Source: Xenophilus sp. Marseille-Q4582 | Lineage (GTDB): Bacteria > Pseudomonadota > Gammaproteobacteria > Burkholderiales > Burkholderiaceae_C | Assembly: GCF_916700565.1 (NCBI RefSeq) | Contig: NZ_CAKAKO010000001.1 | Span: 806,001-870,000, forward strand | Direction of reading: 5' to 3' | DNA: 64,000 nucleotides | Part shown: one piece after another, positions 1 to 64,000 of the stretch | How the letters are laid out: every line of letters starts with the position of its first letter | How positions within the stretch are numbered: the stretch's first letter is position 1 | Notes under the pieces: generated by a model | What the model was told of the DNA's origin: nothing | Seen by the model: only the letters and a program-made list of their open reading frames with translations | The model's database searches: none | Made by a program: the position numbers and the translations under genes

Positions 1-268
1 CGCTGAGCACCAACGCCGTGCGCAGCGCGGGCGACACATCGGCCAGCGCCACCCATTCGCCGCGCCGCACGGTGGCGTCGGTGCGCACGCGCTGCAGCAG
101 CGCGCCCTGGCGGTCGACGATGCGCACATCCGAGGGATGGTGGGCCGTGCGCACGTCGTCGAAGGCCGGCAGCGCCCCGGCCGCGGCGCATGCGGCCAGG
201 CCCAGGGCGGCCACGGACGCACGACGCAGGAAGGGCATGCCGGGGCGGGGCAGGGCGAGGCGGAGCAT
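1..268 (-). CDS. pbpC: Penicillin-binding protein 1C, N-terminal fragment (runs off the window)
   Basis: Only the first 89 codons lie in the window; the gene continues past base 1. The fragment has a basic start, a hydrophobic signal-anchor (about residues 17-33, rich in Ala/Leu) and then the segment PAFDDVRTAHHPSDVRIVDRQ. This is followed by a stretch ending RTALVLS, the region just before the conserved EDRRFxxH of the glycosyltransferase domain. This pattern matches PBP1C, a bifunctional periplasmic murein glycosyltransferase/transpeptidase. The start is uncertain: ATG at 268 has no Shine-Dalgarno, and an in-frame ATG at 238 also leaves a plausible signal-anchor. In E. coli pbpC lies next to the alpha-2-macroglobulin gene yfhM; here the counterpart begins about 12 kb upstream on the same strand, separated by other genes. 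Confidence 0.8.
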   Translation of the reverse strand, partial: MLRLALPRPGMPFLRRASVAALGLAACAAAGALPAFDDVRTAHHPSDVRIVDRQGALLQRVRTDATVRRGEWVALADVSPALRTALVLS

Positions 269-331
269 GCGCGTACTTTAAGCGGGGGCCGCGCGCGGCC
301 GGTCGCAGTGGCCGGCGCTGCATTGCAAATG

Positions 332-357
332 GCGAAGCCGGCGCGGGCCGGCTTCGC
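332..357. terminator. Perfect 11-bp hairpin downstream of the TonB receptor gene
   Basis: GCGAAGCCGGC, a 4-base loop, then GCCGGCTTCGC: a perfect stem 58 bases past the receptor stop codon and before pbpC. There is no long T-tract on either strand, so it is a possible terminator or RNA stabiliser rather than a canonical rho-independent terminator. The rest of 269-415 shows nothing else. Confidence 0.45.
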
Positions 358-1323
358 GCTGAGCGCGGACGAACCGGGCGTGGCCTCGTTCGGTCGGACC
401 CGGCCGCCGAACCGATCAGAAGTCCACGGTGGCCGACAGCAGGAAGGTGCGCGGCGCGCCCAGGATCGCCAGGCCGTCGCGCCAGCTGGCGTCCCAGTAG
501 CCGCGGTTGGTGGCGTTCTGCAGCGTGGCGCGCAGCGTGAGCGGGTAGCCCGCGGCCTGCGTGGCGTAGCGCGCGCCCAGGTCAAGGCGCGTCCACGCGG
601 GCGCGCGCTGCGTGTTGGCGCTGTTGAGCCACGCCGCGCTGTTGTAGATCACGGTGCCTGTGAGTGTCAGGCCCTGCACGGCCGGCACATCCCATTCGCC
701 GCCGAGGTTGATCTTCCACTTGGGCGCGGCCGGGGGCGTGTTGCCCTGGTTCACGCCGCGCGCGGTGCGCGTCAGCTCGGCATCGGTGAAGGCTACGCCG
801 CCCAGCACGCGCACGCCCTTGGCCACCTGGCCGAAGGTGCTCCATTCCACGCGGCGGTTGGTCTGCTCGCCCTCGGCATCGACGGAGTAGCGTGTGGGGG
901 TGGTGTAGACGTTGATCGTGCTGGGCCGCTTGATCTGGTAGACCGCCAGGGTGTTCGTCCAGGTGCCCAGGTCCCACTTGGCGCCCAGTTCGATCTGCTT
1001 GGTGGGCAGCGGCGGAATGGTCTGGCCGTAGTTGGTGGCGGCGGTGTCGGTGACCTGCGAGCCGCTGGTCAGGCCTTCGATGTAGTTGCCATACACCGAC
1101 AGCTGCGGCGTGATCTTGAACAGCGCGCCGACGGCGGGCGTGGTCTTGCTCGCGCGGTAGCTGCTGCTGCGGGTGACGAAGTTGCTCTGCAGGCTGGCGA
1201 GGTTGCTCGACAGCGGCGTGAAGCCTTCCAGGAACACGCGCTGTTCGCGCAGGCCCAGCGTGAGCTTAGAGCTACTAACAAAACCATGTCATCATCGAGC
1301 GCTTGATTGGTGTTTGATGAGGC

Positions 1324-1758
1324 ATGGGTCGAAACAGGAATAGAGAAATCAGCGCCGCGCTGTTCAAGAAGGTTGCCCCGCTGTTGCCGGTAGTCGTTGC
1401 CTCGGCCAAAGGCGGTCGCCCACGAGTGAGCGACGAGATGGCCCTGAACGGCATTCTGTTCGTGCTGCGCACCGGCATTCCCTGGGAGGGGTTGCCCCAG
1501 GAACTGGGCTTTGGCAGTGGCATGACCTGTTGGCGGCGTCTGCGTGATTGGCAGGCTGCGGGCGTGTGGCATCGCCTGCATCTGTTGTTGCTCGGTGAAT
1601 TGCGCGGCGCCGGCAAACTGGACTTCAGCCGTGCGAGCATGGACGCGGCCAGTGTGGCCAGCCCCCGGGGGGCCACTACACCGGCCCCAACCCCACGGAC
1701 AGGGGCAAACTCGCAAGCAAGCGCCACATCATCACGGACCGCCAAGGCATCCCACTGA
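1324..1758 (+). CDS. IS5-family transposase, orfA
   Basis: 144 codons, starting 55 bases inside the left end. It carries the N-terminal DNA-binding region of IS5-type transposases (VSDEMALNGILFVLRTGIPW, then the WRRLRDWQ segment) and the first catalytic Asp (SMDAASV, about residue 104). After the G-run at 1667-1672 the orfA frame reads a short unrelated tail and stops, while the rest of the transposase continues in the -1 frame. The active enzyme therefore probably needs a -1 ribosomal frameshift near 1667-1674, as known for other IS1031/IS427-type elements. A plain mutation is the alternative. Confidence 0.88.
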   Translation: MGRNRNREISAALFKKVAPLLPVVVASAKGGRPRVSDEMALNGILFVLRTGIPWEGLPQELGFGSGMTCWRRLRDWQAAGVWHRLHLLLLGELRGAGKLDFSRASMDAASVASPRGATTPAPTPRTGANSQASATSSRTAKASH

Positions 1759-2135
1759 TCTTCTGCGTCACGGGCGCCAACCGGCATGACTCGGTGGTTT
1801 TCGAGCAACTGGTCGACGCGTTGCCAGCGGTACGTGGCTGTCGCGGTCGGCCCAGGCGCTGGCCGCACAAACTGCATGCCGACAAGGGCTATGACTATGC
1901 TCGCTGCCGCTTTCACCTGCGCAAGCTGGGGATCACCGCGCGTATTGCCCGGCGCGGCATCGAACGCAACGACCGGCTCGGGCGTCATCGCTGGGTGGTC
2001 GAGCGCACGCACGCCTGGCTGGCCGCCTTCGGCAAGCTGCGTACTCGTTTCGAGCGCCGCATCGACATTCATGTCGCGTTGCTCTCGCTGGCCTGCTGCG
2101 TTATCTGCATTCGCCATCTCCCACCGTTTTGTTAG
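1668..2135 (+). CDS. IS5-family transposase, orfB (reached by -1 frameshift)
   Basis: The start given is where the -1 frame is entered, not a start codon. The frame reads HYTGPNPTDRGKLASKRH, then the second catalytic Asp in LHADKGYDYARCR and the catalytic Glu in RHRWVVERTHAWLAAF, completing the DDE triad begun in orfA. It ends a few bases before the right inverted repeat. The first ATG in this frame is only at 1794, which would omit conserved sequence, so independent translation is unlikely to give an active protein. Confidence 0.88.
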   Translation, partial: GGHYTGPNPTDRGKLASKRHIITDRQGIPLIFCVTGANRHDSVVFEQLVDALPAVRGCRGRPRRWPHKLHADKGYDYARCRFHLRKLGITARIARRGIERNDRLGRHRWVVERTHAWLAAFGKLRTRFERRIDIHVALLSLACCVICIRHLPPFC

Positions 2136-2142
2136 CCGCTCT

Positions 2143-3260
2143 TATTGATTCGGCCCTTGTGCACTTGAATTTATCTGCACCGCCCCCAACTCGGATTCAT
2201 GCAAGCAACTGACATGAGATCGTTGAGCCACGAAGCGCGGCATGAGCGCCGGGTTCAGGTCATCCGGCTACGCAAGGCCGGCAACACCTACGACAAGATC
2301 GCCGCGCTCACCGGCCTGAGTCGCACAGGCGTCTTCAACATCTGCAAACGCCATGAGGCGCTCGGTGCCAAGGCGCTGCACGACGCCATTGGCGGGCGCA
2401 AGCTCGGCGAAAACCGCTTGCTCGACCCCGCCCAGGAGGCCCTGGTGCGCAAGCTCATCGCCGACAAGACGCCCGATCAGCTCAAGATGCCCTACGCGCT
2501 GTGGACCCGCGCCGCTGTGGCCCAACTCATCGAACAGCGCTTTGGGCTGCGACTGCAAGTGCGCACCATGGGCAAGTCCCTGGCGCGCTGGGGCTTCACG
2601 CCGCAAAAGCCGATGAAGAAGGCCTACGAGCAGTCACCGGCGGCGGTCAAGAAGTGGCTCGACGAGGACTACCCCGCCATTGCCGCGCGGGCCAAGGCCG
2701 AGGGAGCCGAAATTCACTGGGGCGACGAGAGTGGACTGCGCAGCGACGATGTACGCGGCCGTGGTTTTGCGCCCAAGGGCCAGACGCCGGTGGTGCGGGT
2801 CAACACCAAGCGCCACAACCTGTCGGTCATCTCCACCGTGACCAACAAAGGGCAGATGCGCTGGCGCATCTTTGACGGGGCGCTCAACACCACAATCCTG
2901 ATCGACTTCCTGCGCCGGCTGATCAAGGGACAGACCAAGAAGGTGTTCCTGATCCTGGACAACCTGCGGGTGCATCATGCCAAACCGGTCAAGGCCTGGC
3001 TGGCCGAGCATGCCGATGCCATCGAGGTGTTCTACCTACCGAGCTATAGCCCGGAGTTGAACCCGGATGAGATGGCCAATGCGGATATCAAGCAGGCGGT
3101 CACGAAGCTGGCACCGGCGCGAACGAAGCTGCAACTGGCCAAAGCCACAGCCAAGCACCTTCGCAGCGTGCAACGCCAGCCCGAGCGCATCCGCAAGTAC
3201 TTCGAGCACGCCACGGTACGCTATGCGGCTTGAGTCAAGTTCATTGAGGCCGGATCAATA
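2143..3260 (+). mobile_element. IS630-family element with TA duplication
   Basis: The element spans 2145-3258 (1114 bp) and is flanked by TA at 2143-2144 and 3259-3260. IS630/Tc1-mariner elements always insert at TA and duplicate it. The terminal repeats begin TTGATTCGGCC (left) and TTGATCCGGCC (right, reverse strand) and match at about 19 of 25 positions without gaps. It carries one transposase gene. The left TA is part of the TTA duplication of the neighbouring IS5-family element, so both elements used the same target. Confidence 0.92.
2199..3233 (+). CDS. IS630-family transposase
   Basis: 344 aa, full length for the family. An N-terminal helix-turn-helix (about residues 25-55, YDKIAALTGLSRTGVFNICK) and a winged-helix region precede a DDE domain with Asp in IHWGDESGLR, Asp in FLILDNLRVHHAKPVKAWL and Glu in SYSPELNPDEMANADIK. 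All three catalytic residues are present and the frame is intact, so the element may be active. An in-frame ATG at 2214 is an alternative start. Confidence 0.95.
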   Translation: MQATDMRSLSHEARHERRVQVIRLRKAGNTYDKIAALTGLSRTGVFNICKRHEALGAKALHDAIGGRKLGENRLLDPAQEALVRKLIADKTPDQLKMPYALWTRAAVAQLIEQRFGLRLQVRTMGKSLARWGFTPQKPMKKAYEQSPAAVKKWLDEDYPAIAARAKAEGAEIHWGDESGLRSDDVRGRGFAPKGQTPVVRVNTKRHNLSVISTVTNKGQMRWRIFDGALNTTILIDFLRRLIKGQTKKVFLILDNLRVHHAKPVKAWLAEHADAIEVFYLPSYSPELNPDEMANADIKQAVTKLAPARTKLQLAKATAKHLRSVQRQPERIRKYFEHATVRYAA

Positions 3261-5023
3261 AGCCGGTCGTCGAACATCGACAGCGTGTCGGTCAGCGCCA
3301 CGCTCTGCAGCGAGGTGTGCGAACGCTGCAGCGGCGTGTAGTCGGCCGTGGTCAGCGGGATGCGCGCCGGGTTGTAGATGTTGGAACTGTAGGCCGGCGT
3401 CAGGCGCGTGGTGGACTGGCCGGCGTCGATGGTCAACTGCTGGCCGGCCAGGTTCCAGTCGTGCTTGACGGCGCCGGTGCGCAGGCTGCCGCGCAGGCCG
3501 GCTTCGGTGGCGCGCGTGTCGTTGTAGCCGGTGCCCGGCGGCAAGGTGGTGGCGTTGGTGCAAATGCCCGGGCGTACGCCGCCGCAGAAGTTGCCCAGTG
3601 CGTCGACGTTGCGCGCCGCGGTGGACAGGTAGCCCGTGTAGTAGTGGTGGCGCTGGCCGTAGCCCAGGTAGGCGGTCAGGTTGTCGAGGAGGTCCACCTC
3701 GCCGCGGAACATGGCGCCGCTGTCCGAGGCGTCCATGTAGGTGCCGGGGAAGAGGTTGGTGCTGGCCTTCGGCGCCTTGGGCACGGTGGTGCCGCTGAAC
3801 TGGGCGAAGGCGCCGATGCCGTCGTCGGTGCGGTAGCGCTGGTCGTACAGGTCCAGCGAGAAGCGCGCGCGGTCGCTACGGTAGTCCAGGCCCACGCCGG
3901 CCACGCGCCGGCGGGTGCTCATGTCGTCGGTGGCGGTGTCGCCGCTGGTCGAGGCGGCGTTGATGCGCACGCCCCACTGCTGGCGGTCGCCGAAGCGGCG
4001 GCCCAGGTCGATGGCGCCGCCCAGCTGGCGGTCCGACGCGTAGCTGGCGGTGAGGCGCGTGATCGGGTCGTTCTCGGCCCGCTTGGGCACCAGGTTGATG
4101 CTGCCGCCCACCGCGCCGTTGGGCGACTGGCCGTAGAGCAGGGCGCCCGGGCCGCGCAGCACTTCCACGCGGTCGGCCAGCTCCACCGGCACGCGGCCGT
4201 AGGGCGTGACGCCGTACATGCCCGACCAGGTGATGTCATCGCCATAGGCCAGGAAGCCGCGCAGCTGGTAGAACTCCAGCCCGTAGGCCGAGGGGCTGGC
4301 CTGGCGCACGGCCGGGTCGGCGATCAGCACGTCGGCGATGCTGCGCGCCTGCTGGTCCTCGAGGGTCTTGGCCGTGTACGCGGTGACGCTGAAGGGCGCG
4401 TCCATCACGTCCACATTGCCCAGCACGCCCAGGCGTGCGCCGCGCGCGACCTGACCGCCCGCGTACACGGGCGGGGCGCCGGCGACGGATGTCGCCTCGA
4501 CAGTGACGGTGGACAGGGTCTGGCCGTCGGCGCCCGCGGTGGCCGCGGCTGCATGCGCCTGGGCCAGCGCATAGCGGCCATCGGCCAGCCGGCGGGCCTG
4601 CCAGCCGCTGCCGGCCAGCAGGCGGCCCAGGGCCTCATCGGCGTTCAGCGTGCCCTGCACGGTGGGTGCCTGCAGCGATTGCAGGGCCGCGGCCGGGAAG
4701 GTGAGCGCCTGGCCGGTCTGCTGCGTCCAGGCCGTGAGGGCGCTGGACAGCGGCTGCGCGGGAATGTCAATGGCGCGCGCCGCGTCGGCTGGTGCGCCCT
4801 GTTGGGCGTGCAGGGCACCGCACAGCGACAGCGCGGCGAGCAGGGTGGCGGTGGGGCGCCGCAGCGAGGCGGCGCCGCGCAGGCGGCGGCCCGCGGGACG
4901 GGAAGAATTCATGGACCAGCTCCGAAGGCCAGGGTGGTGGACGGGCGGTGCTGGTGATTTGGCTTGCGGCTACGTGGGGCCTCTGCCCAGCTGGCTGGAG
5001 CAAAAGGCCGGACGCAGCACCGT

Positions 5024-5040
5024 GATGAGAATTATTCCAT
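5024..5040. promoter_or_regulatory. Candidate Fur box upstream of the siderophore receptor gene
   Basis: GATGAGAATTATTCCAT lies about 112-128 bases upstream of the receptor start (4912) in an AT-rich patch of otherwise GC-rich sequence. Its first part, ATGAGAATTATTC, resembles the left three-quarters of beta/gammaproteobacterial Fur sites; the right half-site is degenerate. Iron-repressed expression of the receptor is inferred from family knowledge. The rest of 4913-5203 shows no other gene. Confidence 0.5.
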
Positions 5041-5203
5041 ATTCCCTTTCGACCCATAAGGTCTGGAAAAGGGCGACAAGGCTTCCTTGATTTCTCTCAA
5101 GTTGCCGCGTGACGGCGGACGGCGCGCAGGCGGGCCGACGTCCTGCACCGCACGGTTGCGGGCGCGCGTCAGCATGGCGGCCTTCTCGTTTCAAGGAGCG
5201 CCG

Positions 5204-5452
5204 ATGCACAAGAGATCCCTGGCTCCCCTGGTGGCGGCGGGTGCCGCCGCTTTCCTGCTGGCGGGCTGTGTGGTGACGCCACCGCCGCCGCATCCCCATC
5301 CGCCGCCGGGCTATGGCGCCGGACCCGGACCGGGCAGTGCCTACGGCGACCGCGACCGGGACGGCGTGCCCAACCGCTACGACCGGGACCGTGACAACGA
5401 CGGCGTGCCGAACCGCTACGACCGCCGGCCGAATGATCCCTATCGCCGCTGA
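5204..5452 (+). CDS. Small lipoprotein with Asp-rich TSP3-like repeats
   Basis: 82 aa. ATG 5204 is chosen because AAGGAG sits 7 bases upstream; an ATG at 5087 in frame lacks such a site and would bury the signal peptide. MHKRSLAPL, a hydrophobic stretch and the lipobox LLAGC (Cys about residue 23) predict a lipid-anchored envelope protein. After a Pro/His-rich linker come two near-identical units DGVPNRYDRDRD / DGVPNRYDRRPN, resembling the Asp-rich calcium-binding units of thrombospondin type-3 repeats. The function is unknown; calcium binding is inference. A rho-independent terminator follows directly. Confidence 0.8.
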   Translation: MHKRSLAPLVAAGAAAFLLAGCVVTPPPPHPHPPPGYGAGPGPGSAYGDRDRDGVPNRYDRDRDNDGVPNRYDRRPNDPYRR

Positions 5453-5458
5453 ACGATT

Positions 5459-5510
5459 GGCGGGGCGCAGCACGGGCTGAACGCGCTGCGCCGTCCCGCC
5501 TGCGTTTTTT
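5459..5510 (+). terminator. Rho-independent terminator after the lipoprotein gene
   Basis: GGCGGGGCGCAGC pairs with GCTGCGC-CGT-CCCGCC (three-base bulge), followed a few bases later by TTTTTT at 5505-5510. It lies between the convergent lipoprotein and HAD genes. Confidence 0.8.
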
Positions 5511-5513
5511 GCC

Positions 5514-6197
5514 TCAGCGCACCGGCCGGGCCTGCGGCAGCAGCCAATCGGCCACCTGCGCCAGATTGTCGAAGCGCCGATGCGCGCGCGACAGATCCTG
5601 GTGTGCCGACAGGGCGTGCGGCACGGCCAGCGCGCGCAGGCCGGCCTCGGCGGCGGCACGCAGGCCGGTTTCCGTGTCCTCCACCGCCACGCAGGCCTCG
5701 GGCGGCAATCCCAGTCGGGCCAGCGCGAGCTGGTAGCCCTCGGGCGCCGGCTTGCTCCGCTGCACGTCGTCGCCTGAGACGACGGTGTCGAACCAGCCTT
5801 CGAGGCCGTGGCCTTGCAAGGTGCGCTGCGCGCCCGCGCCTTCTGCGCCGGTGACGATGGCCAGGCGCACGCCGGCCTCGCGCAGGCGGCGCAACACCTC
5901 GCGCGTGTGGCGCATCAGCGGGAAGGGCTGTTGTGCCAGCCAGCGCACGGTCGCCTCATGCTTCGCTTCTGACAGCTCGGCGGCCGTCACGGCCATGCCG
6001 TAGCGCTGCACCAGCGCGTGTGCGTTGGCCGGCGTCGGCATGCCGGCGTGGTGAACGCGGTAGGTGTCGGTGTCCAGGTGCACGCCCAGCGGTTCCAGCA
6101 CCTCCTGCCACAGCAGCAGATGCACGGGTTCGGAATCGACCAGGGTGCCGTCGTGGTCGAACAGCACGGCTTGCAGGACGGAGGAAGAAGCAGACAT
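5514..6197 (-). CDS. HAD-superfamily hydrolase (beta-phosphoglucomutase / phosphatase-like)
   Basis: 227 aa from ATG 6197; an in-frame ATG at 6254 would add 19 residues not typical of the family. It has all HAD motifs: I, FDHDGTLVDSEPVH (nucleophile Asp about 14, general acid Asp 16); II, IVTGAEG; III, Lys in SKPAPEGY; IV, VAVEDTETGL. The cap between motifs I and II is helical (subfamily IA, as in PgmB, YqaB and GS1-type phosphatases). The substrate is probably a small sugar or nucleotide phosphate but cannot be told from sequence. It lies downstream of the alpha-2-macroglobulin gene on the same strand, with a strong hairpin between them. Confidence 0.9.
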   Translation of the reverse strand: MSASSSVLQAVLFDHDGTLVDSEPVHLLLWQEVLEPLGVHLDTDTYRVHHAGMPTPANAHALVQRYGMAVTAAELSEAKHEATVRWLAQQPFPLMRHTREVLRRLREAGVRLAIVTGAEGAGAQRTLQGHGLEGWFDTVVSGDDVQRSKPAPEGYQLALARLGLPPEACVAVEDTETGLRAAAEAGLRALAVPHALSAHQDLSRAHRRFDNLAQVADWLLPQARPVR

Positions 6198-6286
6198 GGC
6201 GCGGACCGAATCGCAGAGAAAGGGTGAGGGCAGAGGCTGCTGCAGCCCATCCACAGCAGCATGAGACGCCGATGAAGCGGCTGCCC

Positions 6287-6312
6287 GCGGCTGCCCGGGT
6301 GCGGGCAGCCGC
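6287..6312. terminator. 11-bp perfect hairpin downstream of the alpha-2-macroglobulin gene
   Basis: GCGGCTGCCCG, a 4-base loop, then CGGGCAGCCGC, 44 bases after the macroglobulin stop codon and upstream of the HAD gene; part of the arm is repeated again beside it. It has no T-tract, so it may work as a terminator, attenuator or mRNA-end stabiliser. Confidence 0.45.
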
Positions 6313-6355
6313 GAGGCCGTTCATAAGGGCGTCGTGATCGGCGCGGCGTTCGCGC

Positions 6356-9300
6356 TCAAGGCGCCTGCACCTTCATGCGCGCATTGGGCGTCTCGCCGAA
6401 GATCTCGGGCGCGTACAGCGCCTCGGCGCGCGTGGGCGGCAGGGCGAAGTCGCCCACGTTGTTCAGGCGCACCGTGTACTCGACCTTGGTCACGCCCTTG
6501 GGCAGGTACTCGTAGTAGGCGCGGAAGGCCTCGAAGCTGCGCTCCTCATAGGCCAGCCAGCCGGCGCCCTGCGCCTGCCGCTCGCCCTGGGTGGCGATCT
6601 GCGAATCGCGGCCCAGCCCGCTGCCGAGGATGGTGGCACCACCGGGCACCGGGTCGGTCAGGGCGACCCAGGTCATGTCAGTGCTGGCGTTGATCTCCAG
6701 CGCCACGCGCAGCACGTCGCCGCGCGTGTACTTGCCGGCCTGCGCCTGCTCGACCGGCGTCACCGTCTTCTTGACCGCGTAGCCGGCCGCGAAGGGCTGC
6801 GTGAGCGGCACGGCGGCCAGCGACTGCAGCGTGAGCCAGGGCTTGCCACTGCCGTTCTGCACCACTTCCAGCGTGTTCTTGCCGGTGCCTGCGGGCCAGG
6901 GCAGGAACATGCCGTTGTTGCGGAACTGGCCCGGCGAGGCCGGCGCGCCGAACAGGCTGCGGCCATGCTGTGTGCCTTCGGGGTCGGTGGCCTGGATGCG
7001 CTCCACGCGGCTCCAGTCCACGACGGCGCTGGCGGGCTTGTCGCTGCCGGCGGCTGCCGTGGCCGCGGCGGCGTTGCGCAGCGTGGCCGTGGTGAAGCCC
7101 GCCACCGGCGTGCTTTCGTGCACGCGGCTGAAGCGCTCCAGCGCCAGGCCGCCCCACAGGTTGGCCGTGGTCGTGTGCCAGGCGCCGTTCTGCTGGCGCG
7201 CGATGAAGCCGCTGGCCAGGCGGCCGATGTCGTCCTTCCAGGCCGGGTCTTCCATCACCGTGAGCAGCAGGCGCGCGGTGTTCACGTCGCCGCTGGCCAT
7301 CAGCCACCACCAGTAGTCGCCCTGCTCGGTGCTGAAGATCAGCTTGGTGCCCTGGTAGGACAGGCGGGCCTTGAGCACGCTGTCGGCCTCGGCCAGGCGC
7401 TGTTCGCGCTGCGGCACGTCCTTCACGCGGCGCAGGATGTTGATCCAGTCGATCACCGCGCTGGTGGGCCACTGGTTGGGCGCGACGGTGAGGCTGGTCG
7501 TCATGCGGCCGGTGGCCTTGCCGTAGCGCGACAGCGCTTCGAGCGCGGCCAGCTTGCGCGCGTCCAGGTCCTGGCGCGGGCTCCAGAACTTGCGCTGGAT
7601 GCGGCCTTCGACGAAGGCGATCAGCCCGCTTTCCATGGGCGCGCGCACGGCGTCGGGCAGCGCGAAGGCGGGGTGGATGCCCGCGGCTTCGTGGCTCGCG
7701 GCCAGCAGGTAGGCCGTGAGCGTGTCGCTGCCCCGGCTCTCGTCGCCGCCGCGCGGCGGGAAGTAGGAGGCCAGGCCGTCGCTGTCGAGGTAGGCGGGCA
7801 TGCGCGCGACCACGCCCTGCCACATCTTCTCGTCGCGCAGGCCGATGGCCTTGCTGGTTTGCTGTTCCAGGCAGCTGTAGGGGTAGTTGGCGAACCAGTC
7901 GCGCACGCCGGGCAGGCCTTCGGCCAGGCGCGGCTGCAGGCTCATGCGCAGGCCGCCGCGCGGCGCGGCGCCGGGCTCGCCCGCGGGCAGCAGGGCGCCG
8001 GCCGGCGGCGCCACGTCCAGCGAGAAAGGCGCATCGCCACCCACCTGCACCAGTGTGGCCTGCTGCACCGTCAGCGGCACGGCCGGCACGACGCGCTGCG
8101 TGACCTTGAGCGCGTCCTGCGCGCCGCCCAATGTGTCCTTGGCTTCGATCTCCCACATCAGCGCCTGGCTGCGGGTCTGCGCCATGTTCGCGGGCGCCGT
8201 CAGGTCCCAGAACACGTCCCTGGCCTCACCGGCCGGAATGTCCACCGTCTGCGCCGGGATCTGCATCAGCGTGGCGCGCGGCGTGACCGCCACCTTCATC
8301 GCCTGGCCGGTGGTGTTGCGCAGCGTGATCTGGGCGCGGAACTGGTCGTCCTCGCGCACCAGCGGCGGCAGGCCGCTGATGATCTGCAGGTCCTGCGTGG
8401 TGGCGATGGTGGCCTGCCCGGTGCCGAAGAAGCCGGTGCCGATGTCGGCCACCGCCACGATGCGGAAGGTGGTCAGCGCATCGTTGAGCGGCACTTCCAC
8501 CGTCGCGCGGCCCTGCGCGTCCAGCACGATGTCGGGGTTCCACAGCAGCAGCGTGTCGAGCAGTTCGCGCGCGGGCGCCTTGCCGCCGCCGCCGCCCGCC
8601 GGCACCGCTTTCTTGCCGTAGTGGCGCCGGCCCACGATTTCCATCTGCGCGGTCGACGTCGACACGCCCCAGCTGCGCCGCTGCAGCATGGCGTCGAGCA
8701 GGTTCCAGCTGGTGTTGGGCATCAGCTCCAGCAGCGCCTGGTCCACTGCGGCCAGCGCCACCTCGGCGCCCGCGGCGGGCTTGCCGTCGGGCAGCAGGCC
8801 GGTGATCGTCACCTTCGCCTTGCCGCGCACGGTGTAGCTGGGCTGGTCGGTGCTGACCTTCACGTCCAGCTTGTGTGCCGCTGCGCCGACGCGGATCTCG
8901 GCCATGCCGAAGCGGTAGGCCGGCTTGCTCAGGTCCACCATCGCCGTGGGCGCCACGTACTCGCGGCCCTCGACCCAGAAGGCCTGCCACCATTCGCGCG
9001 GCGCCTTCCAGCCCCAGGTGAAGAAGGAATACCAGGGCACCTCGCGCAGCCGGCCACGCAGGGCCAGCACGCTCACGTACACGTTCGGGCCCCATTCGGG
9101 CTTGACCGTGAGGCGCACCGTCGGGTCTTGTCCGTTGAGCTGCACCACCTGCGTGTCGATGATGCCCTCACGTTCCACGGCCACCAGTGCGGTGGCAAAG
9201 CGGAAGGGGCTGCGCACCTGGAACTGCGCCATTTCGCCGGGCTCGTAGCTCTTCTTTTCGGGCAGCACGTCGATGCGGTCATGGTCCTCGCCGCCGAACC

Positions 9301-12300
9301 ACAGTTCGCCCTGCCTGGTCACCCACACGGTGCTGGCCGACTGGCTGCTGCGGCCTTCGCCATCGGTGGCGGTGGCCACCAGTTCCACCTGGCCGGCTTC
9401 CTTGAGCTGCGCCTCGCACAGCAGCAGGCCGCGCGAATCACTCTGGCCCGCACACAGGCTGCCCAGCTCGCGCGTCTCGGTCTTGTTGTCGTAGGTGTAG
9501 AAGCCGCCCACCATGCGCTTGCGGCTGGTGGTGGTGATGCGCGCGATGGCCTTCACCTCCAGCTTGGCGCCGGGCAGCGCCTTGCCGGCGAGGTCCAGCG
9601 CCAGGGCCTGGAACTTGAGCTTGCGGTCCGTGGACACCCAGCCTTCGGTCTTCAGGCCGGCGATCACCGACGCCGGCCACAGCGTCTGCACACTGCGCAG
9701 GGTCTGGATCTCGCCATTGGGGTCGGAGTAACTCGCTTCCAGCAGCAGCTCGCGCGGCGTCTGCGTGGCCAGCGGCACGTCCTTGATCTCGATCTGGCCG
9801 GCGCCGTTGCGGTCCAGCGTCAGGGGCAGCTTGTCGGCGACCACGCGCGTGTCCTGCGCGGCGCTCGCCGTTTCCTCGCCGTCGCCGGTGGCCACGTCGC
9901 TGTCGCCGTCACGCCGGGGCGCGCCGAAGCTGAAGCTGTCGAAGTCGGCAAACTCCAGCGACTTGGGCCGCACCAAGGCCGACACGCGCACCGGCAGGTT
10001 GGCGGCCCCGCCGCCCGACACGTAGTTGACCTGCACGTCGGTGGGCACGCTGCGCACCGCGACCAGGCCCTGCTTCTCGCGCGGCGCGATGCGGCCTTCG
10101 AGCACCGGCAGGCGGAATTCCTCGACGCGGAACTGGCCGGTGCTGAAGCTGCGGGTGCTTTCGCGGTCGGCGCCGCGGCCCGCGCTGGCACGCCGCAGCT
10201 CGACCTGGTAGACGCCGAGCTTGGCCGCCGCAGGGATGGCGAAGCTGCTGATCGCGTTCTCGATGCCGCTGGGGTTGGCGCGCCAGACGAGCGGCTGCTT
10301 GAACTCCTGTCCGCTGCCCACATGGGTGATGACCAGCTCGTCCGGTGCCTGGCGGGGCACGCCGAAGCCTTCGCCCGTGAGCGTGCGCACGTAGTGCTTC
10401 ATCGACACCGTCTCGCCCGCGCGCAGCAGCATGCGGTCGAACACGGTGTGGGCCACTTCGTCGGGATTGCGCTCCAGGCTGGTGGGCACGTTGAAGCGCC
10501 AGGGCTCGATGCCGCGCTGCCAGTGGCTCCAGGTGAAGGCGAGGTCTTCGACGCCCTGGGCATCGGTGGCGCGCGCGCTCACGAAGTAGGCCGGCTCGCT
10601 GTAGTCGCCTTCGGCCTGCGGGCAGCGCGGCGGCTCGGGGTTCACGCCCGGCAGGGCGGCGATGCCGCGCGCGTCGGTGGTGGCCGTGACGATCTCGCGC
10701 CCGTCGCAGGCCGACAGGCGCACCTTGGCGCCGGTCACGGGCAGGCCCTTGTCCAGCGTCGTGACCCAGGCCATCGCGTTCTCGCGGCCCAGCTTGAAAT
10801 GCACGGCCAGGTTGGTGGCCAGCGCGGTGGTTCGCACGTACATCGTGCGGCCGTCGCCATAGCGCTCGTCGAGCAGCGCGTCGCCCAGCTTGCGCGAGGC
10901 GATCTCCAGCACGTGGAAGCCCGGCGTGAGCGGAATGCCCACCACTTCGAAGGGGCGCGGGTCGGTGCCGGTCTGGGGCATGTCCAGCACCCTGGCGCCG
11001 GGCTGCTGGCCCAGCAACGTCACCATGCGCGACTGCACGTAGTCACGCTCGCTGCGCTCGATCACGGGCGGCAACTGCACGTGGCTGTCGCGCCGGGCTT
11101 CGTCGCGGCGCACGGTGTAGCGGTCTTCGTAGCGCTGCACCTTGCGCATCCAGTCGATGATCTCGGCGTCGGTCTTGGGCTGCAGATCCTTCACCTGGCC
11201 GGGCACCAGGGCGTGCACCTGCAGCTGCGGCTCCACGCGGCGCACGGTCACGTGCATCAGCGCCACGCCATCGGGTTCGGCCAGGCGTTCGATCACGCCG
11301 AAGGGCGCGGCCGCGAACTTGGCCAGCGGCGGCATCTGGCCGGTGCCGGTTTTGAGGGGGAAGGTGTCGGGTTCGCCCAGCATGCGGCCCGAGGCATCGG
11401 TGAAGTTGCGTGGCAGTTCGATGCTGAATTCGGTCTGCTCCGGGAAGGGCGCCGGCAGCATCAGGCCATTGACGACGGTGTCGTCGTCGGCGTTGTCGTC
11501 GTCGAAGCGGGGCTGGATGCTCTTGCCGCCGCCCTTGGCCACGATCTGCGCCGCCATCTTGCGTGTGACCGGCGCGTTGAAGGACAGGCGCATCGGCTTG
11601 AGCGGCAGGCAGGCGGCCTGCGCGTTCTCGCGCTCGCAGCTGAATTCGATGGCAAAGGGCTGACGCACCTCGAAGTCCAGCCGCCGCTCCACGGTGTTCG
11701 CCACGCCCGAGGGGGTGGCCACGCCCTTGCCGTAGACCAGCTGCAGGCGCCCGCCGGCGGTCAGCGTGCGGTTGCATTGCAGCGTGACGAAGCTCAGCGG
11801 CTCCTTCTTGCTGGCCGCTTCGTAGCCGCGCGACTTGAGCAGCGCCGCGCGTTCCTCGCCTTCCACCAGCTTGACCGGGATGCGCTCGCCCGCGCCATCG
11901 GCCGCGCACCAGACGTTCTGGCGCACGCTGTCCGGCGTGGCGGGGCCGTTGAGGCGCAGCACGAACATCTGCTGTTCGTCGATGGCACCGTAGCTGGGCC
12001 AGTGGCTGCGGATGAAGGGCCCGCCGGTGTGGAAGTCGAAGCGCTGCCGGCCTTCGATGGCCGCGCCGGTGGTCGACTTGAAGCCGGGCAGCACGCTGGC
12101 CGTGCAGCGCACACCGGGCGGCAGGTCGTTGGCGAAGTCCCACACCCAGCGCTTCTCGCCGGTCCAGCGGCCCGTGCCCTGGCCGGCCTGTGCGTCGTCG
12201 CAGCGCAGCGTCAGCGGGGCGGGCGCCTTGGGATCACCGAAGTTGACGGCCGCCTGGTCGAAGCTGGCCACCACCTGACGCACGCGCGACACCTCGCCCT

Positions 12301-12385
12301 GGGGCGTGAAGCTGCTGATCTGCAGGGCCTGCGCGGGGCCGGCGGCGACAAGGGCGAGGGCGAGGGAGACGAAAGAAGCTTTCAC
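6356..12385 (-). CDS. Bacterial alpha-2-macroglobulin with intact thioester motif
   Basis: 2009 aa from GTG 12385, chosen because it opens a signal peptide (VKASFVSLALALVAAGPAQA, cleavage after AQA about residue 20); upstream codons look non-coding. Domain order for the family: MG1 and further macroglobulin domains, bait-region domain, then the thioester and C-terminal domains. The thioester motif CLEQ is present in YPYSCLEQQTSK (Cys 1505, Gln 1508). Known role of YfhM-type proteins: periplasmic trapping of proteases, working beside PBP1C to guard a breached envelope. Two differences from E. coli YfhM (about 1650 aa): it is about 350 residues longer, and there is no lipobox Cys, so it should be a soluble periplasmic protein. 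The usual partner pbpC is on the same strand but about 6 kb downstream instead of adjacent. Confidence 0.92.
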   Translation of the reverse strand: MKASFVSLALALVAAGPAQALQISSFTPQGEVSRVRQVVASFDQAAVNFGDPKAPAPLTLRCDDAQAGQGTGRWTGEKRWVWDFANDLPPGVRCTASVLPGFKSTTGAAIEGRQRFDFHTGGPFIRSHWPSYGAIDEQQMFVLRLNGPATPDSVRQNVWCAADGAGERIPVKLVEGEERAALLKSRGYEAASKKEPLSFVTLQCNRTLTAGGRLQLVYGKGVATPSGVANTVERRLDFEVRQPFAIEFSCERENAQAACLPLKPMRLSFNAPVTRKMAAQIVAKGGGKSIQPRFDDDNADDDTVVNGLMLPAPFPEQTEFSIELPRNFTDASGRMLGEPDTFPLKTGTGQMPPLAKFAAAPFGVIERLAEPDGVALMHVTVRRVEPQLQVHALVPGQVKDLQPKTDAEIIDWMRKVQRYEDRYTVRRDEARRDSHVQLPPVIERSERDYVQSRMVTLLGQQPGARVLDMPQTGTDPRPFEVVGIPLTPGFHVLEIASRKLGDALLDERYGDGRTMYVRTTALATNLAVHFKLGRENAMAWVTTLDKGLPVTGAKVRLSACDGREIVTATTDARGIAALPGVNPEPPRCPQAEGDYSEPAYFVSARATDAQGVEDLAFTWSHWQRGIEPWRFNVPTSLERNPDEVAHTVFDRMLLRAGETVSMKHYVRTLTGEGFGVPRQAPDELVITHVGSGQEFKQPLVWRANPSGIENAISSFAIPAAAKLGVYQVELRRASAGRGADRESTRSFSTGQFRVEEFRLPVLEGRIAPREKQGLVAVRSVPTDVQVNYVSGGGAANLPVRVSALVRPKSLEFADFDSFSFGAPRRDGDSDVATGDGEETASAAQDTRVVADKLPLTLDRNGAGQIEIKDVPLATQTPRELLLEASYSDPNGEIQTLRSVQTLWPASVIAGLKTEGWVSTDRKLKFQALALDLAGKALPGAKLEVKAIARITTTSRKRMVGGFYTYDNKTETRELGSLCAGQSDSRGLLLCEAQLKEAGQVELVATATDGEGRSSQSASTVWVTRQGELWFGGEDHDRIDVLPEKKSYEPGEMAQFQVRSPFRFATALVAVEREGIIDTQVVQLNGQDPTVRLTVKPEWGPNVYVSVLALRGRLREVPWYSFFTWGWKAPREWWQAFWVEGREYVAPTAMVDLSKPAYRFGMAEIRVGAAAHKLDVKVSTDQPSYTVRGKAKVTITGLLPDGKPAAGAEVALAAVDQALLELMPNTSWNLLDAMLQRRSWGVSTSTAQMEIVGRRHYGKKAVPAGGGGGKAPARELLDTLLLWNPDIVLDAQGRATVEVPLNDALTTFRIVAVADIGTGFFGTGQATIATTQDLQIISGLPPLVREDDQFRAQITLRNTTGQAMKVAVTPRATLMQIPAQTVDIPAGEARDVFWDLTAPANMAQTRSQALMWEIEAKDTLGGAQDALKVTQRVVPAVPLTVQQATLVQVGGDAPFSLDVAPPAGALLPAGEPGAAPRGGLRMSLQPRLAEGLPGVRDWFANYPYSCLEQQTSKAIGLRDEKMWQGVVARMPAYLDSDGLASYFPPRGGDESRGSDTLTAYLLAASHEAAGIHPAFALPDAVRAPMESGLIAFVEGRIQRKFWSPRQDLDARKLAALEALSRYGKATGRMTTSLTVAPNQWPTSAVIDWINILRRVKDVPQREQRLAEADSVLKARLSYQGTKLIFSTEQGDYWWWLMASGDVNTARLLLTVMEDPAWKDDIGRLASGFIARQQNGAWHTTTANLWGGLALERFSRVHESTPVAGFTTATLRNAAAATAAAGSDKPASAVVDWSRVERIQATDPEGTQHGRSLFGAPASPGQFRNNGMFLPWPAGTGKNTLEVVQNGSGKPWLTLQSLAAVPLTQPFAAGYAVKKTVTPVEQAQAGKYTRGDVLRVALEINASTDMTWVALTDPVPGGATILGSGLGRDSQIATQGERQAQGAGWLAYEERSFEAFRAYYEYLPKGVTKVEYTVRLNNVGDFALPPTRAEALYAPEIFGETPNARMKVQAP

Positions 12386-12645
12386 GGCGGGCAAGCTCGA
12401 ACGGAAGACAGCGCCGGAGCGTAGCCGATCCGTGTGCCGCTGGACCCCCGCCGAATGGCCGGCCGACCGTTCGGCCTTGCGCGGGCCGTGCGCCGGCGCC
12501 GCGCGATGGCCCACTTCTACAATGCGCCGTGGCTGGCCGGCGTCCTGCGGTCGGTTCCTCACTCTTCGTCCGCCTGGCCCTTTGCTTGCCGGCCGCCGAC
12601 TCTGCGGCCGGCGCTGCCCGGCCTTCACCTGCCCTCGCGCCCGCC

Positions 12646-13830
12646 ATGAAACGCCATTGGGAAATCGACGCGCTGCGCGGGCTGATGCTGGTGCTGATGA
12701 CGCTCACGCACCTGCCCACGCGCCTGTCCGATCCGCTGGGCCAGCCCTTCGGGTGGGTGTCGGCGGCCGAGGGCTTCGTGCTGCTGTCGGCCTTCATGGC
12801 GGGCCTGGTCTACAGCCGCTACGCGCGCCGCGACGGGGTGGACGTGATGCGCCGCGCCTTCTGGCGGCGCGCGCTGGTCATCTACCTGTGCCATGCGGCG
12901 CTGCTGCTGTTCCTGCTCACCGTGATCGCCGTGCTGGGCGTGCGCGGCCAGCAGACGGCCGTGACGGACCTGCTGTCCTGGTACCTCGCGCAGCCCTGGC
13001 AGGGCTTCCTCTATGGCCTGGCGCTGATCTACGAGCCCGCGCTGCTGGACATCCTGCCCATGTACATCTTCTTCATGCTGCTGAGTCCGTGGGTGCTGGC
13101 TTTCGCCATGCGCCATGGCTGGTCGGGGGTGATGGTGGTCAGCGCCACCTTCTGGATGCTGGCGCAGCAGGGCTTCAGCGAATGGTTCTTCGGCTGGACG
13201 GTGGCGCTCACCGGGCTGCCCGTGCCCTTCCAGGAGATGGGCGCCTTCAACGCCTTCGCCTGGCAGTTCCTGTGGTTCTGCGGCCTGTGGCTGGGCGCCT
13301 CGCGCAGCGCGCCCGGGGCAGCGCCGCTGCGCTTTCCCTGGCCGGTCCTGGCGCTGGCCCTCGGGGTGGCGCTGGGCGGTTTCTGCTGGCGCCATTTCGG
13401 CCTGCACGGCCAGGCGCCCTTCGGCGCCGACGTGCAGCGCAACCTGTGGGTGGACAAGTGGCAGCTCGGGCCGCTGCGCCTGCTGAACCTGGCCGCGCTG
13501 GGCGTGGTCGCCGTGCGCTTCGGGCCCGGCTGGGCCGCCCGCCTGCCGCGGCTGCGGGTGCTGGAGGTGCTGGGACGGGCGTCGCTGCCGGCCTTCTGTG
13601 CGCACCTGGTGGCGGTGCTGATCGTGCTGGCGGTGTTCGGGGGCGACCCGCTGGCCCGAGCCTGGTGGGGCGATGCGCTGCTGATCGCGGCCGTCTTTGC
13701 GTTCATGGTGGCGGTGGCACGCTTCACGCAACGCGCCGATGCGGCGCCGCCGGAGGAAGAGGTGCCGGTGCCCGACGAGGAGGCGCCGCCGCTGGAAAGG
13801 ATGGCTCCGCCGGGCGGCACGGGCCCCTGA
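12646..13830 (+). CDS. OpgC-family membrane acyltransferase
   Basis: 394 aa with about ten hydrophobic helices. It starts MKRHWEIDALRGLMLVLMTLTHL, the signature opening of OpgC proteins (RGLxxxxxxxxH region of membrane acyltransferases), and keeps AAEGFVLLSAFMAGLVY. Known OpgC transfers succinyl groups from the cytoplasm to periplasmic glucans. No opgG/opgH glucan synthesis genes are in the window, so the acceptor here is unproven. The C-terminal 30 residues are a Pro/Glu-rich tail. The start has no clear Shine-Dalgarno; a TACAAT -10 box at 12518-12523 could serve it, giving a roughly 115-base leader. The 260-bp region shared with the divergent macroglobulin gene shows nothing else certain. 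Confidence 0.85.
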   Translation: MKRHWEIDALRGLMLVLMTLTHLPTRLSDPLGQPFGWVSAAEGFVLLSAFMAGLVYSRYARRDGVDVMRRAFWRRALVIYLCHAALLLFLLTVIAVLGVRGQQTAVTDLLSWYLAQPWQGFLYGLALIYEPALLDILPMYIFFMLLSPWVLAFAMRHGWSGVMVVSATFWMLAQQGFSEWFFGWTVALTGLPVPFQEMGAFNAFAWQFLWFCGLWLGASRSAPGAAPLRFPWPVLALALGVALGGFCWRHFGLHGQAPFGADVQRNLWVDKWQLGPLRLLNLAALGVVAVRFGPGWAARLPRLRVLEVLGRASLPAFCAHLVAVLIVLAVFGGDPLARAWWGDALLIAAVFAFMVAVARFTQRADAAPPEEEVPVPDEEAPPLERMAPPGGTGP

Positions 13831-13884
13831 CTGCGCCCGGCCTTTCGGGATGGGCGCGCGGCAGCCGGGGCCGCTGCCCGCGGA

Positions 13885-14760
13885 TCAGCGCGCGCTGGCG
13901 ACCGGCGCGCCCTGGGCAGCGCCGGGGGCGGCCGTTGCGGGCACGCCGGCCGGCACGGTGGGCGCCCCGGGCGGGGCGCTGACGGCGCCGGGTTGCAGCT
14001 GCGCGGTGATCACGTCATGCCACAACCGGTAGCCCTCGGCATTCATGTGCAGCTGGTCCTTGAGGAACAGCTCGGCGCGCGGGCGGCCCTGCGCGTCCAT
14101 CATGGCCGAGAAGGTGTCGATGTAGTCGACGTTGGCCTGCGTGCGCAGGTAGGCCGCCACCATCTCGTTGGCCAGCTGCACCTGGGGCAGCAGCTGCGCG
14201 CGCGAGGGGCTGGGCTTGATCGAGATGAAGCTGATGCGCGCCTGCGGCAGGGCGTTGCGCACGGTGCCGGCGAAGGCGGCGAAATCCTCCATCACCTGCA
14301 AGGGCGTGCGGCCCATGGCCAGGTCGTTGTCGCCCGCGTAGACCAGCACGTGGCGCGGCTTGTAGCGCAGCACCAGCTCGCGCACCAGCAGGCGGCATTC
14401 CGCCATGGTGGAGCCGCCGAAGCCGCGGTTGATCACCACCGGCCATTCGCTGAAGTCCTGCGCCAGGCTGGACCACATGCGCACCGTGGAACTGCCGACG
14501 AACAGCACGCCGTTCTCGGCCGGCAGGCGGGTCTTGTCGGCCTCCTCGAAGGCGCTGATGGCGCTTTTCCAGCGCGCCTGGGCGGCCAGGTACTCGGGCG
14601 AGGGCGCTTCGGCCCGTGGCGCCGGCGCGGCCGGTGGCACGCCCAGCGGGCCTTCCGCCTGCGCAGCGCCGGCGAACAGGGCCAGGGCGCAGAGGGCGGC
14701 CCGCAGGACCGGACGGCGCGGCGAGGGGAAGGAAGACAGAGCGCGAAACGGGGCAGGCAT
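13885..14760 (-). CDS. Secreted SGNH/GDSL-family hydrolase
   Basis: 291 aa from ATG 14760, which places a Sec signal peptide (ending AGAAQA, about residue 35) at the N-terminus. Blocks: I, LFVGSSTVRMW (Ser nucleophile); II, GFGGSTMAEC (oxyanion Gly); III, YAGDNDLAMG (oxyanion Asn); V, DQLHMNAEGY (Asp-His pair). This is a complete SGNH active site, so it is an esterase, lipase or acetylhydrolase of the periplasm; the substrate is unknown. The C-terminus is an Ala/Pro/Gly-rich tail. The 235 bp upstream (14761-14995) contain no gene I can support. Confidence 0.87.
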   Translation of the reverse strand: MPAPFRALSSFPSPRRPVLRAALCALALFAGAAQAEGPLGVPPAAPAPRAEAPSPEYLAAQARWKSAISAFEEADKTRLPAENGVLFVGSSTVRMWSSLAQDFSEWPVVINRGFGGSTMAECRLLVRELVLRYKPRHVLVYAGDNDLAMGRTPLQVMEDFAAFAGTVRNALPQARISFISIKPSPSRAQLLPQVQLANEMVAAYLRTQANVDYIDTFSAMMDAQGRPRAELFLKDQLHMNAEGYRLWHDVITAQLQPGAVSAPPGAPTVPAGVPATAAPGAAQGAPVASAR

Positions 14761-14995
14761 GGCGCGGCGAGGGTGGGGCAGGGGCAGGAAAGCCGAATCC
14801 GGCTGGTCCCACAACTCGGCAGGGCGGCTGTCGGTTGACAGCGATGGACCCGAGGGGGATGGGCCGCCATGGTAGGGGCGCCGCTGCGTTGGCGGTTGCG
14901 AGGCCGGTCCCGGAACGGCGGCGCCAGCGGCAGCTGTCGGCCGGGCACAACGGTTGACCGGCGCCATCGCGTCCCCCGGCGGCGCCCGTCCGATT

Positions 14996-16129
14996 TCAAA
15001 AACGGTCGCGGCCGGCCATCCGGGCGACGATCCGCAGGTCCGGGCCCAGGGCTTCGACGCTGCGGAACTCGAGCGCGGCGGCACCGGCCAGGGTGTGCAA
15101 CGGGCCCTGGGCGAACGGTTCGTGCGCCAGCCCGGCGCCTGCGCCCAGCAGCTTGGGCGCCAGGTACAGCAGCCATTCGTCGACCAGCCCGGCGCGCATC
15201 AACGCGCCGTTGAGCAGCGGGCCAGCTTCGACATGCAGTTCGTTCACTTCGCGGCGGCCCAGGTCGGCCATGAGCGCGCGCAGGTCCACCCGGCCTTCGG
15301 CGTCGGGCAGGCACTGCACCTGTGCGCCGCGGGCCTCCAGCGCGGCGATGCGCGCGGCATCGGTGCTCGCCGTGTAGAGCCAGACCGGCCGTTCGGCCAC
15401 GTCGAACAGCCGCGCCTGCGGAGGCGTGCGCAGCGTGCTGTCCACGATCACCAGCGCGGGCTGGCGCGGCAGGTCGGCCGCCTGGGGGGCGAGGCGCACG
15501 TCCAGGCGCGGATCGTCGGCCCGCACCGTGCCCACACCCGTCAGCACCGCGCCGGCCCGCGCGCGCCAGGCGTGGCCGTCGGCGCGCGCGGCTTCACCGG
15601 TGATCCACTGGCTGTCGCCATTGGGCAAGGCGGTGTGGCCATCGAGCGAGGCCGCGGCCTTGACGCGCACCCAGGGCTGCTGGCGCACCATGCGGCTGAA
15701 GAAGCCCAGGTTGAGTTCGCGCGACTCGGCGCCGCCAGGGCCGATCTCCACGTCGATGCCTGCGGCACGCATGCGCGCGAAGCCCTGGCCGGCCACGCGG
15801 GGGTTGGGGTCGGAAATGGCGGCCACCACGCGGCCGATACCGGCTTCGATCAGCGCGTCGCAGCAGGGGCCGGTGCGGCCGTGGTGCGAACAGGGCTCCA
15901 GCGTGACCCAGGCCGTGGCGCCCTTCACCGACACGCCGCGGCTGTGCGCGTCACGCAGCGCCATGATTTCGGCATGTGGGCCGCCGGCGCGCTGCGTGTG
16001 GCCTTCGCCCAGCACGTGGCCCTCGGCATCGGTGAGCACGCAGCCCACGCGCGGGTTGGGGCTCGAAATGACAAGCGCCTTCTGGGCCTGCGCCAGCGCG
16101 CGGGCCATGAAGGCGGGCAGGGAAGACAT
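14996..16129 (-). CDS. ribD: Riboflavin biosynthesis deaminase/reductase RibD
   Basis: 377 aa, normal length. N-terminal zinc deaminase domain: HAE in GGPHAEIMAL and PCSHHGRTGPC supply the zinc ligands and catalytic Glu (about residues 45-90). C-terminal NADPH-dependent reductase domain from about residue 150 (VRVKAAASLDGHTALPNGDSQWITG). It converts the GTP cyclohydrolase II product by deamination and then ribosyl side-chain reduction, steps 2 and 3 of riboflavin synthesis. Start ATG 16129 matches known RibD N-termini. The end of pilE lies 22 bases upstream on the same strand, so ribD may be co-transcribed with the pilin operon. No other rib gene is in the window. Confidence 0.96.
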   Translation of the reverse strand: MSSLPAFMARALAQAQKALVISSPNPRVGCVLTDAEGHVLGEGHTQRAGGPHAEIMALRDAHSRGVSVKGATAWVTLEPCSHHGRTGPCCDALIEAGIGRVVAAISDPNPRVAGQGFARMRAAGIDVEIGPGGAESRELNLGFFSRMVRQQPWVRVKAAASLDGHTALPNGDSQWITGEAARADGHAWRARAGAVLTGVGTVRADDPRLDVRLAPQAADLPRQPALVIVDSTLRTPPQARLFDVAERPVWLYTASTDAARIAALEARGAQVQCLPDAEGRVDLRALMADLGRREVNELHVEAGPLLNGALMRAGLVDEWLLYLAPKLLGAGAGLAHEPFAQGPLHTLAGAAALEFRSVEALGPDLRIVARMAGRDRF

Positions 16130-16151
16130 CGGCGAAGAAAGGGCAGGCGGA

Positions 16152-16604
16152 TCAGCGATCCCAGCATTCTTGCACGGTGGTCCCGCTGGCATTGTTCACG
16201 AGGTCGCGCAGGCCCGTGTTCGTCAGCGTGTAGTCCCCGCATTTGTCGGCGGCCTGGGCCGAGCCCGCGGCGCGCGAGGCCGTCAGGGTCCAGCTGGCGC
16301 CGTCGGTGGAGTTGAGCGCGATGGTGTAGCGGCCCGAGGGCACCGATTGCAGGCTGGCCGGAAAGGCGGCCGTCAGCGGGTAGGTCCCTTGCGCCGTGGC
16401 CGCGCGCTCCATCCAGGTTGCGGCCTGCTGCAGGCCCGAGCGCGCCTCGGCGCGGTGGCCGCGGCGCACGTATTCCTGGTAGCTGGGCAGCGCGATGGCG
16501 GCGAGGATGGCGACGATCGCGACGACGATCATGGCTTCGATCAGGGTGAAGCCGCCTGTCAGGCGCCGAGCCCGGCGCGAGGAGGAGATGTGCAGGTTGG
16601 ACAT
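16152..16604 (-). CDS. pilE: Type IV pilin-like protein (PilE-type minor pilin)
   Basis: 150 aa from ATG 16604. Class III prepilin signal: basic leader then [25 protein letters not shown], with Glu at mature position 5 (PilD cleavage and methylation site). Two Cys in the C-terminal third (DKCGDYTL and VQECWDR) form the usual D-region loop. Last gene of the fimT-pilV-pilW-pilX-pilY1-pilE operon, 10 bases after pilY1. By position it corresponds to the PilE minor pilin of Pseudomonas rather than the major pilin PilA. Confidence 0.9.
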
Positions 16605-16614
16605 CGGTGCGTCC

Positions 16615-19600
16615 TCACTGCAGCTGCCGCCAGCTCGGGCGCAGCGACAGGACCGGGGGCTTCTGCAGGTCGTCGCCGCCATGGTTGTTCACTTTCTCAT
16701 CGCATTCGGCCTTGCCCTGGGCGCAGACGTTTTCGTACTTCTGTCCGGGGTTCTTGCCCTTGCCGACCTCCAGCCGCGAGACCCCCAGGTCCTCCCCGTT
16801 GAACCAGCCGTCGCCATTGGAATCGACGACCTGGAAGCTCGGAGGCCTGCCGTCCATGATGTTGATGAAGGTGCGGTAATAGACCGCCTTCCTGGACTGC
16901 GGGTCGCAGGTTTCGCCGACGGTGTCGCCTCCGGTGGCGGGGATTTCGGACACCACTTCCAGCAGATGGGTGTTGTTGTAGAAGGTGATGGGGTCCAGCA
17001 CGCGTTCCCTGGACTTGGGCAGGTGAAGGTACCAGCCCTTTTTGGCGCTGCTGCCGGTGGCCTGGTAGTCCACGCTGTGGTCGCTCAGCACATTGAATTC
17101 GCGCTGGCTGACGTCATAAGTGGCCGTGATCTGCTGTTGCACCAGCCGGCTCACGCCTGTGCCCACCGCCTCGGGGGTGACGGCATCATCGATGGCGAGC
17201 ACGCCCTGGGTGGAGGTGTACTGCGTGTTGTCGAACACCGAATACAGCGACTGAACCGCGGTGCTTTCCCGGTCTCCCAAGGTGAGGTTGCGGCCGGTGC
17301 CGAAGGCCACCATCAGGCCCGTCACGCCACGGGTGTTGGCGCGCACGATCGGGGGGGCGGTGATCGGCTGCCGCGTCCCCGTGGCGGCGCCGGTCGGCGT
17401 GTAGCTCGCCGTGTAGAGCGGCGCATTGTTGAAGGCCACATGCCAGTTGGCCGCGTTGTCGCCGAGCAGGTCGAATTTCCACAGGTTGCCCTGCAGGTCG
17501 CCGGCATAGACCACATCGGTCTTGCCGTCGCCGTCCAGGTCGACCAGGCGCGGTGCGGACAGGCCATTGCCATTGCCGGCGGCGCTGGCGGGCACGGGGA
17601 TGACCTTGAGCGACTTGTCGTTCCCGTCGATGTACTGGATCAGCAGCGCGGGTTGTTCCTTGGTGCTGTTGTAGCCGTTGCCCATGACCAGCGCCCACTT
17701 GCCATCGTTCAGGCGCGTGATCTGGGTGGCCTTGTAGGCGTTGGTGTCGCTCACCACCGGCGGGGCGGTGATCTGGCCGATGTACGCCTCGGGTGCGGTG
17801 TCGGCGAAGACGGTGCCACTGGCCGAGGTCTTGTCCATCACGACCAGCGAAGCGGCCTGGTTTTCGGTGAAGTTGGACGCCGGGGTGGACACCGACCCCG
17901 TGTTGCCGGGCCGGGTGACGTCGAGCACGAAGTAGCCCTTGCCGCCCGCGCCCAAGGTGCCCACCAGCAGGGTCCGCCAGTCCGGGGCGGTGCTGCTGCC
18001 CCAGTTCACGTCGCCGCTGAAGGGCGAGCCGTCCACGAAATAGCGGTGGGCCTGGTTGTAGCCGGTCTGCGTCAGTTGCCGCAGGCCGGGGATCACGCCC
18101 TTGGGCACGTAGGCGATCTTCTCCGTGCCATCGACGCCCGAGAAGCCGTGCAGCATGCCGTCGTTGCCGCCCACGTAGAGCATGGGCAGGCGGTCCTTGT
18201 GCGTGGTGTAGAAGCTCGAGTAGCCGTCGAAGCCGTAAGCGGCGGCGGGTTGCGCGACGTACCAGACCTTGGAGTTCACGATGTCACCCTGCCGCGAGGC
18301 ACGTTCGCGGAACAAGGGGTTGCCCGCGGTCTCGCGGCTGCGGTCGCCACGCAGGTAGTTCAGGCGGGCCTCGCCTTCGGACTCGGCCTCGGTGGCGGCG
18401 AAGAAGTGCGCCTTCTGCGCCGTGCTCAGGTAGGTTTCTCCGCTGGCCCAGCGAAAGGCGGTCGGGCCATCGACGCCGCCTGCGGCGCTGCCTTCTCGCC
18501 AGCTCAGGACCAGGCGCTCGTCAACTTGCGCGGGCGTCAGCGCGTCGAGCTTGTCGGCAGTGGTCTGCCCCCCCCAGCCTGCGCTGGAGGCACCGGTGCC
18601 TCGCGCGATGTTGCTGGCGCTGACGTAGCCCTTCCACTTTTCGGCCAGGTAGCCGGCCGTGTAGCCCATGGTGTCGGTGCGGGCCAGCGACATGGACGCC
18701 TGCGCCGTGGAAGTGACCGGCGCGGTGTTGTCGTTGATGATCTCGTTGAGGATGTCCTGGAAGGCCGGGGCGAGCGAGGCGGCGGTGGGCGCGGGAATGA
18801 ACTTGCCGCGTCCGTTCAAGGCCATGTGCCACAGTTCCGGCATGCGGGTGGTCTCATTGCCCGCGATGGGGTCGGTCCAGGCATCCAGTCCCAGCAGCAG
18901 CCGTGCGTAGGTGGCGCCCGACCACGTGTCCGGGCCGTCGAATTTGGGCGTGGTGTGGGCGTTCCAGTTGGCAGCGGCGTTGAAGCCCACGGTGTACGTG
19001 GTCATGTGCTGCCAGGTGGCCGGGTTGTTTCGCGGATTCCAGAAGGGCTGCAGGGTGAGGCTGTGCGCGTCCGCGCTGACGACGATCGGTGAGGTCTCTT
19101 TCATGAGCGGCTTGACGCCGTTGGCCATCGTGGGCTGCAGGTCGGTGGCCCAGAACTGGAACGCCAGGTCGGCCATCGTCGGCAGGGTGGCCGAGCCGTA
19201 GCTGTCGCTGTAGATCCGGGTCTGCGCGTCGGTGGGGTCGTAGGCCGTGGTGCCGTCGCCCAGCGTGCGCGGCGTGCCATCGGCATTGCCCACGGCCGCG
19301 CCCGCGGCGGTGTCGCTGCTGCTCCAGCTGGTCGTGCTGTTCCAGCCGCCGTCCGTCATGAACAGGTTGTAGGAGCGGCGGCAGGTGAGCATGGGTTCCT
19401 GCTTCGTGCCGGGCACGCTGGCCCAGGGGCTGTTCACGCTCGGCGCCTGCCGGTAGTACTGGCCGGCGTTGAAATACATGCGATGCGAGGGCGTGCTGCC
19501 TTGCGTTTTCAGCGTTTTTACCCAGGCCATGAAATTGGCCCGATGCGTGGCGTCCAGCACGCGCACCTCGTTGCGGCCTGCGCAGTCGCCGGCCGCCGGA

Positions 19601-19929
19601 ATCGTGGCGCAACCGGTCATGGCCTGCCAGCCGAGCCGGATGGCGCCGTCCGGCACCTTGGCCTCGGCGAAGGTGTCTTCCAGGGCCGCCCGCAGGGTGG
19701 CCATGCCGTTCGGGCCCATGCTGCCGGAATCGTCGACGGACACGATCACGTTGGGGGCCGGCAGCCTGGCAGCCGTGCCGGCGGGGTACTGTGCCAGCTC
19801 GAACAGCGTCGGCGCGGCCGTACCGGGCGTCGTGGTGGGTTGCGCCTGCGGTGCTTGCGGCAGGGCCAGGCCGCCGATCAGCAGGCTCAAGGTGGTGCGG
19901 CGCATCAGGCCGCAAGGACGGTGTTTCAT
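16615..19929 (-). CDS. pilY1: PilY1/PilC-type pilus tip adhesin
   Basis: 1104 aa with an N-terminal signal sequence ([15 protein letters not shown]). The first third contains a von Willebrand A-like fold: metal-site motif [12 protein letters not shown] (about residues 63-74), as in Pseudomonas PilY1. The C-terminal half is the PilC beta-propeller ([41 protein letters not shown]). It carries the EF-hand-like loop DLDGDGKTD (about residue 795), equivalent to the calcium site that controls pilus retraction. A second Asp-rich loop, [12 protein letters not shown], lies about 65 residues from the C-terminus. The protein sits at the pilus tip with the minor pilins and is needed for extension and adhesion. 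It is 3 bases downstream of pilX. Confidence 0.95.
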
Positions 19930-19932
19930 GGC

Positions 19933-20688
19933 TCAGTCCGTGGTGGTTTGGCGCGCGTAGGTGGATTGCAGAACGACCTGTGTGTTCGGCTTGCGCCCGC
20001 GCGCAATGGCCGTAATGCGGTAGACCAGGTTCGGATGGAGCCGAAGCGCCAGCTTGTCGATCTGGTCGCTCTTGACCACGCCGCCGCCCACGCCTTCACC
20101 GTCGTACTGCAGGATCTCCACCCAGTACCAGCCCCCTTCGCCCGCGTTGCGATTGGCGAGGATGGGGTTGCTGGCATCGCCGGTCGTCGCGCCCGTGAAC
20201 TGGCCGTAGCGGGCGGCGACGCCGTCGGCCGTCATGGCGTCCAGCATTGCCTTGTCGTTCCAGAAGTCCTGAACACCGGTGCGCTTGAGGCAGATGCCCT
20301 GTTCGCAGGGCGGGTTCTTCGCCGAGAGCCGGTTGATGAGCGGCCCCAGCAGTTGCTGTTCGTCGATGAACCAGACACCGTCCTTGTCGGTGCGGCAGAT
20401 GGCTGCGTCGGTCGGGCTGGGGAGGCAATCCTTGCCGTCGGGCCGCTTGCCGCTGATGTCCAGCTCGGCGTCCTGGATCAGCGCTTGCGCAGCCTCGAAG
20501 GCGCGCAGGTAGTCCGCATCGTTGCCCACCAGGGCTTCGTTGAGCGCCGAAGAGCGGAAGCCCCAGAGCGCCAGCAGCGCCGAGACCAGCACGAGCACCA
20601 GCACGATCATGAGCGCGATGCCCCGCTGGCGGCTTCTGTGAAGCGCCTGCGCCGGATGCACGGGGGTGCGCGTGAGAAGGAGGGTCAT
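19933..20688 (-). CDS. pilX: Minor pilin PilX
   Basis: 251 aa from ATG 20688. Prepilin-like N-terminus RQRGIALMIVLVLVLVSALLALWGFRSSALNE; as in PilX of Pseudomonas, the position after the cleavage-site Gly is Ile-Ala and the usual Glu5 is absent. The N-terminal part matches the PilX_N family; the rest is the globular domain. The start codon overlaps the pilW stop codon by 4 bases, implying coupled translation. Role: priming complex for pilus assembly with PilV, PilW, FimT and PilY1. Confidence 0.9.
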   Translation of the reverse strand: MTLLLTRTPVHPAQALHRSRQRGIALMIVLVLVLVSALLALWGFRSSALNEALVGNDADYLRAFEAAQALIQDAELDISGKRPDGKDCLPSPTDAAICRTDKDGVWFIDEQQLLGPLINRLSAKNPPCEQGICLKRTGVQDFWNDKAMLDAMTADGVAARYGQFTGATTGDASNPILANRNAGEGGWYWVEILQYDGEGVGGGVVKSDQIDKLALRLHPNLVYRITAIARGRKPNTQVVLQSTYARQTTTD

Positions 20689-21548
20689 TCCAGGGCTCCC
20701 TGGGTGCGAAGCTGGAAGGTGCTGCGGTACACCAGCCGAAGCCGGTTGCCGCGCGGCGTTTCCGCATTTCCCGGCGTCCACCCGCAGGGCCGGTAGGTGG
20801 TGTTCCCGGTGTCGATGACGTCGGTGCCCACCATCTCGAGGCAGACTTCCACGGCCTGGACCGAGGGCCAGCTGGCGGCCGCCGTGCTGGCGTCGACCCG
20901 ATCCACGACGGGTTCGCCGAGGACGCTGCGTTCGCGCAGCCAGCTCACCTGGAAGTCCGCCACGTCGGCGATCAGCGCCTGGGCACCTTCCCTGCTCTTG
21001 GACCCTGCGCATCGCAGTTCGCCGCTGGGTGCGCCGGCCGGCCGATGCAGGAAAAAGGCGCTTTGCACCAGGGTGCCACTGGGCGTGGAGCCCAGGCAAT
21101 CCCGCATCTGCCCGGCCGGCACCGAACTGTTGCTGGTCAGCTGTTCCAGGTAGAAGGCATAGCCGGTCTGCAAGGGGCGGGCGGTGCTGCTGGCGAGTGT
21201 CTGGGTGGCGCGCAGGAAGGTGGCGTCGAAGGCCACCGGCTCGGCCGGGTCCAGCGTCAGGAATCCGGTGGCAGGCGGCGTGCGCCCGTTGGCCAGATCC
21301 AGCCGCAGCGCGCCGGCCTGCCGCACCTGCTGGCCGATGATGCGCAAGGCGTAGGCGGCCTGCTGCTGCAATCGGGCGGCCTCGCTGGTGCTGCTGGACA
21401 GCTGGCGGGAGACCAGTACGGCGCCCAGTGCGACGGCAATGATCAGCAGGCCGATGGTCAGGCCCACCAGGATCTCGATCAGCGTGATGCCGCGCTGCCG
21501 GCCCGGACGCGCGCGCGGGGGCGCCCGGCGTGAGAAGGCGTGCTTCAT
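20685..21548 (-). CDS. pilW: Minor pilin PilW
   Basis: 287 aa from ATG 21548. Prepilin signal GRQRG|ITLIEILVGLTIGLLIIAVALGAVLVSRQ with Glu at mature position 5, followed by a large globular domain with Cys pairs (MRDCLGS, LRCAGSKS, VCLEMVG, RPCGWTP). The length and the position between pilV and pilX fit PilW. It overlaps both neighbours by 4 bases. Confidence 0.9.
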   Translation of the reverse strand: MKHAFSRRAPPRARPGRQRGITLIEILVGLTIGLLIIAVALGAVLVSRQLSSSTSEAARLQQQAAYALRIIGQQVRQAGALRLDLANGRTPPATGFLTLDPAEPVAFDATFLRATQTLASSTARPLQTGYAFYLEQLTSNSSVPAGQMRDCLGSTPSGTLVQSAFFLHRPAGAPSGELRCAGSKSREGAQALIADVADFQVSWLRERSVLGEPVVDRVDASTAAASWPSVQAVEVCLEMVGTDVIDTGNTTYRPCGWTPGNAETPRGNRLRLVYRSTFQLRTQGALE

Positions 21549-22192
21549 GGTGTGAGGGGCGTGGGACAGTGCAGGGTGTGGCTGGTCGGGCCGCTGAGCA
21601 GGCCGACCGTGCAGCGCGCGGTCGGCTGGATGTACTGCAGGTGGCAGATGCGGCCCGTGGGGCATTCCACGGCGGCCGAACCGGTGCTGGCGCTCAGGAA
21701 CGGGGCGCGATAGGCCTCGTGCTGCGCATCGCTTTCGTCCTTGAGCCGGCGTTCGCTTTCGCGCCAGCTGAGCATCACGCCCAGTTGCCGCCGGCCGCGG
21801 GTGTCGGATTCGTCCGCGACCAGGAAGGTGGCAGCGTCCCCCAGGGGCAAGGTGTCGGCCACCGTGGCCCACCAGCGGGCGATGTCCTGCTTGGCCAGAT
21901 CGCTGGAAGAGCAGCCGGAGGCGCAGCTGGGTGGCGTGCCGCTCGGGCCCCCCCAGTCCTGCGCGTAGTCGCCGAGCGTGGCCAGGGCATTGGGGTTGGC
22001 CTTCATGCGCTCGCTGAGGTCTTCGATGAGCCGCACGGCCTGTGCGCGGCGCACGGCGGTCTGCGTGTCGGCCAAGCTGCGCACCTGCACGCCGATGACG
22101 CCCAGGATCGCTACCGCCGTGATGACCAGGGCTACGAGCGACTCGAGCAAGGTGATGCCGCGTTGCGAGCGTACAGACGAAGTTCTCAACAT
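21545..22192 (-). CDS. pilV: Minor pilin PilV
   Basis: 215 aa. Prepilin signal SQRG|ITLLESLVALVITAVAILGVIGVQVRSL with Glu5, the LLESLVALVI form typical of PilV. Residues 45-70 (RRAQAVRLIEDLSERMKANP) match the family helix. Four or more Cys in the head domain (CASGCSSS, VECPTGRICHL). It overlaps pilW by 4 bases and the end of fimT by 7 bases. Confidence 0.9.
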   Translation of the reverse strand: MLRTSSVRSQRGITLLESLVALVITAVAILGVIGVQVRSLADTQTAVRRAQAVRLIEDLSERMKANPNALATLGDYAQDWGGPSGTPPSCASGCSSSDLAKQDIARWWATVADTLPLGDAATFLVADESDTRGRRQLGVMLSWRESERRLKDESDAQHEAYRAPFLSASTGSAAVECPTGRICHLQYIQPTARCTVGLLSGPTSHTLHCPTPLTP

Positions 22193-22752
22193 TCGGACAC
22201 TCCCTGGCGGATGTCGATGCGGCCCCCCGAACTCACGCAGATGGCCATGGAAATGCCGGAGCCGTCACGAAGCGGTTTGATGCCGAAACCATAGGCACCC
22301 AGTCCGTCTTCGCCCCAGCGGTTGAGACGAATGAACGAGACATCGTCGGAGCGTTTGACCTGCAACTGGCGCGGGGCGTGGCTGATGCGCAGCAGTTCCT
22401 CGCCGGCCTGCCGGACGCCATCGCCATTGCTGTCGACGAAGACCATCCATCCGCAGCCCCACTGCTCGGCGCCCGAGGTCGTACCGGGGCAGTCGGTGTC
22501 GTTGGGGGTGTTGCGCCGCAGGACGACGCCGCCGCCGCGCCGGATCGCTTCGCTGCGCGCGAAGGTCAGCGTGCTGGCCAGGTCTTCCGCGGCCTGGCGC
22601 ACGCGCCAGCGCTCAATGAGGGCGGTGAAGCTGGGGGCTGCGAGGGCAGCCAAAAGGCCGAGGATGGCCACGACCACCATGACTTCGATGGCGGTGAATC
22701 CTCGCTGCTCCCTGACTGCGCGCGGCCATGGGTGGCTCTTCGGCATGCCCAA
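22186..22752 (-). CDS. fimT: FimT/GspH-type pseudopilin
   Basis: 188 aa. Prepilin signal REQRG|FTAIEVMVVVAILGLLAALAAPSF with Glu5, and the GspH/FimT core (AAEDLASTLTFARSEAIRRGGGVVLRR, GWMVFVDSNGDG). FimT is known as a DNA-binding minor pilin needed for natural transformation in some species. First gene of the pilin operon. An alternative ATG is at 22746. The 165-bp leader to nrdR has short palindromes around 22790-22805 but no promoter I can defend. Confidence 0.88.
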   Translation of the reverse strand: MGMPKSHPWPRAVREQRGFTAIEVMVVVAILGLLAALAAPSFTALIERWRVRQAAEDLASTLTFARSEAIRRGGGVVLRRNTPNDTDCPGTTSGAEQWGCGWMVFVDSNGDGVRQAGEELLRISHAPRQLQVKRSDDVSFIRLNRWGEDGLGAYGFGIKPLRDGSGISMAICVSSGGRIDIRQGVSEC

Positions 22753-22917
22753 ATGCTAGGCAGCCCATTCGCAAAAGGGAGGGGTCGGTCGACAAACGGT
22801 CGACTCGAATGGACGGTCGGCGCAGCCTTTCTGCAGATTGACCGAAGTTGACGTTTTATCCGTCTCTTTTAACCATTTTTGCCGCCGAACACGCCCGGGC
22901 CGGTGCCAACGAAAGGC

Positions 22918-23361
22918 TCAGATGTCCTGCAGCAGCTGCCTGAACTCTTCCACATCCTCGAAGCTGCGGTAGACCGAGGCGAAGCGCACGTAGGCCACCT
23001 TGTCCAGCTTCTTGAGCTCGCGCATCACCAGTTCGCCCAGCTTGCTGCTTTCGATCTCGCGCTGTGCGCTGGCCAGCAGTTTTTGCTCGATGCGCAGCAA
23101 TGCCGCTTCGATGAGCTGGATGCTCACCGGGCGCTTGCGCAGCGCCAGCTTCATCGAGGCACGGATCTTGTCCAGGTCGAAGTCGGCGCGGCTGCCGTCC
23201 TTCTTGACCACGACCGGGAAGCTCAGGTCCGGCCGCTCATAGGTGGTGAAGCGCTTGTCGCAGCCGCCGCACTGGCGGCGGCGGCGTACGAAATCGCCGT
23301 CTTCCGAGACGCGGGTCTCCACCACCTGCGTCTCGGCATGGCTGCAGAACGGGCACTTCAT
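22918..23361 (-). CDS. nrdR: Transcriptional repressor NrdR
   Basis: 147 aa, full length. N-terminal zinc ribbon (MKCPFC, then [10 protein letters not shown], residues 1-40) and an ATP-cone domain (about 49-139, [23 protein letters not shown]). It represses ribonucleotide reductase genes by sensing ATP/dATP. The order glyA then nrdR on one strand, 43 bases apart, is common in betaproteobacteria and suggests co-transcription from the glyA promoter. Confidence 0.97.
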
Positions 23362-23404
23362 GCGTGGGTGTCGGCAGCCGCGGCGTTCATCGGATCGGCC
23401 CGTC

Positions 23405-24649
23405 TCAGCGGTAGACCGGGAAGCGGCTGGTCAGCGCATGCACCTTGGCCCGCACGGCTTCGATGTGGGCGGCGTCGCGCGGGTTGTCCAGCACGTCGGC
23501 GATCAGGTGGGCCGTGGCGCGCGCTTCTTCGTCCTTGAAGCCGCGCGTGGTCATGGCCGGCGTGCCGATGCGCACGCCGCTGGTGACCATCGGCTTTTCC
23601 GGGTCGTTGGGGATCGCGTTCTTGTTGATGGTCATGTGGGCGCTGCCCAGCACGGCCTCGGCTTCCTTGCCGGTGATGCCCTTGGCGCGCAGGTCGACCA
23701 GCATGACGTGGCTCTCGGTGCCGCCGCTGACGATGCGCAGGCCGCGCTCGGTCAGGGTCTGGGCCACGATCTGCGCGTTCTTCGCCACCTGCTGCTGGTA
23801 GGCCTTGAACTCGGGTGCCAGCGCTTCCTTGAAGGCCACGGCCTTGGCGGCGATCACGTGCATCAGCGGGCCGCCCTGCAGGCCGGGGAAGATGGCGCTG
23901 TTGATGGCCTTCTCGTGCTCGGCCTTCATCAGGATGATGCCGCCGCGCGGGCCGCGCAGGCTCTTGTGCGTGGTGGAGGTGACCACGTCTGCGTGCGGCA
24001 CGGGGTTGGGGTACACGCCGGCGGCGATCAGGCCCGCGTAGTGGGCCATGTCCACCATGAAGATGGCGCCCACGTCCTTCGCCACCTTGGCGAAGCGCGC
24101 GAAGTCGATGCGCAGCGAGTAGGCCGAGGCACCCGCGATGATCAGCTTGGGCCGGGTCTCGTGCGCCTTGCGCTCCATGGCGTCGTAGTCGAGCACTTCA
24201 TTGGCGTCCAGGCCATAGCTCACCACGTTGAACCACTTGCCGCTCATGTTCAGCGGCATGCCGTGCGTGAGGTGGCCGCCTTCGGCCAGGCTCATGCCCA
24301 TGATGGTGTCGCCGGGCTTGAGGAAGGCCAGCATCACGGCTTCGTTGGCCGAAGCGCCGCAGTGCGGCTGCACATTGGCGGCATCGGCGCCGAACAGCTG
24401 CTTGGCGCGGTCGATGGCCAGTTGCTCGGCGACGTCGACGAATTCGCAGCCGCCGTAGTAGCGCTTGCCGGGATAGCCCTCGGCGTACTTGTTGGTCAGC
24501 TGGGTGCCCTGCGCGGCCATGACGGCGGGCGAGGCGTAGTTCTCGCTGGCGATCAGCTCGATGTGCTGTTCCTGGCGCTCGTGCTCGGCCTGGATGGCGG
24601 CCCAGAGTTCAGGGTCGGTCTGTTCGACCAGGATGTTGCGGTGGTACAT
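23405..24649 (-). CDS. glyA: Serine hydroxymethyltransferase
   Basis: 414 aa, standard length. It starts [19 protein letters not shown], with the family block [17 protein letters not shown]. The PLP-lysine motif is [15 protein letters not shown] (about residue 227). It converts serine and tetrahydrofolate to glycine and 5,10-methylene-THF in the cytoplasm, the main source of one-carbon units. The leader carries a ZTP riboswitch whose 3' edge can pair with the sequence right before this ATG, so translation is probably induced when ZTP builds up from folate shortage. Confidence 0.98.
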
Positions 24650-24843
24650 GGCAGTCCTTCGATGACAAGGGTTCTTGCGGTTCAAACCCGACAAGAACTG
24701 CCCAGGCGAACGGCTGATCGCCGGCCCGTCTCTGATCAGAACAGAAGGACGCAGCGGCGGTGCGCTTCCCAGTGGTCATTCCACGTCAGCAGCCGGCTTC
24801 GCCCGTGATGGACAGAAGCGGCGCCTATCGCCAGTCGCGCACG
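24650..24843 (-). ncRNA. ZTP (pfl) riboswitch in the glyA leader
   Basis: Read on the minus strand, the leader has the conserved pfl elements in order: GCGACTGGCG (from 24838), the paired element GTGGAATGACCAC, GGGAAGC, and the 3' block GCCGTTCGCCTGGGCA (24714-24699). These match the ZTP-binding pseudoknot consensus, and glyA is a known target of the class. Expression platform: GGCAGTTC (24702-24695), overlapping the conserved GGGCA, can pair over 8 bases with GGACTGCC (24657-24650), which contains the ribosome-binding site and touches the ATG. A competing hairpin, 24698-24671 (GTTCTTG/CAAGAAC), uses the same bases. Ligand binding should free the start site. A -10-like TAAACT at 24855-24850 would start transcription just before the aptamer. 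Confidence 0.9.
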
Positions 24844-24880
24844 CGCCCGAGTTTAGCCGAGCGGCGCGCCGGTTTCAGGA

Positions 24881-25711
24881 TCAGGAAGCCGCCAGCAGCG
24901 CCACGCTTTCAGCCGGCGCCGGCGCCGGGCTTGCGGCAGGCGCCACCACCGGGATGGTCTGCGGCGCCGCGGCCGGCGGGAGCACGGGCACGGGCTGGCC
25001 GCCGGCCACGCGCTGCAGGCGGTCGCGCTCGGCCAGCACCTTGGCGGCGTACCCTCCGTCGCTCGGGAGGTTGGCGGCTCCCACGTAGTGGCGCAGGCCT
25101 CCTTCCACCGAGCCGGCGCGGCGGATGCATTCCTGCAGCACCTTCACGCCCACCCGCATGTTGGTGATGGGGTCGAAGGCCGTGAGCACGCCGCCTGCGC
25201 TCTCATATTTGTCGCCATGCACGCGCGTCATCACCTGCATGAGCCCCTGCGCGCCCACATGGCTTTGCGCGAAGGGATTGAAGCTGGATTCCACCGCCAT
25301 GATGGCGAGGATCAGCGTCGGATCCAGCTGGGTCTTGGCGCCGATCTGGTAGGCCTCGGCCACCAGCACGCTCAGCGGCTCGGCCGCCACGCGGTACTTG
25401 CGGCTGAGCCAGTAGGCCACGGCGGCCTGCGGGCGCGGCAGCTCGTGGGGGCTGGCGGCCGTGGTCCGGTCGATCGCCGTGGGCGACAACTCGGTGGGCT
25501 CGGGCGCCGGCTTGCGCGATTCGAGCCAGGCCATCAGGCGTTGCTCGCCGGCCTGTTGGAGGTCGGGGCGGGCCAGCAGCGCCACCACGGCAAAAACAAG
25601 GGCCAGCCCGATCAGGGCGAAGCCGTTATGGGTGATTTCGAAGAAGCCTTCGATCACGTCACCCGCGAAGGTCTTGAGCCCCTGGCCGGCGGCGGTCAGT
25701 GCAGCTTTCAT
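24881..25711 (-). CDS. Membrane-anchored lytic transglycosylase (SLT domain)
   Basis: 276 aa. One transmembrane segment (about residues 31-49, GFALIGLALVFAVVALLA), a linker, then an SLT/goose-lysozyme-like domain (about 120-235). The catalytic Glu lies in AIMAVESSFNPFAQSHVGAQGLMQVM, followed by the family blocks AFDPITNMRVGVKVL and LRHYVGAANL. It cleaves the MurNAc-GlcNAc bond of peptidoglycan on the periplasmic face. The C-terminus is Pro/Ala-rich and unstructured. Transcription probably starts near 25921 (promoter at 25928-25955), giving a roughly 210-base leader that contains a stable hairpin (25855-25881). Confidence 0.88.
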   Translation of the reverse strand: MKAALTAAGQGLKTFAGDVIEGFFEITHNGFALIGLALVFAVVALLARPDLQQAGEQRLMAWLESRKPAPEPTELSPTAIDRTTAASPHELPRPQAAVAYWLSRKYRVAAEPLSVLVAEAYQIGAKTQLDPTLILAIMAVESSFNPFAQSHVGAQGLMQVMTRVHGDKYESAGGVLTAFDPITNMRVGVKVLQECIRRAGSVEGGLRHYVGAANLPSDGGYAAKVLAERDRLQRVAGGQPVPVLPPAAAPQTIPVVAPAASPAPAPAESVALLAAS

Positions 25712-25927
25712 TCGCGCGTCCTTTCGATGCGCTCTCCTTGCCGTGGCTGCCGGACGGAACCGGGGCAGCCAGTGGATTCGATCGCGCGTGGATTGGCAGG
25801 AACCGGGCCAGCCCTCGCAAGATGCGTGAAGAGGGGGAGGGCTGATCTGCGCCGGTTGCGCCGGGACCTTGTCCCGGCAACGTCGTCTGGGGACCCGCGC
25901 AGGCATCAGGGAGGCGGGCCGGCGCGC

Positions 25928-25955
25928 ATTTTAAGTTCTCCATATATCGAGTCAA
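25928..25955 (-). promoter_or_regulatory. Sigma-70-type promoter for the lytic transglycosylase gene
   Basis: On the minus strand: TTGACT (25955-25950), a 16-base spacer, TAAAAT (25933-25928), within an AT-rich island (25928-26040) that stands out in this GC-rich DNA. It is the best sigma-70 match in the window. The predicted start near 25921 leaves a leader of about 210 bases. Confidence 0.65.
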
Positions 25956-26072
25956 CAATAACAAATCGAAACTTAATTCTTGGAGGTTGTTTTTTGCTGG
26001 TTTTGGATGGAGCGCGCGATCGATTGCTTTTTTGCATTTGCGTCACTGCGTCCGGGGGTCTAACCTGCACTG

Positions 26073-26270
26073 GCCTGCTCGTTCAGGCGCTCCGCCCGAA
26101 CCGGACTCCACGCGTTGACGAGTGATACGGTGACGGCAACCCTGGTGGCAATCTCTTGCCACCCGACCGGAGGAACCTCCTTCTTCCTGCCGGCGAAAAG
26201 ATGGCAGCGACCTGGTGTCGGCCATCGGGCCCGGTGACAGGACTGTGCGTCATGTCACCGGGCTTTCTTG
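26073..26270 (+). ncRNA. Unidentified structured RNA: five tandem hairpins ending in a terminator
   Basis: Five hairpins follow one another with little between them. P0 26081-26101 (GTTC-GGCG / CGCC-GAAC). P1 26144-26163 (GGTGGCAA-tctc-TTGCCACC, perfect). P2 26167-26193 (CCGGAGGAA / TTCCT-CCGG with loop CCTCCTTC). P3 26200-26226 (GATGGC-CGAC / GTCG-GCCATC). P4 26229-26263, an 11-bp perfect stem followed by TTTCTTGTTT, a rho-independent terminator. The P2 loop is complementary to Shine-Dalgarno sequences. A weak promoter candidate is TTGCGT (26038), 17 bases, TAACCT (26061). No long coding frame fits this stretch. It could be a free sRNA or the leader/attenuator of the DUF748 gene 57 bases downstream. 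I compared it by eye with common riboswitches, 6S and 4.5S RNA and found no match. Confidence 0.65.
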
Positions 26271-26272
26271 TT
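26229..26272 (+). terminator. Strong rho-independent terminator
   Basis: GCCCGGTGACA, a 13-base loop, TGTCACCGGGC, then TTTCTTGTTT. It ends the structured RNA and lies upstream of the DUF748 start at 26327. Confidence 0.85.
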
Positions 26273-26326
26273 TCCGGAACAGCTTTTCACAGGTGCGGCA
26301 TCCACTTGGGGCACACTCCCCGAGTC

Positions 26327-29300
26327 ATGAATGCCGCCGTGCCAAGAAACCGGAAATGGGTGCGACGTGGGATCGTCGCGTTGGGAACGCTGCTCGGCCT
26401 GTGGCTGCTCCTGTGGCTGGCCGTGCCACCGCTGGCCAAGAGCCAGATCCAGAAAATCGCGAGTGCGCAGCTGGGCCGCCAGGTCACGCTGGAGCGCGTG
26501 GACTTCCGGCCCTGGTCGCTGGAGCTGGCATTGGAGGGGTTGCGCGTGGCAGGCACGCAGCCTGACGAGCCGCTGCTGCAAGTGCGCCGCATCTATGCGG
26601 ATGCCGAGCTGCAGTCGGTGCTGCGCCTGGCGCCGGTCATCGACGCCCTGCGCATCGAGGCGCCGGTGCTGCGCATCGCGCGGCTGGCCGACGGCCGCTA
26701 CGACATCGACGACCTGCTGGCCCGCTGGACGCGCCCGGCCGACCCGCCTGCGCCCGCGAGCGAGCCGGCGGGTTTCGCGGTCTACAACATCGCGGTGTCC
26801 GACGGGGCGGCCTACTTCCAGGACCAGCCAGCCGGCCGCGACCACGTGCTGCGCGACCTGAAGCTCGCCGTGCCCTTCGTGAGCAGCCTGAAGTCGCAGC
26901 GCGAGGTCAAGGTCGAGCCGCATCTGTCCTTCGTGCTCAACGACAGTCCCTTCGATTCCAGCGCCTTCACCACGCCCTTCGTCGACAGCCGCAAGACCGA
27001 GGCGCGGCTCGACTTCTCCGGTTTCGACCTCGCCCCCTATCTGGGCTATGTGCCCAAGGGGCTGCCCGTGCAGCTGCAATCCGGCGTGCTGGGCGCCCGG
27101 CTCAAGCTGGAATTCGAGCAGGCGCAGCCGCCGGTGCTGCGCATCCAGGGCGAGGTGACGGCCGAGCGCGTGGCCGCGCGCGACGCCCAGGGCCGCGAAC
27201 TGCTCGATTTCGAGGCGCTGCGCCTGGCGCTCGCCGATGTGCAGCCGCTGGCGCGCCGTGTGCACCTGGCGGAAGTGACGCTCACCCAGCCGCGCATGAC
27301 GGTGGCCCGCGATGCGCAGGGGCGCCTGAACGTGGTGCCGCAAGGCGAGCCCGCGGCTGCGGCGCCTGCGCCTGCCGCGCCCGAGCCTGCGTCACCCGCC
27401 GCCCCCTGGCAGGCGCAGGTGGACCGCCTCGTGCTGCAGGATGGCCGGATCGGCTGGCGCGACGCCGCGGTGAAGAAGGGCGCCACGGTCGACCTGGAGG
27501 CGCTGCAGCTGGAGGTGCAGGCCGTGCACTGGCCCATGACGCAGCCCGCGCGCTTCACCGGCGGCTTCCGGATCGACGGCGCGCCGTTCCAGCTGGAAGG
27601 CGAAGGCACCGACAAGGCCGCCACCGTGCGCGCGCAGGTCCAGGGCCTGCCGCTGAGCCTGGCGGGCGCCTACCTGGCCGAGACGCTGGCGCCCGCGGTC
27701 GCCGGCAAGCTCGATGCGCAGATCGAGGCGCAATGGGCGGCGCCGGCGCTCAAGCTGCTGGCCAGGCAGGCCAGCATCGACGATCTCGCGCTCACGCAGG
27801 GCAAGACGGCGCTGGCCAGCGTGGGCCGCTTCGAACTCGGCGACGTGGCGGTGGACCTGCCAGCGCGCGACGTGCGCATCGGCCGGCTGTCGGTGCGCAA
27901 CCCCAAACTGCGCGTGGAGCGCGACAGCGAGCAGCGGTGGATGTACGAGCGCTGGCTGCTGGCGCCGCAGGGCGCCGGGGCGGTGAAGACCGCCGCCCCT
28001 TCGGCGCAGCCGCCCGCCCCGCCGTGGAAGATGCGCATCGACGCGCTGACCATGGACAACGGCACGGTGGCTTATGCCGACAAGGCCCAGCCGCAGGCCG
28101 TGGAAGTGGAAGTCAGTGCCCTGCAGATCAAGGCCGGCCCCATCGTGCCGGACAGCGCGACGGTGGCGTCGCTGGCGCTGTCGGGCCGGCTGGCGTCCGG
28201 GCGGCGCGCCGAGCCGGGGCGCTTCGATTACCAGGGGCAGCTGACGCTCCAGCCGCTCTCGACCCAGGGCCGGCTGCAGACGCAGTCCATGCCGGCCCAC
28301 GCCTTCAAGGCCTACTACGCCGACGCGCTCAATGTGGACATCCGGCGCGCCTACACCAACTTCCGCGGCAGCTTCGCGCTGGCCCTGCCCCCCGAAGGCT
28401 TGCGGCTCAAGGTGGCGGGCGACTCGGCCATCGAGGACTTCCGCGCCAACAGTGCCACCCTGACGCAGTCCGCCACGCTGGGCGGGCGCGACGAACAGCT
28501 GCTGAGCTGGAAGGTGTTGAGCCTGCGCGGCCTGAAGGTGGACATGGCGCCCAAGGCCCCGCTGAAGGTGGACGTGAGCGAAACCACGCTCACCGATTTC
28601 TTCGCGCGCATCATCCTGGAGGAGTCGGGCCGCCTGAACCTGCAGAACCTGACGAAGAAGGGCCAGCAGGAGGGCGAGGCCGCCGCGGCGCAAAGAACGC
28701 AGGCCACCAGCCGCCGGGAGGCCGGTGGCACGACGGTCACGACCCGTGCCGCCCCGGCCCAGGCGGCTGCGCGCCCGGTGTCCGCCGAGGAGCAGGTGGG
28801 TGCGGACGCGCCGGCACCCGCGGCCGCACCGGTGGCGGCCGCAGCCCCCGGGGCGGCCGCGGGCGGCCCGGCGCCGATCATCCATTTCGGCCCCGTGAGC
28901 GTGGTCAACGGCCGGGTGGATTTCACCGATCTGTTCATCAAGCCCAACTACTCGGCCGACCTCAGCGAACTCACGGGCCGGCTCAGCGCCTTCTCGTCGC
29001 AGCCCCGCGAAGGCCAGCCGGCGCTGGCTGATCTGGAACTGCGCGGCAAGGCGCAGCAGACCGCGCCGCTGGAAATCACGGGCCGGATCAACCCGCTGGC
29101 CCAGCCGCTGGAGCTGGACATCACTGCCCGCATGCGTGACCTGGACCTGCCGCCGCTGTCGCCGTACTCGGTGCGCTACGCGGGCCACGGCATCGAGCGC
29201 GGCAAGCTCAGCATGGACGTGAACTACCAGGTCGCGCCGGACGGGCGCCTCACGGCCACCAACAAGCTGGTGCTCAACCAGCTGCGCTTCGGCGACGAGG

Positions 29301-30070
29301 TGAAGGACGCGCCCAACAGCCTGCCGGTGCGGCTGGCCGTGGCGCTGCTGGCCGATCGCAACGGCGTGATCGACGTGGAGCTGCCCCTGTGGGGCTCCCT
29401 CAACGATCCCCAGTTCCGCGTCGGTCCGCTGATCTGGAAGGCCGTGCTCAACCTGATCACCAAGGCCGTCACGGCGCCTTTCAGCCTGCTGACCGGCGGC
29501 CTGGGGGGCGGTTCGGGCGATTCGAGCACCGTGCCCTTTGCGGCGGGCAGCGCCGTGCTGTCGGACGAGGCGAAGAAAAGCCTGGACCAGGTCGTCAAGG
29601 CGTTGACCGACCGGCCCGAGCTGCGCCTGACGGTGGTTGGCGTGTCCAGCTTCGAGAAGGAGCGCGAGGCCTTCCGCCGCCAGCGGCTGCGCGAGATGGC
29701 GCTGTCCGAAAAGCGCCGGGCCGCCGTGCGCGCCGGGCAGGACCCGCGCCAGGTGGCGCCGGTGAGCGATGCGGAATACCCGGCGCTGGTAGAGGCGGTC
29801 TACAAGCGTGCCGACATCACCAAGCCGCGCAACATGGTCGGCCTGGCGCGCGACCTGCCCACCTCCGAAATGGAGGCGCTGCTGCTGGCCAGCATCCCGG
29901 TCGACGCCCAGGCCATCCGCGAACTGGCCGTGGCGCGCGGCGCCGCCGTGCGCGACTACCTGCTGGAGCGCCAGCTGCCCTCTGAGCGCCTCTTCCTGGG
30001 CAATGTGCGCACCGACGGGCAGGGCAGCGACTGGAAGCCCGGGGCCGAATTGCAGCTGGACGCACGCTGA
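26327..30070 (+). CDS. Large AsmA-like DUF748 envelope protein
   Basis: 1247 aa from ATG 26327; frames further upstream cross the structured RNA and are unlikely to be coding. One N-terminal transmembrane helix (about residues 15-35, LGTLLGLWLLLWLAVPPLA), then IQKIASAQLGRQVTLERVDFRPWSLELALEGL, the typical opening of DUF748/AsmA-like proteins. The body is repetitive beta-rich sequence with Ala/Pro-rich low-complexity parts near residues 340-420 and 790-850. The last quarter (VPFAAGSAVLSDEAKKSLDQVVKALTDRPELRLTVVG) resembles an OmpA-like peptidoglycan-binding start. AsmA-like proteins are thought to bridge the periplasm and move phospholipids to the outer membrane; for this member that is inference. 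There is no Shine-Dalgarno at the start. Confidence 0.85.
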   Translation: MNAAVPRNRKWVRRGIVALGTLLGLWLLLWLAVPPLAKSQIQKIASAQLGRQVTLERVDFRPWSLELALEGLRVAGTQPDEPLLQVRRIYADAELQSVLRLAPVIDALRIEAPVLRIARLADGRYDIDDLLARWTRPADPPAPASEPAGFAVYNIAVSDGAAYFQDQPAGRDHVLRDLKLAVPFVSSLKSQREVKVEPHLSFVLNDSPFDSSAFTTPFVDSRKTEARLDFSGFDLAPYLGYVPKGLPVQLQSGVLGARLKLEFEQAQPPVLRIQGEVTAERVAARDAQGRELLDFEALRLALADVQPLARRVHLAEVTLTQPRMTVARDAQGRLNVVPQGEPAAAAPAPAAPEPASPAAPWQAQVDRLVLQDGRIGWRDAAVKKGATVDLEALQLEVQAVHWPMTQPARFTGGFRIDGAPFQLEGEGTDKAATVRAQVQGLPLSLAGAYLAETLAPAVAGKLDAQIEAQWAAPALKLLARQASIDDLALTQGKTALASVGRFELGDVAVDLPARDVRIGRLSVRNPKLRVERDSEQRWMYERWLLAPQGAGAVKTAAPSAQPPAPPWKMRIDALTMDNGTVAYADKAQPQAVEVEVSALQIKAGPIVPDSATVASLALSGRLASGRRAEPGRFDYQGQLTLQPLSTQGRLQTQSMPAHAFKAYYADALNVDIRRAYTNFRGSFALALPPEGLRLKVAGDSAIEDFRANSATLTQSATLGGRDEQLLSWKVLSLRGLKVDMAPKAPLKVDVSETTLTDFFARIILEESGRLNLQNLTKKGQQEGEAAAAQRTQATSRREAGGTTVTTRAAPAQAAARPVSAEEQVGADAPAPAAAPVAAAAPGAAAGGPAPIIHFGPVSVVNGRVDFTDLFIKPNYSADLSELTGRLSAFSSQPREGQPALADLELRGKAQQTAPLEITGRINPLAQPLELDITARMRDLDLPPLSPYSVRYAGHGIERGKLSMDVNYQVAPDGRLTATNKLVLNQLRFGDEVKDAPNSLPVRLAVALLADRNGVIDVELPLWGSLNDPQFRVGPLIWKAVLNLITKAVTAPFSLLTGGLGGGSGDSSTVPFAAGSAVLSDEAKKSLDQVVKALTDRPELRLTVVGVSSFEKEREAFRRQRLREMALSEKRRAAVRAGQDPRQVAPVSDAEYPALVEAVYKRADITKPRNMVGLARDLPTSEMEALLLASIPVDAQAIRELAVARGAAVRDYLLERQLPSERLFLGNVRTDGQGSDWKPGAELQLDAR

Positions 30071-30147
30071 TCGGGGCCGCGCCCTGCGCGCGCGGCAAGC
30101 TCGGCGACAATAGCCTTTTTCGCACCGCCCGAAGCGGGCGTGCGCCT

Positions 30148-30202
30148 GCTCGCCGGCCGCGGCCTCGAGGGGGCCTGAACAGGCCCCGATGCGGCGGCGA
30201 GC
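30148..30202 (+). promoter_or_regulatory. Two-tier stem in the leader of the DUF349 gene
   Basis: Outer stem GCTCGCCG(G)CCGC (30148-30160) with GCGGCGGCGAGC (30191-30202) encloses an inner perfect hairpin GGGGCCTG-aa-CAGGCCCC (30170-30187). It ends 29 bases before the GTG start. A -10-like GACAAT at 30106-30111 would place the whole structure in the 5' leader. It could be a terminator for the upstream gene (no T-tract) or a translation-control element. Confidence 0.45.
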
Positions 30203-30231
30203 TCCACCACCTTCCAGCCTTTTCGCGCGTT

Positions 30232-32922
30232 GTGACCCAAGCTGCCATTCCCCACGACATTCCGTCTCTCGACCAGCTCACGGGAGGCGCCTTCACGGCC
30301 CCCACCTCGGGCGAGCGCGCGCAGCGCGTGCGCGACTGGCTGGCCAGCGACCCGGCCCTGGAGCTGATGCAGGCCGTGTTCAAGGAACTGAGCGGCCGCG
30401 ACAAGGGCGCCGCCCGCGCGCTGCGGGAGCGGCTGGACGAGATCAAGCGTGCCAAGGGCCAGGAGGCGATCGCCGCCGAATGGGCGCAGAAGGCCGAGGC
30501 CCTGCTGGCCCAGCCGCGCCTGAACATCGCCGATGCCATGGCCTGGCAGCGCGATGCGGCCAAGGCCGGGGCGCCCCTGTCGCGCGAGCCGCTGGCCGGC
30601 TTCAAGGGCCAGCTGGCCGAGCGCATCAAGAGCATCGAGGACCTGCAGCACCGCGCCCAGGTGCACCGCGAGGCGGCCGTGCTGCTGGCGCAGCGCTTCG
30701 AAGTGCTGTCCACCAAGCCCTGGCAGGACGCCCAGGCCGCCGAGGAAGGCCTGCGCGGCGACGTGCAGCACTGGCTGGCCCAGGCCGAGGAAATCGCCCA
30801 GTCGCCGAACTGGAGCAGCCTGGATGCGCGTTTCGCATCGCAGCTGGAGGCGTCCAAGACCCAGCTCGGCGTGGTGTCCGAAGCCTTCCACAGCGCCCTG
30901 GCGCAGACCCTGGCGGCCGCCGCGGACACGCAGGCTCCGCTGCCGCCCGTGCCCGTGTGGGCCGATGAAATCCGCGCCGCCCGCGGGCTGCCGCTGGAAG
31001 CCGCCGCCGCGCCGGCGCCCAAGCCGGCCGCGCCCAAGGTCGACCCGGCCCTGCGTGCTGCCGCCGAGGCGGCCGTCGAGGCCGCGCTCGCCAAGCTCGA
31101 GCAGGAAACCGCCGAAGGCCACGGCAAGGCCAGCCAGGGCGCGGCCGCTGCGCTGCGCGCCGTGCTCAAGGAACATGGCCGCCTGGTGGGCGGCGCACTG
31201 GAGGCGCGCGTGCATGCGGCCCTGGTGGCCGCGGGCGAGCTCGAAGGCTGGCAGCGCTGGGGCGCCGACAAGGTGCGCGAGGAACTGGTGGCCAAGGCCG
31301 AAGGGCTGCTCAAGCGCCCGGACGGCCAGGCCCTGGGCGGCCGCAAGATGCAGGAGCAGCTGCGCGCCCTGCGCGAGCAGTGGAAGCAGGTGGACCAGGG
31401 CGGCGCGCCCAACCACGCGCTGTGGAAGCGATTCGACGAGGCGTGCAACCAGGCGCACAAGGTGGTCGAGGCCTGGCTGGACAAGGTGCGCGCCGACGCC
31501 GCCGAGCACAAGGCGCAGCGCCTGGCGCTGATCGAGGAGCTGAAGGCCTGGACCGCCGCCCAGGCCGGGCAGGGGGCCGAGGACCTCAAGGGCCGCAACC
31601 GTGCGCTGCACCAGTTCTCCGACCGCTGGCGCGACGCCGGCCATGTGAGCGAAAAGACCTTTGCCGAGCTGCAGCCGCTGTGGAACGCCGCCATCGGCGC
31701 CGCGCGCGCCCCGCTGGAGGCCGCGCAGAAGGCCAGCATCGAGCGCCGCCAGCAGATGATTGCCGAGGCGGCCGAACTGGGCGCCGCGCCGCAGTTGCGC
31801 ATCGACGCGGTCAAGGCGCTGCAGCAGCGCTGGCAGGCCGAAGCCCAGGCCGTGCCGCTGGAGCGCCGCCAGGAGCAGAAGCTGTGGGACGCGTTCCGCA
31901 AGCCCATCGACGAAGCCTTCCAGCGCAAGACCGCCGACCGCGAGCGCGCGGCCGCAGCGGTGAGCGAGCACGACCGTGCCGTGCTGGAGGCCTCCCAGGC
32001 GCTGGAAGCGGCCAACGCCAGCGGCGATGCGCAGCAGATCCGCGCGGCTGTCGCGCAGCTGGAAGCCGCCCTCAGGGGACAGCGGCCAATGGCCGGCGCA
32101 CCGGTGGACGCCGCGCCAGCGGCAGCCGACGCATCCGCGCCCGCCGAAGGCGCTGCCGCCGAAGCCGCTGCCGCTCCGGCAGAAGGCGAGGCCGCAGCCG
32201 CGGCGCCCGCGGACGGCGAGGCCGCGGCGCCCGCAGCCGCGCCCAAGCCGGCCCCGCGTCCCGTCGTGGCCGTGCGTGGCGACGACCGCCCTGGCGCCCA
32301 GCGTCCGTCGGCGCCCGCTGCCACTGGCGGCCGCGCCGGCGACCGCCGCGAGGGCCGGGGGGCTCCCGGCACACGCGGCCAGGACCGCCGCGGCGACGAC
32401 CGCCGCGGGGGCGATCGGCCCGCGCGCTTCGGCGACCGTCCGCCGCGCGAGGAGCGCGGTCCGCGCCTGGGCGATGCGGCTTTCCGCGCCCAGCGCGAAG
32501 CCATGGAGCACGCCCAACTGGCACTGCGCAAACTGGCCGCACAGGCGCAGGGCGAGGTGCTGACCCAGCTGGTGGGCGCCTGGGAGCGGCGCGATGCCGG
32601 CGCGCTGCCGCCGGCCGCCGAGCTGGGCCGCGGAGTGAGCGCCTCGGTGCGCAACCAGTGGGTCCAGGCCCTGGGCGCCGCGCCGGGCGGCGACGCCGCC
32701 GAAGCCTTGCTGCGCCTGGAAATGGCAGCGGATGTGCCCACGCCTGCCGACCAGATCGACGCCCGCCGTGCGTTGCAGTTGAAGCTGCTCACGCGCCGCA
32801 ACGAGCCCGGCCCGGCCGATACCTGGGCGCAGGACGCCGGCCGCGTGCTGGCCAGCGCGCACGACGCGAACCAGGCGCGCCGCCTGCAAAGCGCCCTGCG
32901 CGTCCTGTTGCGCAAGGGCTGA
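30232..32922 (+). CDS. DUF349 repeat protein
   Basis: 896 aa from GTG 30232 (no Shine-Dalgarno; the next in-frame ATG, at 30367, would lose conserved sequence). Mostly alpha-helical with several DUF349-type units (for example KMQEQLRALREQWKQVDQGGAPNHALWKRFDEACNQAH, about residues 370-405, and the 500-560 and 590-620 helices). Then a disordered Ala/Pro/Glu stretch (about 625-690), an Arg/Gly/Asp-rich segment (about 690-745) and a final helical domain. The Arg/Gly-rich part suggests RNA or nucleic-acid contact, but no function is established for the family in this group. A terminator follows at 33023. Confidence 0.85.
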   Translation: MTQAAIPHDIPSLDQLTGGAFTAPTSGERAQRVRDWLASDPALELMQAVFKELSGRDKGAARALRERLDEIKRAKGQEAIAAEWAQKAEALLAQPRLNIADAMAWQRDAAKAGAPLSREPLAGFKGQLAERIKSIEDLQHRAQVHREAAVLLAQRFEVLSTKPWQDAQAAEEGLRGDVQHWLAQAEEIAQSPNWSSLDARFASQLEASKTQLGVVSEAFHSALAQTLAAAADTQAPLPPVPVWADEIRAARGLPLEAAAAPAPKPAAPKVDPALRAAAEAAVEAALAKLEQETAEGHGKASQGAAAALRAVLKEHGRLVGGALEARVHAALVAAGELEGWQRWGADKVREELVAKAEGLLKRPDGQALGGRKMQEQLRALREQWKQVDQGGAPNHALWKRFDEACNQAHKVVEAWLDKVRADAAEHKAQRLALIEELKAWTAAQAGQGAEDLKGRNRALHQFSDRWRDAGHVSEKTFAELQPLWNAAIGAARAPLEAAQKASIERRQQMIAEAAELGAAPQLRIDAVKALQQRWQAEAQAVPLERRQEQKLWDAFRKPIDEAFQRKTADRERAAAAVSEHDRAVLEASQALEAANASGDAQQIRAAVAQLEAALRGQRPMAGAPVDAAPAAADASAPAEGAAAEAAAAPAEGEAAAAAPADGEAAAPAAAPKPAPRPVVAVRGDDRPGAQRPSAPAATGGRAGDRREGRGAPGTRGQDRRGDDRRGGDRPARFGDRPPREERGPRLGDAAFRAQREAMEHAQLALRKLAAQAQGEVLTQLVGAWERRDAGALPPAAELGRGVSASVRNQWVQALGAAPGGDAAEALLRLEMAADVPTPADQIDARRALQLKLLTRRNEPGPADTWAQDAGRVLASAHDANQARRLQSALRVLLRKG

Positions 32923-33022
32923 GCGCGCGGCAGGCCGGGTGGGCCGTCGCCGTGGCGCCGCGGCGCTGCCTGGGGCGACGTTTGCGGCGCTGGCTGGCCT
33001 GTTCCGGCGGCGCATGGAACGA

Positions 33023-33065
33023 GGGGCGACGGCGCCGGCCGTGCGCCCCTTTCTCTTTCTTTTTG
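33023..33065 (+). terminator. Rho-independent terminator after the DUF349 gene
   Basis: GGGGCGACGGC (33023-33033) pairs with GCCGTGCGCCCC (33038-33049) with one bulged base, followed by TTTCTCTTTCTTTTT. It sits in the 200 bp between the convergent DUF349 and mtfA genes; nothing else is seen there. Confidence 0.85.
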
Positions 33066-33124
33066 CAGGGCCGACCGCCTGGAGGCCGCGACTCGCGCCT
33101 GGGAAGGCGTGCGCGACGCCGGCT

Positions 33125-33925
33125 TCAAGCCGGATCGAGGCCGGGGCGGAAGAAGGCGTCGAACAGCGGCGCCAGCGTGCCGAACTCCCGCGCGAAGCGC
33201 CGCGGGTCGACGAAATAGGCCTCGCAGGCCACCGCGAAGAATTCGCCCAGCGAAGAAGCCGCGTAGCCGTCCAGCCAAGGGGGCTCGCCGCCGAAGCGTT
33301 CGGCGACGATGGCCTGTTCGCGAAAGGCGTCGTAGGCCGGCTCCAGCGTGCGCCGCCAGTGCGCACGCGCCTGGCTGCGGGTGGCCTGGCCTGCAAAGCC
33401 GGCCGGCAGCGGCGGGCACCCGTCCACCTCGCCATCGCGCATGTCGATCTTGTGCGCGAACTCGTGGATCACCACGTTGAGGATCGCGCCGTCCGCCGGC
33501 AGGCCGCCTTCCTGCACGTGCGGCCAGCTCAGCATCACCGGGCCGCGTTCACGCGCTTCGCCGATGATGGCCTCGTCGTACTCGTGCACCACACCCGCTT
33601 CGTCGATGGCCACGCGCGGCGTGCTCACTTCCTCGGGCGCGACCACGATGCCCACGAAGTCGTCGTACCAGGCCAGGTCACCCGGCAGGTGCAGCACGGG
33701 CAGCACCGCCTGCGCGGCAATGCTCAGCGCCACCTCGTCGGTGATGGCGAAGCCCAGCGCGCCGTGGAATTCCTTGTCCTGCAGGAAGCGCGCAGCGAGT
33801 TCGCGCAGGCGCTGCAGTTCTTCAGGCGGCCGAGCGGCCAGGAACGGATAGGCCGCGAGCGTGGCCTGCCACGCGGCTTCCGGGATCTGCGGAGCGGCCC
33901 GCAGGCCGCGCAGCCAGCGCAGCAT
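33125..33925 (-). CDS. mtfA: MtfA-like zinc metallopeptidase (M90 family)
   Basis: 266 aa, family-typical length. The zinc motif HEFAH is in NVVIHEFAHKIDMRDGEVDG (about residue 153), with the downstream Glu in SSLGEFFAVACEAYFVDP as third ligand. E. coli MtfA binds the repressor Mlc and has aminopeptidase activity. No Mlc or ptsG homologue is in the window, so the partner here is unknown. ATG 33925 lies 5 bases after the lpxH stop codon, so the two are probably co-transcribed. Confidence 0.93.
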   Translation of the reverse strand: MLRWLRGLRAAPQIPEAAWQATLAAYPFLAARPPEELQRLRELAARFLQDKEFHGALGFAITDEVALSIAAQAVLPVLHLPGDLAWYDDFVGIVVAPEEVSTPRVAIDEAGVVHEYDEAIIGEARERGPVMLSWPHVQEGGLPADGAILNVVIHEFAHKIDMRDGEVDGCPPLPAGFAGQATRSQARAHWRRTLEPAYDAFREQAIVAERFGGEPPWLDGYAASSLGEFFAVACEAYFVDPRRFAREFGTLAPLFDAFFRPGLDPA

Positions 33926-33929
33926 GCCC

Positions 33930-34751
33930 TCAGTCCACCAACTCGATGCGCCGTGCGCCCTGCGGCGACAGGCGCAGCACCTGCGCCCGCGGCGGCGTGC
34001 CGTCGGCATGCCAGTCGCTGAGCACGATGCGCGACAGGCCTTCGCCGAGCGCGTGGTCGGCAGGGCGGTGCGTGTGGCCGTGGATCAGGACGTCCGCCCG
34101 CGCGTCCTGCAGCCAGTGGCGCGCGGCGGTGTCGTCCACGTCCGCCCAGACTGCGCGGGGATCGGCCTTGCGCGCCTCGCTGCGCGTGCGGATGTCGCGC
34201 GCCACGGCGCGGCGCTCGGCCAGCGGCCGCGCCAGGAAGGCCTGTTGCCATTGCGGTGTGCGCACCTGCGCCCGGAAGGCCAGGTAATCGGTGTCGTCCA
34301 GGCACAGCAGGTCGCCGTGGCTGAGCAGCCAGCGCCGGTGCTGCCAGTGCAGCACGGTCGGGTCTTGCAGCAGGCGCAGGCCCGCCTGTGCGGCAAAGGC
34401 CTCGCCCAGCAGGAAGTCGCGGTTGCCGTGCAAAAAGAAAAGCGCACGCGCGCCCGCCGGGCGCTCGATGCCGGCACCGCGCAAAAGCGCGGCGCAATCG
34501 GCCTCGAAGCCGGGCTCGCGCGCCGCATCGTCGCCCACCCAGACCTCGAACAGGTCGCCGAGGATGAAGATCGCATCCGCCGGCGTCTGCGCCAGGTAGC
34601 GGCGCCATAGCGCGAAGGTGGCGGGCTCGCCGGCTTCGAGGTGCAGGTCGGAGACGAAGTCCAGCGTCCGCCAGGCGGCATCGGCCTGCAGTTCGGCGAA
34701 GGCGGGGGAAGAGGAGGGCGAAAGGGCGGCAGGCGCCAGCGGCTCGGCCAT
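33930..34751 (-). CDS. lpxH: UDP-2,3-diacylglucosamine diphosphatase LpxH
   Basis: 273 aa. Calcineurin-like phosphoesterase with all metal-binding blocks: FVSDLHLEAG (DxH), FILGDLFEVWVGDD (GDxFExW), FLHGNRDFLLG (GNRD), LLSHGDLLCLDD and VLIHGHTHRPADH. It hydrolyses UDP-2,3-diacylglucosamine to lipid X in lipid A synthesis, on the cytoplasmic face of the inner membrane. The first 25 residues are an Ala/Ser/Pro-rich extension not usual in LpxH, so a start further in is possible, though no ATG is seen before the domain. The order ppiA-ppiB-lpxH is common in Burkholderiales. Confidence 0.96.
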   Translation of the reverse strand: MAEPLAPAALSPSSSPAFAELQADAAWRTLDFVSDLHLEAGEPATFALWRRYLAQTPADAIFILGDLFEVWVGDDAAREPGFEADCAALLRGAGIERPAGARALFFLHGNRDFLLGEAFAAQAGLRLLQDPTVLHWQHRRWLLSHGDLLCLDDTDYLAFRAQVRTPQWQQAFLARPLAERRAVARDIRTRSEARKADPRAVWADVDDTAARHWLQDARADVLIHGHTHRPADHALGEGLSRIVLSDWHADGTPPRAQVLRLSPQGARRIELVD

Positions 34752-34789
34752 CTCGCTTGCGCGCCCGAACGTGAGCAGGCCTTGCGGGC

Positions 34790-35302
34790 TTACTCGGAAA
34801 CGACGACCGCCTTCTCGATCAGCACATCTTCGACCGGCACGTCGTCGTGGAAGCCCTTGCGGCCGGTCTTGACCTTGCGCAGCTTGTCCACGATTTCGGT
34901 GCCGCCCGTGACCTTGCCGAACACGGCGTAGCCCCAGCCCTGCGCCGTGGGCGCAGTGTGGTTGAGGAAGTCGTTCTTGGCGACGTTGATGAAGAACTGC
35001 GCCGTGGCCGAGTGGGGCGCATTGGTGCGCGCCATGGCGATGGTGTAGATGTCGTTCTTCAGGCCGTTGTTGGCCTCGTTGGTGATCTCTGCGCCGGTGG
35101 GGCGCTGCTTCATGCCGGGCTCGAAGCCGCCGCCCTGGATCATGAAGCCGTCGATGATGCGGTGGAAGATGGTGCCGTCGTAATGGCCCTTCTTGACATA
35201 GGCCAGGAAGTTCTCGACCGACTTGGGTGCTTTTTCGCGATCGAGTTCGATCACGAGGGTGCCGTGGTCCTTGATGCTCAGTTCGACTTGGGGATTGGCC
35301 AT
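34790..35302 (-). CDS. ppiB: Cytoplasmic peptidyl-prolyl cis-trans isomerase B (cyclophilin)
   Basis: 170 aa, no signal peptide. Cyclophilin core: [24 protein letters not shown] with the catalytic Arg, [21 protein letters not shown] and [17 protein letters not shown]. The start [20 protein letters not shown] matches PpiB proteins. It catalyses proline isomerisation during protein folding. It lies 39 bases downstream of the periplasmic paralogue and shares about half its residues with it, suggesting a tandem duplication. Confidence 0.96.
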
Positions 35303-35341
35303 GGTGTGTGTGACTCCTGGGGAATGCGGCGAAAGGGAGGG

Positions 35342-35923
35342 TTATTTGACCAGCGTGGCGCTGCGGATCAGCACGGGCTCGACGGGCACGTCGCCCATGC
35401 CGTTGCGCACGCCGGTCGGCACGGCGCGGATCTTGTCCACCACCTCCATGCCCGACACCACCTTGCCGAACACGGCGTAGCCGTGCCCATCGGGGCGGGG
35501 CGCGTTGAGCATGTCGTTGTTCTTCACGTTGATGAAGAACTGCGCGGTGGCGGAGTCCGGCACGCCGGTGCGGGCCATGGCGATGGTGCCACGGTCATTC
35601 TTGAGGCCGTTGTTGGCCTCCAGCGGGATGGGCGCACGCGTGCTCTTTTGCTGCAGCGCGGGCGTGAAGCCGCCGCCCTGGATCATGAAGCCGTCGATCA
35701 CGCGGTGGAAGACCGTGCCGTCGTAATGCTTGTCCTGCACGTACTGCAGGAAGTTGGCGACGGTCTTGGGCGCCTGGGCCGGGGCGAGTTCCAGCACGAT
35801 GTCGCCGGCCGAGGTGGCGAGCTTGACCCGCGGCGCGTCTTGCGCCCAGGCGGGGGCCTGCGTCAGGCTCAGCAGCAGGGCGGCGCCCAGGCAGGCGCGG
35901 CGTGAAAAAGAGAGCACGTTCAA
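35342..35923 (-). CDS. ppiA: Periplasmic peptidyl-prolyl cis-trans isomerase A
   Basis: 193 aa. Signal peptide ([21 protein letters not shown], cleavage after AWA about residue 27) and a complete cyclophilin domain ([59 protein letters not shown]). The signal peptide distinguishes it from the downstream cytoplasmic copy. Role: folding of envelope proteins. Upstream by 60 bases is the TPR protein on the same strand. Confidence 0.95.
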
Positions 35924-35983
35924 GAGATGACCTCGTGGGTGGGCAAAGGGCGGAAGGCAGCGGTGGAAGGCCGCCGCCGCGGA

Positions 35984-36619
35984 TCAGCGAGGCTTCACCA
36001 CCTTGGGGGCCGCGCCGCTCGGGTCGGGGCTGGCGCCCGTCGCGTTCGCATTGCCGGCGGCCGGTGCATTGTGGGCGGCCATGGCCTCGAACAGCTGGCG
36101 CACGTGGTTGAGCTTGAGCTGCACGCCCGGGCCGGCCGAGGCGAACTGCGTCGCGCGGGCGTACTGCTGGGCGGCCAGGCGCGCGTAGATGTCGCCCAGG
36201 TTCTCGTGCGCCGTCACGTAGTTGGGGTTCAGGCGCAGCGCGTTCTCGAGCGCTTCGCGCGCCTTGTCGTACTGGCCCTGGGCCGCGTAGATGGCCGCCA
36301 GGTTGTTGTAGGGCTCGGGCAGTTCGGGGTAGTCGCGCGTGAGCTGCGTGAAAGCCTCGGTGGCCTCGGCGGTCTTGCCCTGTTCGCTGAGGATCACGCC
36401 GCGCATGAAGCGCATCTGCGGATCGCGCGGGTTCTGCTGGATGTAGGCCTCGGCCTTGGCCAGCGCCTGCGGCACCTGGCCTTCCTGCACGAGCTGGCGC
36501 ACCTCGCTGTAGCTGTCGGCCTGCGCCGTACCCAGCAGGCCGAGCAGGCAGGCGCTCACGGCGCTGGCGCGCAGCAGGCGCGACAGCAGGGGAAGGGGGG
36601 AGGAAGCGGCGTGCTGCAT
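35984..36619 (-). CDS. Secreted tetratricopeptide-repeat protein
   Basis: 211 aa with a signal peptide (ACLLGLLGTAQAD, cleavage about residue 35) and about three TPR units (residues 40-155): RFMRGVILSEQGKTAEATEAFTQL, PYNNLAAIYAAQGQYDKAREALENAL, AHENLGDIYARLAAQQYARATQF. The C-terminus is an Ala/Asn/Pro tail. Probably a periplasmic protein-interaction scaffold; its partners are unknown. First gene of the run towards lpxH/mtfA, divergent from cysS. A TACAAT on the minus strand (36701-36696) could be its -10 box. Confidence 0.82.
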   Translation of the reverse strand: MQHAASSPLPLLSRLLRASAVSACLLGLLGTAQADSYSEVRQLVQEGQVPQALAKAEAYIQQNPRDPQMRFMRGVILSEQGKTAEATEAFTQLTRDYPELPEPYNNLAAIYAAQGQYDKAREALENALRLNPNYVTAHENLGDIYARLAAQQYARATQFASAGPGVQLKLNHVRQLFEAMAAHNAPAAGNANATGASPDPSGAAPKVVKPR

Positions 36620-36739
36620 GGAGCCCTGATGATCGACGCCCGTGGCACCTGCGGGACAGGCGCGGCGCCCCGAGACGGCCGTTTATACTCTGGCGATTGT
36701 AGACGAGGGGCTGCCGCATCTCTTTGCGCGAACCCCTTG

Positions 36740-36767
36740 TTGCAGCCCGGCGCGTTCGCTGCACAAT
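36740..36767 (+). promoter_or_regulatory. Candidate cysS promoter
   Basis: TTGCAG (36740-36745), a 16-base spacer, CACAAT (36762-36767). The predicted start near 36774 gives a 93-base leader. The pattern fits the TACAAT-like -10 boxes seen before other genes here. A second -10-like TATACT at 36684-36689 has no good -35. Confidence 0.45.
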
Positions 36768-36866
36768 GCGGCCCCGGACTGTTCAGCGCAAGGGCCGCGA
36801 CCGAGCCGCTGCGCCGGATGCGGCAGGCGTCCCGCCGGCCTGCCGCTCAGCCTCCACCGAATCCTC

Positions 36867-38249
36867 ATGACCTTGCGCATCTACAACACGCTCACGCGTG
36901 CCATGGAAGAGTTTTTGCCCCTGGAAGCAGGCCATGTGCGCATGTACGTGTGTGGGGTGACCGTCTACGACCGGCCGCACATCGGCAACGCCCGCTCGGC
37001 CGTGGGCTTCGACGTCGTGCGCCGCTGGCTGGAAGCCAGCGGCTATGCCGTGACCTTCGTGCGCAACATCACCGACATCGACGACAAGATGATCCGCCGC
37101 GCCGTGGAGAACGGCGAAACGGTGCGCGCCCTGGCCGACCGCATGACGGCGCTGATGTACCAGGACTACGACGCGCTGGGCGTGCGCCGTCCCACGCACG
37201 ATCCGCGCGCCACCGACTACCTGCCGCAGATGCTCGACATCGTCGGCACGCTGCAGCGCAAGGGGCTGGCCTATGCCACCGAGGACGGCGACGTGAACTT
37301 CGCGGTGCGCAAGATGCCGGGCTACGGCAAGCTGTCGGGCAAGTCGCTGGACGACCTGCAGGCCGGCGAGCGCGTGGCCGTGTCCGCCGCCAAGCACGAT
37401 CCGCTGGACTTCGTTTTGTGGAAAGCGGCCAAGCCCGAAGAGCCCGAGGACGCCAAGTGGGACAGCCCCTGGGGGCGCGGGCGGCCGGGCTGGCACATCG
37501 AATGCTCGGCCATGGCCCGCGCGCTGCTGGGTGAGACCATCGACATCCATGGCGGCGGCATCGACCTGATCTTCCCGCACCACGAAAACGAGATCGCGCA
37601 GAGCGAAGGGGCGCATGGCGCGCCGCTCGCGAAGCTGTGGATGCACAACGGCTTCCTCAACATCGACGGCACGAAGATGTCGAAGTCGCTGGGCAACTTC
37701 TTCTCGGTGCCCGACGTGCTCGCGCATTACGACGCCGAGACGGTGCGCTTCTTCCTCGTGCGCGGCCACTACCGCAGCGAGCTGGGCTGGAGCGACCGTC
37801 ACCTGGACGATGCGCGCGCCGGCCTCAAGCGCCTGTACACCGCGCTCGATGCCGTGCCGCCCGCCGCGGGCCAGGCGGCCATTGACTGGAGCGAGCCGCA
37901 TGCGGCGCGCTTCAAGGCCGCGATGGACGAGGATTTCGGCACGCCCGAAGCCGTGGCCGTGCTCTTCGATCTGGCCGGCGAGGTGAACCGCACGCGCTCG
38001 CCCGAGGCCGCGCGCCTGCTCAAGGCGCTGGCGGGCACGCTGGGCCTGCTGCAGGGCGAGCCGAAGGCTTTCCTGCGCGCCGGTGCGACGCTGGACGAAG
38101 CCACCATCCGCGCCCGCATCGCCGAGCGCGCCGCTGCCAAGGCCGCGAGGAACTTCGCCGAAGCCGACGCCATCCGCGCCGAGCTGCTGGCGCAGGGCAT
38201 CGTGCTCAAGGACGGGCCCGAGGGCACCACCTGGGCGTCGGCCCAGTGA
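36867..38249 (+). CDS. cysS: Cysteinyl-tRNA synthetase
   Basis: 460 aa, usual length. Class I synthetase with HIGH-type motif [10 protein letters not shown] (residues 36-45), zinc-binding Cys in [10 protein letters not shown], the WHIECSAMA block and KMSKS in [15 protein letters not shown] 36867 gives the family N-terminus [16 protein letters not shown]. The stop codon overlaps the start of the DNA glycosylase gene by one base (TGATG), implying coupled translation. Confidence 0.98.
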
Positions 38250-38947
38250 TGTTCGACACGCCCGCACCTTCCTCCGTCTGCTGCCAGCCCGTCCCCATGC
38301 CGCCCGCCCGCAAGCCCGAGATCACGCTGGTCACGCCCGACTACTGGGAAGAGGCATGCCGACACCTGGTCAAGAAAGACCGCGTGATGCGCCGGCTGAT
38401 CCCGAAGTTCGGCGACGCGCGCCTGGAGTCGCGCGGCGACGCCTTCATCACGCTGGCGCGCAGCATCGTGGGCCAGCAGATTTCGGTGAAGGCCGCGCAG
38501 GCCGTGTGGGAGCGCTTCGAGAAGCTGCAGCGCCGCCTCACGCCCGCCAACGTGCTCAAGCTCAAGGTGGACGACATGCGCGCCGCGGGGCTGTCGGCGC
38601 GCAAGATCGAGTACCTGGTCGACCTGGCCCTGCATTTCGATTCCGGCACGGTGCATGTGGACGCCTGGCAGGACATGGCCGACGAGCTCATCATCGAGGA
38701 GCTGGTCGCCATCCGCGGCATCGGCCGCTGGACGGCCGAGATGTTCCTCATCTTCCACCTGCTGCGGCCCAACGTGCTGCCGCTCGACGACATCGGCCTG
38801 ATCAACGGCATCAGCACCAACTACTTCTCGGGCGACCCGGTGAGCCGCAGCGATGCGCGCGAGGTGGCCGTCGCCTGGGCCCCCTATTGCAGCGTGGCCA
38901 CTTGGTATATTTGGCGGTCGCTCGAACCGCTGCCCGTGGCTTATTGA
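38249..38947 (+). CDS. DNA-3-methyladenine glycosylase II-type (AlkA/MagIII-like) repair enzyme
   Basis: 232 aa from ATG 38249, which overlaps the cysS stop by one base; a GTG three bases earlier is also possible. HhH-GPD fold: helix-hairpin-helix [18 protein letters not shown] (about residues 150-167) and the catalytic Asp in [12 protein letters not shown]. There is no FeS-cluster Cys motif after the domain, separating it from EndoIII/MutY. Family members excise alkylated bases such as 3-methyladenine. cysS, this gene and accA are closely spaced on one strand. Confidence 0.9.
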
Positions 38948-38970
38948 TTCAACAACAAGGAGAAGCGACG

Positions 38971-39948
38971 TTGGCCAAACGAACCTTCCTCGATTTCGAG
39001 CAGCCCATCGCCGAGCTCGAAGGCAAGATCGAAGAACTGCGCTATGTGCAGAGCGAATCGGCGGTCGACATCTCGGAAGAGATCGACCAGCTCGGCAAGA
39101 AGAGCCTGCAGCTGACCAAGGAGATCTACAGCGAGCTGACGCCCTGGCAGATCACCAAGATCGCCCGCCATGCCGAGCGCCCCTACACCCTGGACTACGT
39201 GAACGAGATCTTCACCGATTTCGTCGAGCTGCATGGCGACCGGCATTTCGCGGACGACCTGTCCATCGTGGGCGGCCTGGCGCGCTTCAACGGCGCACCG
39301 TGCATGGTGCTGGGCCATCAGAAGGGCCGCGACACCAAGGAGCGCGCTGCACGCAACTTCGGCATGAGCAAGCCCGAGGGCTACCGCAAGGCGCTGCGTC
39401 TGATGAAGACGGCCGAGAAGTTCCGCCTGCCGGTCTTCACCTTCGTCGACACGCCGGGCGCGTACCCCGGCATCGACGCCGAGGAGCGCAGCCAGTCCGA
39501 GGCCATCGGCCGCAACATCTACGAGATGGCACAGCTCGAGGTGCCCATCATCACCACCATCATCGGCGAAGGCGGCTCCGGCGGTGCATTGGCCATTTCG
39601 GTGGCCGACCAGGTGCTGATGCTGCAGTACTCGGTGTATTCGGTGATCAGCCCCGAGGGCTGCGCGTCCATCCTCTGGAAGACCAGCGAGAAGGCGCAGG
39701 ACGCGGCCGACGCCCTGGGCATCACCGCCCACCGCCTCAAGGCCCTGGGCCTGATCGACAAGATCGTCAACGAACCCGTGGGCGGCGCGCACCGCGACCA
39801 CCGCCAGATGGCCGCCTTCCTCAAGCGCGCCCTCAACGACGCCTTCCGCCAGGTGAGCGACCTCAAGCCGCGCGAACTGCTGGACCGCCGCTACGAGCGC
39901 CTGCAAAGCTACGGCCGCTTCGCGGACACCAAGGCCGACGCGCGCTGA
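38971..39948 (+). CDS. accA: Acetyl-CoA carboxylase carboxyltransferase subunit alpha
   Basis: 325 aa. The start is TTG 38971: AAGGAG lies 8 bases upstream and the product begins (M)[16 protein letters not shown], the conserved AccA N-terminus. The carboxyltransferase core includes [23 protein letters not shown] and the CoA-site region [16 protein letters not shown]. With AccD it moves CO2 from biotin-BCCP to acetyl-CoA, the first step of fatty acid synthesis. A TATATT at 38906-38911 inside the preceding gene may give accA its own promoter. Confidence 0.98.
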
Positions 39949-40000
39949 AGCGCGTTGGCGCAGCGGCGGCGGGCCGGCCAAGGGGCCGCGGCCCGCGCCG

Positions 40001-40291
40001 TCAGCGCGCCGCTGGCTGGCGCCGGTCCACCTTGGCGCGCAGGGCGGCCGCCAGTTCGGGCGGCAGCAGTTTGCCGGCCAGCTTGAACAGCAGCAGCACC
40101 ACCACGCCGTCGTCGATCCAGCCCAGCAAGGGCAGGGCGTCGGTCACGAAATCGACCGGGCTGACCAGATACAGCGCCGCCGCAATCACGGCGAGGCGGG
40201 CGCTCCACGGCGAGCGCGGATCGCGCAGCAAGGCCCAGGCCAGCGCCAGTTCCTTGCGCAGGGCAAACCACAGACGACCGAATTTCCACAT
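40001..40291 (-). CDS. YkvA/DUF1232 small membrane protein
   Basis: 96 aa. DUF1232 core LLRDPRSPWSARLAVIAAALYLVSPVDFVTDALPLLGWIDDGVVVLLLFKLAGKLLP (core spans about residues 21-78) contains the family hallmark SPVDFxxDxxPxxGWxDD and one or two membrane helices. The function is unknown for the family. It lies between accA (convergent) and tilS (divergent). Confidence 0.85.
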   Translation of the reverse strand: MWKFGRLWFALRKELALAWALLRDPRSPWSARLAVIAAALYLVSPVDFVTDALPLLGWIDDGVVVLLLFKLAGKLLPPELAAALRAKVDRRQPAAR

Positions 40292-40437
40292 GGCGAGCCT
40301 CCTTGGATGTGGCTCCCGACGGGGCGCACTGCGTCGGCAGATGCGGCCACCGCCAGCGAATCACAAGAGTGTGCCTGCTGCCGCAGCCCCGCGCGGCGCA
40401 AGTCCCCGCGGGCGGCGGCACAACTGCACAATGGCGC

Positions 40438-41439
40438 ATGGCTTCTGATTTCGAAGCGGCACTGACGCGCTTCGCGCCCCCCCTGCCGCTGGCGGTGGCG
40501 CTCAGCGGGGGCGCCGATTCCACGGCCCTGCTGATCGCCTGCACCAGACGCTGGCCGGGCCAGGTGCAGGCCCTGCATGTGCACCACGGGCTGCAGGCGG
40601 TGGCGGACGATTTCGAGCGGCACTGCCGGGCGCTGTGCCATGGCCTGCAGGTACCGCTGCGCGTGGCCCGCGTGGATGCGCGCCATGCCGCCGGCCAGAG
40701 CCCCGAAGAGGCCGCGCGGCAGGCCCGCTATGCCGCCCTCGGGGCCCTGGCCCGCGGCGCGGGCGTCACTGCCGTCGCGCTGGGCCACCATGCCGATGAC
40801 CAGGTCGAGACGATGCTGCTGGCTCTGTCGCGCGGCGCCGGCCTGCCCGGCCTGGCGGCGATGGCGGCGCAGACGCATCGCCAGGGGCTGATCTGGCTGC
40901 GGCCGCTGCTGCAGGTGCCGGGGGCGGAGATCCGCGACTGGCTGCGCGCGCAGGGCCAGGGCTGGGTCGAAGATCCGAGCAACATAGACCCGCGCTACAC
41001 GCGCAATCGCATCCGACAGCAACTGATGCCGACGCTCGATGCGGCCTTTCCTGCGATGCGCCAGACTTTTGCGCGCAGTGCGGCCCATGCGGCGCAGGCG
41101 CAGGCCGTGCTCGACGAGGTGGCGGTGGAAGACCTGGCGCGCATCGGTGAGCCGCCGCGCATTGCGGCGCTGCAGACGCTGTCGCGCGCGCGCCAGGCGC
41201 ATGTGTTGCGCCACTGGCTGGCGAGGCTGGACGCGACCGGCCGTGCCGCGCGGCCCAGCAGCGCGCAACTGCAGGCGCTGCTCGACCAGATTGCCGCCTG
41301 TCGCACGCGCGGGCACCGGATCGAGCTTAAGGTGGGAACCGGCCAGGTGCGCCGCGAGGCGGAAGTGCTGCGTTGGTACAATTGCGCGCCCTCGCCGCCG
41401 GCCCCGCGCACCGCGGGCGACAGCGGTCCCGAGGCCTGA
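40438..41439 (+). CDS. tilS: tRNA(Ile)-lysidine synthetase
   Basis: 333 aa from ATG 40438. The PP-loop motif is SGGADSTALL (residues 24-33), followed by LHVHHGLQ, LGHHADDQVETMLL and PLLQVPGAEIRDW. It changes C34 of the AUA-decoding tRNA-Ile to lysidine using ATP and lysine. About 100 residues shorter than the E. coli enzyme (432 aa): the catalytic domain and part of the central domain are present, but the C-terminal TilS_C domain appears missing. There is no Shine-Dalgarno; CACAAT at 40427-40432 would start transcription at or next to the ATG, so the mRNA may be leaderless. Confidence 0.94.
   Translation: MASDFEAALTRFAPPLPLAVALSGGADSTALLIACTRRWPGQVQALHVHHGLQAVADDFERHCRALCHGLQVPLRVARVDARHAAGQSPEEAARQARYAALGALARGAGVTAVALGHHADDQVETMLLALSRGAGLPGLAAMAAQTHRQGLIWLRPLLQVPGAEIRDWLRAQGQGWVEDPSNIDPRYTRNRIRQQLMPTLDAAFPAMRQTFARSAAHAAQAQAVLDEVAVEDLARIGEPPRIAALQTLSRARQAHVLRHWLARLDATGRAARPSSAQLQALLDQIAACRTRGHRIELKVGTGQVRREAEVLRWYNCAPSPPAPRTAGDSGPEA
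41377..41382 (+). promoter_or_regulatory. Candidate -10 box for lysC
   Basis: TACAAT inside the 3' end of tilS, about 108 bases before the lysC start. No clear -35 is seen. It matches the -10 style of this genome. Confidence 0.35.
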
Positions 41440-41489
41440 TGCGGCCCGCATCTCGCGTCCAGCCGCCTCTCACCTTTCAGCTTGCATCC

Positions 41490-42758
41490 ATGGCATTGAT
41501 TGTTCACAAGTACGGCGGCACGTCGATGGGCTCGACCGAGCGCATCGCCAACGTCGCCAAGCGCGTTGCCAAGTGGGCGCGCGCGGGCCACCGGATGGTG
41601 GTGGTTCCCAGCGCCATGAGTGGCGAAACCAACCGCCTGCTGGGCCTGGCTAAGGAACTGGCGCCCGCCAAGCCCGGTGACGCCTACCGCCGCGAGCTGG
41701 ACATGCTGGCGGCCACCGGCGAGCAAGCCTCCTCGGCGCTGCTGGCCATCGCGCTGCAGACGCAGGGCGTGGAGGCCGTGAGCTACACCGGCTGGCAGGT
41801 GGGCGTGCGCACCGACAGCAACTACACCAAGGCCCGCATCGAGAGCATCGACGACAAGCGTGTGCAAGCCGACCTGGACGCCGGCCGCGTGGTGGTCATC
41901 ACGGGCTTCCAGGGCATCGACGAGGAAGGCAACATCACCACGCTGGGCCGGGGCGGCAGCGACACCTCGGCCGTGGCCATCGCCGCTGCGCTCAAGGCCG
42001 ACGAATGCCTGATCTACACCGACGTGGATGGCGTCTACACGACCGATCCGCGCGTGGAGCCCGACGCGCGCCGCATGGCCCGCATCAGCTTCGAGGAGAT
42101 GCTGGAAATGGCCAGCCTCGGCTCCAAGGTGCTGCAGATCCGCTCGGTGGAATTCGCCGGCAAGTACCGCGTGCCGCTGCGCGTGCTGTCCAGCTTCACG
42201 CCCTGGGACATCGACATCAATGAAGAGGCCCAGTCCGGCACTCTGATCACTTTCGAGGAAGACGAAACCATGGAACAAGCCGTTGTCTCCGGCATCGCAT
42301 TCAGCCGCGACGAAGCCAAGATCTCGGTGCTGGGCGTGCCTGACAAGCCGGGCATCGCGTATCACATCCTCGGCGCCGTGGCGGATGCCAACATCGAGGT
42401 CGACGTGATCATCCAGAACCTGTCCAAGGAGGGCAAGACCGACTTCAGCTTCACGGTCAACCGCAACGAATACGCGCGCACCGTGGACCTGCTCAAGGAC
42501 AAGGTGCTGCCCAGCCTAGGCGCGACCGAGATCGCGGGCGACACCAAGATCTGCAAGGTCAGCATCGTGGGCATCGGCATGCGCAGCCATGTGGGCGTGG
42601 CGTCCAAGATGTTCCGCGTGCTGAGCGAAGAGGGCATCAACATCCAGATGATCTCCACCAGCGAGATCAAGACCTCCGTCGTGATCGACGAGAAGTACAT
42701 GGAGCTGGCCGTGCGTGCGCTGCACAAGGCCTTCGATCTCGATCAAGCTGCGGCCTGA
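41490..42758 (+). CDS. lysC: Aspartate kinase
   Basis: 422 aa, typical of monofunctional class II-type aspartokinases. Kinase signature VHKYGGTSMGS (residues 5-15), LGRGGSDTSAVAIAAAL and the YTDVDGVYTTDPR block. Two C-terminal ACT domains (about 265-340 and 345-420; for example KISVLGVPDKPGIAYHILGAVADANIEVDVI) give feedback control by lysine and threonine. It phosphorylates aspartate, entering the Lys/Thr/Met/DAP pathway. In this enzyme type a shorter regulatory subunit can start inside the gene; no good internal ribosome site was checked. Start ATG 41490. Confidence 0.98.
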   Translation: MALIVHKYGGTSMGSTERIANVAKRVAKWARAGHRMVVVPSAMSGETNRLLGLAKELAPAKPGDAYRRELDMLAATGEQASSALLAIALQTQGVEAVSYTGWQVGVRTDSNYTKARIESIDDKRVQADLDAGRVVVITGFQGIDEEGNITTLGRGGSDTSAVAIAAALKADECLIYTDVDGVYTTDPRVEPDARRMARISFEEMLEMASLGSKVLQIRSVEFAGKYRVPLRVLSSFTPWDIDINEEAQSGTLITFEEDETMEQAVVSGIAFSRDEAKISVLGVPDKPGIAYHILGAVADANIEVDVIIQNLSKEGKTDFSFTVNRNEYARTVDLLKDKVLPSLGATEIAGDTKICKVSIVGIGMRSHVGVASKMFRVLSEEGINIQMISTSEIKTSVVIDEKYMELAVRALHKAFDLDQAAA

Positions 42759-42789
42759 TTGCGAGAACGAGGCATTTCACTGGCATAAT
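42759..42789 (+). promoter_or_regulatory. Candidate promoter for tRNA-Ser
   Basis: TTGCGA (42759-42764), a 19-base spacer, CATAAT (42784-42789). It starts directly after the lysC stop codon and would initiate about 10 bases before the mature tRNA. The spacer is long, so confidence is modest. Confidence 0.4.
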
Positions 42790-42806
42790 GCTGGTTTTCC
42801 AGTTCA

Positions 42807-42899
42807 GGAAACGTGACCGAGTGGCCGAAGGTGCTCCCCTGCTAAGGGAGTATGGGGTGTAGAGCCTCATCGAGGGTTCGAATCCCTCCGTTTCCGCCA
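42807..42899 (+). tRNA. tRNA-Ser (anticodon GCU)
   Basis: Acceptor stem GGAAACG/CGTTTCC, discriminator G, and encoded CCA at 42897-42899. Anticodon stem CTCCC/GGGAG with loop CTGCTAA (anticodon GCT, reads AGC/AGU). A long variable arm, as expected for a class II tRNA, and T-arm GAGGG-TTCGAAT-CCCTC. 93 bases including CCA. Confidence 0.98.
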
Positions 42900-42902
42900 G
42901 AC

Positions 42903-42942
42903 AACCCCGCCAGCCGAAAGGCGCGCGGGGTTTTCTGTTTTT
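42903..42942 (+). terminator. Rho-independent terminator after tRNA-Ser
   Basis: AACCCCGC (42903-42910) and GCGGGGTT (42925-42932), then TTCTGTTTTT. The following stretch, 42943-43164 (222 bp), holds no gene I can support. Confidence 0.85.
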
Positions 42943-43164
42943 GGGCGCTGCGCATTGGCCTCACGGCGACGGGGCAGGGTGCAGGGCACCCAACGCTCAG
43001 GAAAAAGCCCGCATGAGGCGGGCCTTTCCTTCATGAGCGCGGTACAGCACCAGTGAGCCATGCCAGGTCGTCACATCCGCCTGTCGAGCAGGCCCAGCAC
43101 CGCCGCGCGCCGGCGGTGTCCTGCAAGGATGGCCGTCGTCGCGCAGCGGGGACGTGCTGCGCTC

Positions 43165-43324
43165 AGAAGGTGTGAATGAATCCGGCGTGGCCGAGCAGGC
43201 CGCGAAAACGCGACCGATCAAGGCGCAAAGCGCAGCCATAGCTCGGGCTATGGCGAGCATTTGCAACGCAGAGCGGGTGTGTTTTGGCGGAATGAGCGGG
43301 CATGTCGGGTTCGTTCACACCTTC

Positions 43325-43325
<1 letters not shown>
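43165..43325. repeat. 161-bp palindromic element, MITE- or REP-like
   Basis: Outer arms AGAAGGTGTGAATGAATCC (43165-43183) and GGGTTCGTTCACACCTTCT (43307-43325) are inverted copies with two mismatches. The centre is a perfect hairpin CCATAGC-tcgg-GCTATGG (43236-43253). Both are centred on 43245, so the whole element is one imperfect palindrome. Intermediate segments also match (GCGAAAACGCGACC with GGGTGTGTTTTGGC). The right end touches the argH stop codon (43325-43327). It has no coding capacity and could be a non-autonomous mobile repeat. Confidence 0.82.
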
Positions 43326-44722
<1,397 letters not shown>

Positions 44723-44825
44723 GACGGGGGGATGCGGCACGGCGGGCCGGCGTTCAGGGGAAGGGCGCGGCAGGAAAAGCCCTGCGGCAATAATGGCCCG
44801 CTGCTCATTCTTCGTACGGCCAGCG

Positions 44826-45953
44826 ATGCGCGAAGCCCCGATTTTATCGACGCCCTCCCGGCCCGAGGAGGCCGGCGCCGCCGTGCCGGCCGCGGCGCGG
44901 GCGGCACGCGCATCGGGGCCGTCGCGCGCGCCCGACAAGCCCGCCGACCTGCCGAGGCTGCCGCCGCGCGCGCATCTGTTCGACCTGTGCCAGATCGGCG
45001 TGGTGCTGCGCACCGTGCTGCTGGTCGAAGCCGTGGTCGCGGTGGCCACGCTGTACGTGGCGGCCGACCTGGGCTCATGGCTGCTGCTGGCCGCGACGGT
45101 GACCGGCGGCGCGTTGCCGGCCACGCTGCTGTGGCTGGTCACCGCCTGCGCCAGCGGGCGCCGGCTGGCGCGGCGGCCCCTGCGCCTGCAGTACCTGTCC
45201 GGCACGCTGCTGGGCCTGGGGGCCGGGCTGTATGGCTGCGCGCTGCTGCGCTGGGCGGGCGTGGTCGCCGATCCGCCCTGGCTGGCCAGTGCCCTCACGG
45301 GCGCGCTGTTCGCGGCCGTGGTGATGGTCGAACGCACGCTGCGCGCCAGCGGGCGCACGCCGGCGGCCACCACGGCGCGGCTGGAGGAACTGCAGCAGCG
45401 CATCCGCCCGCATTTCCTGTTCAACACGCTCAACAGCGCGATCGCGCTGGTGCGGCACGAGCCCGCGAAGGCCGAGACCCTGCTGGAGGACTTGAGCGAG
45501 CTGTTCCGCTCCGCGCTGGCCGACCCGGACGAGGCCGTCACGCTGGCCGACGAGATCGCGCTGGCCGAACGCTACCTGGCCATCGAGCAGGTGCGCTTCG
45601 GCGGGCGCCTGCGTGTGCGCTGGTCGCTGGACCCGGCCGCCGGCGAGGCGCGCCTGCCCAAGCTGCTGCTGCAGCCGCTCGTGGAAAACGCCGTCAAGCA
45701 CGGCGTGGAGCCCAGCCCCAAGGGGGCGCGGCTGCGCATCCGTACCGAGCGGCGTGGCAGCCGCGTGGTGATCGAAGTGGTCAACACCCTGCCGCCGCTG
45801 CTGTGGGCCGACGAACCCCTGCCGCGCGGCCATGGCATCGCGCTGGCCAACGTGCGCGACCGGCTGCGCCTGCTGCACGACATGCAGGCCGGCTTCCGGG
45901 CCGGCGTGGAAGGCGACAGCTACCGGGTGCGCATCGACATTCCCGTGGCCTGA
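44826..45953 (+). CDS. LytS/AlgZ-type membrane sensor histidine kinase
   Basis: 375 aa from ATG 44826. After a roughly 50-residue Ala/Pro/Arg-rich N-terminus come about four membrane helices (residues 60-165). Then the His_kinase domain follows: phosphoacceptor His in [22 protein letters not shown] (about residue 199), and the ATP-binding part with [17 protein letters not shown] and [13 protein letters not shown]. This is the AlgZ/FimS/LytS architecture, with no separate periplasmic sensor domain. It is paired with the LytTR regulator 80 bases downstream. No alginate genes are nearby; the signal is unknown. Confidence 0.9.
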
Positions 45954-46033
45954 GAGCGGGGCGAGGAGGAAGCGCCCCCAGGCCGACCCTGCGGCGCGAG
46001 CGCGCCGCCACAACCCATGGAGGAGAGGCAACG

Positions 46034-46825
46034 ATGATGGACAGCAAACCCGCGACAGCGCCCGCCGGCCTGCGCCCGGCCCTGCGCACGCTGATCGTGG
46101 ACGACGAGGCCCTGGCGCGCCAGCGCCTGCGCACCTTGCTGGGCGATTGCCGCACGCCGCCCGCCGTGGTGGCGGGCGAGGCCGAGGCCGGTGAGGCTGC
46201 GCTGCGCCAGATCGACACCCTGCCGCTGGACCTGGTGCTGCTGGACATCCACATGCCCGGCATCGACGGCGTGGAGCTGGCGCGCGTGCTGCACCGGCGC
46301 GAGCAGGCCCCGGCCGTGATCTTCGTGACTGCGCACGCCACCCATGCCGTGACGGCCTTCGAGCTGGACGCGGTGGACTACCTGACCAAGCCCGTGCGCG
46401 GCGAGCGACTGCAGCAGGCGCTGCAGAAGGCCGAGCGCAGCCTCAAGGAGCGCCGTGCGGCGCGCGGCGAGGCACCACCGGTGGAAAGCCTGCTGATCCA
46501 CGACCGCGGCCGCGCCGAGCGCATTCCGCTGTCGGAGGTGCTGTACCTGCGCTCCGAGCACAAGTACATCACCGTGCGCACCGCCACGCGCAGCCTGATC
46601 ATGGACGGCTCGCTGAGCGACCTCGAGTCCCGCTACGCCGACCGGCTGGTGCGCGTGCACCGCAACACGCTGGTGGCGCGCGCGGCCATCCGCGCGCTGG
46701 ACCGCCACGACGACGGCGAGGACAGCGAAGCCTGGGCCTTGCGCCTGGCGGGCCTGAGCGACCTGATCGTGGTCTCGCGCCGCATGTTGCCCGCCGTGCG
46801 CGAAGCCTTCCGCCAGCAGCCATGA
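46034..46825 (+). CDS. LytTR-family response regulator (AlgR-like)
   Basis: 263 aa from ATG 46034 with GGAGAGG upstream. Receiver domain (about 18-140) with acidic pocket LIVDDEALARQRL, phosphoacceptor Asp in LVLLDIHMPGIDG (about residue 73), Thr in FVTAHAT and Lys in YLTKPVRGE. The C-terminal LytTR DNA-binding domain (about 160-260) contains LYLRSEHKYITVRTA and LVRVHRNTLV. It forms a two-component system with the kinase just upstream. Targets are unknown. Confidence 0.93.
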   Translation: MMDSKPATAPAGLRPALRTLIVDDEALARQRLRTLLGDCRTPPAVVAGEAEAGEAALRQIDTLPLDLVLLDIHMPGIDGVELARVLHRREQAPAVIFVTAHATHAVTAFELDAVDYLTKPVRGERLQQALQKAERSLKERRAARGEAPPVESLLIHDRGRAERIPLSEVLYLRSEHKYITVRTATRSLIMDGSLSDLESRYADRLVRVHRNTLVARAAIRALDRHDDGEDSEAWALRLAGLSDLIVVSRRMLPAVREAFRQQP

Positions 46826-46898
46826 GCCGCCTGCGCGCACCCGGGGACCGCCGGCACCCGCATCGGCATCCGCATCGCCCGGCCTGGAGGACTTGCCC

Positions 46899-48188
46899 TT
46901 GAGCACGAACGACGCGCCCCTCCCGCCCGCTGTCCCCGTGCCCGGCGGGGCCGGCGGCCCTGCGGCCGCCATGGACGCGGCCCCTGCCGCGGATGCCGAC
47001 GCCACCGCCGCCCAGGTGATCCGCGAGGTGGAGGCGCAGCGCGAAGCGACCGGCGTCGGCGACGCCGCGCCGGCGGACCCGCCGCGCGTGCTGCTGCACA
47101 TGCCGGTGGACGTGCGCAGCATCTCGCTGGTGGTGATGGCCGTGCTGGCCTGCGTGTTCGCCTTGCGCTGGGCCGCGCCGCTGTTCATTCCGCTCATGGG
47201 CAGCCTGCTCCTGACCTATGCACTGGCGCCCGCCGTGGACCGGCTGCAGCAGTGGCACCTGCCGCGCTGGGCCGCTGCCACCGTGCTGTTGCTGGGCTTG
47301 GCCGGCGGCATTGGCGCGACGGCCTGGACGCTGTCGGACAACGCGGCCGAACTGGTGGATTCACTGCCCGTGGCGGCGCAGAAGCTGCGCCAGGCGGTGC
47401 GCGAACGCAGTGGCCGCACCAGCACGCTGGACACGGTGCAGCAGGCCGCCGAGCACCTGGAGCGCGCCGCACAGGACAACAGCCACGCCTCGCCCCCGCC
47501 GCGCCGCGGCGTGCAGCGCGTGATCGTCGAGCGCCCGCCCTTCAACGTGCGCGACTACCTCTGGGTGGGCACCGTGGGCCTCATGAACGCCGCCGGCCAG
47601 TTCACGCTGGTGCTCTTCCTGACCTTCTTCGCGCTCTGCGCGGGCGACACCTTCCGCCGCAAGCTGGTGAAGATCACGGGGCCCAGCCTGCAGAAGAAGC
47701 GCATCACGGTGCATGTGCTGGACGACATCACGCAGCACATCCAGCGCTACCTGCTGGTGCAGATCGGCACCAGCGCGCTGGTGGGCGTGGGCACGGGCCT
47801 GGCCTTCTGGGCCATCGGCCTGCAGAACGCCGCCGTCTGGGCCATCGTGGCCGGCATCACCAACCTCATTCCCTATGTCGGCTCGCTGATCGTGCTGGTG
47901 GCCGCGAGCCTGGTCGCCTTCCTGCAGTTCAACGACATGGGCATGGCCGCGCTCGTGGGCGGCAGTTCGCTGCTGATCCACACGGGGGTGGGCCAGCTGC
48001 TGGTGCCCTGGCTGACCAGCCGCACCTCGCGCATGAACCCCGTGGCGGTGTTCGTGGGCGTGATCTTCTGGGGCTGGCTCTGGGGCGTGTGGGGGCTGTT
48101 GCTGGGCATTCCCATCCTCATGGTCATCAAGGCCGTGTGCGACCGCGTGGACGACCTGCGGCCGATCGGCGAACTGCTGGGCGAGTAG
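46899..48188 (+). CDS. AI-2E/PerM-family membrane transporter
   Basis: 429 aa from TTG 46899, chosen because GGAGG lies 8 bases upstream; TTG 46893 is too close to it. After a roughly 60-residue low-complexity Pro/Ala N-terminus come about eight membrane helices with the family pattern: an N-terminal pair (SISLVVMAVLACVFALRWAAPLFIPLMGSLLLTYALAPAVD), a long soluble middle, then GLAFWAIGLQNAAVWAIVAGITNLIPYVGSLI and the C-terminal WGWLWGVWGLLLGIPILMVIKAVCD. Family members export diverse small molecules or act as Na+/H+ antiporters; the AI-2 link is historical. The middle insert (about 160-200) is Arg-rich and acidic, unusual for the family. Confidence 0.87.
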   Translation: MSTNDAPLPPAVPVPGGAGGPAAAMDAAPAADADATAAQVIREVEAQREATGVGDAAPADPPRVLLHMPVDVRSISLVVMAVLACVFALRWAAPLFIPLMGSLLLTYALAPAVDRLQQWHLPRWAAATVLLLGLAGGIGATAWTLSDNAAELVDSLPVAAQKLRQAVRERSGRTSTLDTVQQAAEHLERAAQDNSHASPPPRRGVQRVIVERPPFNVRDYLWVGTVGLMNAAGQFTLVLFLTFFALCAGDTFRRKLVKITGPSLQKKRITVHVLDDITQHIQRYLLVQIGTSALVGVGTGLAFWAIGLQNAAVWAIVAGITNLIPYVGSLIVLVAASLVAFLQFNDMGMAALVGGSSLLIHTGVGQLLVPWLTSRTSRMNPVAVFVGVIFWGWLWGVWGLLLGIPILMVIKAVCDRVDDLRPIGELLGE

Positions 48189-48207
48189 CGGCGCGGGAGC
48201 GTGACCG

Positions 48208-49620
48208 TCAGCGCGCAGGCGTTCTCGCCATTTCCGCGCGCAGCGCGCGGATGAAGCGCGGCGAGGACACAGCGCCCACGTTGAAGCGCGACCAGGGCGA
48301 GACCTCGGACTCCACCGTGAAGATGCGCCCGGGCGCCATCACGATGTTCTGCGCCAGGAGGCGCTGGGCGAACTGCATCGAATCGGCCACGCCGGGCAAC
48401 GTGGCCCACAGGTACAGCGACTGCGCGTTGCGCGCGTAGATCTGCGCGCCCACCGACTCCAGCAGCCGCGTGGACTGGGCCGTGGCTTCTTCCAGCCGCG
48501 CGCGCAGCCGCGTGAGGTGGCGCTGGTAGTGGCCTTCGCTGAGCATCACGTCCACCGTGCGCTCGCAGTATTCGGAGGTGCTCACGTGCAGCAGCGCCTT
48601 GAGGTCGGCCAGGTCGCTGGCGAGGTCGGCACCGCAGGCGATGAAGCCCACGCGCAGCGCGGCCGAGAAGGACTTGGAGAAGCTGCCGATGTAGATCGTG
48701 CGCTCCAGTTGGTCCAGGGCCGCGAGGCGCGTCGAGGCCATGGGCTTGAAGTCGGCGAGCGGGTCGTCCTCGACGATCAGCAGGTTGTACTTCTGCGCCA
48801 GCTGCAGCACCTTGAAGGCCTTGGCGGCCGACAGGTCCGAGCCGGTCGGGTTGTGCGCCACCGACTGCGTGAAGAACAGGCGCGGCCGGTGCACGATGAG
48901 CAACTGCTCCAGCGCCTCGAGGTCGGGCCCGTCGGGGCCGCGCGGCACGCCGAACACCTCGGCGCTCGCCACCTTGAGCTTGCCGAACAGCGGGTAGTAG
49001 CCCGGGTCGTCCACCAGCACCTTGCCGCCGGGCGGCACGAAGTAGCGGATGACCAGGTCCATCGCCTCGTTCGCCCCTTGCGTCAGCACCACCTGTGCCG
49101 GCTCGGCACCGACGCCGATGTCGGCCAGCTTGCGCACGATGTGTTCGCGCAGCGGCGCATAGCCGTAGCGGCTGCCGTAGCGGAAGAGGGCGCCCAGGCC
49201 GGTGCGCACGACCTTGTGGTGGAACTTGTCCAGCCGCACGTCGGCCAGCCACTCGACGGGCGGGTAGCCGTCGCCCACGGCCAGCGCGTCGGGCCGCGTC
49301 TTGAGCTGCTCGCGCATGAGCCACACGATGTCCATCGCACGGCCCAGGCTGCCGCGCTCGTCCTCGGCCGGCGCGGGCGGCGCCGCGCGCTCCAGCACGT
49401 AGTAGCCGGAGCCGCGGCGCGGCTCGACCAGCCCGCGCGCCACCAACAGCTCGAAGGCGGCGACCACCGTGTTCTTGGCGTAGCGGTGCAGCTCGGCCAG
49501 CTCGCGCAGCGAGGGCAGCTTGTCGCCGGCCTTGTAGGCGCCGTCGGCGATCTGGCGCTCCAGGGCGTCGGCCAGCTGCTCGGTGCGGGAGGTGGGGCGT
49601 GGGGTCGCGCGCGGTGTCAT
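48208..49620 (-). CDS. MocR-type regulator (GntR DNA-binding domain fused to aminotransferase fold)
   Basis: 470 aa. N-terminal GntR winged helix (residues 12-78, SRTEQLADALERQIADGAYKAGDKLPSLRELAELHRYAKNTV) and a C-terminal fold-type I aminotransferase domain (about 115-465). The PLP-site residues include HNPTG, the DDPLADF segment and the Schiff-base Lys in YIGSFSKSFSAALRVGF. MocR proteins use PLP with an amino or related ligand as effector and regulate neighbouring, often divergent, genes. Here the divergent operon encodes mevalonate degradation, and matching repeats lie between them (49669-49706). The effector is unknown. Confidence 0.92.
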   Translation of the reverse strand: MTPRATPRPTSRTEQLADALERQIADGAYKAGDKLPSLRELAELHRYAKNTVVAAFELLVARGLVEPRRGSGYYVLERAAPPAPAEDERGSLGRAMDIVWLMREQLKTRPDALAVGDGYPPVEWLADVRLDKFHHKVVRTGLGALFRYGSRYGYAPLREHIVRKLADIGVGAEPAQVVLTQGANEAMDLVIRYFVPPGGKVLVDDPGYYPLFGKLKVASAEVFGVPRGPDGPDLEALEQLLIVHRPRLFFTQSVAHNPTGSDLSAAKAFKVLQLAQKYNLLIVEDDPLADFKPMASTRLAALDQLERTIYIGSFSKSFSAALRVGFIACGADLASDLADLKALLHVSTSEYCERTVDVMLSEGHYQRHLTRLRARLEEATAQSTRLLESVGAQIYARNAQSLYLWATLPGVADSMQFAQRLLAQNIVMAPGRIFTVESEVSPWSRFNVGAVSSPRFIRALRAEMARTPAR

Positions 49621-49668
49621 GGCGGGTGACTATGACACATGGGGCGCGGGCGAGGGCTTGGTTGCCTC

Positions 49669-49706
49669 ACTGTCCCAACAAACTGTACCTATGATGACTG
49701 GTACAG
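49669..49706. promoter_or_regulatory. Candidate MocR operator between regulator and mva operon
   Basis: ACTGTCCC (49669-49676) and ACTGTACC (49682-49689) form a direct repeat 13 bases apart. CTGTACC (49683-49689) and GGTACAG (49700-49706) form a perfect inverted repeat 17 bases apart. Direct repeats combined with an inverted site are characteristic of MocR regulators. The block is 48 bases from the regulator start and 52 bases from mvaA. Confidence 0.6.
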
Positions 49707-49758
49707 AGCGCCTACAGTCCGCCCACTCCAACCCTGCCCGTCAAGAGACTGTTCCACC

Positions 49759-51042
<1,284 letters not shown>

Positions 51043-51145
51043 GCGCCGCGGCGCAAGCTTCTTCTGCCACGGCGGGCATGGGGCCCGGCCATGGCGCGGC
51101 GCGACCGAGGGCGCGCGCCTTTCGCATCCACCGGAGACAAACACC

Positions 51146-51595
51146 ATGAGTTCCGACACCCCGCCCACCGGGCAGCCCCTGGTCGAGGTCTGGGGCGACA
51201 CCGCGAACACGCGGCATCTCGCCTGGGCCATCGTGATCGGCATCGGCATCAGCCTGACCGGCTTCCTGATCGCCAGCCGCATCCTCGTCGCGCACGTGAG
51301 CAGCCCCGAGCTGGCACGCGCCTACGCCATGCTCGCCGGCCTGGCCGGCTGCGTGCTGTCGGGCGTGATCTGCGCCTTCATCTTCCAGCCCAAGCGCGAG
51401 GTGGTCGAAGGCGCCGCCTCGGACCCGGCATGGCGCGAGGAAGTCGTCGCCCAGCTCGCCGAGGAACATGGCGGCCTCGGCTCGATGGACGACCTGCCGC
51501 CGGTGGTGGCGCGCGAGATGAAGGAGTTGGAGATCTACGAGCTCTTCGCCCAGCACGACCCCGCCCACGCCACCCACTCGAAAGCCGCCCGATGA
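51146..51595 (+). CDS. Small two-helix membrane protein of the mevalonate operon
   Basis: 149 aa from ATG 51146 with GGAGAC upstream. Two membrane helices (about residues 25-48 and 60-83) are followed by an acidic cytoplasmic tail (AWREEVVAQLAEEHGGLGSMDDLPP). I do not recognise a family. The last codons overlap the permease start (ATGA, 4 bases), so the two are translationally coupled and probably form one transporter. It might play the role of TctB in tripartite transporters, but it has two rather than four helices. Confidence 0.75.
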   Translation: MSSDTPPTGQPLVEVWGDTANTRHLAWAIVIGIGISLTGFLIASRILVAHVSSPELARAYAMLAGLAGCVLSGVICAFIFQPKREVVEGAASDPAWREEVVAQLAEEHGGLGSMDDLPPVVAREMKELEIYELFAQHDPAHATHSKAAR

Positions 51596-52977
51596 GCGCC
51601 GAACTCCTCCACCAGATCTGGGTTGCCGGGGCCATGGGCCTGGTCGGCGCCATCGTCTTCGCCGCCATCGGCCTCGTGTCGGGCACCGACGAGACCACCA
51701 CGCTCGCGCCGCTCACGCTGCTCGTGGTGCTGCTGGGCGTGCCGGCCGCGGGCGTGTTCACCTTCTTCCTGGCCGGGGCCGTGGCCAAGCACATGACGCA
51801 CGCCGTGCCCACGGCGCTGCTGGGCATTCCCGGCGACACGCTGGCCACACCGCTGCTGCAGGACGCCAACGCGCTGCGCAAGCTGGGCGTGCCGCACATC
51901 GCGCTGCGCAAGATGATCTCGGGCGCCATCGTCGCGGCCTTCGTGGCCGTGCCGCTGGCCGTGCTGTTCGCGGTGATGCTCGCGCCCTTCGGGCCCACCA
52001 TCACCAAGGCGGCACCGTGGATCTTCCTGGCCGCCGCGATTTTGATCGCCTACTTCTCGCCCGGTCGCTGGGCCTCGGTGGCGCTGCTGCTGCCCTTCGT
52101 GGTGCTCATCATCGCGCTGCAGACGCTGACGGCGAAGTACAACGTCAAGCTCAGCGTGAGCTACTTCCTCGGCATCGCGATCGGCCCGCTGGTGGCCGAC
52201 CTGTTCTCGGTCATCTCGCCGGCCGACCGCGGCCGCATGAAGCGCGACCAGCCGCGCACCTTCCAGCTCGCGCCGGACGTCAAGGGCTGGTCGGGCTACT
52301 TCCCCAACCCGCTGAAGGTGCTGGACCGCAAGCAGACGCAGTGGACGCTGGCGACAGCCACCATCTCGAGCGAGACCTTCGTGTTCAGCCCCGTCGCCAT
52401 GACGGTGGTGCTGGGCGAGCTGGTCGGCTCGCGCATCAAGCACGCCTACCACCGCCTCACCACGGTGCTGGCCGCGCGCAACGGCGTGACCGAGGCGACC
52501 TACATCGCCGAGGCACTGATCCCGCTGATCGCCTTCGGCCTGCCGCTCAGCCCGGTGGCCGCGGGGCCGGCGGCGCCGCTTTTCAATGCGCCGCCGCGCT
52601 TCACGGTGGATGCGGCCACGGGCCAGACGCACAACCTGCACAACCTGATGAACCACTGGGAGTTCCTCGGCTACGGCATGCTGGCCGTGCTGCTGGCGGC
52701 GGTGGTGTCGTACCCCTTCGCGATGAACTTCGCGCGCCGCGCGGCGCTCTTCGTGTCGCGCAAGGTGAGCCACGAGGCCATCATCGCGACCTTCATCGGC
52801 CTGATCTTCGTCATCAGCGTGTGGGAAGGGCAGTTCCTGGGGCTGCTGGTCATCATGACCATGGGCCTGGTCGGCGGGCTGCTGTCGCGAATCCTGGGCT
52901 TCAACACCGGCGTGCAGTTCATGGGCTACTACACGGCCGTGCTGTCGGTGCCCGCGCTGCTGAAGATCTTCGGATGA
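51592..52977 (+). CDS. TctA-like permease, probable mevalonate uptake
   Basis: 461 aa with about ten to eleven membrane helices. The segment LGIPGDTLATPLLQDANALRKLGVPHIALRKMISGAIVAA (about residues 75-115) resembles the TctA signature region, where a GIPG loop precedes the re-entrant part. The C-terminal half (LIAFGLPLSPVAAGPAAPLF) is a second such loop. No periplasmic TctC-type binding protein gene is nearby. Position between HMG-CoA reductase and lyase suggests the substrate is mevalonate or a similar acid; that is inference. The start overlaps the upstream gene and the end overlaps mvaB, 4 bases each. Confidence 0.65.
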   Translation: MSAELLHQIWVAGAMGLVGAIVFAAIGLVSGTDETTTLAPLTLLVVLLGVPAAGVFTFFLAGAVAKHMTHAVPTALLGIPGDTLATPLLQDANALRKLGVPHIALRKMISGAIVAAFVAVPLAVLFAVMLAPFGPTITKAAPWIFLAAAILIAYFSPGRWASVALLLPFVVLIIALQTLTAKYNVKLSVSYFLGIAIGPLVADLFSVISPADRGRMKRDQPRTFQLAPDVKGWSGYFPNPLKVLDRKQTQWTLATATISSETFVFSPVAMTVVLGELVGSRIKHAYHRLTTVLAARNGVTEATYIAEALIPLIAFGLPLSPVAAGPAAPLFNAPPRFTVDAATGQTHNLHNLMNHWEFLGYGMLAVLLAAVVSYPFAMNFARRAALFVSRKVSHEAIIATFIGLIFVISVWEGQFLGLLVIMTMGLVGGLLSRILGFNTGVQFMGYYTAVLSVPALLKIFG

Positions 52978-53891
52978 GCGCGAGCGCCATGGCCGAGCGC
53001 GTGAAGATCGTCGAGGTCGGCCCGCGCGACGGGCTGCAGAACGAGAAGCAGCCGGTCGACGTCGCGACCAAGGTGGCGCTGATCGAGCGGCTCGTGGCCG
53101 CCGGCGTCACCCACATCGAGGCGGCGTCCTTCGTGTCGCCCAAGTGGGTGCCGCAGATGGCGGGCAGCGCCGAGGTCATGGCCGCGGTGCCGCGCCTGCC
53201 GGGCGTGCACTACAGCGCGCTGACGCCGAATCTGCAAGGGCTGGAGGCCGCGCTGGCCGCCGGCTGCGAGGAGGTCGCGGTGTTCGGCGCCGCGTCCGAG
53301 GCCTTTTCGCAGAAGAACATCAACTGCTCCATCGCCGAGAGCCTGGAGCGCTTCCGCAGCGTGGCCGAGGCGGCGCTGGCGGCCGGCGTGAAGCTGCGCG
53401 GCTACGTGTCCTGCGTGCTGGGCTGCCCTTACGAGGGGGCGGTGGCGCCGGCGCAGGTGGCGCGCGTGGCGGTGCAACTGCGCGAGATAGGCTGCCACGA
53501 GATCTCGCTGGGCGACACCATCGGCCGCGGCACGCCCGATGCCACGCGGCGCCTGCTGGAGGCCTGCCTGCGCGAGCTGCCGGCGGGTACGCTGGCCGGC
53601 CACTTCCACGACACCTACGGCATGGCCGTGGCCAACGTGGCGGCGTCGCTGGACATGGGCCTGCGCACCTTCGACAGCTCGGTGGCCGGGCTGGGCGGCT
53701 GCCCCTATGCGGCGGGCGCTTCGGGCAATGTGGCGACGGAAGACGTGGTCTACCTGCTGCAGAACATGGGCTACGAGACCGGCATCGAGCTCGACGCGCT
53801 GGTCGAGGCGGGCCTGTTCATCAGCCAGGCGCTGGGCCGCGCGCCGCAGTCGCGTGTGTCGCAGGCCCTGCGCGCGGCCTGCGCGGTCTGA
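52974..53891 (+). CDS. mvaB: Hydroxymethylglutaryl-CoA lyase
   Basis: 305 aa from ATG 52974, overlapping the permease stop by 4 bases. TIM-barrel lyase with VEVGPRDGLQNEK (catalytic Arg/Asp), AASFVSPKWVPQMA, metal-binding HFHDTYGMA, and the family signature SSVAGLGGCPYAAGASGNVATED with its active-site Cys. It splits HMG-CoA into acetoacetate and acetyl-CoA. With MvaA it completes mevalonate catabolism; it could also serve leucine breakdown, but no other leucine-degradation genes are present. Confidence 0.95.
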   Translation: MSASAMAERVKIVEVGPRDGLQNEKQPVDVATKVALIERLVAAGVTHIEAASFVSPKWVPQMAGSAEVMAAVPRLPGVHYSALTPNLQGLEAALAAGCEEVAVFGAASEAFSQKNINCSIAESLERFRSVAEAALAAGVKLRGYVSCVLGCPYEGAVAPAQVARVAVQLREIGCHEISLGDTIGRGTPDATRRLLEACLRELPAGTLAGHFHDTYGMAVANVAASLDMGLRTFDSSVAGLGGCPYAAGASGNVATEDVVYLLQNMGYETGIELDALVEAGLFISQALGRAPQSRVSQALRAACAV

Positions 53892-53925
53892 TCTGAATCA
53901 CTGGGGCTTGTGTCGCCTCCATTCA

Positions 53926-54019
53926 CCAGGGCACCCGCGGGACCGGCTTTGCCGGACCGCCGGGTGCGCCCCCTTGGGGGTATGGGGCTTCCATACGCAG
54001 TGAGGAAGCCCAAACGGGG
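53926..54019. repeat. Extragenic palindromic repeat between mvaB and ppc
   Basis: A compound stem GCACCCG...CGGGTGC (53931-53967) encloses CCGGC-ttt-GCCGG. It is followed by CCCCCTTGGGGG (53969-53980) and GGGCTTCC/GGAAGCCC (53983-54013). It lies between convergent genes and may end transcription of both, though it has no T-tract. The composition is like the repeat at 59898-60167, and I believe similar elements occur widely in Comamonadaceae (recollection, not checked). Confidence 0.6.
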
Positions 54020-54021
54020 GG

Positions 54022-56886
54022 TCAGCCCGTATTTCGCAACCCCGCTGCCACGCCGTTGATCGACAGGTGGATGCCGCGCTGCACGCGCTCGCCGCCTTCG
54101 CCGCTGCGAAAGCGCCGCATCAGCTCCACCTGCAGGTGATGCAGCGGGTCGATGTAGGGGAAGCGGTGGCGCACCGAGCGCTGCATCTCGGCATTGCCGG
54201 CCAGGCGCTGCTTCTCGCCCGTGATCAGGGTCAGCGCCTCGGACGTGCGGTGCCACTCGGCGTCGATCATGCCGAACACCTTCTGGCGCAGCTTGCGGTC
54301 GCCCACCAGCTCCGCATAGCGCGTGGCCAGCTGCAGGTCGCTCTTGGCCAGCACCATGTCCATGTTCGACAGCAGGGTGCGGAAGAAGGGCCACTGCGCG
54401 TACATGCGCTGCAGCAGCGCGATGCGCTCCTTGCGCTCGGTGGCCGGCACCTTGCCGTCGTCGCCTTCCAGAAAGCGGGCCACCGCGCTGCCGAAGCCGT
54501 ACCAGCCATTGATGGTCAGGCGGCACTGGCCCCAGCTGAAGCTCCACGGCACGGCGCGCAGGTCTTCGATGTTGCGCTGCGGGTTGCGCGAGGCCGGGCG
54601 CGAACCGATGTTGAGCTCGGCGATCTCGCGGATCGGGGTGGAACCGAAGAAGTAGTCGACGAAGCCGGGCGTCTCGTACACCAGCGCGCGGTAGGCCGCC
54701 ATGCTGGCGCGCGACAGCACCTCGGCCGTGTGCATGAAGGCGGCAGGCGGCGCCTTGGCCGGCGCGAGGAAGGTGGCTTCCAGCGTGGCGGCGACCAGCG
54801 TCTCGAGGTTGCGCCGGCCGATCTCGCGGTTGGCGTACTTGGAGCCGATGACTTCGCCCTGCTCGGTCAGGCGCAACTGGCCGCGCACGGTGCCGGGTGG
54901 CTGTGCGAGGATGGCCTGGTAGCTCGGCCCGCCGCCGCGGCCCACCGTGCCGCCGCGCCCATGGAACATCCGCAGCCGGATCCTGTCTTCTCGACCCGCG
55001 TTCATCTCGTCGAACAGCTTCACCAGTGCCATGCCGGCGCGGTAGAGCTCCCAGTTGCTGGTGAAGATGCCGCCATCCTTGTTGCTGTCGCTGTAGCCCA
55101 GCATCACGTCCTGCTCGGCGCCCGAGCGGCGCACCAGCGCGTCGATGCCGGGCAGGGCGTAGAAGGCGCGCACGATGGGCGCGGCGTTGCGCAGGTCCTC
55201 GATGGTTTCGAAAAGCGGCACGACGATCAGGTCGCACACCGCATCCTCGTTCAGCGTGCCGCGCATCAGGCCCACTTCCTTTTGCAGCAGCAGCGCTTCC
55301 AGCAGGTCGCTCACCGTCTCGGTGTGGCTGATGATGTAGTGGCGGATGGCGGCGCGGCCGTAGCGCGCATGCGAGAGGCGCGCCTGCGCGAAGATGGCCA
55401 GCTCGCTGGCCGTGAGCGGCTGGTAGGCGCCATCGGGCACGCGCAGCGGGCGGGCGTCCTCCAGCAGCCTGATCAGCAGGGTCTGCTTGGCGTCCTCGGC
55501 CAGGCTGGCATAGCTGGGCTCGATGCGCGCCACCTTCAGCAGGTCGGCGACCACGGCCTCGTGCTTGTCCGAGCTCTGGCGCAGGTCCACCGTGGCCAGG
55601 TGGAAGCCGAACACTTCCACCGCGCGGATCAGCGGCCGCAGGCGCTGGTCCAGCAGCGCCGCGCCATGCTTCTCGCGCAGTGAATCCTCGATCACGCGCA
55701 GGTCGGCCAGGAAGCTCTGCGCATCGGGATAGGGGTTCTGCGGCGCCACGGCATGGCGCGCGGCCACGCCGCCCGTCAGCTGCTGCAGCGTGGCGGCCAA
55801 GCGCGCATACACGCCGGTCAGCGCGCGGCGGTAGGGCTCGTCCAGGCGGTGCTCGTTGGGGTCGGGCGAGGCGTCGGCCAGCGCCTGCATCTCGGGCGAC
55901 ACGTCCACCAGCGCGGCCGACAGCGACAGCTCGCCGCCCAGGTAGTGCACCTCGGTCAGGTAGTGGCGCAGCGCCAGCTCGCACTGGCGGCGCAGCGCGT
56001 AGTCCAGCGTCTCGGCCGTCACGTTGGGGTTGCCGTCGCGGTCGCCGCCGATCCACTGGCCCATGCGGAAGAAGGGCGCGATGTCCTGCTGGCCCAGCGC
56101 CTGTTCCAGCGCCGCGTACACGCGCGGGATCTCGCGCAGGAAGGTGGCCTCGTAGTAGCTCAGCGCGTTCTCGATCTCGTCGGCCACCGTGAGCTTGGTG
56201 AAGCGCAGCAGGCGCGTCTGCCACAGCTGCGTGACGCGCGTGCGCATCTGGGCCTCGTTCTCGGCCAGCTCGCGCGGCGTCAGCGCGTCCTTGCGGCCGG
56301 CGAACAGGGCCTGGCGCGCGCGGATCTCGTCGCGCTGCGTGAGCAGCAGCGCGATGCCGCGCTCGGCGTCGAGGATGCTCTTGCGCTGCACCTCGGTCGG
56401 GTGCGCGGTGAGCACGGGCGACAGATAGCTGTGCGCCAGCGATTGCGCCACCTGCGCGGGCGTGACGCCGGCCTTGCGGATGCGCGCGAGCGCCACCTCG
56501 AGGCTGCCTTCGATGGCCTCGTCGGCGCGCTCGGCCTCGCTGCGGCGGCGGATCTGGTGCCGGTCCTCGGCCAGGTTGGCCAGGTGGCTGAAGTAGGTGA
56601 AGGCGCGGATCACGCGCACCGTCTCGGCGGCCGACAGGCCCTTGAGCAGCTGCTTGAGCGCGCGGTCGGCCGACGGGTCGGCATCGCGCCGGAAGGCCAC
56701 CGACAGCGTGCGGATCTTCTCCACCAGCTCGAAGGTGGCGGTGCCCTCCTGTTCGCGGATCACGTCGCCGAGGATGCGGCCCAGCAGGCGGATGTCTTCG
56801 ATCAGGGGCTGGTCTTCGGCCTGGCGGCGCGCCGGGCTGGACGGGGTCGACGGGCTGCTGGCGGCGCGGGGGCGGCGGGTGCTCAT
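54022..56886 (-). CDS. ppc: Phosphoenolpyruvate carboxylase
   Basis: 954 aa, full length, with a Ser/Pro/Arg-rich N-terminal extension of about 25 residues. Catalytic blocks: His in [13 protein letters not shown] (about residue 160) and the glycine-rich loop [21 protein letters not shown]; the C-terminal RxTG-like end [11 protein letters not shown] is intact. It carboxylates PEP to oxaloacetate, refilling the TCA cycle. Divergent from hemC over 162 bp. Confidence 0.98.
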
Positions 56887-57048
56887 TGCGCGGGGCTCCT
56901 CAGTGGTGCGCGGGTCGCGGGGCGCCCTCCCTGCCGGCAGGCCTGCGGGCCGCGCGATTCATGAAGAGCACCCCTGGGAATCGTCGCGTTGCTGCGACGC
57001 AACATGCTAGCATCCTCTTCCTCCCGAAGACCCCGTGAAGCCCGCCCC

Positions 57049-57960
57049 GTGACCCACATCGTGATCGCCACGCGCGAAAGCCGCCTGGCCCTCTGGCAAG
57101 CCGAGCATGTGCGGGCGCTGCTGCAAGAACAGGGCCACACGGTGGAACTGCTGGGCATGACCACGCGCGGCGACCAGATCCTGGACCGCACGCTGTCCAA
57201 GGTGGGCGGCAAGGGCCTGTTCGTGAAGGAGCTGGAGACGGCGCTGGAAGAAGGCCGGGCCGACATCGCCGTGCATTCGCTCAAGGACGTGCCGATGGAG
57301 CTGCCCGAGGGCTTCGAGCTCGCCGCCGTGCTCGAGCGCGAGGACCCGCGCGATGCCTTCGTCTCGCCGCAGTTCGCCGCGCTCGACGCCCTGCCGCAGG
57401 GCGCCGTCGTCGGCACCTCCAGCCTGCGCCGCACGGTGCTGCTGCGTGCCCTGCGGCCCGACCTGCGCATCGAACCGCTGCGCGGCAATCTCGACACGCG
57501 CCTGCGCAAGCTCGACGAAGGGCATTACGCGGCCATCGTGCTCGCGGCCGCGGGCCTCAAGCGGCTGGGGCTGGCCTCGCGCATCCGCGCCGTCTTCGAA
57601 CCCGCGCAGATGCTGCCCGCCGCGGGGCAGGGCGCGCTGGGCATCGAGATCCGCGCCGGCCGCGCCGATCTGCAGGCCGCGCTGGCGCCACTGGTGCATC
57701 GCCCGACCTGGCTGGGCACGGCGGCCGAACGCGCCGTGAGCCGCGCGATGGGCGGCAGCTGTTCCATGCCGCTGGCTGCGCATGCGCAATGGCAGGCCGA
57801 TGGCGCCTTGGCCATGGCAGCCGCCTGGGGAGACCCGGAGGGCTCGGGCGCGCTCGTGCAGGCGCGCGCGCAGTCGATGGTGCGTGACCTGGCCGACGCC
57901 GAAACCCTGGGCCAGCGCGTGTCCGAGCAACTGCTGGCCGGCGGCGCGCGCCGCGCCTGA
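57049..57960 (+). CDS. hemC: Porphobilinogen deaminase (hydroxymethylbilane synthase)
   Basis: 303 aa from GTG 57049, giving the usual N-terminus [20 protein letters not shown]; an ATG at 57004 in frame would add 15 non-conserved residues. Catalytic Asp in [11 protein letters not shown], substrate Arg residues in GTSSLRR and LRGNLDTRL, and the cofactor-attaching Cys in [13 protein letters not shown] (about residue 242). It polymerises four porphobilinogens to hydroxymethylbilane. First of hemC-hemD-hemX-hemY. Confidence 0.97.
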
Positions 57961-57973
57961 CCCCTTTGCTTCC

Positions 57974-58777
57974 ATGCCCGCGCCGGCGCCTGCGCTCTTG
58001 CCTTCTCATTCGTCGCGCCTGATCGTCACGCGCCCCGAGCCCGAGGCCTCGCGCTGGGTGCAGGCGCTGCAGGCGCAGGGGCAGGCGGCGCGCGCGCTGC
58101 CGCTGATCGTGATCCGGCCCGAGGTCCTGCCCGCGGCTTCGCGGCCCGCGCCTGGCGCGCATGCGGCCCTGATGTTCGTGAGCGGCGCTGCCGTGCGCGC
58201 CTTCTTCGGCCAGGTGCCTGCGGCGGCCATGTTGCAGGGCGCCACCCGCTGCTGGTGCACGGGCCCCGGCACGGCGGCCGCCTTGCGTGAGGCTGGCGTG
58301 CCCGCGGCGGCCATCGACAGTCCGCCCGAGGCCGCGCAGCAGTTCGATTCCGAGGCGCTGTGGGCGCAGGTGCGCGCCCAGGTGCGGTCCGGCACGCGCG
58401 TGTGCATCGTGCGCGGCGGCAATGCGCAGGGCCAGCCGGCCGGCCGCGACTGGCTGGCGCGCACGCTGGCCGACGCCGGTGCGCAGGTGGACACCCTCGT
58501 GGCCTACCGCCGCCTGCCGCCGCCCGCCGACGCCGCCTGGCAGGCTGACGTGCAGCAGGCCGTGGCCGCGCGCGACGTCTGGCTTTTCAGCAGCTCCGAG
58601 GCCGTGATCCACCTGCGCGAAGCCATGGCTGGCACGCCGGAGCTGGACTGGGCCGCCTGCCGGGCCCTGGCCACGCATGCGCGCATTGCCGACGCCGCGC
58701 GCCAGCTGGGCTTCGGCCAGGTGCAGACGGTGGCCCCGCTGCTGCCGTCCGTCCTGGCGGCGCTGCGCGCGGGCTGA
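57974..58777 (+). CDS. hemD: Uroporphyrinogen-III synthase
   Basis: 267 aa from ATG 57974, 13 bases after hemC. HemD proteins vary greatly; this one keeps the opening RLIVTRPEPEASRWVQALQAQG, MFVSGAAVRAFF, GPGTAAALREAGVP, VCIVRGGNAQGQ and the DVWLFSSSEAVIHL block. It cyclises hydroxymethylbilane with inversion of ring D. Position after hemC makes the call firm. Confidence 0.93.
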   Translation: MPAPAPALLPSHSSRLIVTRPEPEASRWVQALQAQGQAARALPLIVIRPEVLPAASRPAPGAHAALMFVSGAAVRAFFGQVPAAAMLQGATRCWCTGPGTAAALREAGVPAAAIDSPPEAAQQFDSEALWAQVRAQVRSGTRVCIVRGGNAQGQPAGRDWLARTLADAGAQVDTLVAYRRLPPPADAAWQADVQQAVAARDVWLFSSSEAVIHLREAMAGTPELDWAACRALATHARIADAARQLGFGQVQTVAPLLPSVLAALRAG

Positions 58778-58820
58778 GCGGGCCGGTGCCCTGGAAGCCG
58801 CCTCCTAGAATTCCCACGCT

Positions 58821-59894
58821 ATGAGTGCTCCACAGATCGAGGACCTGACCCCGAAAGCCGTGCCCGCAGCCGGACCCGACCCGGCGCGGCAGGCGCTGGG
58901 CGCCGTGGTGCTGCAACGCATCGCGCTGGGCCTGGCGCTGCTGCTGGCGCTGGTCGGCCTGGTAATGGCCTTCATGCTGTGGCACAAGGTGGGCGGCATG
59001 CAGGAGCAACTGGCGCGCCAGAGCGCGGACGCCACCGCCCAGGCCGCCGAGGCGCGCGCGCTCGCGCGCCAGGCGCAGGACACCGTGCGCGAGGCCGCGG
59101 GCCGGCTGGCCCTCATGGAAACCCGTGTGGCCGAAGTCGCGCTGCAGCGCGCGCAGCTGGAAGAGCTGATGCAGACGCTGTCGCGCTCGCGCGACGAGAA
59201 CCTCGTGGTCGACATCGACGCGGCCGTGCGCCTGGCGCTGGAACAGGCCCAGGCCACCGGCAACGTGCAGCCGCTGCTGGCCGCGCTGCGCGCCGGCGAG
59301 CAGCGCATCGCGCGCTCGGGCCTGCCGCACCTGCAGCCGCTGCAACGGGCGCTGCAGCGCGACGCCGACCGCATCCGCGCCACCGCCAGCGGCGACGGCG
59401 GGGAGGCGCTGGCCAAGCTGGAAGAACTGCTCAAGGGCGTGGACGACCTGCCCGTGCTCAACGCGCTGGCCCGCCGCGGCCGCACGTCCAGCGAAGACGG
59501 CTGGTACGGCGAGGCCATCCCGGCCGAGGCCGGCTGGTGGCAGCGCGTGGTGATGAGCGTGCGCAACGAGGTGCGCGCCCTGGTGCGCGTGTCGCGCATC
59601 GACCGGCCCGAAGCTGTGCTGCTCACGCCCGAACAGACCTTCTTCCTGCGCGAGAACCTCAAGCTCAAGCTGCTGGGCGCGCGCACCGCGCTGCTGTCGC
59701 GCCAGCCTGAGCAGGCCCGGGCGGAACTGGCCGCCGTGGCCACCTCGCTCAACCGCTATTTCGATCCGGCGTCGCGCCGCGTCCAAATTGCGGCCACGCA
59801 GTTGCAGCAGCTGCAGGGGCTGGTGCGTGCTGCCGCGCCGGCCCGCATCGACGAAACCCTGGCCGCGCTGGCCACCGCGGCTGCGGGGCGTTGA
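58821..59894 (+). CDS. hemX: HemX-type membrane protein of the heme operon
   Basis: 357 aa. One transmembrane helix (about residues 32-54, IALGLALLLALVGLVMAFMLW) followed by a coiled coil (about 55-120, rich in Ala/Gln/Arg heptads) and a helical C-terminal domain ending in a TPR-like region (LTPEQTFFLRENLKLKLLGARTALLSRQ). These proteins are often labelled uroporphyrinogen-III C-methyltransferase, but no methyltransferase motif (GxGxGD) is visible. The real role is probably as a membrane scaffold for heme synthesis. Confidence 0.88.
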   Translation: MSAPQIEDLTPKAVPAAGPDPARQALGAVVLQRIALGLALLLALVGLVMAFMLWHKVGGMQEQLARQSADATAQAAEARALARQAQDTVREAAGRLALMETRVAEVALQRAQLEELMQTLSRSRDENLVVDIDAAVRLALEQAQATGNVQPLLAALRAGEQRIARSGLPHLQPLQRALQRDADRIRATASGDGGEALAKLEELLKGVDDLPVLNALARRGRTSSEDGWYGEAIPAEAGWWQRVVMSVRNEVRALVRVSRIDRPEAVLLTPEQTFFLRENLKLKLLGARTALLSRQPEQARAELAAVATSLNRYFDPASRRVQIAATQLQQLQGLVRAAAPARIDETLAALATAAAGR

Positions 59895-59897
59895 ACC

Positions 59898-60167
59898 GAG
59901 ATGAGACCCCCACGCTCCCCCGCTGCGCGAGGTCCGCTGCCCCCCGAGGGGGCGCTTCAATGCCTTCGGGCGGCCGGGCGGCATTGAGATGAAACGACCC
60001 CCACGCTCCCCCGCTTCGCGAGGTCCGCTGCCCCCCGAGGGGGCGCTTCAATGCCTTCGGGCGGCCGGGCGGCATTGAGATGAAACGACCCCCACGCTCC
60101 CCCGCTTCGCGAGGTCCGCTGCCCCCCGAGGGGGCGCCTCAATGCCTTCGGGCGGCCGGGCGGCATT
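59898..60167. repeat. Three tandem copies of a 91-bp palindrome-rich repeat
   Basis: Unit 1 59898-59985 (88 bp, one 3-bp deletion), unit 2 59986-60076 (91 bp), unit 3 60077-60167 (91 bp). Units 2 and 3 differ at one base or so; unit 1 at a few. Each starts GAGATGA and contains CCCCCCGAGGGGGCG and CCTTCGGGCGGCCGGG, able to form hairpins. A fourth unit would begin exactly where the hemY start codon lies (GAAATG at 60168-60173). The near-identity suggests recent expansion. Confidence 0.92.
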
Positions 60168-60170
60168 GAA

Positions 60171-61454
60171 ATGCGCGCCGCACTCTGGCTCCTGGCCCTC
60201 TTCGGCATCGCGTCGGCCGTGGCGCTGTTCGCGGGCAACAACGAGGGCACGATCACCGTGTTCTGGCCGCCCACGCGGGTGGACCTGTCGCTCAATCTCG
60301 TGCTGGCGCTGCTGGTGCTGCTCTTCGTGGGGCTGCACTTCGCGCTGCGCGCGCTGACGGCGCTGTTCTCGCTGCCGCGGCAGGCGCGCCAGTGGCGGCT
60401 GCAGCAGAAGGAGCGCAACCTGCACGTGGCCCTGCTCGACGCCATGGCCCAGCTGATGGCTGGCCGCTTCACGCGCGCACGCAAGTCGGCGCAGGCCGCG
60501 CTGGCGCAGGAGCGCACGCTGGCGGCCCTCGACGCCGAGCTGCCGCAGGCCCGCCAGCTGCGCGTGATGGCGCACCTGCTGGCCGCTGAAAGCGCACAGT
60601 CGCTGCAGGACCATCCGGCGCGCGACGCCCACCTGCAGCAGGCGCTGAACGACCGCGACGAGCGCGGCGGCCCGTCCCTGCTGCCCGAACTGCGCGAAGG
60701 CCTGCAATTGCGCTCGGCACGCTGGGCGCTCGAAGACCGCGATCCGGCCGCGGCGCTGGGCCGCCTGGCCGAGCTGCCGCAGGGCGCGCAGCGCCGCACG
60801 CTGGCGCTGCGCCTGCGGCTGAAGGCCGCGCGCCAGGCCCAGCGCACGCAGGAGGCGCTGGAAACGGCGCGCCTGCTGGCCAAGCACCGGGCCTTCTCCC
60901 CCGTGGCCGGCCCCACGATCGTGCGTGGCCTGGTCAGCGAATGGATCGCTGCGGCGCACGACCCCTTGCAACTGCAGCGCGTGTGGAGCGAACTCGACCC
61001 CGGCGAGCGCGCCATGCCCGAAATCGCCATTCAGGCCGCGCAGCGCATGGTGCAGCTGGGCGGCGAGGGCGCCATCGCGCGCGGCTGGCTGCTGCCGGTG
61101 TGGGAGCGCGTGGTGGCGGCGCCCGACGCGCTGGGCGACGCCTGGCGCATGAAGCTGGTGCAGGTGCTGGAAGCCGGGTTCGACGAAGTGGACGCCGACT
61201 GGCTGGCCCGCATCGAAAGCGCCCATCAGCAGCACCCGCGCGATCCGCTGCTGCAGTACCTGGCGGGCATCGCCTGCCTCAAGCGCCAGCTCTGGGGCAA
61301 GGCGCAGCAGCACCTGAGCCAGGCGGCGCGCAGCCTGGGCGGCGGACCGCTGGCACGCCGCGCCTGGGTGGCGCTGGCACGCATGGCCGACTCGCGCGGC
61401 GACACGGCTGCGGCCGCGCAGGCCTGGCGCGCGGCGGCCGAAGCCGATCTCTGA
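60171..61454 (+). CDS. hemY: HemY-type heme operon protein
   Basis: 427 aa. Two membrane helices at the N-terminus (about residues 3-20 and 40-62) with the family block AGNNEGTITVFWPPTRVDLSLNLVLALLVLL, then a long TPR-like helical region (about 85-425) with LLDAMAQLMAGRFTRARKSAQAAL and DPLLQYLAGIACLKRQLWGKAQQHL. It acts as an inner-membrane partner of HemX; this is not the unrelated protoporphyrinogen oxidase also called HemY. There is no Shine-Dalgarno: the ATG lies 4 bases after the tandem repeat. Confidence 0.92.
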   Translation: MRAALWLLALFGIASAVALFAGNNEGTITVFWPPTRVDLSLNLVLALLVLLFVGLHFALRALTALFSLPRQARQWRLQQKERNLHVALLDAMAQLMAGRFTRARKSAQAALAQERTLAALDAELPQARQLRVMAHLLAAESAQSLQDHPARDAHLQQALNDRDERGGPSLLPELREGLQLRSARWALEDRDPAAALGRLAELPQGAQRRTLALRLRLKAARQAQRTQEALETARLLAKHRAFSPVAGPTIVRGLVSEWIAAAHDPLQLQRVWSELDPGERAMPEIAIQAAQRMVQLGGEGAIARGWLLPVWERVVAAPDALGDAWRMKLVQVLEAGFDEVDADWLARIESAHQQHPRDPLLQYLAGIACLKRQLWGKAQQHLSQAARSLGGGPLARRAWVALARMADSRGDTAAAAQAWRAAAEADL

Positions 61455-62324
61455 TCAGTACAGCTGCGGTGCCGGGTCGCGCGAGGGACGGCGCCAGACC
61501 TCGCTGGTCAGCAGGTTGATCTTGCCGTCCAGCTGCGCGTCGGCGGCGATCTGGCGGATGCCGGGGCCGCCCAGCACCTTGACCAGCGCTTGGTCCACCT
61601 GGTCGCGCAAGGCCCGGTCACCCTTGCGCATCATCAGCGCGTAGGGCTCGATGGTCTCCATCACGCGGCGGCGCGAGATTTCCGGGTCGGTGGGCACCAG
61701 CACGCTGTCGGCGAACAGGGTGTCGATGTCCTTCTTCTTGAGCTTCTCGATGCCGTCCTCGTAGCTGGCCACCGGCACCACCGCGTCGATGACCGATGAG
61801 CCCTTGCTGGCGGCCCGCTTGGCCATGATCCCGGCCGCGGTGGAATTGGCCAGCACACCCACGCGGCCGAACTGCAGCGGGTTGGCGTAGCGCACCTCGT
61901 CCTTGCGGTAGGACACGACGATGCCCGACACGAAGAAGGTGTTCGAGAAATCGACTTTCTGTGCACGCTCCGCCGTGTGGGTGGTGCTGCCGCATTGCAG
62001 GTCGATGCGGCCGTCCTCCAGCATCTCGAAGGAGGCGGCCAGCGACACGGGCATCGCCTGAATGCGCAGCGGCCGCTTGAGTTCGCTTTCCATCTGCTGC
62101 ACCACCGCCTGGCACACCGACCAGGAGAAGCCGGCCGGCCTGCCCTGGCCGTCGTAATAGGCGAAGGGCGGCGCGCTGTCGCGCACGCCGATGCGGATCA
62201 CGCCTTCCGACTGGATCCGCGCCAGCGTGCCGCCAGCGCCGTTGGGCTGCGCGTGCCCCGGCGCCGCACCAAGGAATGCCAGCGCGAGACCCACGCCCCG
62301 TGCCCAGTTCATGACCTGCTTCAT
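61455..62324 (-). CDS. GltI-like amino acid ABC transporter substrate-binding protein
   Basis: 289 aa from ATG 62324. Signal peptide (GLALAFLGAAPGHAQ, cleavage about residue 26) and a family 3 solute-binding fold: IRIGVRDSAPPFAYYDGQGRPAGFSWSVCQAVV (binding-site residues about 44-75), DLQCGSTTHTAERAQKVDFSNTFFVSG and VLANSTAAG. It is closest in pattern to the glutamate/aspartate binder GltI. No permease or ATPase gene is adjacent, so it is an orphan component here. The stop codon is directly next to the hemY stop (convergent, no gap). Confidence 0.88.
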   Translation of the reverse strand: MKQVMNWARGVGLALAFLGAAPGHAQPNGAGGTLARIQSEGVIRIGVRDSAPPFAYYDGQGRPAGFSWSVCQAVVQQMESELKRPLRIQAMPVSLAASFEMLEDGRIDLQCGSTTHTAERAQKVDFSNTFFVSGIVVSYRKDEVRYANPLQFGRVGVLANSTAAGIMAKRAASKGSSVIDAVVPVASYEDGIEKLKKKDIDTLFADSVLVPTDPEISRRRVMETIEPYALMMRKGDRALRDQVDQALVKVLGGPGIRQIAADAQLDGKINLLTSEVWRRPSRDPAPQLY

Positions 62325-62565
62325 GTGACCCCCTCGACGTCTTGTGGTTGTGACGGGCGGAATGTAGAAGTCGGCCTGCGGGGCGCGAGAGTAAAAAATC
62401 AACAGTTCCTTTCGTGGCGCAGCGATGACAGCAGAACGTGTGAGGGACTGCACGGACGGCGGGGCTTGCGGCCCGCCTTCGATTGTCAGGAAATGTGCCG
62501 AAGCCCACTCAGGAGTGGGGTTGGCGGCAGATGAGGCCCTTGCCTGGCGCGCCTGCAGTCGGCGC
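62325..62565. other. Intergenic region with two hairpins, no gene seen
   Basis: 241 bp between the binding-protein gene and the mnmH stop codon. It contains GGCGGG...CCCGCC (about 62458-62477) and CCCACTC-agg-AGTGGG (about 62504-62519). Neither has a T-tract; either could end the mnmH transcript. A TACATT on the minus strand about 40 bases upstream of the binding-protein ATG may be its -10 box. Confidence 0.4.
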
Positions 62566-63624
62566 TCAGCCAGCCTCGCCGGCTTGCAGCAGCCGCTGCG
62601 CCAGGCCTTCCAGCGCGGCATCCGAGAGGTCATCGGTGCTGCAACTGCGGCGCTGCGCCCAGCGGTGGAAATGCCGGGCGTGCGAGCGCGCATAGTGCGG
62701 GTCGTAGTGCAGCGCCATCAGTTCGGCGAACAGCGCGCGCAAATCGCCCGCGCGGGCCCAGGCCTGCCAGCGCGCCACGGTTTCCTTGCCGTGCGCTTCC
62801 TTGAAATGGCCCAGCAGCGCGGCGAAGGCCTCGGGGTCCTCGCCCAGGTCGGCATAGTCGCGCAGCAGGTAGGCCAGCCGGGCTTCGCGCGTCGCCTGCA
62901 GTTCGACGATGGGCGCCTCGCGCATGCGCGTCACCAGCCCGGGTGGCAGGGCCAGGCGGCCGATGCGCGGACTCTCGCCTTCGATGAAGACGGGCCGCGT
63001 CAAGTCGAAGCGGGCCAGCTCGGTGGCCAGCAGGGTCTCGAAGTGCTTCTGCGACGGCTGCGGCACCCCGCGCCGTGCCCCCAGCAGCGAGCCGCGGTGG
63101 CCGGCCAGCCCTTCCAGGTCCAGCACTTGCGCGCCCTGCTGCGCCATGTGCTGCAGCAGCCGCGTCTTGGCGCTGCCCGTGGCGCCGCACAGCACCACCA
63201 GCGGCAGCCGCGGGCTGCGCTGCGCGATCTCGTCGATCACGTGGCGGCGAAAACTCTTGTAGCCGCCTGCGAGCTGCTGCGCGTCCCAGCCGACCAGGCG
63301 CAGCCAGTTCACCATGGCGCCGCTGCGCAGGCCGCCGCGCCAGCAGTAGACCAGCGGCTTCCAGTGCGCGGGCTGTTCGTGGAAGCGTTCGCGCAGGTGC
63401 CGCGCCAGATTGGCCGCCACCATGGCGCCGCCCACGCGCCGGGCCTCGAAGGCGCCAGTCTGCTTGTAGATCGTGCCCACGATGCGGCGCTCTTCGTCGT
63501 CGAGCACGGGGCAGTTGATGGCACCGGGAATGTGGTCGAGCGCGAACTCGGCGGGCGAGCGCGCGTCGATGACCGTGTCGAAGCGAGCGATGTCGCCGAC
63601 ACGGACGGGGCCGCGTGTGCTCAT
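62566..63624 (-). CDS. mnmH: tRNA 2-selenouridine synthase (SelU/MnmH)
   Basis: 352 aa. N-terminal rhodanese domain with catalytic Cys in LVYCWRGGLRSGAM (about residue 94) and a C-terminal P-loop domain with Walker A LCGATGSAKTRLL (about 147-155). It replaces sulfur of 2-thiouridine at tRNA position 34 with selenium through a geranylated intermediate. It needs selenophosphate from SelD, which is not in the window. The gene ends 31 bases upstream of no other minus-strand gene start but follows the CHMI-family gene by 31 bases, so the two may be co-transcribed. Confidence 0.95.
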   Translation of the reverse strand: MSTRGPVRVGDIARFDTVIDARSPAEFALDHIPGAINCPVLDDEERRIVGTIYKQTGAFEARRVGGAMVAANLARHLRERFHEQPAHWKPLVYCWRGGLRSGAMVNWLRLVGWDAQQLAGGYKSFRRHVIDEIAQRSPRLPLVVLCGATGSAKTRLLQHMAQQGAQVLDLEGLAGHRGSLLGARRGVPQPSQKHFETLLATELARFDLTRPVFIEGESPRIGRLALPPGLVTRMREAPIVELQATREARLAYLLRDYADLGEDPEAFAALLGHFKEAHGKETVARWQAWARAGDLRALFAELMALHYDPHYARSHARHFHRWAQRRSCSTDDLSDAALEGLAQRLLQAGEAG

Positions 63625-63655
63625 GGCCTGGGCCTTCGACGCGCAGCGGCGGCGC

Positions 63656-64000
63656 TCAGGCCAGCCGCTCCTTCACATAGCTGGCGCGGTCCATGTCCAC
63701 GATCTCCACGCTCAGCTGCAGCATCAGGCCGGCGGGGCGGGGCAGTTCGGCGCGCAGCACGGTGGCGATGCGCTCGGCCAGGTCCTTCTTGGCCTCGGGG
63801 CTGCGGCCAGCCATCAGGCGCAGCTGCGCATGCACGAAGGCGCGGCCCTCGGCTTGGTTGCCGACGCGGTAGTCGTCGAGCGCGAGCACGCGGGTCTTGA
63901 GATCGGCCTCGTCCAGGATCTCCGGGCTGGCCGTGACGCTGCGATTGAGCGCCGGCACGATGCGCTCGAAGGGGAAGTCGCCCAGGTTGCGGCTGTGTTC
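63656..64000 (-). CDS. 5-carboxymethyl-2-hydroxymuconate isomerase-like protein, C-terminal part
   Basis: 115 codons are visible; the start, with the expected catalytic Pro-1, lies beyond base 64000. The segment LKTRVLALDDYRVGNQ, then AFVHAQLRLMAGRSPEAKKDLAERI and LQLSVEIVDMDRASY, aligns with the CHMI/HpaF family of the tautomerase superfamily. Known CHMI isomerises a homoprotocatechuate breakdown product. No other hpa genes are visible, so the substrate may differ. It lies upstream of mnmH on the same strand. Confidence 0.8.
   Translation of the reverse strand, partial: EHSRNLGDFPFERIVPALNRSVTASPEILDEADLKTRVLALDDYRVGNQAEGRAFVHAQLRLMAGRSPEAKKDLAERIATVLRAELPRPAGLMLQLSVEIVDMDRASYVKERLA

Follow-up and report, generated by a model that had tools for sequence, protein, structure and literature searches.

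The intergenic stretch at positions 26073-26270 of the window (the whole 64,000 nucleotides of Xenophilus sp. Marseille-Q4582 DNA analysed here) raises the question of whether it encodes an RNA that works by itself or an attenuator for the large AsmA-like gene that follows. An initial annotation, made from the sequence letters, had left both options standing. Comparison with relatives identifies the stretch as a conserved RNA gene, the transcription of which we infer.

Location and fold of the RNA

The RNA and its elements, all on the plus strand, were placed as follows.

26073-26270, plus strand: structured small RNA gene of about 200 nt, ends predicted; supported by fold, covariance matches and covariation
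26073-26088, plus strand: P1 hairpin, GCCUG-(6)-CAGGC; pairing kept in relatives of one clade
26089-26143, plus strand: P2 domain, variable between clades; its closing stem GCCGG/CCGGC covaries in one clade
26144-26163, plus strand: P3 hairpin, GGUGGCAA-UCUC-UUGCCACC; perfect 8 bp with loop UCUC
26167-26193, plus strand: P4 hairpin, with CCUCCUUC as its loop (26176-26183); both helices covary
26200-26226, plus strand: P5 hairpin, GAUGGC/GCCAUC with an inner stem; covariation
26227-26273, plus strand: long terminator hairpin and U-rich tail; fold, covariation and tail

The minimum free energy (MFE) of 26073-26270 is -97 kcal/mol (z = -3.06), beating 200 of 200 dinucleotide shuffles, and this, together with the strong covariation described below, bears out the earlier claim of a non-coding structured RNA of about 200 bases. 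As far as sequence comparison goes, the stretch is thus confirmed to specify a genuine structured RNA, for which a terminator and a promoter, the latter weak, are predicted. The five consecutive hairpins of the initial annotation hold in part: the perfect P3, P4, P5 and the terminator are all recovered, while relatives indicate a general layout of six elements (P1, P2, P3, P4, P5 and the terminator), the first of which is missing from the minimum-energy fold of the window itself. The P2 domain is diverged in the genus of the window.

The U-rich tail at 26264-26273 fits the predicted 3' end of the RNA. The terminator was not listed by a consensus scan of 25800-26500, which we read as a consequence of its uninterrupted stem closing a loop beyond the length allowed by that scan. 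Among the 181 homologues whose stem end could be recognised, an average of 7.3 of the first 10 tail bases are U, and the U-tract is mostly broken by C (UUUCU, UUUCUU), the longest U run being 3 in 111 of them, 4 in 19 and at least 5 in 51.

Distribution

DNA similarity finds the RNA in 10 of the 15 genomes of the genus, its own included. Two covariance models were then used, namely R1, built from nine genus sequences and covering P3, P5 and the terminator only, and R2, built from 52 sequences and covering all 3' helices. R1 matches 83 of 299 genomes of the GTDB family. R2 matches all 15 genus genomes, with a single copy in each, and 155 of the 399 genomes sampled from the GTDB family, belonging to 60 of 141 genera, leaving 244 of the 399 without a match. 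Within the own genome no second copy of the RNA was found; the only other DNA match there comprises 27 bases around P1 (26067-26093), which are 93% matched at C1:265854-265880.

Among 300 genomes of the order R2 returned eight matches, six of them from the same family and two marginal, and among 274 genomes of the class it returned three, all from the same family. Nothing convincing was therefore found outside the GTDB family in these 300 and 274 genomes, an absence that is not proof because filters were stricter whenever over 40 genomes were searched, with only 8-12 candidates scored per genome. The marginal matches L101 and L102, outside the family (E 6e-4 and 1e-3), miss the usual neighbours and were treated as chance; they were left out of the promoter, 197-sequence, neighbour and inverted-repeat counts given below. 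A pattern scan of named genomes provided at least 119 loci, and all of those listed are also R2 matches. Many of them are MAGs whose titles stop at a higher rank; where a title gives a genus, it is always one that we take to belong to Comamonadaceae. The genera among the loci listed include Variovorax, Acidovorax, Paracidovorax, Rhodoferax, Ramlibacter, Curvibacter, Hydrogenophaga, Xylophilus and others.

Covariation

Covariation was mainly evaluated on a MAFFT alignment of 52 sequences, with the structure derived from the same alignment. These sequences were chosen by the analyst from the 78 left after redundancy removal (90 initially), and they had been found with R1, so that P3, P5 and the terminator are biased towards that model. 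Across the alignment 91.3% of cells are paired and 27 of 40 pairs exhibit changes on both sides; none of 500 shuffles reaches any of five covariation measures, and sliding the partners lowers pairing to 30-48%. Compensatory changes in relatives, which the initial annotation had proposed to look for, are thus present. Regarding the individual elements, P3 has 99.0% of its cells paired and both-side changes in 3 of 8 pairs, P5 is paired in 97.4% of cells in its outer helix and 78.7% in its inner one, and the terminator is paired in 89.9% of cells, with both-side changes in 11 of 15 pairs. P4 shows both-side changes in all 4 outer pairs and in 3 of the 4 inner ones and, being absent from R1 and yet covarying, escapes the bias towards it. 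Four base pairs at the foot of the terminator are invariant in 52 of 52 sequences, and G-U pairs occur among the pairs retained.

A second set of 197 distinct sequences, unselected apart from the removal of duplicates and of the two marginal matches, was also explored. Its 12 strongest covarying column pairs are all structural, as are 23 of its best 60, and neither a pseudoknot nor an alternative pairing appears among the strongest covarying pairs. At 85% identity, conserved unpaired runs in this set do not exceed 1 nt. When four clades were considered separately (assigned by the analyst from titles and similarity, with 32/37, 32/34, 31/32 and 9/12 of the listed loci used), the only conserved unpaired runs of at least 4 nt were the P3 loop UCUC in Variovorax and, in Xenophilus, AAUCU, which belongs to the -10 box. 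In general, some stem segments are kept in sequence, and loops and linkers drift.

The 5' domain was analysed with 35 sequences picked by eye from the 90 for a common 5' layout, that is, with relatives of one clade. P1 is paired in 97.7% of cells, with both-side changes in 4 of 5 pairs, and the P2 closing stem GCCGG/CCGGC in 96.5%, with 2 of 5 pairs double-changed; the inner stem of P2 is weak (63.8% paired, no double change). In this test none of 500 shuffles attained three of the five measures, and 7 and 8, respectively, attained the remaining two.

The P4 loop

The loop called P2 in the initial annotation, here P4, had been regarded as complementary to ribosome-binding sites, as in anti-Shine-Dalgarno sRNAs. 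Its distribution does not support it as the working part of the RNA. In the window it reads CCTCCTTC (26176-26183) and in the closest relative, L002, CCGUUUCUC. Among 175 distinct homologues, CCUCC occurs inside the P4 loop in one, the window itself, and CUCCU in three. The loop is 8 nt long in 143 of the 175; in 140 of the 143 it begins and ends with C, and the six inner bases drift; other trimming of gapped stems gives 138 loops of 8 nt, with C first in 136 and C last in 136. P4 loops are 71% pyrimidine, and some recur, such as CCAUUGAC (12 times), CUCGACUC (10) and CCUUCAUC (10). Over the whole model region, 80 of the 175 homologues contain CCUCC, and in 62 of these it comes from the 3' arm or loop of P3. 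There it is engaged in pairing, and in many other species the variable pairs of P3 replace these letters with pairing kept; opening of the hairpin could expose this P3-region CCUCC. Within the set compared, the anti-Shine-Dalgarno (anti-SD) P4 loop is real but private to the window sequence, and chance would suffice as its explanation. Membership in the known anti-SD sRNAs (RF02278/BdhR1, S17) is not supported, the conserved single-stranded anti-SD or CU-rich site expected of them being absent from the present RNA.

Promoter and upstream inverted repeat

26038-26066, plus strand: predicted sigma70-type promoter, with -35 TTGCGT at 26038-26043, a 17-nt spacer and -10 TAACCT at 26061-26066

This promoter is weak, matching 6 of 12 sigma70 consensus positions, and a stricter consensus scan of 25800-26500 lists no plus-strand promoter. 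The best upstream promoter score averages 9.47 in 196 homologues versus 7.57 in shuffled sequences (one shuffle each, under a score that rewards TTG and TAnnnT in the control as well), that of the window being 8.5. Homologue promoters usually display TTGnnn and TAnnnT boxes, and it is mainly this conservation in relatives that leads us to predict the promoter of the window.

An inverted repeat, CAAT(C/G)-N-(C/G/T)ATTGA, lies ahead of the -35 box in 89 of the 196 homologues, versus 0.5 expected from simple shuffles, with the reservation that the 89 carriers are related and do not represent independent events. With a spacing of 6 to 24 allowed, it is 14 in 78 of them, 13 in nine, and 10 and 23 in one each. 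The repeat sits 100-215 nt upstream of the R2 start (L243, L244, L247, L249 and others), and in 81 homologues that have spacing 14 it is followed at a fixed distance by an A-rich stretch and the -35 box. In eight chosen genomes a stricter form of the repeat occurs once, at the RNA locus, in four, two to three times in three, and is absent from one; a regulon readable from the repeat was consequently discarded, given only 0-3 sites per genome. No clear copy is present in the window. These observations suggest that the inverted repeat may be the site of a narrow transcription factor.

Genomic neighbours

24881-25711, minus strand: divergent neighbour, lytic transglycosylase (SLT domain; Pfam PF01464)
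26327-30070, plus strand: downstream gene, DUF748/AsmA-like protein (Pfam PF05359, PF05170)

The downstream gene starts about 55 nt past the end of the model in the window, and elsewhere the distance is sometimes 40-60 nt. Neighbours were counted over 204 distinct loci, 194 of them with at least 1 kb of upstream and 183 with at least 1.2 kb of downstream sequence. The divergent transglycosylase gene lies upstream in 186 of the 194. Within 900 nt downstream, a DUF748 gene is found at 111 of the 183 loci and a DUF349 gene instead at 56, so that one or the other, co-directional with the RNA, follows at 167, and neither at 16; at one of these 16 (L222) DUF748 lies farther on.

The usual neighbours were not found at the five loci of genus g62, at L235 or at L238, the last being a diverged match. 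The g62 genomes (L093, L095, L229, L240, L241) have the RNA at a different locus, where the next frame is convergent in five of five. A CxxCH haem motif appears in that frame in the four inspected (L093, L229, L095, L241), from which we take it to be cytochrome c-like; in L240 a long convergent frame was judged from its first letters. In L238 the longest frame is also convergent. That the RNA is kept where the AsmA/DUF748 gene is missing, and at unrelated loci, indicates its independence from the AsmA-like gene. Some read-through into a close co-directional gene is nonetheless plausible, and a cis role besides the trans role is possible where the gene follows closely.

Other features of the window were also recorded. 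A ZMP/ZTP riboswitch (RF01750, 46.1 bits) occupies 24693-24848 on the minus strand, before a serine hydroxymethyltransferase gene; it is ordinary and also present in several relatives. Further away, at about 21500-22750 on the minus strand, open reading frames with the prepilin-like N-termini GITLLESLVALV and GFTAIEVMVVVAILG presumably encode minor type IV pilins, judging from the motif.

Proposed function and alternatives

The conserved fold, the predicted own promoter and terminator, and the independence from the neighbours together match a free-standing structured sRNA. We favour, with a probability of about 0.5, a free-standing Comamonadaceae sRNA that acts in trans, by its shape, on an RNA-binding protein. 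Its transcription would start at its own sigma70-type promoter and end at its own terminator, and selection would maintain the hairpin row P1-P2-P3-P4-P5-terminator with loops and linkers free to vary. By a mechanism that we infer, the RNA would be a ligand, decoy or scaffold for the protein. ProQ/FinO-type proteins bind hairpin and terminator ends, and one of them would be the natural candidate partner, a choice made from general knowledge; the genome contains one ProQ-domain gene, and an Hfq gene is also present. Points against this reading are the 244 of 399 family genomes without a match, the poor consensus match of the promoter in the window, and the missing clear inverted repeat there. 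Stems that are kept and loops that are free are what would be expected if a protein reads the fold. Antisense RNAs normally retain an unpaired seed, and the lack of a family-wide conserved unpaired stretch argues against a common antisense seed.

Drifting loops would also suit an sRNA that acts by base pairing on targets differing from species to species. The protein-binding trans RNA is favoured, with base pairing to clade-specific targets nearly as likely. Such an sRNA, a tentative reading in our estimate, would act with the assistance of Hfq or ProQ through the P3 and P4 loops or the 5' domain, with seeds and targets particular to each clade, and the P4 loop of the window would then serve as an anti-Shine-Dalgarno. 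The predicted promoter and terminator, the Hfq and ProQ genes, and the pyrimidine-rich and partly recurring P4 loops are all compatible with it, but no conserved unpaired seed is observed either family-wide or in any of the four clades, and the anti-SD loop is seen in only 1 of 175 homologues. Hfq prefers a long 3' U run, for which tails with a longest run of only 3 U (111 of 181) are poor. Precedents exist, since the anti-SD sRNAs S17 and BdhR1 are known in betaproteobacteria (PMC11722255).

A cis leader or attenuator, in which the downstream transcript would begin with this RNA and a signal would let transcription continue past the terminator, is improbable. It would account for the co-directional DUF748 or DUF349 gene within 900 nt at 167 of 183 loci (with a gap of about 55 nt in the window) and for the scan listing no same-strand promoter between the RNA and that gene. 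On the contrary, 16 of the 183 loci have neither gene within this distance, the five g62 genomes have the RNA beside the convergent, presumably cytochrome c-like frame, L235 and the diverged L238 place it at other loci, and the strongest covarying pairs include no alternative pairing. Of the two options of the initial annotation, it is therefore the free-standing sRNA that stands, while the AsmA attenuator is at odds with a DUF748 gene within 900 nt at only 111 of 183 loci. That the conserved entity is DNA, with inverted repeats or cruciforms bound by protein, is scarcely credible: invariant stem segments such as the four base pairs at the terminator base (52 of 52) could be so explained, but not the flanking promoter and U-rich tail, one at each side, the variable linkers between tandem hairpins, or the G-U pairs among those retained.

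Beyond the trans-acting, protein-binding sRNA preferred here, we consider doubtful a bolder proposal in which the family-wide, single-copy, six-element RNA is the core of an as yet undescribed Comamonadaceae ribonucleoprotein or protein-titration switch, placed in many genera under a dedicated regulator of the 25-bp inverted repeat; that this repeat would have few or no other genomic sites is a further, similarly speculative part of it. With matches in 60 of 141 sampled genera of the GTDB family and a fold preserved through compensatory changes, this single-copy RNA very probably matters to its hosts.

Comparison with known systems

Rfam searches at gathering as well as permissive thresholds yield no family for this RNA. 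Those of the whole window return only a tRNA and the ZMP-ZTP riboswitch, both elsewhere; those of 25900-26400 with E up to 5 return two sub-threshold eukaryotic families on the opposite strand, and those of 18 + 10 homologous loci only ZMP-ZTP. The earlier failure to assign the RNA to a known class is consequently corroborated for the window and its homologues. No description of the RNA was found in the open-licence PMC literature searched, a search that would miss sequences listed without a name in supplements or tables of sRNAs, nor in the accessible text of PMC3110155, PMC11722255, PMC5688073, PMC11109978, PMC2864571 and PMC8632094. The Burkholderiales-1 motif (Weinberg et al. 2010) is also a candidate structured Burkholderiales RNA, known here from its table and text description; it is rated ambiguous as RNA and has no Rfam accession in Table 1 (PMC2864571). 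Set beside Burkholderiales-1 by description only, the present RNA is, on these searches, a new candidate family absent from Rfam; the alignments and models make it testable in environmental strains and could seed an Rfam entry.

The toxic_small_RNA family (RF02278/BdhR1), the ncS27 double-hairpin RNAs and Bordetella S17 are likewise intergenic Burkholderiales RNAs with their own promoter and terminator. S17 has a 27-nt region identical across betaproteobacteria (PMC11722255) and ncS27-type RNAs have CU-rich unpaired regions (PMC5688073). Unlike these S17- and ncS27-type RNAs, the one presented here has neither a conserved unpaired site nor an Rfam match.

The hairpin row, the fold kept over sequence and perhaps the binding of a protein recall the CsrB/RsmZ sRNAs. 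These sequester protein with a row of hairpins, their fold being kept while sequence varies. The difference lies in GGA, which appears in the P3, P4 and P5 loops of none of 175 homologues and in the terminator loop of 12; a CsrA sponge was accordingly considered unlikely. With attenuators and riboswitches the RNA shares, in most genomes, a folded structure and a terminator before a gene, but it differs from them in being kept where that gene is missing or where the next frame is convergent.
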